Shown here in pieces: positions 1 through 24,754 of a DNA stretch of 24,754 nucleotides. The DNA comes from a virus. The notes below the pieces were generated by a model. The model saw nothing but the letters and a program-made list of their open reading frames with translations. It was not told the origin of the DNA and made no database searches. The stretch is from positions 1-24,754 of IMG/VR virus record IMGVR_UViG_3300010885_030294. The stretch is one strand, 5' to 3'. The number at the start of each line of letters is the position of its first letter. Position 1 is the stretch's first letter. Made by a program: the position numbers and the translations under genes.

Positions 1-92
1 ATAGTTGTTGTTATCACCACATTATTTGTTTTCCCTGGAGGGCTTGGTGCCCATTTTCCAGTTCCTGGTTTTGTTGGTTGTCCTACAGGCAT
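1..92 (-). CDS. Partial gene at window edge, unknown product
   Basis: An open frame starts with ATG at 90-92 on the minus strand and runs off the window after about 30 codons without a stop. The visible N-terminus begins MPVGQPTKPGTGKW and is rich in proline, glycine and lysine. Its ATG overlaps the TAA stop of the upstream membrane protein gene in a TAATG junction, the same arrangement seen at several other junctions in this operon, which is the main support for it being real. No strong ribosome binding site is visible, so it would depend on coupling. There is no signal peptide or lipobox in the visible part. Its function cannot be told. Confidence 0.5.
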   Translation of the reverse strand, partial: MPVGQPTKPGTGKWAPSPPGKTNNVVITTT

Positions 93-355
93 TAAATCTT
101 CAGTTTAACCTTAATATCTGTAATGTCTACTTCAACATTTTGAAGACGGTCACCAATTGTTTTGATTGCCTCACGAAAAGCTTCACGGTCTTTTCCATGC
201 TCTTCAAAAAGTTTATTGAAACGTGCTTCACTATCAGGAAGTATTTTTTCAACAAGTAGTTTCCATGCTGCCCAACCAACAATGAGACAGATGCCAACAG
301 CGGAAGCTGGACCTGTGATTAACTGAATTGCCATGCTGTATTCTTCTGCACTCAT
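92..355 (-). CDS. Small membrane protein with coiled-coil tail, candidate holin or inner-membrane spanin
   Basis: This 87-residue protein has one hydrophobic segment at about residues 9-34 (ITGPASAVGICLIVGWAAW and onward). A charged, heptad-like helix fills the rest (about 38-87). A single N-terminal membrane anchor followed by a coiled coil is the layout of an inner-membrane spanin, although spanins are usually longer. Small one-segment holins are the other option. The ATG overlaps the TGA stop of the endolysin gene (ATGA), so the two are probably translationally coupled, and endolysin plus small membrane protein is the classic phage lysis pair. What is seen is the topology and the neighbour. 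The lysis role is inferred, and holin versus spanin cannot be decided from sequence alone. Confidence 0.7.
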   Translation of the reverse strand: MSAEEYSMAIQLITGPASAVGICLIVGWAAWKLLVEKILPDSEARFNKLFEEHGKDREAFREAIKTIGDRLQNVEVDITDIKVKLKI

Positions 356-753
356 TTTGCCTCCACTCCCTTTACAAGTTCATAATGTGGATGGTCTTTA
401 AAACGAGTCCAATCACCACCCCAGTTTAATTCTAAGCCTTCCTTCTCATCATCAGGTATTTCTTTCCAACACTGTTTAACTGCATAGGATACAAGTCTAA
501 ATGCATTGTAATCATTCCAGTCGATTGGATAAGGTGCCACATCTACTGCCATTGATGGGTATGTATTGTGTTTGCTATTTGGCCAATGAAGTTTGGATGT
601 GCCATTGGTAAGGGCAACCTCTTGTGCTATTTTATCACGATAACCACAAATAATTGTGATATCAATTTTCTCCAGCACCATTGCCATTAAACGCTGAAGT
701 AATGGATGACATGTTTCAAGTTTATGCTTTGATGCTACAGAAAATTTATTCAT
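352..753 (-). CDS. Endolysin, M15-type zinc peptidase (L-Ala-D-Glu or D-Ala-D-Ala type)
   Basis: This 133-residue protein has the core of M15 peptidases that cut peptide cross-bridges in peptidoglycan. The motif SKHNTYPSMAVDVAP at residues 60-74 supplies zinc ligands H62 and D71. WGGDWTRFKDHPHYE at 111-125 supplies D120 and H123, the spacing of the catalytic aspartate and third zinc ligand known from T5 endolysin. There is no signal peptide or membrane segment, so release to the cell wall needs a partner, presumably the adjacent small membrane protein at 92-355. The length is usual for a single-domain phage M15 endolysin. No separate cell-wall binding domain is present. It overlaps both neighbours by 4 bases (ATGA on each side). 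The family call is firm. The exact bond cleaved is not shown by the sequence. Confidence 0.92.
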   Translation of the reverse strand: MNKFSVASKHKLETCHPLLQRLMAMVLEKIDITIICGYRDKIAQEVALTNGTSKLHWPNSKHNTYPSMAVDVAPYPIDWNDYNAFRLVSYAVKQCWKEIPDDEKEGLELNWGGDWTRFKDHPHYELVKGVEAK

Positions 754-932
754 TGTGCGATACCTTCAATAGCATCTACAACGGCATCCATAAGTAGGGC
801 ACCAAGTTCAGCATCATCCTGAATTTGAACATTAAGCCAATCAGCTTCATCAGCCCACACAGTTATGATAACTTTAGGTCCATTATCTCCTTCCATTTTC
901 TGTGCAATCATTTCGATGTTATTTAAAGCCAT
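750..932 (-). CDS. Small acidic protein of unknown function
   Basis: A 60-residue acidic protein (starts MALNNIEMIAQKMEG, ends with the acidic amphipathic stretch DAELGALLMDAVVDAIEGIAQ). No family is recognised. The ATG at 930-932 is preceded by TAGGAG, which also carries the TAG stop of the upstream appendage gene. Its own TGA overlaps the endolysin start as ATGA. It therefore sits as a coupled link between the virion and lysis genes. The strong ribosome binding site and the tight packing support it as a real gene. It could be a lysis regulator or a minor virion component, but nothing in the sequence decides this. Confidence 0.75.
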   Translation of the reverse strand: MALNNIEMIAQKMEGDNGPKVIITVWADEADWLNVQIQDDAELGALLMDAVVDAIEGIAQ

Positions 933-941
933 TGTTATCTC

Positions 942-1799
942 CTACATCCTTGTTACGCGACTAATGCGATGTCTCTTTAGTGTAAATGAACCGTTCTGTG
1001 TTCCAACACCACAAATACATCTTAGTGTTGAAGAAAATACGCCGTTGAGAGATGTTGCTGGTGCAACTGAACCACCAGTACCTGTAATGCCTACATCAAG
1101 CAAAGCATTAAATGGTGCAGCATTTCCAATGACTGGTTGAGAAAGAAATGTTGTTTGTGCTTCTAACATTGCAACACGTGATGAGTAACTTCCATCAAAC
1201 CAAACCTGAGCAATGTAATCAGTTGAAAGTGGTTGAGCAGTTGCAATGTTAACTGTTCTTGCTCCACCAGTTGTGCTGAAACCACGAGCCTGATATGTTA
1301 CCACAGTATTCGAAGTTGTTGACTGAGGATTGAGACCATGCCATTCACCCTGGCTATAATGACCTGATGAACCAATACCCCAAAGATGTTGTGTTCCGTT
1401 TGCTACATAAGAAACAGATGAAAACAACATTTCTAATAGTATCTCTTCACCTGGGTTAAAAGAAGCAACTGGTAAGTCAAAACGGAAAGATGCTCCACCA
1501 GAACCTGCAAGTGCTGTACATGTGAAAACAAGACCTTGACCATTGATGACCTGTGATGTATAAGTTGGTGTTGAACCAACAAGGGCATTTGTTACAGTTT
1601 TACCGCCCATTGAAAGAGAACCAGCACCAGTCAGAATTGCTGATGTTGTCTGAGTAGACCAATCATAATCTTCAATTGTATTCCAAGTGCTTACATAGGT
1701 TGGGCCAACTGATGTAGTAATAGGAAAAGCATTCGCGTTATTGGAGTTTGTACTAGTACTACCAAGAAAGATGTCGTAGTTATTTGACGTATTTGGCAT
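942..1799 (-). CDS. Putative tail appendage or fibre protein, beta-rich
   Basis: A 285-residue protein rich in Ser, Thr, Asn and Gly. The first 30 or so residues form an Asn/Ser-rich linker (GSTSTNSNNANAF) that resembles the N-terminus of the next gene upstream (1802-2233). Residues from about 85 to the end look like alternating short beta strands, for example SFRFDLP and EILLEMLFSSV, ending in FTLKRHRISRVTRM. This could be a lectin-like or LamG-like sandwich as found in receptor-binding proteins, but no diagnostic motif is present. Its place after the internal virion proteins and before the lysis genes is where T7-like phages carry fibre genes. There is a GGAG 10 bases before the ATG. A receptor-binding role is inference from position and composition. 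Confidence 0.7.
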   Translation of the reverse strand: MPNTSNNYDIFLGSTSTNSNNANAFPITTSVGPTYVSTWNTIEDYDWSTQTTSAILTGAGSLSMGGKTVTNALVGSTPTYTSQVINGQGLVFTCTALAGSGGASFRFDLPVASFNPGEEILLEMLFSSVSYVANGTQHLWGIGSSGHYSQGEWHGLNPQSTTSNTVVTYQARGFSTTGGARTVNIATAQPLSTDYIAQVWFDGSYSSRVAMLEAQTTFLSQPVIGNAAPFNALLDVGITGTGGSVAPATSLNGVFSSTLRCICGVGTQNGSFTLKRHRISRVTRM

Positions 1800-1801
1800 T
1801 G

Positions 1802-2233
1802 TTAAAATGCTCCTGTCTGAATAACAGCTTTCATGATTGCATTAGCAAGTGGAATAGCCTTTTCAGTTGAAAGTGAGTTATTTGAAAGATAATCAGCAAC
1901 GTATTCTTCAATGCCAGCATGTGTTGCATTGCCGTCACCATAAAGACCAGGCCATCTGATTGTTATTTCAGCAAATGGTATTGTTGAAAAGTCGTATGGG
2001 CTTTCAGTGAAACCTGACTTGGCATAAACTGCTGTTGCACCATCGGCTACATACCATTGACCTTGACTATTGTTATAAGTCCAACCGATATCGTCAATTA
2101 TATTATTTGGGTAAAAATCATAAAGTGGTCCCAAGCTTCCTCCTGCAGTATTTACTACATCAGCAAATACGTTTGTGTTGTTTGATGATGTATTACTGTT
2201 TCCAGTAAAGTTGTTTGAGTTGTTTGAGGACAT
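1802..2233 (-). CDS. Small putative tail appendage protein with Asn/Ser-rich N-terminus
   Basis: A 143-residue protein. Residues 1-25 (MSSNNSNNFTGNSNTSSNNT) are almost only Asn, Ser, Thr and Gly, followed by VFADVVNTAGGSLGPLY, which resembles AFPITTSVGPTY in the gene at 942-1799. The middle contains several aromatic residues (GWTYNNSQGQWYV, IRWPGLYG). The C-terminal 40 residues look helical (STEKAIPLANAIMKAVIQTG). The ribosome binding site GGGAGG lies 8 bases before the ATG and overlaps the end of the upstream gene. No known family is recognised. The shared N-terminus and the location suggest the two proteins attach to the same site on the tail. Confidence 0.7.
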   Translation of the reverse strand: MSSNNSNNFTGNSNTSSNNTNVFADVVNTAGGSLGPLYDFYPNNIIDDIGWTYNNSQGQWYVADGATAVYAKSGFTESPYDFSTIPFAEITIRWPGLYGDGNATHAGIEEYVADYLSNNSLSTEKAIPLANAIMKAVIQTGAF

Positions 2234-2236
2234 GCA

Positions 2237-2647
2237 TTATTCCTCCCAATTCACAACTAGTTGGTCAACATTAGCAGTACCGGCATCAAGCTTCCAAAAA
2301 CAATAGAGATTGTCGTCAGTATTTCCATAAAGTGAATCAATCTTAAAGGTGACGTTGCCTGAAGTAGCAGTTGTAACACCTGTTGAGATTGTTGCAGTTG
2401 TGTCACCAAAAACAACGTCATCACCAGCAAGGTCACGAGTAAGACGCATTGTTACAGATGCGGCAGTGACGATTGTATTGAGACGAATATTGAGTGTGCC
2501 AAGACGAATGTTGAGTCTTGGAGGTGCATTGCCTGTGTAATCAGACTGTAGGTCAAGGTTATGACGTCTGCCTGTGCCATAAGCTGTGGTAGCATTTAGG
2601 TTTACTGAATGAGTGATTGTATGAATGAACGAACCGACTTTAGCCAT
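2237..2647 (-). CDS. Small beta-rich virion protein, unknown
   Basis: A 136-residue protein of short alternating polar and hydrophobic stretches, typical of a beta sandwich. It contains a short internal near-repeat, RLNIRLGTLNIRLN at about 44-57. The ATG at 2645-2647 has a strong AAGGAG ribosome binding site. A small inverted repeat, CGCC-TAAT-GGCG (2660-2671), lies directly upstream of that site. It follows the giant internal virion protein by only 42 bases and precedes the two appendage genes, so it is probably part of the tail tip or fibre set. No catalytic motif or recognised family is seen. Confidence 0.7.
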   Translation of the reverse strand: MAKVGSFIHTITHSVNLNATTAYGTGRRHNLDLQSDYTGNAPPRLNIRLGTLNIRLNTIVTAASVTMRLTRDLAGDDVVFGDTTATISTGVTTATSGNVTFKIDSLYGNTDDNLYCFWKLDAGTANVDQLVVNWEE

Positions 2648-2689
2648 CTTCTTCTCCTTCGCCTAATGGCGTTCTTTTCTAATTATTAC

Positions 2690-5600
2690 TTACTTTTCCG
2701 CAGCTTCTGCTTCTTTTTGTAACTTAGTGATTTCTCTGATTCTTGCAGCCTTTTCTCTGATTTGCTCAATTCTTGGAGCTCTTCTTTCACGTGCAGGGTC
2801 AAGTCTGATTTCCATTTTGAGTTTATCAATTTCTTTCTTCAATCTGAGTTTCTCACGTGATAGTTCATCAATGTTCATGATTGCCTCAGCCTTACGTCTC
2901 TTACCTGACTCAACACGTTTTGTGATGCCTTCAGTATCAGAACCCTTAAATGCTGCAATCTTGTCTTCTTTCATGATTTTGTCAATGTCACCAACCATTT
3001 TCTTACCTTCAGCATCCTGAACAATAAGTGTCTTCAGTCTTTGCTGTTCAGCAGATAATGTCTTCATTGGTGTTAATGCACCTGCAGCGAATGCCGCAGT
3101 CAAACCATAACCAAGATTATCAGCATCATAAGCCTGAGCAACCTTACCACCTGGAGAACGAAGTGAGTTTGGATAATCAGTCATTAGACGACCAAGACCA
3201 ATGTAACCAAGTAGATTCATGGTTCTGGTATAACGCTTTCTTGCATCATCACTTAGAAGTGGATAAATGACGCCATTGATGTTGCCAGGTTCATTGCTCT
3301 TAACAGGAACCACTTCCTCACCAGCAATCAATGAAATAATGGATGATGGGTCATTGTTTCCTTCAAAGTCAAGTGCTGAGAAGAATGCGGCATGTTCAGG
3401 TGGAACCATCTCAATGTCTCTGTTTTCACTTGGCTTGAAGAAGATTGATTGACCAGGTGTCATCATACCTTGAGCAGTTCCTGCCAAATCCAGAGCAATA
3501 ATGTTTGAAAGCAAATCAATAGCACTTAATGTTGAATCACCTGGAAGTGCAACTACATACTGATTTTCACCTTTGCCTGGTGCCATTCCAACAACAATAC
3601 GAGTTGCTGTGCTTGCTGGAAGATACTGTCTCTCTTCATCAGAAAGCATTTGGCCTTCAATACCACGCTTTAGTTTTTGCACATTGGCAATTCTCTTCCA
3701 ACCAGCAACTGTGGTTAGATTCTTAAATAGATTGACAAGGTTGTTTCTTGTGAATGAATAAAACATCACTGACCTTGCAAGTATTGCTTCACCTTCAGTG
3801 ATTGTGCCTTTATCATAAAGTGCTGTTGCGGCAAGTTCGGCAGCCTTATCAATTGGTTTGCCTTCACGAAGTGCTTCAAGCATTACAGCACCTCTAAACA
3901 TCTGGTCTTCATACTGAGGTGTATTTAGGACTCCAGCAACTCCTCTCTTTGTAGTTCCCATCTTGCCTTCAGTGATTGCATTTAATGCATCTCTTGCAGC
4001 AACTGCAGGAATCTGTGCGGCATTTACTGTTTCACCACCACGTTCAATAAGAATACGAGCAACCTCATCGGCAGTATAACTACGACCTGCAATGTCAGTG
4101 GCAACAATACGACCACCCTTAGCAGTTCCTGCATCCATTAGCATTCTTAGTGAATCATAAGTGGATGTGCCTGGAATAGGAAGTGGAGAGATGAGTTTTC
4201 CAGTTGTTGAATAAACAACACCAGGTGCTCCAACAATGTTAGCACCATGGAAACGAGGTGCGGCAGTTAGAACCAATGTATAAAACAATGACATGAAGTT
4301 ATTCCAAAGCTTACCTGGCCAAGACTTAACTGGTGGAAGTCTAACCTTACCAACCATGTAACTCTCAGCAGCTTCAGAAAACAGTTTGTTTAAGTTGCTC
4401 TGAATGTTTGCATCACCAGTTGCAGAGATTGCACTTCTGATTTGTTCAGCAACATTTTTACCAAGCACGGCATCCATGGTGGCTGAAATGTTACCACCTC
4501 TTTTTGATGCTTCTCTTACAACCTTCATAATGTCTTCAACAGGCTGACCCATTTCTGAAATGCCATTATTTCTTAAAACAATAGAGGCAGCATCTGTTAC
4601 TTCAGCAACAACTTCCATTATGTAGCGAGGAGGTGTTAGATAATTAAATCCAAATCCACCCATTCCAGCAAACTGGTCAATTGGTGCTTTGTTTTTAAAG
4701 CCTGGGTCGGTGGTTACCTTCTTAATGTAGTTTGCAACAAACTCACCAAAGTTTTCCTGACTACCAACAAGCTTTTTAGCCTCAGTAGAAAGTTTATTTG
4801 TGTATCTCTCGTTTAGATAACCATCTTCAGTTCTAACAATGTTGTCAAGTGCTTCTCTAACAGTTCTTTCAGAATCTGCTGTGTAATAAGATGAAATTAA
4901 TAGTTCATTACTGATGTCACCCTTTGGTCTCTTGATTACACCAATGTCTGCCTTTAGATTGTTTTCGTTGGTAATTAATGCAGCAACCTCATCAACAAGT
5001 TTATTCATTTCATCGTAATAAGTTGAAGGATTTGCAGTGATGTTTTTTGTTGCAGTATCAAGTAATCCATCAAGTGCTTTTCTACCTTCAATGCTCCAAA
5101 TGTCTGTAAGTGTATCAACCTTTAGACCCTGGAAAACATCAAAAATGTCTTGCTGATACTTGTCAACTCTGAACATTTTGTCCATTGCAAGTTTGAGTGT
5201 TCTCTTGGTATAAACATCAGTGCCTGGTGCCTTTGGTCCAACAATAAGATGACCAACCATCTCTTTTCTTGTAAGTTGTTCACCTGGTGCAACACCATAA
5301 ACTGATCTGAATTCCTGATTCTTCAGCATTCTATCAATGTCAACACGAAGTTTATTGTCAAGTTTTGATACTTTACCAACAACATCTTCTACGAATGCTT
5401 TCTGAATTGGAGTTAATGCATCCTTTGGTCTTGAAAGATTTTTATCAATAAGCCAGTTTCTTAGACCAGTGTTTGCAAAATCTTTTACTTCAAGTGGTTG
5501 TGTAATGTCTTTTGCAATCAATGGTGTTAATTCACGAATGTCAGTTCCCTTTGCAACTGAATACTTCAGTGCAGCATTATCGATTGTTGCATCAATAATA

Positions 5601-8044
5601 GCTCTAAATGCATCTGAAGGAATAAATGCAGATTCCTCAGTTACCGTTCTTGAAATAGCTGTGTATTCCTGAGGGGTTAATGCTCCTCTTTGTGCCAATT
5701 CACCAGCAACTTTTCTAACCTGCTTCACAACATCAGGATTTGCTTTGTATCCATCCACAACAATTCTGGTTTTATTGACTCCTTGACCAGCTGCAGATGT
5801 GATTTCTTTTGTAGCAAATGTGTAATTTGCTGGTTGTGATTTGATTTCAGAGATTAATTTACCAATGTCTGAAGATTTCACATCCTTCAAAACTTTACTG
5901 GCAACATCCTGAGTTGCAAATGTTTTGCGAGTTAATGCAACAAGACCACTCTTTAATACAGAATCTTTTGTTTCAGCAAACACCTGCTTTCTAACTGCCT
6001 GTCTGATAAGTGCATTTTGCACATCCTGTTTAATAGCAGGATTGTTTTTTAACAAATCAAGTCTGGCTTCTGTCATAACATTTTTGCCACGAACTGCCCT
6101 TGCTGCCGATTCAGTGGCATTTATCTCAGCTCTTATTGAAGGATTACGAACATAAGCTTCAGTAAGTGCATTTACTAATTGCTCATTTGAAATAGTCCTT
6201 TCAACAGTTTGTAAGTCAGCACCTGCAACGAATTCATCAAGTGCTTTTACCTGTTTTTCAACTTCAGTAACAATGCCTGGTGTTGGTCCTGGACCAGTTC
6301 TGCCTGAAATAATATCATCAGCAATTTTGTCACTAATTACAAGTCTTACATCACCAGGTGTAACTCCAGCTCTTTTGGCAACAAGATTGAGTGCAGGATT
6401 TTCAAATGCTGTTACTTTGGCAGCTTCCTTTAATCCTTCTTTTGCTGCAAGTTTTCCAACACCTTCAAGTTTAAGTGCCTTACCAGTCTGAAGAATGTCT
6501 TTTGCAACTTTGGTTCCAGCAACTGCACCTGCGGCAATGTCAAGTGATGGGTCAAGTAAGTCTGCAGCAAAAGCACCTGCAGTGTAAAGGTCACCAACTG
6601 AGAATGGACCAACAAGTTTTTGTGTATCAAGTCCAGTAATCTTTGATACTTCCTGTGCTTCACCAACAAATCCACGACCTTCAGCAATGTTTAGAAGAAT
6701 AGGATTGTCTTTATAAGCCTGAGGTCTTGCTCTACGACGAGCTTCATCAACTGCTGCTCTTGTTTCCGAATCAGCACCAGTAAACAAAATTGGGAATGCA
6801 GCACCAGCAATCGCATTTAATGGAGACATGGCTGAACGGACAAGCCATCCAAGGTTTGTTTCTTGTTGTGTGCCAAATGGTGTCTCATCTGTAAACACAC
6901 CTGGCTGTGTGTATTTCTCAGGATTCTTGAGTCTGCGTTCTACTTCTCTAGGGTCTGTCCAAAATGGTTTGTCAATGCCTTCACGAGCAAGTCTATCAAG
7001 CTCTGCTTCTTTTTCTGGTCCAACCAACTCACGTTGAGTAGTTTTTGGACGACTGCCACCCCTGACTTCAGTAACATCAACTTCAGATTTAATAAGTGGT
7101 TTCGTAGCATACTCTCTCCTTAGGTTTTCTTTCTTCTCGGCAATTTCTGCATCGGCCATTGCTGTAATGTAACGGCCTTGTGCAGTTGTTAGATTTGGAA
7201 CACCTTTACCAGCTTTTATTTGTGGTGAGAAAGCAAGTGCATAAGCATCCTGAGGACCACCGGCAGTTGGATGTTTAATGTAACTTGACTCATTTTCAAT
7301 AGCCTTTGGAAGATTTTGAAGCTCTTTAACAGTTGCATCCCAAGTTGTTTTGGCAAGATTTTTAGGTGCAAGTAATTTCTTTGCCTTGTAATCATCAGAA
7401 GCAACCTTGAGATTGATGTCATAAGCTGCTTTCATACCTGCAATTTGTTTGGATGCCTCGGATGAGGTTAAACCATCATCCATTAAATCATTACGAACTT
7501 TTTCAAAATCAGGACCAGCACCAATAATACCAGCAACACCAATTCCAGCCATTCTTTTAGCTTCAGGCTCAATTGCTGATTTAGGAAGTGCTGTTTGTGG
7601 TTTGAGGGCAGTTGCAGTTGTGGCAGGTGCTGTCTGTAATTGCTTTGGAATTGCCGCTTCAGGTCTAACTACACCAGCAATTTTCTCAGGCTTTCTTTCT
7701 TCAAGTGTGCCAAATCCAGTAACAACAGGAGCGAGATAAGTCTGCTCAAACTCCTTTTCAGCTCTTGCACGAGCAACCTCAGGAGTTAAACCACTACGAA
7801 CAAGAGCTTCAGACCTATTATCAACATAACCTGCACGAGTATTTTCAATTGACTGAACAGTTTGACGACTTTTTAATTCAGCACTTTCAACATTTTCCTG
7901 TCTCTGTGTTGGAAAAATAGCTGTGTTAGCAACCACTTCTTTGTAAGCTTGCTGGACTGTTACTCCATTATCTGGAAGACCTGAAGCTACAAGTTCATCA
8001 TGACGCTTCTTGATTGCGGCTCTTTGTTCTGGTGTTAACGCCAT
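2690..8044 (-). CDS. Giant internal virion (DNA-ejection) protein
   Basis: At 1784 residues this is the largest gene here. It holds the position of T7 gp16, the largest ejection protein, and follows two smaller internal proteins. The N-terminal part is charged and helical. Hydrophobic stretches occur at about 410-425 (PLNAIAGAAFPILFTG), about 480-515 and about 1250-1275 (SLFYTLVLTAAPRFHGANIV). The last stretch, followed by NTPQYEDQMFRGAVMLEAL and by MFYSFTRNNLVNLFKNLTT, matches the pattern of C-terminal regions of large phage polyvalent or ejection proteins. The last 90 residues form a highly charged coiled coil. I see no lytic transglycosylase motif, which T7 gp16 has at its N-terminus. The start has TAGGAG upstream, overlapping the previous stop. 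The role is inferred from size, order and helical composition. Confidence 0.8.
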   Translation of the reverse strand: MALTPEQRAAIKKRHDELVASGLPDNGVTVQQAYKEVVANTAIFPTQRQENVESAELKSRQTVQSIENTRAGYVDNRSEALVRSGLTPEVARARAEKEFEQTYLAPVVTGFGTLEERKPEKIAGVVRPEAAIPKQLQTAPATTATALKPQTALPKSAIEPEAKRMAGIGVAGIIGAGPDFEKVRNDLMDDGLTSSEASKQIAGMKAAYDINLKVASDDYKAKKLLAPKNLAKTTWDATVKELQNLPKAIENESSYIKHPTAGGPQDAYALAFSPQIKAGKGVPNLTTAQGRYITAMADAEIAEKKENLRREYATKPLIKSEVDVTEVRGGSRPKTTQRELVGPEKEAELDRLAREGIDKPFWTDPREVERRLKNPEKYTQPGVFTDETPFGTQQETNLGWLVRSAMSPLNAIAGAAFPILFTGADSETRAAVDEARRRARPQAYKDNPILLNIAEGRGFVGEAQEVSKITGLDTQKLVGPFSVGDLYTAGAFAADLLDPSLDIAAGAVAGTKVAKDILQTGKALKLEGVGKLAAKEGLKEAAKVTAFENPALNLVAKRAGVTPGDVRLVISDKIADDIISGRTGPGPTPGIVTEVEKQVKALDEFVAGADLQTVERTISNEQLVNALTEAYVRNPSIRAEINATESAARAVRGKNVMTEARLDLLKNNPAIKQDVQNALIRQAVRKQVFAETKDSVLKSGLVALTRKTFATQDVASKVLKDVKSSDIGKLISEIKSQPANYTFATKEITSAAGQGVNKTRIVVDGYKANPDVVKQVRKVAGELAQRGALTPQEYTAISRTVTEESAFIPSDAFRAIIDATIDNAALKYSVAKGTDIRELTPLIAKDITQPLEVKDFANTGLRNWLIDKNLSRPKDALTPIQKAFVEDVVGKVSKLDNKLRVDIDRMLKNQEFRSVYGVAPGEQLTRKEMVGHLIVGPKAPGTDVYTKRTLKLAMDKMFRVDKYQQDIFDVFQGLKVDTLTDIWSIEGRKALDGLLDTATKNITANPSTYYDEMNKLVDEVAALITNENNLKADIGVIKRPKGDISNELLISSYYTADSERTVREALDNIVRTEDGYLNERYTNKLSTEAKKLVGSQENFGEFVANYIKKVTTDPGFKNKAPIDQFAGMGGFGFNYLTPPRYIMEVVAEVTDAASIVLRNNGISEMGQPVEDIMKVVREASKRGGNISATMDAVLGKNVAEQIRSAISATGDANIQSNLNKLFSEAAESYMVGKVRLPPVKSWPGKLWNNFMSLFYTLVLTAAPRFHGANIVGAPGVVYSTTGKLISPLPIPGTSTYDSLRMLMDAGTAKGGRIVATDIAGRSYTADEVARILIERGGETVNAAQIPAVAARDALNAITEGKMGTTKRGVAGVLNTPQYEDQMFRGAVMLEALREGKPIDKAAELAATALYDKGTITEGEAILARSVMFYSFTRNNLVNLFKNLTTVAGWKRIANVQKLKRGIEGQMLSDEERQYLPASTATRIVVGMAPGKGENQYVVALPGDSTLSAIDLLSNIIALDLAGTAQGMMTPGQSIFFKPSENRDIEMVPPEHAAFFSALDFEGNNDPSSIISLIAGEEVVPVKSNEPGNINGVIYPLLSDDARKRYTRTMNLLGYIGLGRLMTDYPNSLRSPGGKVAQAYDADNLGYGLTAAFAAGALTPMKTLSAEQQRLKTLIVQDAEGKKMVGDIDKIMKEDKIAAFKGSDTEGITKRVESGKRRKAEAIMNIDELSREKLRLKKEIDKLKMEIRLDPARERRAPRIEQIREKAARIREITKLQKEAEAAEK

Positions 8045-8052
8045 TATTTCTC

Positions 8053-9840
8053 CTAAGCAAGTGGATTGGTAACGTTATTATCGATTGTATCTTTTGCAAC
8101 TAAATAGGCAAGTGCTTTTTCACGAGTTTTTGCATCGTCTTTATAAACCTTGGCGACTTCATCATAAGTTAACTTGAACTTATTTGGAGAAGTAGAGTTG
8201 GTATCATAAACACCATTAACAATCTTTACGTATTCAGGAGCGTTGTCAGGAGTTTGTGTTTTTGCCACTCTTGCAAACTGTTTTGGTTTGTCTGCAAGCT
8301 CAATACCTTTCTTAATGGTTCTCATTGCATAGAGTGCTGAACGTGCTTCAGTAGATGCTTTGGCCTGTGGCATTTCAGCTTCAAGATTTTTGATGCTCTC
8401 AACATTTTTCTTTCTAAGCATCAAATCTTCCTTCATTACATCAAATGGATTTGGTGGCTTGATTGGATTACCCATTTCATCAAGCATTTCTACTGATGTG
8501 CTTGGTTTAGGTTCAGGAGTAATTTCAATGTCACCAATTGAGAATGGAGGAATAACCTTTGGAGCATTAGCTTCTGCTCTCTTTTGTCTGAGATAACGAA
8601 GTGTGTCAAGTGCTCCACCTGGCTGACCAAAGGTTGTTGTCTGAAGTCCAGCGGCCCTTTCAACTGGATAAGTTGCTGGCATTGTCTGTTCAGCCTCAAC
8701 TGCCGCAGCCTTTTCAACTGAGAAATCAGGCTTCATACCAAGTGCTTCCATTTCAATAGCACGTTGCATGTTTGCTGAAAGTGGAGTTGCTGGTCCCTTA
8801 TTTAATGCTGTCTGATAAATGGCAGGTGATACACTTTCAACCGCAACATTGCCACGTGGAACTGGTGGTCTCTGGGGTGAACTTGGCACATAAGTTGGCA
8901 TCTGTGGCATTTCCTTCATCAGGAAGCCACGAGAAGATGTTGGTGTGGATTCTGATTGAAGTGTTTGTAATGCTACATCATACTTATTTCTTAAATTCGA
9001 GTATTCAGGAATTGCCTTAGCATCTTCACCAAAAACAGCCTCAAGTTCAGTGATTCTATTTTTGATGTCAGTAACTGGCTTCAGTCTGGCAACTGCCTCA
9101 GCCTCATTAAATGTTGGAAGCTGACGAAGAGGACGCTTGGAAATACCGAATCCACCTTCACCAATTTGTGTCTGAAATGCTTCACGAGTTCTTGACAGGA
9201 CATCCTTACCTGGACCCTGTGCAATAAACTGATTCATTTCCTCAGCGGTGGCAGCCTTTTGACCCTCAAGCATGTTGATGTAATCATCAATTTGCTTCTG
9301 TCTTGCGGCTTCCATTTCATCCATTTTCTTCTGTTTCTCTTCAGCATCTAAACCTTCAAGTTCAGCATTCATCTGAAGAGTTTCCATCATGTCAGAACCA
9401 ATGTTTAGACGATTTGGTGTCTTTACAGTTTTAGTCTCAATTGTTTGACCCGTAATAAGTTCACCAGTGAATGGGTCAGTTGCAGGTCTTGTGGTTACTG
9501 ATGTGTAACCTTGCTGAGCCTTTGCAATGTCATACTGTAGGCGAGATGCTGAATTTGAATCTAGACCGCCAGTCTTCACCTTGTATTGAATTTCTTTTAG
9601 AGATGAAATTTGGTCATCAATACTCTTCTGTCTCTGTTTTAGCACATCAAGCTGAGCGGCCTGACTGAGCTTTTCGAATTCCATTTGACGAAGTTGTGAT
9701 GCTTGCACTTCTTCCCATAGTTTCCAACGGAGGTCAGAAACAAGTGAACCGTAACCTTTGCCTCTTGAATCGGTTACCTTTGGCACATCAACTTCAATTG
9801 AATAAACTGGAATGCCACCAGCTACTTGACGAATAGCCAT
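8053..9840 (-). CDS. Internal virion protein, medium size (T7 gp15 position)
   Basis: A 595-residue, mostly helical, charged protein. Probable coiled coils lie near residues 40-85 (QLRQMEFEKLSQAAQLDVLK and onward) and 150-205 (ELEGLDAEEKQKKMDEMEAA). A proline-rich middle lies around 300-330 (MPQMPTYVPSSPQRPPVPRG). There is no signal peptide or membrane segment. It sits between a small protein with an N-terminal hydrophobic segment and the giant protein, the same order as gp14-gp15-gp16 in T7, which together form the channel that carries DNA through the envelope. Its ATG overlaps the upstream TAA as TAATG. No sequence identity to gp15 is claimed. The assignment rests on order, size and composition. 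Confidence 0.75.
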   Translation of the reverse strand: MAIRQVAGGIPVYSIEVDVPKVTDSRGKGYGSLVSDLRWKLWEEVQASQLRQMEFEKLSQAAQLDVLKQRQKSIDDQISSLKEIQYKVKTGGLDSNSASRLQYDIAKAQQGYTSVTTRPATDPFTGELITGQTIETKTVKTPNRLNIGSDMMETLQMNAELEGLDAEEKQKKMDEMEAARQKQIDDYINMLEGQKAATAEEMNQFIAQGPGKDVLSRTREAFQTQIGEGGFGISKRPLRQLPTFNEAEAVARLKPVTDIKNRITELEAVFGEDAKAIPEYSNLRNKYDVALQTLQSESTPTSSRGFLMKEMPQMPTYVPSSPQRPPVPRGNVAVESVSPAIYQTALNKGPATPLSANMQRAIEMEALGMKPDFSVEKAAAVEAEQTMPATYPVERAAGLQTTTFGQPGGALDTLRYLRQKRAEANAPKVIPPFSIGDIEITPEPKPSTSVEMLDEMGNPIKPPNPFDVMKEDLMLRKKNVESIKNLEAEMPQAKASTEARSALYAMRTIKKGIELADKPKQFARVAKTQTPDNAPEYVKIVNGVYDTNSTSPNKFKLTYDEVAKVYKDDAKTREKALAYLVAKDTIDNNVTNPLA

Positions 9841-10493
9841 TACTTACCTCCTTTTAGTGCTGTGAGGTATTTGAAAATTTCTGGATTTGTAACTGAAAGT
9901 TCAATGTATCCTCTTGCCTCATCAGGTGAAACACCAAGTTGAGTTGCAAGGGCCTGAACAGATTGAGTCGATGGAGCTTTTGCACCTGCAAATAATCTTT
10001 CCTGAGCAGCAGTTGTAATTCCTGCTTCAACACCGGCACCGAGAATGGCACCTGCGGCAGCCTGAGCTTCTGCCTGTCTCTGACCTTCAGCAGCCTGAAG
10101 TGCAGCAATTTCCTGTTTCTGCTGCTGTTTTCTTGCTTCATCTGCGGCCATTATTTCAGTGCCAATTCTTTCCTGAGCACGCTGTCTCTCTTCATCAGCA
10201 AGTTGAGCACCAAGAAGTGCAGAACCAGCCTGAACACCACCAGAACCAGCAAGGAGTCTGTTTCTCTCAGATTCAGCACCCATTGCGGCAGCCTGAGAGG
10301 CACCTTGTAGTTGTCTATCCATTATTGCTTGCTCTTTTTCAGTCAAGCCAAGTAGTCCAGCCTGCTCCTTTGCCTGAAGCTCTTCTAGACGACGTTTATT
10401 TTGTCTTTCAAAACTTGAAGGAAGAAGTTGTGGTAGTTGTCCTGCAGCAGTTCCTGCCACTCCACCAAGTATCGCGAGTGTAATCGGGTCCAT
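9840..10493 (-). CDS. Small internal virion protein (T7 gp14 position)
   Basis: A 217-residue protein. It opens with a short glycine- and alanine-rich hydrophobic segment (ITLAILGGVAGTAAG, residues 4-18). Long Ala/Gln/Glu-rich helices follow (about 27-145), then a second small hydrophobic stretch (AAAGAILGAGVEAGITTA, about 145-162). This resembles T7 gp14 in size (196 residues there) and in layout; gp14 enters the outer membrane during ejection. The ATG is preceded by GGAG with 6 bases spacing. A 40-base gap separates it from the upstream tail gene. The stop overlaps the next start as TAATG. Confidence 0.75.
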   Translation of the reverse strand: MDPITLAILGGVAGTAAGQLPQLLPSSFERQNKRRLEELQAKEQAGLLGLTEKEQAIMDRQLQGASQAAAMGAESERNRLLAGSGGVQAGSALLGAQLADEERQRAQERIGTEIMAADEARKQQQKQEIAALQAAEGQRQAEAQAAAGAILGAGVEAGITTAAQERLFAGAKAPSTQSVQALATQLGVSPDEARGYIELSVTNPEIFKYLTALKGGK

Positions 10494-10533
10494 TATAAGC
10501 TCCTTTTGTAATTATCTACTAGTGTTGTGGAAA

Positions 10534-11280
10534 TTATTCATCATAGAAAATCTCCATGGTGTATTGTCTTGCTGAAGAATAACCCATTTCAACCTTTGGA
10601 TTGATTGCTACAAAGAAACGATAACTACCTGGGGCCAAGCCTTTTACCATCCATTGAAACTGAATCCATCGTCTATTCTGATTGTAATCATCTCTGGCAA
10701 GTGGAGTTCCACTATAATTTACTGAACCTGGGTCTGTGGTACCTGCAAATGAAACCGCAGATGTCTCTTCATAAGAATAACAACGAGTTCCCTGAATGAT
10801 TGTTGGCACAGGCACAGTTGGTGTGCTAATCATCAAATAAACTCGACTATCCCATTTGCCTTTTGTATTTGTGTCGTTTGACAAGGAAATAAAGTTTGCA
10901 CCAAATGTGAAAAATACACTTCCATCATGTTCAAGCACAACTGTATCACCACATTCATAGATTGCCTGATACTGCTTTGAGGTTGCTGAGATTTGTGTTG
11001 CATCATTTGTTTTTGTGTGTGCGGTAAAATAACTACGGTCTCTCAAAATGGCTGAATCATTGAATCTACCAAAAATCTCACCTGTAGCAAATTGGTGATG
11101 ATTTGTAATTGGGTCTAATTCACCACGCTGAAAGTCAGAGGTATTGAATACACCGGCATTATAGTCGGCTTGCACAATGTCTTGATTGATGTATTTCTTA
11201 ACTGAATTATCGTTGCTATTTTGATTGTAGTCAGTTAAAACATTTCCATCTACATAGTTGTAAGGTTTGTTATAGCTCAT
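10534..11280 (-). CDS. Beta-rich tail protein, third of three tandem genes
   Basis: A 248-residue protein with an Asn/Tyr-rich N-terminal third (YNKPYNYVDGNVLTDYNQNS, then KKYINQDIVQADYN). The C-terminal two thirds are predicted beta, ending in YRFFVAINPKVEMGY and QYTMEIFYDE. It is the third of three adjacent genes coding for 234-248 residue proteins with the same plan: a short polar N-terminal stretch with a 'yin/N' motif, then a beta domain ending in a long strand. The ATG overlaps the upstream TGA as ATGA, with GAGG before it. Its place between the tail nozzle gene and the ejection proteins suggests a tail collar, spike or small fibre. No family is recognised. Confidence 0.72.
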   Translation of the reverse strand: MSYNKPYNYVDGNVLTDYNQNSNDNSVKKYINQDIVQADYNAGVFNTSDFQRGELDPITNHHQFATGEIFGRFNDSAILRDRSYFTAHTKTNDATQISATSKQYQAIYECGDTVVLEHDGSVFFTFGANFISLSNDTNTKGKWDSRVYLMISTPTVPVPTIIQGTRCYSYEETSAVSFAGTTDPGSVNYSGTPLARDDYNQNRRWIQFQWMVKGLAPGSYRFFVAINPKVEMGYSSARQYTMEIFYDE

Positions 11281-11981
11281 CTTTTACCTCTGATTGCATA
11301 AAGTTCGTGTCTTTCAATCTTCAGTGTGTTTGTATTGATGAATACTTTGCATTGAAGGACAATACTATTCAGAACACGACCTGCAGTTGATTGTCTGTAA
11401 CATGCTGAAAAGGCAAATGGCTGCCAGTTTATTGCACCAGCAAGTGGCTGACTGATTGTATTTGTGAGCGTTCCATTCTTCTTTGTGGTAAAACTGTATC
11501 CCCATTCACCAATAACTGTCGTTCCAGGAACACCACCAGTGGTGTGATTTAGAAGTAATCTGAAGGCATAGTAATTGTTTTTGCCTTTGTTACCAGCTGG
11601 CAGACCAGCATAGTCATAATCGGTTGCAATTGTGGATTCACCAACCATTCCACTGGCCATAAAACGAACAACTTCACCAACATCAGGTGTAACGTTAAGA
11701 GTAATCTGAGCAGGATTACCACCTTGTGTAATTGTTGTGTAACTTGTGCTGTTATAACTTGTTTGTGTTGTGGTTGGATTTTCGTATTCATAGAGAGCAT
11801 TGGCAACAGCAATACCAGTTGGTCCTGATGCCATGTGTCTCCATGTTATCCAACCACTTGCAGTATTATCACTATCAAGGTTGGATGAAGCTGTCTGTAA
11901 ATCATCGTATGGTGCATTCAACTCTGCTGCGGTTGCTATGTCACCAGGTCCGAAATTATTTGTTGAAGTAACTGTTGGCAT
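11277..11981 (-). CDS. Beta-rich tail protein, second of three tandem genes
   Basis: A 234-residue protein starting MPTVTSTNNFGPGD. I chose the ATG at 11981 because it overlaps the upstream TAA as TAATG, the usual coupling in this operon. A GTG 24 bases further upstream (12005) would add eight residues. The N-terminal stretch, with ATAAELNAPYDDLQTASSN then GWITWRH, has the look of phage tail attachment segments. The rest is probably a beta sandwich, ending in NSIVLQCKVFINTNTLKIER. Size, plan and neighbours match the genes on either side. Likely a structural tail component, role unknown. Confidence 0.72.
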   Translation of the reverse strand: MPTVTSTNNFGPGDIATAAELNAPYDDLQTASSNLDSDNTASGWITWRHMASGPTGIAVANALYEYENPTTTQTSYNSTSYTTITQGGNPAQITLNVTPDVGEVVRFMASGMVGESTIATDYDYAGLPAGNKGKNNYYAFRLLLNHTTGGVPGTTVIGEWGYSFTTKKNGTLTNTISQPLAGAINWQPFAFSACYRQSTAGRVLNSIVLQCKVFINTNTLKIERHELYAIRGKR

Positions 11982-12703
11982 TATCTCACCGTATTCCTTA
12001 CCCACACTTCAGCTGAGAATACAAGGAATTCTGAACCGTGTGGTGTGCCTGTTGTGTTGTAATCTGAAATTGTGCTAATCCAACGAACATCAATGTTGAC
12101 ATTTTGTGAGCCACAAGGAATGCTGAATGGCAATTCAGTTGTATGACGCTTTGGAGGAATCTGTCCTGTTCTTGCAACTAAAACATTGTTAACGAATACA
12201 CCCCACTCAGAAACCCAATCATGACCACGAGTTCCACTGAAGTTAATGTCATTCAATATACAAAGAAGTGTGTCAGTTCCATGCTGCCAGTCAATGATTG
12301 CACACCCATTTAGCATACCCTCTCTTGCATCAAAGTTGAGGTCAAACTGTTCAAATCCTGAATAATAGGAAAGTCTATTCCAGCCCTTGCTCCAGTCATC
12401 AGTCTTCAGGTCAAGTGTAAGAATTGGTGTCCAAACATCGGTTGAACCTTCAAATGAAGATGAACGACGTTTCCAATAATAACCTTGTGTTGTTAATGGA
12501 CATTTTGCACCAGAAACAGCACCTGAAGTAATAGTGTCAGGGTCACCAAGAGAAACATGTGTGGTCTCAACAGAATAAACTGGAAGGTTATTTCCGTTGA
12601 GGTTTCCGTTCCACTCATTTATGTATTTTTGAATGTTATTGTTCAGAATCTGTGGCTTCACCATTCCATTCTGTTCAATAGGTAAGTCAGTAAAAGTTTT
12701 CAT
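11981..12703 (-). CDS. Beta-rich tail protein, first of three tandem genes
   Basis: A 240-residue protein. The N-terminus (NGMVKPQILNNNIQKYINEW) gives way to a probable beta domain with many aromatic residues (DDWSKGWNRLSYYSGFEQFD) and a final strand FLVFSAEVWVRNTVR. The ATG overlaps the TGA stop of the nozzle gene as ATGA. It is directly downstream of the tail nozzle and shares its plan with the next two genes, so it may bind the nozzle. No recognised motif or family. A receptor-binding or collar role would be consistent but is not shown. Confidence 0.72.
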   Translation of the reverse strand: MKTFTDLPIEQNGMVKPQILNNNIQKYINEWNGNLNGNNLPVYSVETTHVSLGDPDTITSGAVSGAKCPLTTQGYYWKRRSSSFEGSTDVWTPILTLDLKTDDWSKGWNRLSYYSGFEQFDLNFDAREGMLNGCAIIDWQHGTDTLLCILNDINFSGTRGHDWVSEWGVFVNNVLVARTGQIPPKRHTTELPFSIPCGSQNVNIDVRWISTISDYNTTGTPHGSEFLVFSAEVWVRNTVR

Positions 12704-14955
12704 TGTGGTTGTCCCATTTGTAGGTTAATGCGCTGATTGAGTGGCATTTGATCGGTATCGGAGTAATGCACATCAATACCGAGGACATGAAATGTGTATG
12801 AACCAGTAACAAAAAACTTGAAGTGGTCAACAAGTCCAGTATTGACATCCCAACGAAGTCTAATAACTCTTGGCTCCTGAATAGTTGATGAACCAATGGT
12901 GAAATAATTCTTGGATGCACCATTATCAGGTCCAAGCACTGGATCTTCACCTGTTGTGAATACCTTTTCAGACTTGGCCATTTTTTGACCACCAGCACTA
13001 TACTGAATAAATGAATAATCCTGTTGCCAAGTGAGTTGTAGTAAGTTATCACCATAAGCCAGAATGTCAAGCTCTAGATAAAACACTCTATGTTTGATTG
13101 AGTTATCATCAAAGTCAATCCAATCACTTTCCCATTTGCAAGTTGGTTTGGCAACATCAGTTACGGTGTATTCATAACTTTCATTTGTGACACCATTTAA
13201 TTCTAGTTGTTTGCCCCAACCTTTGTTTCCACTCCATACCTGAAGACCAACAAGTGTGCCAAGAGCTTCAAATCTGGTGTCAAATGGGTCGGATGTCCAG
13301 TTTGGTAATGTGCCAATGATGATGTTACCTACAGGGTCAGATGCCAATGCGGTAAATGCCCATAAGTATTCATCACCTGTTGTCAATGTATGACGAAGTG
13401 ACCACTGACCATTATCAATGTGATAAACAATACCACGACAGTTATAGGTGAAACCATTTGGAATGTAATGAATCCAATACTCACGCTCTTTGGCTGAATA
13501 AACAGCAGTGGCTCTTGGTAATGCATTTCTACTGATTAGTGGAATTTCTTTTGCAAGACCTGAAGATGTTTTGGAAATAGTGATGGATGAACCACCATCA
13601 AGACCACCACCAATTGCATAGATGCCATCATAACCCAAAAACATAAGACCAACACCAGGCACAATTTTTGCTGTATTGACCGCTGTGGTTCCAATTTCAG
13701 GTGTTAGTTGTGATACCTGATAGCTTCCGCCGTTACCAACACGAATAATGTCGATTGAACGCTGACGGAATACAATAAGATTATTGTAAAATGCAACTAA
13801 TCCAGTGATTGCTCCACCTGCTGTGTTACCAACATCGAAGTAGTCAAATGCACCAAACTGTTCAGGTAGTCCCTGCTTGGAGTAGATAATCTTTGTTGGA
13901 TTCTGACTTCCACCTGCAAGCCAAATGCTTCCATTCCATGTGGCACCAAATGAATAACCTGACTGAATGGTTGAGGTGTCTGAAATTGAAGGAGCGGTAT
14001 CAATAAGCTGACCATCAGGAATAATGTCAACATAAAACTCAGTTGTGTTATCATTGATTTGATTCACAAGGTAATAAGTCGAATCATTTGCACCTGCAGA
14101 TGTGTCAACCTTTTGATTTTTTGTACGATAGAGACGACGGGCCACAATACCTCCAGTGGAAGGTCCCGTCGGAAGATGCTTGATAACAACACCGAATTTC
14201 TTTTGTGTTGCATTGGAATCTGTTTGCCAAGAAATACCAGTTGCTGCTGACAGGGGACTTTCAGAACCAGTGTCTGAAATAAATGTCATTTTCCAATCAA
14301 AGTTATTGAATTCTTCATTTGATGAATAACCAAGACCAATTGAAGACTTTGATTCAAAATGTGGTGCAGCAACACCAAGGTTGAGGTCATCAGTTCCGTC
14401 AAGATACTTTGGCTGAATGTCAAGTGGTTCAGGTGCAGGTGTTGGAAGTGTGAATCCGAAATCACGAATTTTCTCACCACCATAGAACCATAATGGCTTG
14501 TCATAGCCATTGATGATTAGAAGTCTGTTTCCATAAGGAATGTATTGTGTGCCAGGTTCATTGAGTTTTGGCTTATGTCTGCCTTCCTGAAGTAGAACCC
14601 AGTCATCATAAAAGTTGGCAATGGCAAGTGTGCCCTTATTGCCAATCCAATAATAGAGTTTGCCACCACTTTCCACAATGTAATAAATCTGTTCAGTATT
14701 CTGCTTCGACCAAACATAGAGACTATCAACTTTTTCAACAAATAGTGCAGTAATAAGTGCTGTGTTTAGTCCAGGAGTAAATGATGTACCAGGGTCCCAC
14801 CAAGGTTCAATACCTCTATCAAATAACCAGCCTCCACCAAGTGGGTCAACACGTGCAGCGGTAACATCATCCGCAGCATTCATCTGCGGAGCTTTCCAAC
14901 GCTGTTCAATACCAGATAGATTTTCGAATGTTATCTTTTTTCTTGATAGAGCCAT
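12700..14955 (-). CDS. Tail nozzle protein (tail tubular protein B-like)
   Basis: A 751-residue protein immediately downstream of the tail adaptor. The length, the position and the mostly beta, repetitive composition fit the tail nozzle (T7 gp12 or P22 gp10-like) family. Blocks such as NGSIWLAGGSQNPTKIIYSK and YNNLIVFRQRSIDIIRVG look like blades of a propeller-like domain, a known feature of these proteins. I chose the ATG at 14955, which overlaps the upstream TAA as TAATG. A TTG at 14982 would add nine residues. The nozzle closes the virion channel before infection. The family assignment comes from order, size and these propeller-like blocks. Confidence 0.82.
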   Translation of the reverse strand: MALSRKKITFENLSGIEQRWKAPQMNAADDVTAARVDPLGGGWLFDRGIEPWWDPGTSFTPGLNTALITALFVEKVDSLYVWSKQNTEQIYYIVESGGKLYYWIGNKGTLAIANFYDDWVLLQEGRHKPKLNEPGTQYIPYGNRLLIINGYDKPLWFYGGEKIRDFGFTLPTPAPEPLDIQPKYLDGTDDLNLGVAAPHFESKSSIGLGYSSNEEFNNFDWKMTFISDTGSESPLSAATGISWQTDSNATQKKFGVVIKHLPTGPSTGGIVARRLYRTKNQKVDTSAGANDSTYYLVNQINDNTTEFYVDIIPDGQLIDTAPSISDTSTIQSGYSFGATWNGSIWLAGGSQNPTKIIYSKQGLPEQFGAFDYFDVGNTAGGAITGLVAFYNNLIVFRQRSIDIIRVGNGGSYQVSQLTPEIGTTAVNTAKIVPGVGLMFLGYDGIYAIGGGLDGGSSITISKTSSGLAKEIPLISRNALPRATAVYSAKEREYWIHYIPNGFTYNCRGIVYHIDNGQWSLRHTLTTGDEYLWAFTALASDPVGNIIIGTLPNWTSDPFDTRFEALGTLVGLQVWSGNKGWGKQLELNGVTNESYEYTVTDVAKPTCKWESDWIDFDDNSIKHRVFYLELDILAYGDNLLQLTWQQDYSFIQYSAGGQKMAKSEKVFTTGEDPVLGPDNGASKNYFTIGSSTIQEPRVIRLRWDVNTGLVDHFKFFVTGSYTFHVLGIDVHYSDTDQMPLNQRINLQMGQPQ

Positions 14956-16466
14956 TAGCTTAGCTTCCTTAGTGATGTCCAATCATAAGGTGCAAAACCT
15001 TCAGTTGCACCAATGTTGAATCTACCACGAACAACTGAAGAATCGATATGGTCACAATAACGTTTTTCCAACTGTTTCATGTCATTGTCAATTCTACGTC
15101 TGTAGGTTTCTGACATTGAAATGTTACCAAGCTTGAGATAAACCTCTTCAAGTGCCTTGCTAACGATTAACTGATGAAATTCATAAGGGAACTGAGGAGA
15201 ATCGGTTCCTTCAGCAAGCAATTGTGGCTTGTAAATGTATCTCATTTCACCATAGCGTAGGAACTGTTGTGGCACCTTGCTAAAATCATCACCACCTGCT
15301 TGCTGAGTAACTGTAACATCCCAGGCATCAACACGTGGATAGGGACGAATGAGTAAATGCTGACCATCGATTTCAATGTATCTTGGATTACCTGAATCGA
15401 TACAGTTGAAGTATGGCACGTTTACTGAGGAAACAGTATCGGCAGCAATAATGTTGCCAAGATAACTGGAAGTATTACGAGTGAGGCCACCATTGTTGAA
15501 AAACTTCCAAGCAGGAAGGCCAAGACGCTCACCAGTTGCTCTATTGAAGTTTGCATTCCAGAAAATAATCTTACGATAGCCTTCATACTGAGATGGCACG
15601 GTGTCCTTTGACTGCCAGCTATCTGCAATGATTGGCTGATTATCCCATGACACAAAGTTAACTGTTAGACCAACTGTGCCGCCATTTCTGACAAATTTAA
15701 TTGTTTCAGGTTGTGATAGGGCACCAAGTAGTCCGTATTCATTGACGAATGCCCAACAAACCTCAAGATAAGTGTTATTTGCAAAGCCTGTATTATCTTC
15801 TCTATTGTATTGTGCAAGTGTTAGTTTTTCACCTGGAGGAATGTTTCTTGGTGGTGTCCAAACAAATGCTTCAGCATAAGCGGCTTTATAATCTGTGCGT
15901 AGATTGAGTTCCTCATCACGTCTTGGTAAAATAGCTCTTAGTTTTCCGTATGGTGGAAGAGCACCTGAACCGACATTGGAAGGATTGTCTCTATGTGATA
16001 GTGAAAGTAATTCTAAACAATCCTGAGGAAGATTGTAGTAACGCTTTTTAATGACCCAACCAGTGGAGTCAGCTTTTGTTGTGCCAATAAATGGACGGTC
16101 AAGCAAAATCTCTTGCTGACTCACAACTTTAGAAATAATGTATTCAAAGTTATCAACATCAAAGATTGTGCCTTCCCAAACCTCAGGTGAGAGTCTGTCG
16201 ATGTTTGCACTGAATGTTACACGTCTTGAACCTTTAGTCAGATTTGCATTTACTGATGCTGAAGGTGCAATAACATCTCTGGTTGGCAGAATGTCAGGTT
16301 GAAATTGAAATAATGATAATTTTTGTGAGAATACCCATCTCTTTGCTGTCCATAGCGATAGATAGGCTTCATTTAACAAATGGTCCATCTGGTCATTGAA
16401 TGCCTGAAGGTCCGGACTATAATCAAGATGATTTTTTAGGCGCTCACGTAACGCAGTTAGGTTCAT
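14955..16466 (-). CDS. Tail adaptor / head-tail connector (tail tubular protein A-like)
   Basis: A 503-residue protein. The helical N-terminus (LTALRERLKNHLDYSPDLQA, then MDHLLNEAYLSLWTAKRW) is typical of podovirus adaptor proteins that dock onto the portal ring. It sits between the head genes and the nozzle gene, the order found for gp11-gp12 in T7. It is longer than T7 gp11 (about 196 residues). The extra middle part (about 60-430) is probably beta and could add a tail-decorating domain. The ATG has AAGGA upstream and follows a terminator-like hairpin, so it may need its own promoter or readthrough. The C-terminal 70 residues are helical and charged (VYLKLGNISMSETYRRRIDN). Confidence 0.8.
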   Translation of the reverse strand: MNLTALRERLKNHLDYSPDLQAFNDQMDHLLNEAYLSLWTAKRWVFSQKLSLFQFQPDILPTRDVIAPSASVNANLTKGSRRVTFSANIDRLSPEVWEGTIFDVDNFEYIISKVVSQQEILLDRPFIGTTKADSTGWVIKKRYYNLPQDCLELLSLSHRDNPSNVGSGALPPYGKLRAILPRRDEELNLRTDYKAAYAEAFVWTPPRNIPPGEKLTLAQYNREDNTGFANNTYLEVCWAFVNEYGLLGALSQPETIKFVRNGGTVGLTVNFVSWDNQPIIADSWQSKDTVPSQYEGYRKIIFWNANFNRATGERLGLPAWKFFNNGGLTRNTSSYLGNIIAADTVSSVNVPYFNCIDSGNPRYIEIDGQHLLIRPYPRVDAWDVTVTQQAGGDDFSKVPQQFLRYGEMRYIYKPQLLAEGTDSPQFPYEFHQLIVSKALEEVYLKLGNISMSETYRRRIDNDMKQLEKRYCDHIDSSVVRGRFNIGATEGFAPYDWTSLRKLS

Positions 16467-16503
16467 TTGTTTTCCTTTTTTCTAATTATAACTAAAAACA
16501 CGA

Positions 16504-16534
16504 CAGGGGCCAGACTAAAAAAGTCTGGCCCCTG
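16504..16534 (-). terminator. Strong terminator-like hairpin after the head genes
   Basis: A perfect 13-bp inverted repeat (CAGGGGCCAGACT) with a five-base loop lies 7 bases after the stop of the decoration gene. On the minus strand the stem is followed, after 5 bases, by TTTTT, so it can act as an intrinsic terminator for transcription coming from scaffold, capsid and decoration. On the plus strand ATTTATTT follows, so it might also act in the other direction. In phages such an element often leaks and lowers expression of the tail genes relative to the capsid gene. Confidence 0.8.
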
Positions 16535-16541
16535 CATTTAT

Positions 16542-17015
16542 TTAGAAGCGCTTAAAGACCCAAACAGGTGCTACGTTTGTAGCAGCATCGGCGAGAGCAA
16601 CACCGCAAGGAAGTGTATTAGTATGAGTACCAGTTGCATACTTGAGAGCGCGACCAGCGGTAGCACCTGAAGTAGTAACAGCTTCACCCTTAAGAACACC
16701 AGTTACGACGTTAGCAGTTGCCCAATAACCGTCGATAACAACCTTGACCTTTGCGCCTGACGAAACTGTTTCAGTAGCAACACCAACAACGAGTGGGTTA
16801 CCGGCAGTGGCTGGGCTCTGAATAACCTGAAGAACACGGTTTGCACCGGTTGCAGAGGTATCAAAGATAACCCAGTCACCGGCAGTGATTGAACCACCAG
16901 CGATGAATGTTTCTGTCTGTGAACGGTCCATAACATCGCCACCGACTGGTGCGGAAACACCAAGTCCAGTGGTCTGTGAAGTGCCGAGGTATTGAATGAG
17001 AGTATTAGTAGCCAT
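16542..17015 (-). CDS. Capsid decoration (cement) protein, DUF2190-like
   Basis: A 157-residue protein directly after the major capsid gene. It is small, rich in Gly, Ala, Thr and Val, and built of short beta strands with the rhythm of capsid cement proteins: GSITAGDWVIFDTS, LVVGVATETVSSGAKVKVVI, GEAVTTSGATAGRALKYA. The DUF2190 family has the same 'value of field, G-D-V, VGVA, aG..l' pattern. It would bind the outside of the mature capsid. Base composition and codon choice are shifted to C-ending codons like the capsid gene and unlike the neighbours, which fits a very abundant protein. AAAGGA precedes the ATG. Followed at once by a strong hairpin. Confidence 0.78.
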   Translation of the reverse strand: MATNTLIQYLGTSQTTGLGVSAPVGGDVMDRSQTETFIAGGSITAGDWVIFDTSATGANRVLQVIQSPATAGNPLVVGVATETVSSGAKVKVVIDGYWATANVVTGVLKGEAVTTSGATAGRALKYATGTHTNTLPCGVALADAATNVAPVWVFKRF

Positions 17016-17044
17016 GTGTTTTTATCCTTTGTTTCCTTTAATGA

Positions 17045-18064
17045 TTAGGATTCAGCGTCGAAGAGAAGACCCTGGCCACCAAGGAAGTCAGCAATAAGCT
17101 GGCTCTTGACATACAGCTGAGCAGAACGAGCAGTTGTGCCACTGATGTATTCAAAAGGAGATACTGCGAAGTCGGCGTCAGAGTGGAATACGAGCTTGAT
17201 ACCATCGTAGTTGAGCAAGTAAGCTGAGTAGAATCCAGCACCTGCGGTTGAAGAGTTAGCAGCGAAGCCCATGACTGGGTCAGCTTCAACAATGGCATTA
17301 TTCCATGCAAGTGCAAGACGACCACCATCAAGTGTTTTCACATCGATGTAGCGTTCCTGAGCACGGAGGCTTTCACGGTAGAGTGCAAAGCTCTTCTGAC
17401 TCATGATGACATGCTTGATTTCGCCCATTGGAGCAACTGTCGAAGCAGAGATGCTGAGCTCAGAAAGACCCTTGAGACCGTTGGTTGCGAAGTTACCAGC
17501 GACATCGAAGAACTGATTCTGCCAACCGGTTACTGGGAAGGTAACCTTGCTGATACCACCAACAACGTTGGTCTGGTTAGCTGGAGTCTCAGGCTCAATA
17601 AAACCAGTTCCACCTGCGGTATCACCGTTTAGAGTATTGAGGGAGGTAAGAACAGTAGAGTTACCAACAAGTAACTGCTTGTTCATCTCTCTGCGGAGCA
17701 TACCCATGACTGAGCGCATACGAGCTTCAACAATCTTAACGATTGCCTTGTCGCCACTGTTCTCAAGCTCTTCCTTCTTGGTAACAACGATTGGAGCAAC
17801 GAAGTCACACCAGTCGTAGATTGCTGGACGAAGGATGTCATTAACTGCTAGTGAGACAGGCTCATAACCAGTTGCGAGCTGAGTGATTGAGCTGTGCTCT
17901 GCAAGTGCAAGAGGACGCTGAATCTTGATACCGCCATCTTCAGTCTCAACGCCACCGTTTTTACGGACACCGTCAAGGAAGGCTACCTTCTTGTAAAGTT
18001 CATCAACCTCTCCGTCTCTGATTGAATACAGAGTTGAGGAGAGCAGGTCGTTCGAAATAGACAT
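17045..18064 (-). CDS. Major capsid protein (HK97-fold type)
   Basis: A 339-residue protein directly downstream of the scaffold gene. A helix-rich middle (about 95-140: VVTKKEELENSGDKAIVKIV, then RMRSVMGMLRREMNKQLLVG) resembles the spine helix of HK97-fold capsid proteins. The N-terminal arm (ELYKKVAFLDGVRKNGGVET) and the C-terminal domain (VIMSQKSFALYRESLRAQER, IVEADPVMG, IKLVFHSDADFA) also match this class. Codon usage is clearly biased to C-ending codons (AAC, GAC, ATC), marking it as highly expressed. The mRNA leader has a short hairpin directly in front of AGGAG. The identification rests on gene order, size, fold-like pattern and expression signature. Confidence 0.88.
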   Translation of the reverse strand: MSISNDLLSSTLYSIRDGEVDELYKKVAFLDGVRKNGGVETEDGGIKIQRPLALAEHSSITQLATGYEPVSLAVNDILRPAIYDWCDFVAPIVVTKKEELENSGDKAIVKIVEARMRSVMGMLRREMNKQLLVGNSTVLTSLNTLNGDTAGGTGFIEPETPANQTNVVGGISKVTFPVTGWQNQFFDVAGNFATNGLKGLSELSISASTVAPMGEIKHVIMSQKSFALYRESLRAQERYIDVKTLDGGRLALAWNNAIVEADPVMGFAANSSTAGAGFYSAYLLNYDGIKLVFHSDADFAVSPFEYISGTTARSAQLYVKSQLIADFLGGQGLLFDAES

Positions 18065-18243
18065 TTTGTTTTTCTCCTGCGCATTCTGCGCTATTAAGTT
18101 ACACTAATTTTTACTTGGATTATCCGGCCTATCCGGGTTCCGATTTTGCTCTCCTCCGCCAGTTTTTGTTATGGTATCCAAAGGGTCATAACAGGGTCGG
18201 GAAAGGTTGCACCTAATACTATGTATTTAATGCTTTGCGAGAG
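18065..18243. other. Intergenic leader of the major capsid gene
   Basis: This is the longest gap inside the virion operon (179 bases). On the minus strand, the last part is a hairpin GCGCA-GAA-TGCGC (18079-18091) touching the AGGAG of the capsid gene. Further upstream there is an inverted repeat GTTATG...CATAAC (18168-18173 and 18187-18192) with a 13-base loop, and a short direct repeat CCGGATA. No convincing -10/-35 pair is visible, although GATAAT occurs. It may carry a separate capsid promoter or a processing site that gives the capsid gene its own stable mRNA. Confidence 0.5.
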
Positions 18244-19050
18244 CTATCGCTTAGCATTGTCAGCTATACTCTTATGATACAAATAGGCATCATAAGCATT
18301 GTTAAACTTTGGTGTGCCTTTAGGTGTTACAGTTGAACCACCAGCAGATTTTTGTGCAGTTGCCTTATGTGCTGATTTCTGCTCAGAAAGACGCTGACGT
18401 TCGACCTTTAGTTTTTCACTATCAACCTTGGCTTTAACAATGTAGAATGCATCTTCAAGTTTAAGTTCAGGACGCTCCTGAAGCATTTGAAGAATAGGCT
18501 TTCTGTATTCATCTTGTGTCAATTCTGGATTTTCTGCCTTAAATCTTTCAAGTGCCATTTTTCTCTGTTCCGCCTGAACCTGTTCCTGAGCAGGTTTAAG
18601 CATTTCCTGAAGCATTAGAGTTGCTTGACGTTTGATTTCAGACTTCATACCTTCAGGGTCAAATAAATCATACTCGGCTGAAGTGTCAACATCCTTTACC
18701 ATCTTTGCAAGTGGTCCTTCAAGCACACCTGACTTTGTATTTGTCAATTCAGCACGTAGACGTTCAATTTCTTTGCGTTCATTTGCAAGTGTCTGAGTCT
18801 TTCGGCTATAGTCAGCTCTGAGGTTGGCAATGTGCTTTCTTACATCTTCAGGCACATGCTGCATCCAATGTGAAAGTGGCTTCATTCCTTTATGTTGAGC
18901 ATCATCCTTAAATTCAGCAAAATCACTTTCAGTGAGATTGATGATTTCGTCAATTGTGAGGTCTGACTCATAAGAATCAGGTGTCTCGGTCTGGACATTT
19001 TCAGTCTGGACCGAGGTATCGTCTGCAACGGTCTCGGTTGTGTCTAGCAT
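18244..19050 (-). CDS. Capsid scaffolding protein
   Basis: A 268-residue, highly charged helical protein with the scaffold layout. The N-terminus is acidic (about 1-52, with ESDLTIDEIINLTESDFAEF). Coiled-coil helices follow at about 78-106 (RKTQTLANERKEIERLRAEL) and about 135-225, then a Lys/Gly/Thr-rich linker (about 225-245) and a short basic C-terminus (YDAYLYHKSIADNAKR). Scaffolds nucleate capsid assembly through the basic end and leave or are degraded later. It sits directly before the major capsid gene. Its ribosome binding site AAGGAG lies inside copy A of the dispersed repeat, so the repeat is part of its leader. ATG spacing is short (4 bases). Confidence 0.85.
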   Translation of the reverse strand: MLDTTETVADDTSVQTENVQTETPDSYESDLTIDEIINLTESDFAEFKDDAQHKGMKPLSHWMQHVPEDVRKHIANLRADYSRKTQTLANERKEIERLRAELTNTKSGVLEGPLAKMVKDVDTSAEYDLFDPEGMKSEIKRQATLMLQEMLKPAQEQVQAEQRKMALERFKAENPELTQDEYRKPILQMLQERPELKLEDAFYIVKAKVDSEKLKVERQRLSEQKSAHKATAQKSAGGSTVTPKGTPKFNNAYDAYLYHKSIADNAKR

Positions 19051-19057
19051 TTTTCTC

Positions 19058-19079
19058 CTTAAGGTACTACCAATGCTTG
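19058..19079 (-). repeat. Dispersed element, copy A (scaffold leader)
   Basis: Carries the invariant 19-base core AGCATTGGTAGTACCTTAA on the minus strand, followed by GGAGAAAAATG, so the element runs into the ribosome binding site and start of the scaffold gene. The upstream arm ACTACAA pairs with TGGTAGT at six of seven positions. A preceding AGACAGACAG (19091-19100) is shared with copy B, making the pair a tandem duplication with a period near 50 bases. Possible roles are a phage promoter, an RNA hairpin or an operator. Confidence 0.9.
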
Positions 19080-19109
19080 TAGTTTTTATTCTGTCTGTCT
19101 TGTCTTGCG

Positions 19110-19128
19110 TTAAGGTACTACCAATGCT
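19110..19128 (-). repeat. Dispersed element, copy B (upstream of copy A)
   Basis: The same 19-base core on the minus strand, 51 bases upstream of copy A with respect to transcription. Its upstream arm ACTACCA pairs perfectly with TGGTAGT around a GCAT loop. The core is followed by CG rather than GG, so it lacks the ribosome binding site part. AGACAGACAG at 19139-19148 precedes it as in copy A. It lies wholly between the genes at 19152-19685 and 18244-19050. Confidence 0.9.
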
Positions 19129-19151
19129 GGTAGTTAATCTGTCTGTCTATC

Positions 19152-19685
19152 TTACATACGTCCCATCATTAGTTTGTCAGCATTTTCAGATGACATTTCC
19201 TCTTCAGGCATTCCACCCTCTTCACCAGCCTCAGTGGCCTTGGTTTCATTCTTTGGTGGCTCCTTTAGAAACTTCTTGAATTCTTTATTCTTGGCAAGTT
19301 GATTGAGTTTGCCAGCAAGTAACATCAAACTCGTGTCATCCTTTAGTGTGTTGAAGTCAATTGCCATGTCGGCACCAACAATTTCCTCAGCTATTGCGTC
19401 ATCCACCGCAGCTTTGAACATTGATAGAATTCGAAAAAAGTCGGTTGGAAGCTGATTGACCTCTTCAGCAATCATAGGATAGTCAGGTGTCTGACCAAAT
19501 AATGGTAGCATAATGTTTGTATTTTTAACCAATGGGCCAAGACCTTTTGGTGTAAATTTACCTTTAGGTGCCATCTCATTCATGGTTGACTCATCTTCAT
19601 ATTGAGCCTCATCTGTCATGCCTGAGACTGGAGATGGCTCATTGCCCATCATTTCTATACTAACTTTCATGTTTTTGTTTTTCAC
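19152..19685 (-). CDS. Unknown virion-module protein upstream of scaffold
   Basis: A 177-residue protein, acidic overall, with an N-terminal Met/Glu/Pro-rich disordered region, a probable helical core (about 75-145: TDFFRILSMFKAAVDDAIAE and LAGKLNQLAKNKEFKKFLKE) and an acidic tail (EAGEEGGMPEEEMSSENAD). The start is probably GTG at 19685 because AGGAG lies 6 bases before it; an ATG five codons in is the alternative. No family is recognised. Its place between portal and scaffold and its acidic helical nature would suit a minor head or assembly factor, but this is only inference from position. Confidence 0.72.
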   Translation of the reverse strand: MKNKNMKVSIEMMGNEPSPVSGMTDEAQYEDESTMNEMAPKGKFTPKGLGPLVKNTNIMLPLFGQTPDYPMIAEEVNQLPTDFFRILSMFKAAVDDAIAEEIVGADMAIDFNTLKDDTSLMLLAGKLNQLAKNKEFKKFLKEPPKNETKATEAGEEGGMPEEEMSSENADKLMMGRM

Positions 19686-19686
19686 T

Positions 19687-20172
19687 TCAGACTCCTACTA
19701 ATGGTTGTGAATAAGTATTATCCAATTCTCCACTGAGACATTTCTCAGCAGTGAAAGTATTGACAATTGCGTCTTCTTTTGACATTGTCTTCAAGTTTTC
19801 CTGATACTGACGAGAGAGGTCATCTTGTGCAGACCAATGATTAGACAATTTTTCCTGAGTATTGGCAACAAAGTCTTTACCAAGGTCAGTTTCATTGACA
19901 AAGCCACGTTTATTCATTTCCTTGGCTTCTTCCCAAACATTGGCAACATTACGACCAAGAGCTTTTGAAAACATGGTGTGTGACATACCGGCACTCCAAT
20001 TACCATGCCAACCGCCAGGTGTTTTGGCAATAACTGAAACAATTGGTAATGCATAACGACCATCCTCAGCAACAAGTCTTGCTGGTTTCTCACTCATCTT
20101 ACAAAGGTGTTCAATAATCTGATTGGTTGCTGTCCCATCAGCATTATGAATGCGGTATTCATACAAAGGCAA
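19687..20172 (-). CDS. FmdB-like small protein lacking the zinc-ribbon cysteines
   Basis: A 161-residue protein whose first 60 residues follow the FmdB-family pattern: MPLYEYR at 1-7, a central MSEKPARL (26-33), and a C-terminal strand ending GGWHGNW (53-59). In FmdB proteins, two CxxC pairs in this stretch bind zinc. Here only C24 remains, so the metal site appears lost. The remaining 100 residues are helical and charged. The start is TTG at 20172, supported by AGGAG 6 bases upstream, inside the end of the portal gene. FmdB-like genes are known between portal and capsid genes in some phages, where their role is unclear. The resemblance is by eye and should be tested with a profile search. 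Confidence 0.65.
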   Translation of the reverse strand: MPLYEYRIHNADGTATNQIIEHLCKMSEKPARLVAEDGRYALPIVSVIAKTPGGWHGNWSAGMSHTMFSKALGRNVANVWEEAKEMNKRGFVNETDLGKDFVANTQEKLSNHWSAQDDLSRQYQENLKTMSKEDAIVNTFTAEKCLSGELDNTYSQPLVGV

Positions 20173-20173
20173 T

Positions 20174-21856
20174 TTATGCTCCTCTTAATTTTTGAACTGT
20201 TTGTGCAGCACTATTTATCTGTTCTCTTGGTCCAGCTTCTAAACGTTGGGCAGCCGCAGATGTTGGTGCTCTTACTGCTCCGGCCTGAGCCTCTCCAGCC
20301 TGAATGGCCTCACGTGCCTTGTCAAGGAATGAACGTGGAAGTTCATAAGCTCTAACAACTTCATCAAGAAGCACATCACCTGGAACACCAAGTGACTGAA
20401 GAGTTGGAAGTAGGGCAACCAGATTCTGTTTCTTCAGTGCATCTGAAAGTGGTTGGCTTCCCTGGTCAAGTGCAACAATCTTAAACTCAGCATTGAGGTC
20501 ATCAGGTGTAATAACCACACCCTTTCCACCAGCCTCAACAATGGCCTTTTCACCCTCATCAGCAAGTAAGTAAATGTAACGAAGATAAATGAGAGAAACA
20601 GTTTCAATCATGGAGTCACGCTCTCTGGCAAGTTTACCCATTTCTGAAGCTGCATAGGAAGCAATTGCTGTAATCTCAGTGGCCGATGCCTTGGTTGGTT
20701 GACCAGCAAATGACTGAATAACTGAACCTTTGGTGAGGTCCTGTTCGAGATAAGCTGAATAACGATCAAAGTTTGTGCTGATTGGTGTGATTGGCACTTC
20801 ACGAATAACACCATCAAGTGAATCATTATCAACAGCAATCATGGCACCATCAACACCTGCAGTTACTTTTGCAAGTGCCTCTTCATCCATTGTGCCTTCC
20901 TTGTAAAGATACTGACGGCTATCACGACGAACTGAGTTGGCCCAATAGGTGCGGAGAATGTTTTTCTCATAAAGCTGATCATAAACACGACCCATTGCCG
21001 AAATGCCTTCCATTGGAGAGTCAGGAATACGGCTATAATAGAGAAGACTGAGTGGTGGAATTGCTCTATCATCAACAGTTCTTAGCGGAATCTGTGCCTT
21101 TTCAAGCAGCTCTTCACCATTTTGCCACTGTTGTGTCCAGTAATAAACTTCATCCTGAAGGAGGTCATAAAGTTCAACAATCTGAATGTAGAGATAAGAA
21201 GAAGGGAGGTCATCGATTGATTGACGAGCTTGACCATTGTATCGTGGCATCGCACCGGATGGCCCGTATTTATCAAAATAGTCGCGTTTAGGAATAGCAG
21301 TAAATTTTTTGGCCCCGAATCTTTCTGTTGCATCTTGCAACGTTAGAAAATAAGTATGTCCGATAAATCTCTGCTGAAGGGGAGAACCCGCATCCCTATC
21401 AACGATGACCTCCCAAGGTGGAACAGCAACTACCTCAGCCTTGTCCAGCATTTGATTGGATTTCTGAGGAATTACTTTTAGTGCTGAATAATCATAAATG
21501 AGTGCAAGACGTGAAGCATTTTCAATCTGCTCACGTTTCTTAAACAGCCAACGATTGATGACTGATTGAGCAGCATCTGGATTTGAAGGAGACGAATTAC
21601 TCATTGTGGCAGCAACATCTTTACCAACCACAACTGCAGGTGCTCGACTGAATAGAGATGCAATGTAAGATTCAATGTAGCTATACCCATCAGGTGTTTC
21701 AACACGAATCATTGAATTATCATGCTGTAGTGTTCGCCAGAATTTTGTCTGGTAAACATCACGATACTTTTTCATTTCTGAAGCTCGCTGTTCCCAATAA
21801 TCATTGTGCTCAGAAAAAATGATTTTCAGTGTTTTAACAATGTCAGTCTTCTTCAT
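20174..21856 (-). CDS. Portal protein
   Basis: A 560-residue protein directly downstream of the large terminase and upstream of the scaffold-capsid genes, the expected place for the portal that forms the 12-fold DNA channel. Length and pattern fit podovirus portals: a helical N-terminus, the wing-like motif VPPWEVIVDRDAG (about 150-162), a long helix region around 395-425 with SATEITAIASYAASEMGKLA, and an Ala/Gln-rich C-terminal tail. The ATG at 21856 overlaps the terminase TGA as ATGA and has AGGAG 6 bases upstream; a longer start would add eight residues. Confidence is based on order, size and overall pattern. Confidence 0.87.
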   Translation of the reverse strand: MKKTDIVKTLKIIFSEHNDYWEQRASEMKKYRDVYQTKFWRTLQHDNSMIRVETPDGYSYIESYIASLFSRAPAVVVGKDVAATMSNSSPSNPDAAQSVINRWLFKKREQIENASRLALIYDYSALKVIPQKSNQMLDKAEVVAVPPWEVIVDRDAGSPLQQRFIGHTYFLTLQDATERFGAKKFTAIPKRDYFDKYGPSGAMPRYNGQARQSIDDLPSSYLYIQIVELYDLLQDEVYYWTQQWQNGEELLEKAQIPLRTVDDRAIPPLSLLYYSRIPDSPMEGISAMGRVYDQLYEKNILRTYWANSVRRDSRQYLYKEGTMDEEALAKVTAGVDGAMIAVDNDSLDGVIREVPITPISTNFDRYSAYLEQDLTKGSVIQSFAGQPTKASATEITAIASYAASEMGKLARERDSMIETVSLIYLRYIYLLADEGEKAIVEAGGKGVVITPDDLNAEFKIVALDQGSQPLSDALKKQNLVALLPTLQSLGVPGDVLLDEVVRAYELPRSFLDKAREAIQAGEAQAGAVRAPTSAAAQRLEAGPREQINSAAQTVQKLRGA

Positions 21857-23442
21857 TCGTATCTCCTGGTAGGGCCACAAGCCGCACCGTGGTTGTTAAT
21901 GATTTTATCAATACGTCTCTGCTTAATCCAATCAGGCATAACCATGATGTCAGGCAATCTAACATTATTTAGGCAAACACTCGCCAGAGATAATGCCATT
22001 GCACTGTCACTATGACCATCTGGTCCATTATGCTGAAGTTCAATGGTGCCTCTTTCATTTACAGTAATGGCACGCAATTCATCATAGGTAAGTCTATCAA
22101 CATGACGCATTTCTCCACTTTGTAACATCTTCTTCAGATTCTCAAAGGCGAATGTTTTTGTTTTGACTGAGGTGACCCAATCCTTGCCATCTTTGCCTTT
22201 CCAAAGACTGCCATAATGTTCATGTCGCAATTGATTGAGCACAATTCCACCAAAGTTGTTGGCCTCAACAAGGACCAATGCATCATTATAATCTCTTGCA
22301 ATGTCAATGATTTGTTCTGCAAGATTTGTTGGTTCGATTTTATTTGAACGCCAAACTGCTACAGGAGACCCAGTCAATTTGCTGAGTACGAAGATAACAG
22401 AATAATCTCGACCAACACCAGCAGCGACGTCAACGCCAATACCATAGGCATCATTTTGTTGTGGTCGTTCAAAAACACTCCAGCCAGGATTATCTATGCT
22501 GATGACTTCTACAGAACTAAAGTGCTCATCATGGAAATAAGTGGAGCCAGCAACTGCATAAGCCTCTTCAGGTGAAGCTGGAAACTCACGTCTGAATTTC
22601 TCAATACCCAATTTTCCAATACGCTGACGACGCCAAAGCAATTGTGCATCATTAAGGTCCCATCTCTCACGGAGTTCTTCCTCTTCAGGTCTCCAGGAAA
22701 GTGGAATGAGTTCGCCATCTTCATCACGAGGTGGTTCAATACGATAGTGTTTATGTCTAAACCAAGGGAAAAATAGACGATGCCAATCGGCTTCACCTTT
22801 CTCAGCACGCATCCATTCACGATGAATACCATCACCCCAATGATTGGCTGTGGATTCCATAATCATTTTGCCACCGTTTAGAGCAGCAATGGCAGTGGCT
22901 TTCAATTCATCTGGATTTTCAGCAAAGGCAAACTCAGAAACATGTAGAGCATTGCAACTGAAGGAGCGAAGACCACCTTTACCCTCAGCAGATGCAGCAA
23001 TAATACCAGCACCTGTGTCACCAAAGATTAATTCACCACCGTTATCACTTGAAATTGGTCTCTTTAGGCCAGCAGGTAGACTCTCATACATCCATTTGAT
23101 AATGCCAAGTAAATGTTTTGCTGAGGAGGCTTTGTGTGACATGGTGGCCACAGTGATGGGTTCCAATGAAGTATAAGCCTTCCAAAAGAGCCAAGCACAA
23201 ACAATGGTGGAGGAACCAATCTGTCGGCCCTTCATGATGAGGAGGTCTGAATCTCCTTGTAAGGCATTGATAATTTCAATTTGCTCATCATTGGGTATCA
23301 GATTAATTCTGGCACCCTTTTTGTCAACAATCTTCAATTTAGAAATAAACCCAATAGGGTCAAGGAGAATTGTTCTCCAAGGACCACCCAGTAATTTCTT
23401 GATTGTTGTGCCGCCACCGCGACTCTTTGCTGGACCAGACAT
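21853..23442 (-). CDS. terL: Terminase large subunit
   Basis: A 529-residue packaging motor with both domains visible. The ATPase part has a Walker A-like motif KGRQIGSST (71-79), a Walker B-like LHVSE with E170, and the coupling motif STAN (197-200). The RNase H-like nuclease part has GIGVDVAAGVGRDYS with D338, VLVEANNFGG with E393, and GHSDSAMAL with D479, which give the three metal-binding acidic residues. It cuts concatemeric DNA and pumps it through the portal. Its ATG overlaps the stop of the small gene upstream (TAATG) and its stop overlaps the portal start. The motif set makes this the firmest call in the window. Confidence 0.96.
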   Translation of the reverse strand: MSGPAKSRGGGTTIKKLLGGPWRTILLDPIGFISKLKIVDKKGARINLIPNDEQIEIINALQGDSDLLIMKGRQIGSSTIVCAWLFWKAYTSLEPITVATMSHKASSAKHLLGIIKWMYESLPAGLKRPISSDNGGELIFGDTGAGIIAASAEGKGGLRSFSCNALHVSEFAFAENPDELKATAIAALNGGKMIMESTANHWGDGIHREWMRAEKGEADWHRLFFPWFRHKHYRIEPPRDEDGELIPLSWRPEEEELRERWDLNDAQLLWRRQRIGKLGIEKFRREFPASPEEAYAVAGSTYFHDEHFSSVEVISIDNPGWSVFERPQQNDAYGIGVDVAAGVGRDYSVIFVLSKLTGSPVAVWRSNKIEPTNLAEQIIDIARDYNDALVLVEANNFGGIVLNQLRHEHYGSLWKGKDGKDWVTSVKTKTFAFENLKKMLQSGEMRHVDRLTYDELRAITVNERGTIELQHNGPDGHSDSAMALSLASVCLNNVRLPDIMVMPDWIKQRRIDKIINNHGAACGPTRRYE

Positions 23443-23741
23443 TAGTGAGGGGCGCTCCCGATTTCATCATCTTCCTCTTCATCCCCTTCAGGTGGTTTAC
23501 CCCAGTCACCAAAGTTTTCAGCATCATCAACCTTTACCGCAATTGTATCTTTACGAACACGCTCAAGATTGACAAGGGTATTGACAAAACCCACAATGTC
23601 ACGACCATTGAATGTACGAACTTTTACTTTATCCTTGATTTCCTCTTCAGTGAGTTTGAGACATGACCAAATAAATGTTTCCACATCTCGATTTCGGTAA
23701 CTACGTCTCATTACCAAGTCAACAGTTTCTTTACGGGGCAA
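23442..23741 (-). CDS. Small protein before terL, candidate small terminase subunit
   Basis: A 99-residue protein with a basic N-terminus (PRK at 2-4, RRSYRNR at 12-18), a helical middle (about 20-66) and a very acidic C-terminus (GDEEEDDE at 86-93). It lies directly before terL and overlaps it (TAATG), which is the usual place of the small terminase subunit that recognises phage DNA. It is shorter than most, and no helix-turn-helix is obvious. The start is TTG at 23741; GGAGG lies 6 bases before it, and no in-frame ATG fits better. A 13-base palindrome ATACTT-T-AAGTAT (23755-23767) sits just upstream of this site. The terminase role is inferred from position. Confidence 0.6.
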   Translation of the reverse strand: MPRKETVDLVMRRSYRNRDVETFIWSCLKLTEEEIKDKVKVRTFNGRDIVGFVNTLVNLERVRKDTIAVKVDDAENFGDWGKPPEGDEEEDDEIGSAPH

Positions 23742-24168
23742 AATGAACCTCCAGATACTTTAAGTATACACATTGTTCCTGCAATGTTTGGGTCAAATTC
23801 TGAGAAAAATTTTCTGGAAATTTTTTGGGTGATGTTGCTATGTGAGTTGTATGGGATTGATGTGTTGAGGTTGCCCGAGACTGATAATTTGTCCCAGTTG
23901 GTTGGATGTTCGAGGGCCTAACACCACTGTTTATGTTACACAGAGTTAAAGGTGGTAATAAAAACATTTCCCCAATAAACACACCATAAACACATTTCTA
24001 GTCTATATAACTTGCCACTACGGTAACTGGATAACATAAACAACTATACCCCCTGCGCCCTCCTCATAATGAGACAACCGCCATCATCAAAGTTGTATAA
24101 CCTGTGCAACGACATGCAACTTGTGGTATAATGAATCCATCAGGCACCAACAACAACGGAGAATCGGC
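23742..24168. promoter_or_regulatory. Divergent control region between late genes and the plus-strand gene
   Basis: A 427-base AT-rich stretch without a convincing gene separates the minus-strand virion operon from the only plus-strand gene. It contains the palindrome ATACTT-T-AAGTAT (23755-23767), an inverted repeat CATTG-TTCCTG-CAATG (23771-23786), and the octamer CATAAACA twice direct (23985-23992, 24035-24042) and once inverted (23928-23935), plus AATAAACA at 23974-23981. At the right end lies an extended -10 promoter for the plus-strand gene. On the minus strand TATACT lies near the terminase leader without a well-spaced -35. This looks like a regulatory switch region with operator-like sites. 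Confidence 0.6.
24104..24132 (+). promoter_or_regulatory. Extended -10 promoter of the plus-strand gene
   Basis: TGGTATAAT at 24124-24132 is a perfect extended -10 (TGN followed by TATAAT). The -35 position, 17 bases upstream, reads GTGCAA and is weak, as is common for extended -10 promoters. TGCAAC occurs twice (24105-24110 and 24115-24120), one helical turn apart and just upstream of the -10, so a regulator could bind here. Host sigma-70-type polymerase would be expected to use it early in infection. Confidence 0.7.
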
Positions 24169-24432
24169 ATGACCGGCAATACCATCTACATTGTTACTTG
24201 CATCCTTGATTATGGCGGTGGCTTTCAGACCTGGACCGAATACTTCCATAACCTCAATGATGCAATCGCTTCTTACCGGGAGTATGTGGAATCCACCAAT
24301 GATGACCCACAAACGGTTACTCTCCTTTCTCTCAATACTTCCAACCTGATTGAGGAGACCATCGAGTCTTTTGTGGGCACCGATGCAGACTTTGGTGGGT
24401 GTGAATGGATGAATGCTGAGGAACCCTCATAA
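24169..24432 (+). CDS. Unknown small plus-strand protein, possible early gene
   Basis: An 87-residue acidic protein (starts MTGNTIYIVTCILDYGGG, ends MNAEEPS). I chose the ATG at 24169 because GGAG lies 7 bases upstream and the extended -10 promoter is just before; an upstream in-frame TTG at 24121 lies inside that promoter and is not used here. Aromatic residues cluster in the middle (TWTEYFHNLNDAIASYREYV). There is no membrane segment or known motif. It is the only gene on this strand and opposes the virion genes, which suggests an early-expressed phage protein, for example a host-interacting or regulatory factor. Function unknown. Confidence 0.75.
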   Translation: MTGNTIYIVTCILDYGGGFQTWTEYFHNLNDAIASYREYVESTNDDPQTVTLLSLNTSNLIEETIESFVGTDADFGGCEWMNAEEPS

Positions 24433-24450
24433 CCCACAATCCCCAGGCGC

Positions 24451-24472
24451 CTTAAGGTACTACCAATGCTTG
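24451..24472 (-). repeat. Dispersed element, copy C
   Basis: The same 19-base core as copies A and B, read on the minus strand, 18 bases after the stop of the plus-strand gene. The flank is CAAGCATTGGTAG and then ACCTTAAGGCGCC, so it ends in two overlapping palindromes (CCTTAAGG and AGGCGCCT on the plus strand). An arm at 24488-24496 (ATTGGTAGT on the plus strand) pairs perfectly with ACTACCAAT of the core, giving a stem of 9 perfect base pairs plus further wobble pairs. Confidence 0.9.
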
Positions 24473-24505
24473 CTGTTATAGTAGTGTATTGGTAGTGCTC
24501 CTACC

Positions 24506-24523
24506 TGTGGGGGGCTATCCACA
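24506..24523. repeat. 18-base element, copy 1, with near-consensus DnaA box
   Basis: TGTGGGGGGCTATCCACA is a hairpin-like sequence with TGTGG and CCACA arms. Its right half CTATCCACA matches the bacterial DnaA box TTATCCACA at eight of nine positions. An identical copy lies 62 bases further right. The two flank a 44-base AT-rich stretch. Confidence 0.85.
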
Positions 24524-24530
24524 TAATGAT

Positions 24531-24560
24531 GCAAATATGAGCAAAATGTTGTAAATGTGT
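24531..24560 (+). repeat. Three degenerate 10-base repeats between the twin elements
   Basis: GCAAATATGA, GCAAAATGTT and GTAAATGTGT follow one another without gaps, so their shared GYAAA start recurs every 10 bases, one DNA turn. They are enclosed by the inverted arms AATGATG (24525-24531) and CATCATT (24561-24567). They could be iterons or a DNA-unwinding element. The similarity is modest and may be chance. Confidence 0.4.
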
Positions 24561-24567
24561 CATCATT

Positions 24568-24585
24568 TGTGGGGGGCTATCCACA
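24568..24585. repeat. 18-base element, copy 2, with near-consensus DnaA box
   Basis: Identical over 18 bases to the copy at 24506-24523 and in the same orientation, again with CTATCCACA at its right end. Perfect identity between two copies in non-coding DNA that otherwise differs suggests selection or a recent duplication. Confidence 0.85.
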
Positions 24586-24598
24586 GGTGGCGGATCTC

Positions 24599-24620
24599 CT
24601 TAAGGTACTACCAATGCTTG
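24599..24620 (-). repeat. Dispersed element, copy D
   Basis: The same core on the minus strand, followed by GGAGATCC, which closely matches the end of copy A (GGAGAAAA). A left arm ACCAAT (plus-strand ATTGGT at 24626-24631) pairs with ATTGGT of the core. No start codon follows at ribosome-binding distance, so here the AAGGAG is not acting as a ribosome binding site for any visible gene. Confidence 0.9.
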
Positions 24621-24643
24621 CAGTAATTGGTTGTATTGCTATT

Positions 24644-24660
24644 GGGGGGCAGAGCCCCCT
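24644..24660. repeat. GC-rich hairpin
   Basis: GGGGGC-AGA-GCCCCC (24645-24659) forms a perfect 6-bp stem with a 3-base loop, extended by a G-T pair. No run of T follows on either strand, so it is a poor intrinsic terminator. The motif GGGGGGC is shared with the two 18-base elements to the left, which may point to a common origin. Confidence 0.6.
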
Positions 24661-24754
24661 CCTCAGCATTACCAACCGTAAGTCTGCAGGGCCCATGGTG
24701 TAACTGAGAATAACTCCGCATTGCGGCGCTTGCCTGTTACATGGATTAGACCCC

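Follow-up and report, generated by a model that had tools for sequence, protein, structure and literature searches.

Placement of a repeated 19-base element

We sought to establish what role is played by a 19-base sequence that recurs without a single change in a viral genome, and what reads it. The window, the whole 24,754-nucleotide stretch analysed here, is an incomplete genome, about 5 kb short where the regulator gene should lie. An earlier note had described four exact minus-strand copies in non-coding DNA and had taken them for promoters of a T7-type RNA polymerase. The element, AGCATTGGTAGTACCTTAA (hereafter the 19-mer), is indeed present in four exact copies, all on the minus strand (Table 1). 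The search for further copies proposed in that note returned none elsewhere in the window with up to three mismatches (expectation from shuffles, 0.01). When looked up directly, the 19-mer had no match in IMG/VR, and a 21-mer had none in 84,980 prokaryote genomes.

Table 1. Features of the window that bear on the 19-mer.
Feature	Position	Strand	Remarks
Intrinsic terminator, strong	16503..16535	-	14-bp stem and T tail; closes scaffold-capsid unit
Major capsid protein	17045..18064	-	phrog_9953, 3e-26
Scaffold-like ORF	18244..19050	-	first gene downstream of copies 1 and 2
19-mer copy 1	19059..19077	-	9 nt 5' of scaffold ATG; then GGAGA (Shine-Dalgarno)
Inverted partner ACTAC	19079..19083	-	pairs with GTAGT of copy 1, 8-nt gap
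19-mer copy 2	19110..19128	-	51 nt upstream of copy 1, tandem-duplicated unit; then CGCAAG
Inverted partner ACTACC	19129..19134	-	pairs with GGTAGT of copy 2, 6-nt gap
Terminase large subunit (TerL)	21853..23442	-
Probable small terminase gene	23442..23741	-	directly before TerL
Promoter-like box GGAACAATGTGTATACTTA	23761..23779	-	directly 5' of small terminase gene; conserved in close relatives
87-aa ORF	24169..24432	+	opposite strand, between copy 3 and terminase genes
19-mer copy 3	24452..24470	-	upstream control region; then GGCGCC
Inverted partner ACTACCAAT	24488..24496	-	pairs with ATTGGTAGT of copy 3, 20-nt gap
19-mer copy 4	24600..24618	-	behind G+C hairpin past upstream gene's end; then GGAGA
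Inverted partner ACCAAT	24626..24631	-	pairs with ATTGGT of copy 4, 10-nt gap
G+C hairpin GGGGG-CTCTG-CCCCC	24645..24659	-	between upstream gene end and copy 4; read directly

The bases that follow the element are as the earlier note gave them: GG comes directly after copies 1, 3 and 4, extended to GGAGA in copies 1 and 4, while CG follows copy 2. Copies 1 and 4 share 26 identical bases, CAAGCATTGGTAGTACCTTAAGGAGA, a stretch that includes GGAGA. Copies 1 and 2 lie within a tandem duplication of about 51 bp, and a 101-nt gap between two ORFs holds both; the flanks of the distant copies are unrelated to one another. The element is asymmetric, yet it holds a small dyad, GGTA-G-TACC. Non-coding placement is supported as well. 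Copy 4 overlaps a mechanical ORF with an open 5' end (24577-24753), but it is very probably intergenic, because comparison with a sister phage (L005, below) sets the upstream gene's end at 24669-24671.

An inverted partner lies upstream of every copy at variable spacing (arms of 5-9 bp, gaps of 6-20); the single-copy chance of such an arm is about 0.0006 at its lowest (9 bp) and about 0.3 at its highest (5 bp). Predicted folds vary among the copies, and that of copy 1 is weak (-5.2 kcal/mol). RNAalifold predicted zero pairs for the capsid-leader alignment, with gaps as the probable cause, and a swap test took its place. Rfam and tRNA scans of the window gave no match, and a sigma-70 promoter scan returned about as many sites as shuffles did.

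The two pairs of copies differ in their relation to the genes that they were proposed to serve. In agreement with the earlier note, the first sits directly before the scaffold-capsid unit. A terminator closes this unit, and AAGGAG of copy 1 doubles as the Shine-Dalgarno sequence of the scaffold ORF. The second precedes the terminase operon in a loose sense only, because these copies lie about 710-880 nt from the small-terminase start (23741), an opposite-strand ORF intervenes, and the terminase genes have a conserved box of their own. That promoter-like box is a competing promoter candidate for the operon.

A different element in the same slots of a sister phage

The earlier note had also suggested looking for the element before the same genes in related phages. 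L005 is a sister of the window phage (TerL 98%, portal 100% identical), but the 19-mer is absent from it. Instead it has a two-copy element of its own, ATAGGCTAT-N10-TAGCGCAAG, in slots that match those of the window: before scaffold, and upstream of terminase behind a hairpin at the upstream gene's end. The two L005 copies agree at 22 of 28 positions, a score that none of 500 shuffles reached. Aligned without gaps, copy 2 and its flank match the L005 control copy at 13 of 15 positions (GTACCTTAACGCAAG versus GTACATTAGCGCAAG), and before scaffold L005 retains TACCTTAAGGAGA without the remainder of the 19-mer. The control region of a more distant relative, L083, carries CTATACTTATACATTAGCGCA, identical to L005 at 20 of 21 positions, and in these two versions it is sequence rather than pairing that is conserved. 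The other close relatives have no element before scaffold, or no intergenic gap there at all. The only weaker 19-mer copy in relatives was a single match with 6 mismatches, which we read as chance.

Since different elements occupy matched slots in near-identical phages, the swap suggests that the site serves a phage-specific factor which is diverging. A broader reading, which we consider somewhat unlikely, is that phages with almost the same terminase, portal and scaffold have exchanged their late-promoter elements together at the matched sites. This group, with genomes near 30 kb, would then form a natural series in which the specificities of promoter and sigma factor change rapidly inside a single virion lineage. 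G003 and G007, two of the relatives, have genomes that are complete, circular and about 30 kb long. Scans with lysis-side proteins for the missing 5 kb gave no match.

Alternative readings of the element

The earlier note's proposal, a promoter read by a single-subunit phage RNA polymerase of the T7 type, would fit the length of the 19-mer, the purine run after TTAA and the small number of copies. Aligned with the T7, T3, SP6, K11 and KP34 promoters, the 19-mer did no better than its shuffled versions. Among the six promoters compared, the one it resembles is that of Syn5, ATTGGGCACCCGTAA (shuffling p 0.003). It repeats on one strand but at two places only, one of which is not an operon start. 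The search for a polymerase gene that the note had proposed found no PF00940 single-subunit RNA polymerase in the incomplete window, in either complete relative or in about 65 further related records, while the positive control, T7, was found at 9.9e-110. This leaves the missing 5 kb as the only hiding place for such a gene. An N4-type virion polymerase was also considered for a 1784-aa virion protein and rejected, as this protein shows no similarity to polymerases. The T7-type claim is unsupported, and we regard it as highly improbable. Separately, a 349-aa polymerase-A-like protein with the motifs DIVSCF and HDG occurs in three relatives (G003, G007 and G012) and was weighed as a reduced RNA polymerase. 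Its AlphaFold model was unusable (pLDDT 40 from three sequences); the G003 protein had no match in Pfam or PHROGs, and a viral scan yielded no new relative.

Three further readings were weighed. An operator of a phage repressor or activator acting at several late-strand places, whether stoperator-like or an activator site, would account for short, exact, intergenic sites in a single orientation, for the small dyad with its inverted partners, and for a swap such as heteroimmune operators would show. We think it unlikely, given an asymmetric element with only four copies in two clusters, no recognised repressor or integrase in the scanned proteins of one complete relative, and no host or prophage link: no relative was found in 84,980 bacterial and archaeal genomes, which leaves a temperate life unsupported. 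The Shine-Dalgarno sequence that ends copy 1, GGAGA within the identity of copies 1 and 4, the possible hairpins and the TACCTTAAGGAGA retained by L005 would suit a leader-RNA or translation-initiation element of the SAS/ESAS kind, whose hairpin and Shine-Dalgarno sequence would tune scaffold translation, the other copies having arisen by duplication. This we hold to be decidedly unlikely, as copies 2, 3 and 4 lack a suitably spaced start codon, the folds are unlike one another, and pairing is not what L005 and L083 conserve. A recently spread short repeat of no regulatory function, either a recombination product or a tiny mobile element, would explain why the copies are 100% identical, why two lie in a tandem duplication and why relatives lack the 19-mer. 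Strand and placement are biased, however, another repeated element fills the same slots in L005, and sharp borders between unrelated flanks need selection; this reading is very unlikely.

A possible late promoter with a sigma-like factor

The reading we prefer, and to which we give nearly but not quite an even chance, is that the 19-mer is a phage-specific late-strand promoter element, most likely read not by a T7-type polymerase but, in the manner of phiEco32 and 7-11, by host RNA polymerase redirected by a small phage sigma-like protein. Circumstantial support for a promoter-like role comes from strand, intergenic sites, the pair before scaffold-capsid, the terminator and the replacement in L005. 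The phiEco32/7-11-like arrangement is favoured because no T7-type polymerase was found in the records searched, many relatives encode sigma-region-4 proteins, and promoter-like motifs lie directly after terminators in relatives. A small stand-alone sigma-region-4 (Sigma70_r4) protein of about 80-180 aa occurs in 24 of 40 related records, its gene mostly 0.3-3.5 kb before TerL; in L083 it lies at 1151-1390. Relatives also carry strand-biased CTTGAC-N5-CT...TAG motifs (126 intergenic segments forward versus 34 reverse), several of them between a terminator and the next gene. The window's portal and adaptor resemble those of SU10, a phiEco32-type podovirus.

Under this promoter reading, copies 1 and 2 would drive the scaffold-capsid unit as far as its terminator, and transcripts from copies 3 and 4 would begin in the control region that precedes the terminase genes. 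We infer the transcript starts at the 19-mer, the sigma-like reader and the location of its gene in the unsequenced 5 kb of the window phage. Several findings stand against it. Copy 3 would transcribe antisense into the opposite-strand ORF, the terminase genes already have a conserved box in front of them, and close relatives other than L005 lack an element before scaffold. The 19-mer offers only a weak -10 (TACCTT) and no readable conserved -35. No sigma-like ORF was found in the incomplete window and no region 4 was detected in G003 or G007, both close relatives; G003 has only an unassigned HTH-looking ORF at the place of the sigma-region-4 gene of relatives.

Comparison with known systems

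If this reading is true, an uncultured group of podoviruses with genomes of about 30 kb turns to its late genes without a polymerase of its own, and allows comparison among phages whose promoter and regulator vary against a background of nearly constant virion genes. Exact intergenic phage repeats should then not be taken as T7-type promoters by default. The 19-mer itself is ordinary in kind; the interest lies in its fast swap between sister phages.

Like the T7 and Syn5 promoters, the 19-mer is compact (about 20 bp) and ends before a G-rich start, and it looks Syn5-like by eye, but the complete relatives lack the cognate polymerase of those systems. Cluster A stoperators are many asymmetric repressor-binding sites accompanied by a repressor, unlike the four sites in two clusters seen here, with no repressor or integrase match in the complete relative's scanned proteins. 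The SAS/ESAS repeats of Cluster K mycobacteriophages are short, asymmetric and one-directional, with an imperfect inverted repeat upstream, a variable spacer and partial Shine-Dalgarno overlap (PMC3203893). The 19-mer shares its shortness, asymmetry, single direction, variably spaced upstream inverted repeat and, in copy 1, Shine-Dalgarno overlap with them, but only one of its four copies (19059) has a start codon beside it, and SASs lie in the non-structural half at 11-19 copies per genome. T4 has a split sigma factor, gp33/gp55, in which a small separate protein of the sigma-domain-4 type works with the host RNA polymerase on late promoters (PMC2988020). The relatives likewise encode such a protein, although gp33 is a sigma4 mimic that has no sigma sequence similarity and does not read DNA, and no region-2 partner was confirmed in this group (two weak matches below threshold).

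In phiEco32 and 7-11, sigma-dependent promoters are low in number and were found as conserved intergenic repeats (PMC4331800), and those of the two related phages are unrelated in sequence at similar genome positions (PMC8948821). The systems differ in that the complete relatives here have genomes of about 30 kb, that the candidate regulator encoded by many relatives is a stand-alone region 4 whereas phi32_gp36 has no region-4 homology, and that the 19-mer matches neither TAATGTATA nor GTAAtg-(16)-aCTA. As in the phages with the sigma factors phi32_gp36 and SaPh711_gp47, a few exact intergenic copies lie upstream of structural genes, the 19-mer being just such a low-copy conserved repeat; the portal and adaptor are of the SU10 type, and the putative promoter sequence differs between relatives at similar positions.

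A sister-specific element at two places

The 19-mer, a short non-coding element whose copies are named here by their start, occurs in the window as four exact copies, all on the minus strand, as the earlier note had claimed (chance expectation 0.01), and no further near copies were found in the window. Copies 19059 and 19110 lie 51 nt apart in the 101-nt gap before the scaffold gene, inside a tandemly repeated stretch. Copies 24452 and 24600 lie at the window's end, in the control region upstream of the terminase genes, where the stop of the upstream gene (24669-24671, by frame comparison with the sister phage L005) is followed by a G+C hairpin and then by copy 24600. A few bases upstream of every copy lies its inverted partner, with arms of 6, 9, 6 and 5 bp and gaps of 10, 20, 6 and 8 for copies 24600, 24452, 19110 and 19059, respectively. 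Since random upstream 30-mers give 9 bp in 0.06% of draws and 6 bp in ~9%, the partner of copy 24452 is unusual and the other three are only suggestive. Two copies of TGTGGATAGCCCCCCACA were also observed between copies 24600 and 24452 (24568-24585 and 24506-24523); its ends are self-complementary, and CTATCCACA within it, when read on the other strand, looks like a DnaA box.

L005 (5.65 kb) is 98% identical to the window in TerL, the terminase large subunit, and 100% in the portal. Before its scaffold gene the outer borders and TACCTTAAGGAGA are kept and the 19-mers are replaced by other DNA. The L005 control region contains a related stretch that, as in the window, follows the upstream gene and then a hairpin (direct reading). 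Both L005 stretches share ATAGGCTAT-N10-TAGCGCAAG, with 22 of 28 positions in agreement; none of 500 shuffles scored as high. Copy 19110 with its flank aligns without gaps to the L005 control copy (core 13/15, direct reading). In the control region of the more distant L083, 20 of 21 bases agree with L005. Within a phage, the slot before scaffold and the control region carry one and the same element, and this element differs between the sister phages, a pattern consistent with a site recognised by a diverging phage factor that acts in trans. It is the matched replacement in near-identical phages that merits further study. The L005 control region also contains iterated AACTAGTTCAT repeats (170-300), possible operator or origin iterons.

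Relatives and their transcription genes

The head genes are those of a podovirus module distant from deposited phages (capsid <=28% identity); the adaptor hits PF24175 SU10_adaptor at 6e-7, and there is a weak portal match to PF23899 SU10_portal. Relatives were many in IMG/VR, and none was found among 84,980 prokaryote genomes. G003 (29,643 bp) and G007 (30,669 bp) are probably complete circular assemblies because their ends overlap exactly, by 127 and 62 bp; IMG/VR labels both 'linear' despite these overlaps. The 24,754-bp window has no terminal overlap and, compared with these complete relatives, lacks ~5 kb between lysis genes and control region.

The earlier reading of the 19-mer as a T7-type promoter is not supported, as PF00940 had no match in the window, in G003 and G007 or in ~65 further related records; the same kind of search returned T7 at 9.9e-110 as positive control. 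The 1784-aa large virion protein showed no polymerase similarity. Alignments of the 19-mer with T7, T3, SP6, K11 and KP34 promoters were no better than those of shuffled versions. The Syn5 promoter, ATTGGGCACCCGTAA (PMC3950665, PMC6834552), gave p 0.003, uncorrected for the six comparisons made; we take this resemblance as a lead only. G003, G007 and G012 encode a protein of 349 aa with polymerase-A-like motifs; proteins with such motifs (see table) had no Pfam or PHROGs match where scanned (L089 copy) and are possibly a replication protein of ~30-kb phages.

A small sigma-70 region 4 protein is encoded in 24 of 40 related records (18 pass the curated threshold), and its gene is usually 0.3-3.5 kb upstream of TerL. 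Its N-terminal part carries a WRY...PED..I..LDG pattern, and the member nearest to the window is that of L083. Sigma region 2 gave only two sub-threshold matches, possibly a second or split sigma.

Loci of candidate proteins and motif sites in related phages
Feature	Loci	Strand or setting
Polymerase-A-like protein, ~335-362 aa, motifs DIVSCF and HDG	L089:16170-17216; L091:16174-17181; L099:9001-10092	all minus
Stand-alone sigma-70 region 4 family, ~80-180 aa	L083:1151-1390; L097:1261-1593 (minus); L055:516-908; ~30 more loci	
Weak region 2 ORFs, ~200 aa	L143:1327-1914 (+); L044:1014-1619 (minus)	near region 4 gene
CTTGAC-N5-CT...TAG example sites, distant relative	L055 4613, 11613	intergenic

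Late-strand intergenic DNA of the wider family is enriched for CTTGAC, then N5-CT and an end resembling TAG (126 forward vs 34 reverse segments; 99 distinct sites), with C at 76% and T at 73% in positions 11 and 12. Because several sites lie directly between an intrinsic terminator and the next gene, the indirect case for their being promoters is good. The motif is absent from the window's own clade, where GGAACAANGTGTATATTTA stands immediately before the terminase gene with 0-5 mismatches, mostly 0-1 (window, L005, L007, L010, L011, L017, L019, L112).

A conserved leader RNA, GCAACCTTTCCC..., lies between scaffold and capsid genes in many relatives (window 18100-18211, minus), with no Rfam match. 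Pairing in its first hairpin (18167-18193) is kept while the arms change; the mean stem is 6.7 bp vs 4.7 after half-swapping (maximum 5.35 among 500 swaps).

Discussion

Most likely the 19-mer is a phage-specific late promoter of an ordinary kind. Late in infection, a phage sigma-like protein, which the window phage is presumed to carry, may redirect the host polymerase to start at the 19-mer, a mechanism that we hold tentatively, at slightly under even chances. Copies 19110 and 19059 would then drive scaffold and capsid up to the terminator at 16503-16535, control-region leader transcripts would begin at copies 24600 and 24452, and the terminase operon would probably use the box at 23761-23779 rather than those two copies. 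That the 19-mer is instead an operator seems unlikely, and that it acts as a leader-RNA element a little less likely still.

The closest experimentally studied situation is that of phiEco32 and 7-11, in which a phage sigma and host RNA polymerase read a small number of short late promoters, and in which the promoters of related phages are unrelated, yet at similar positions (PMC8948821, PMC4331800). In T4, the sigma4-like protein gp33 is able to act in late transcription (PMC2988020).
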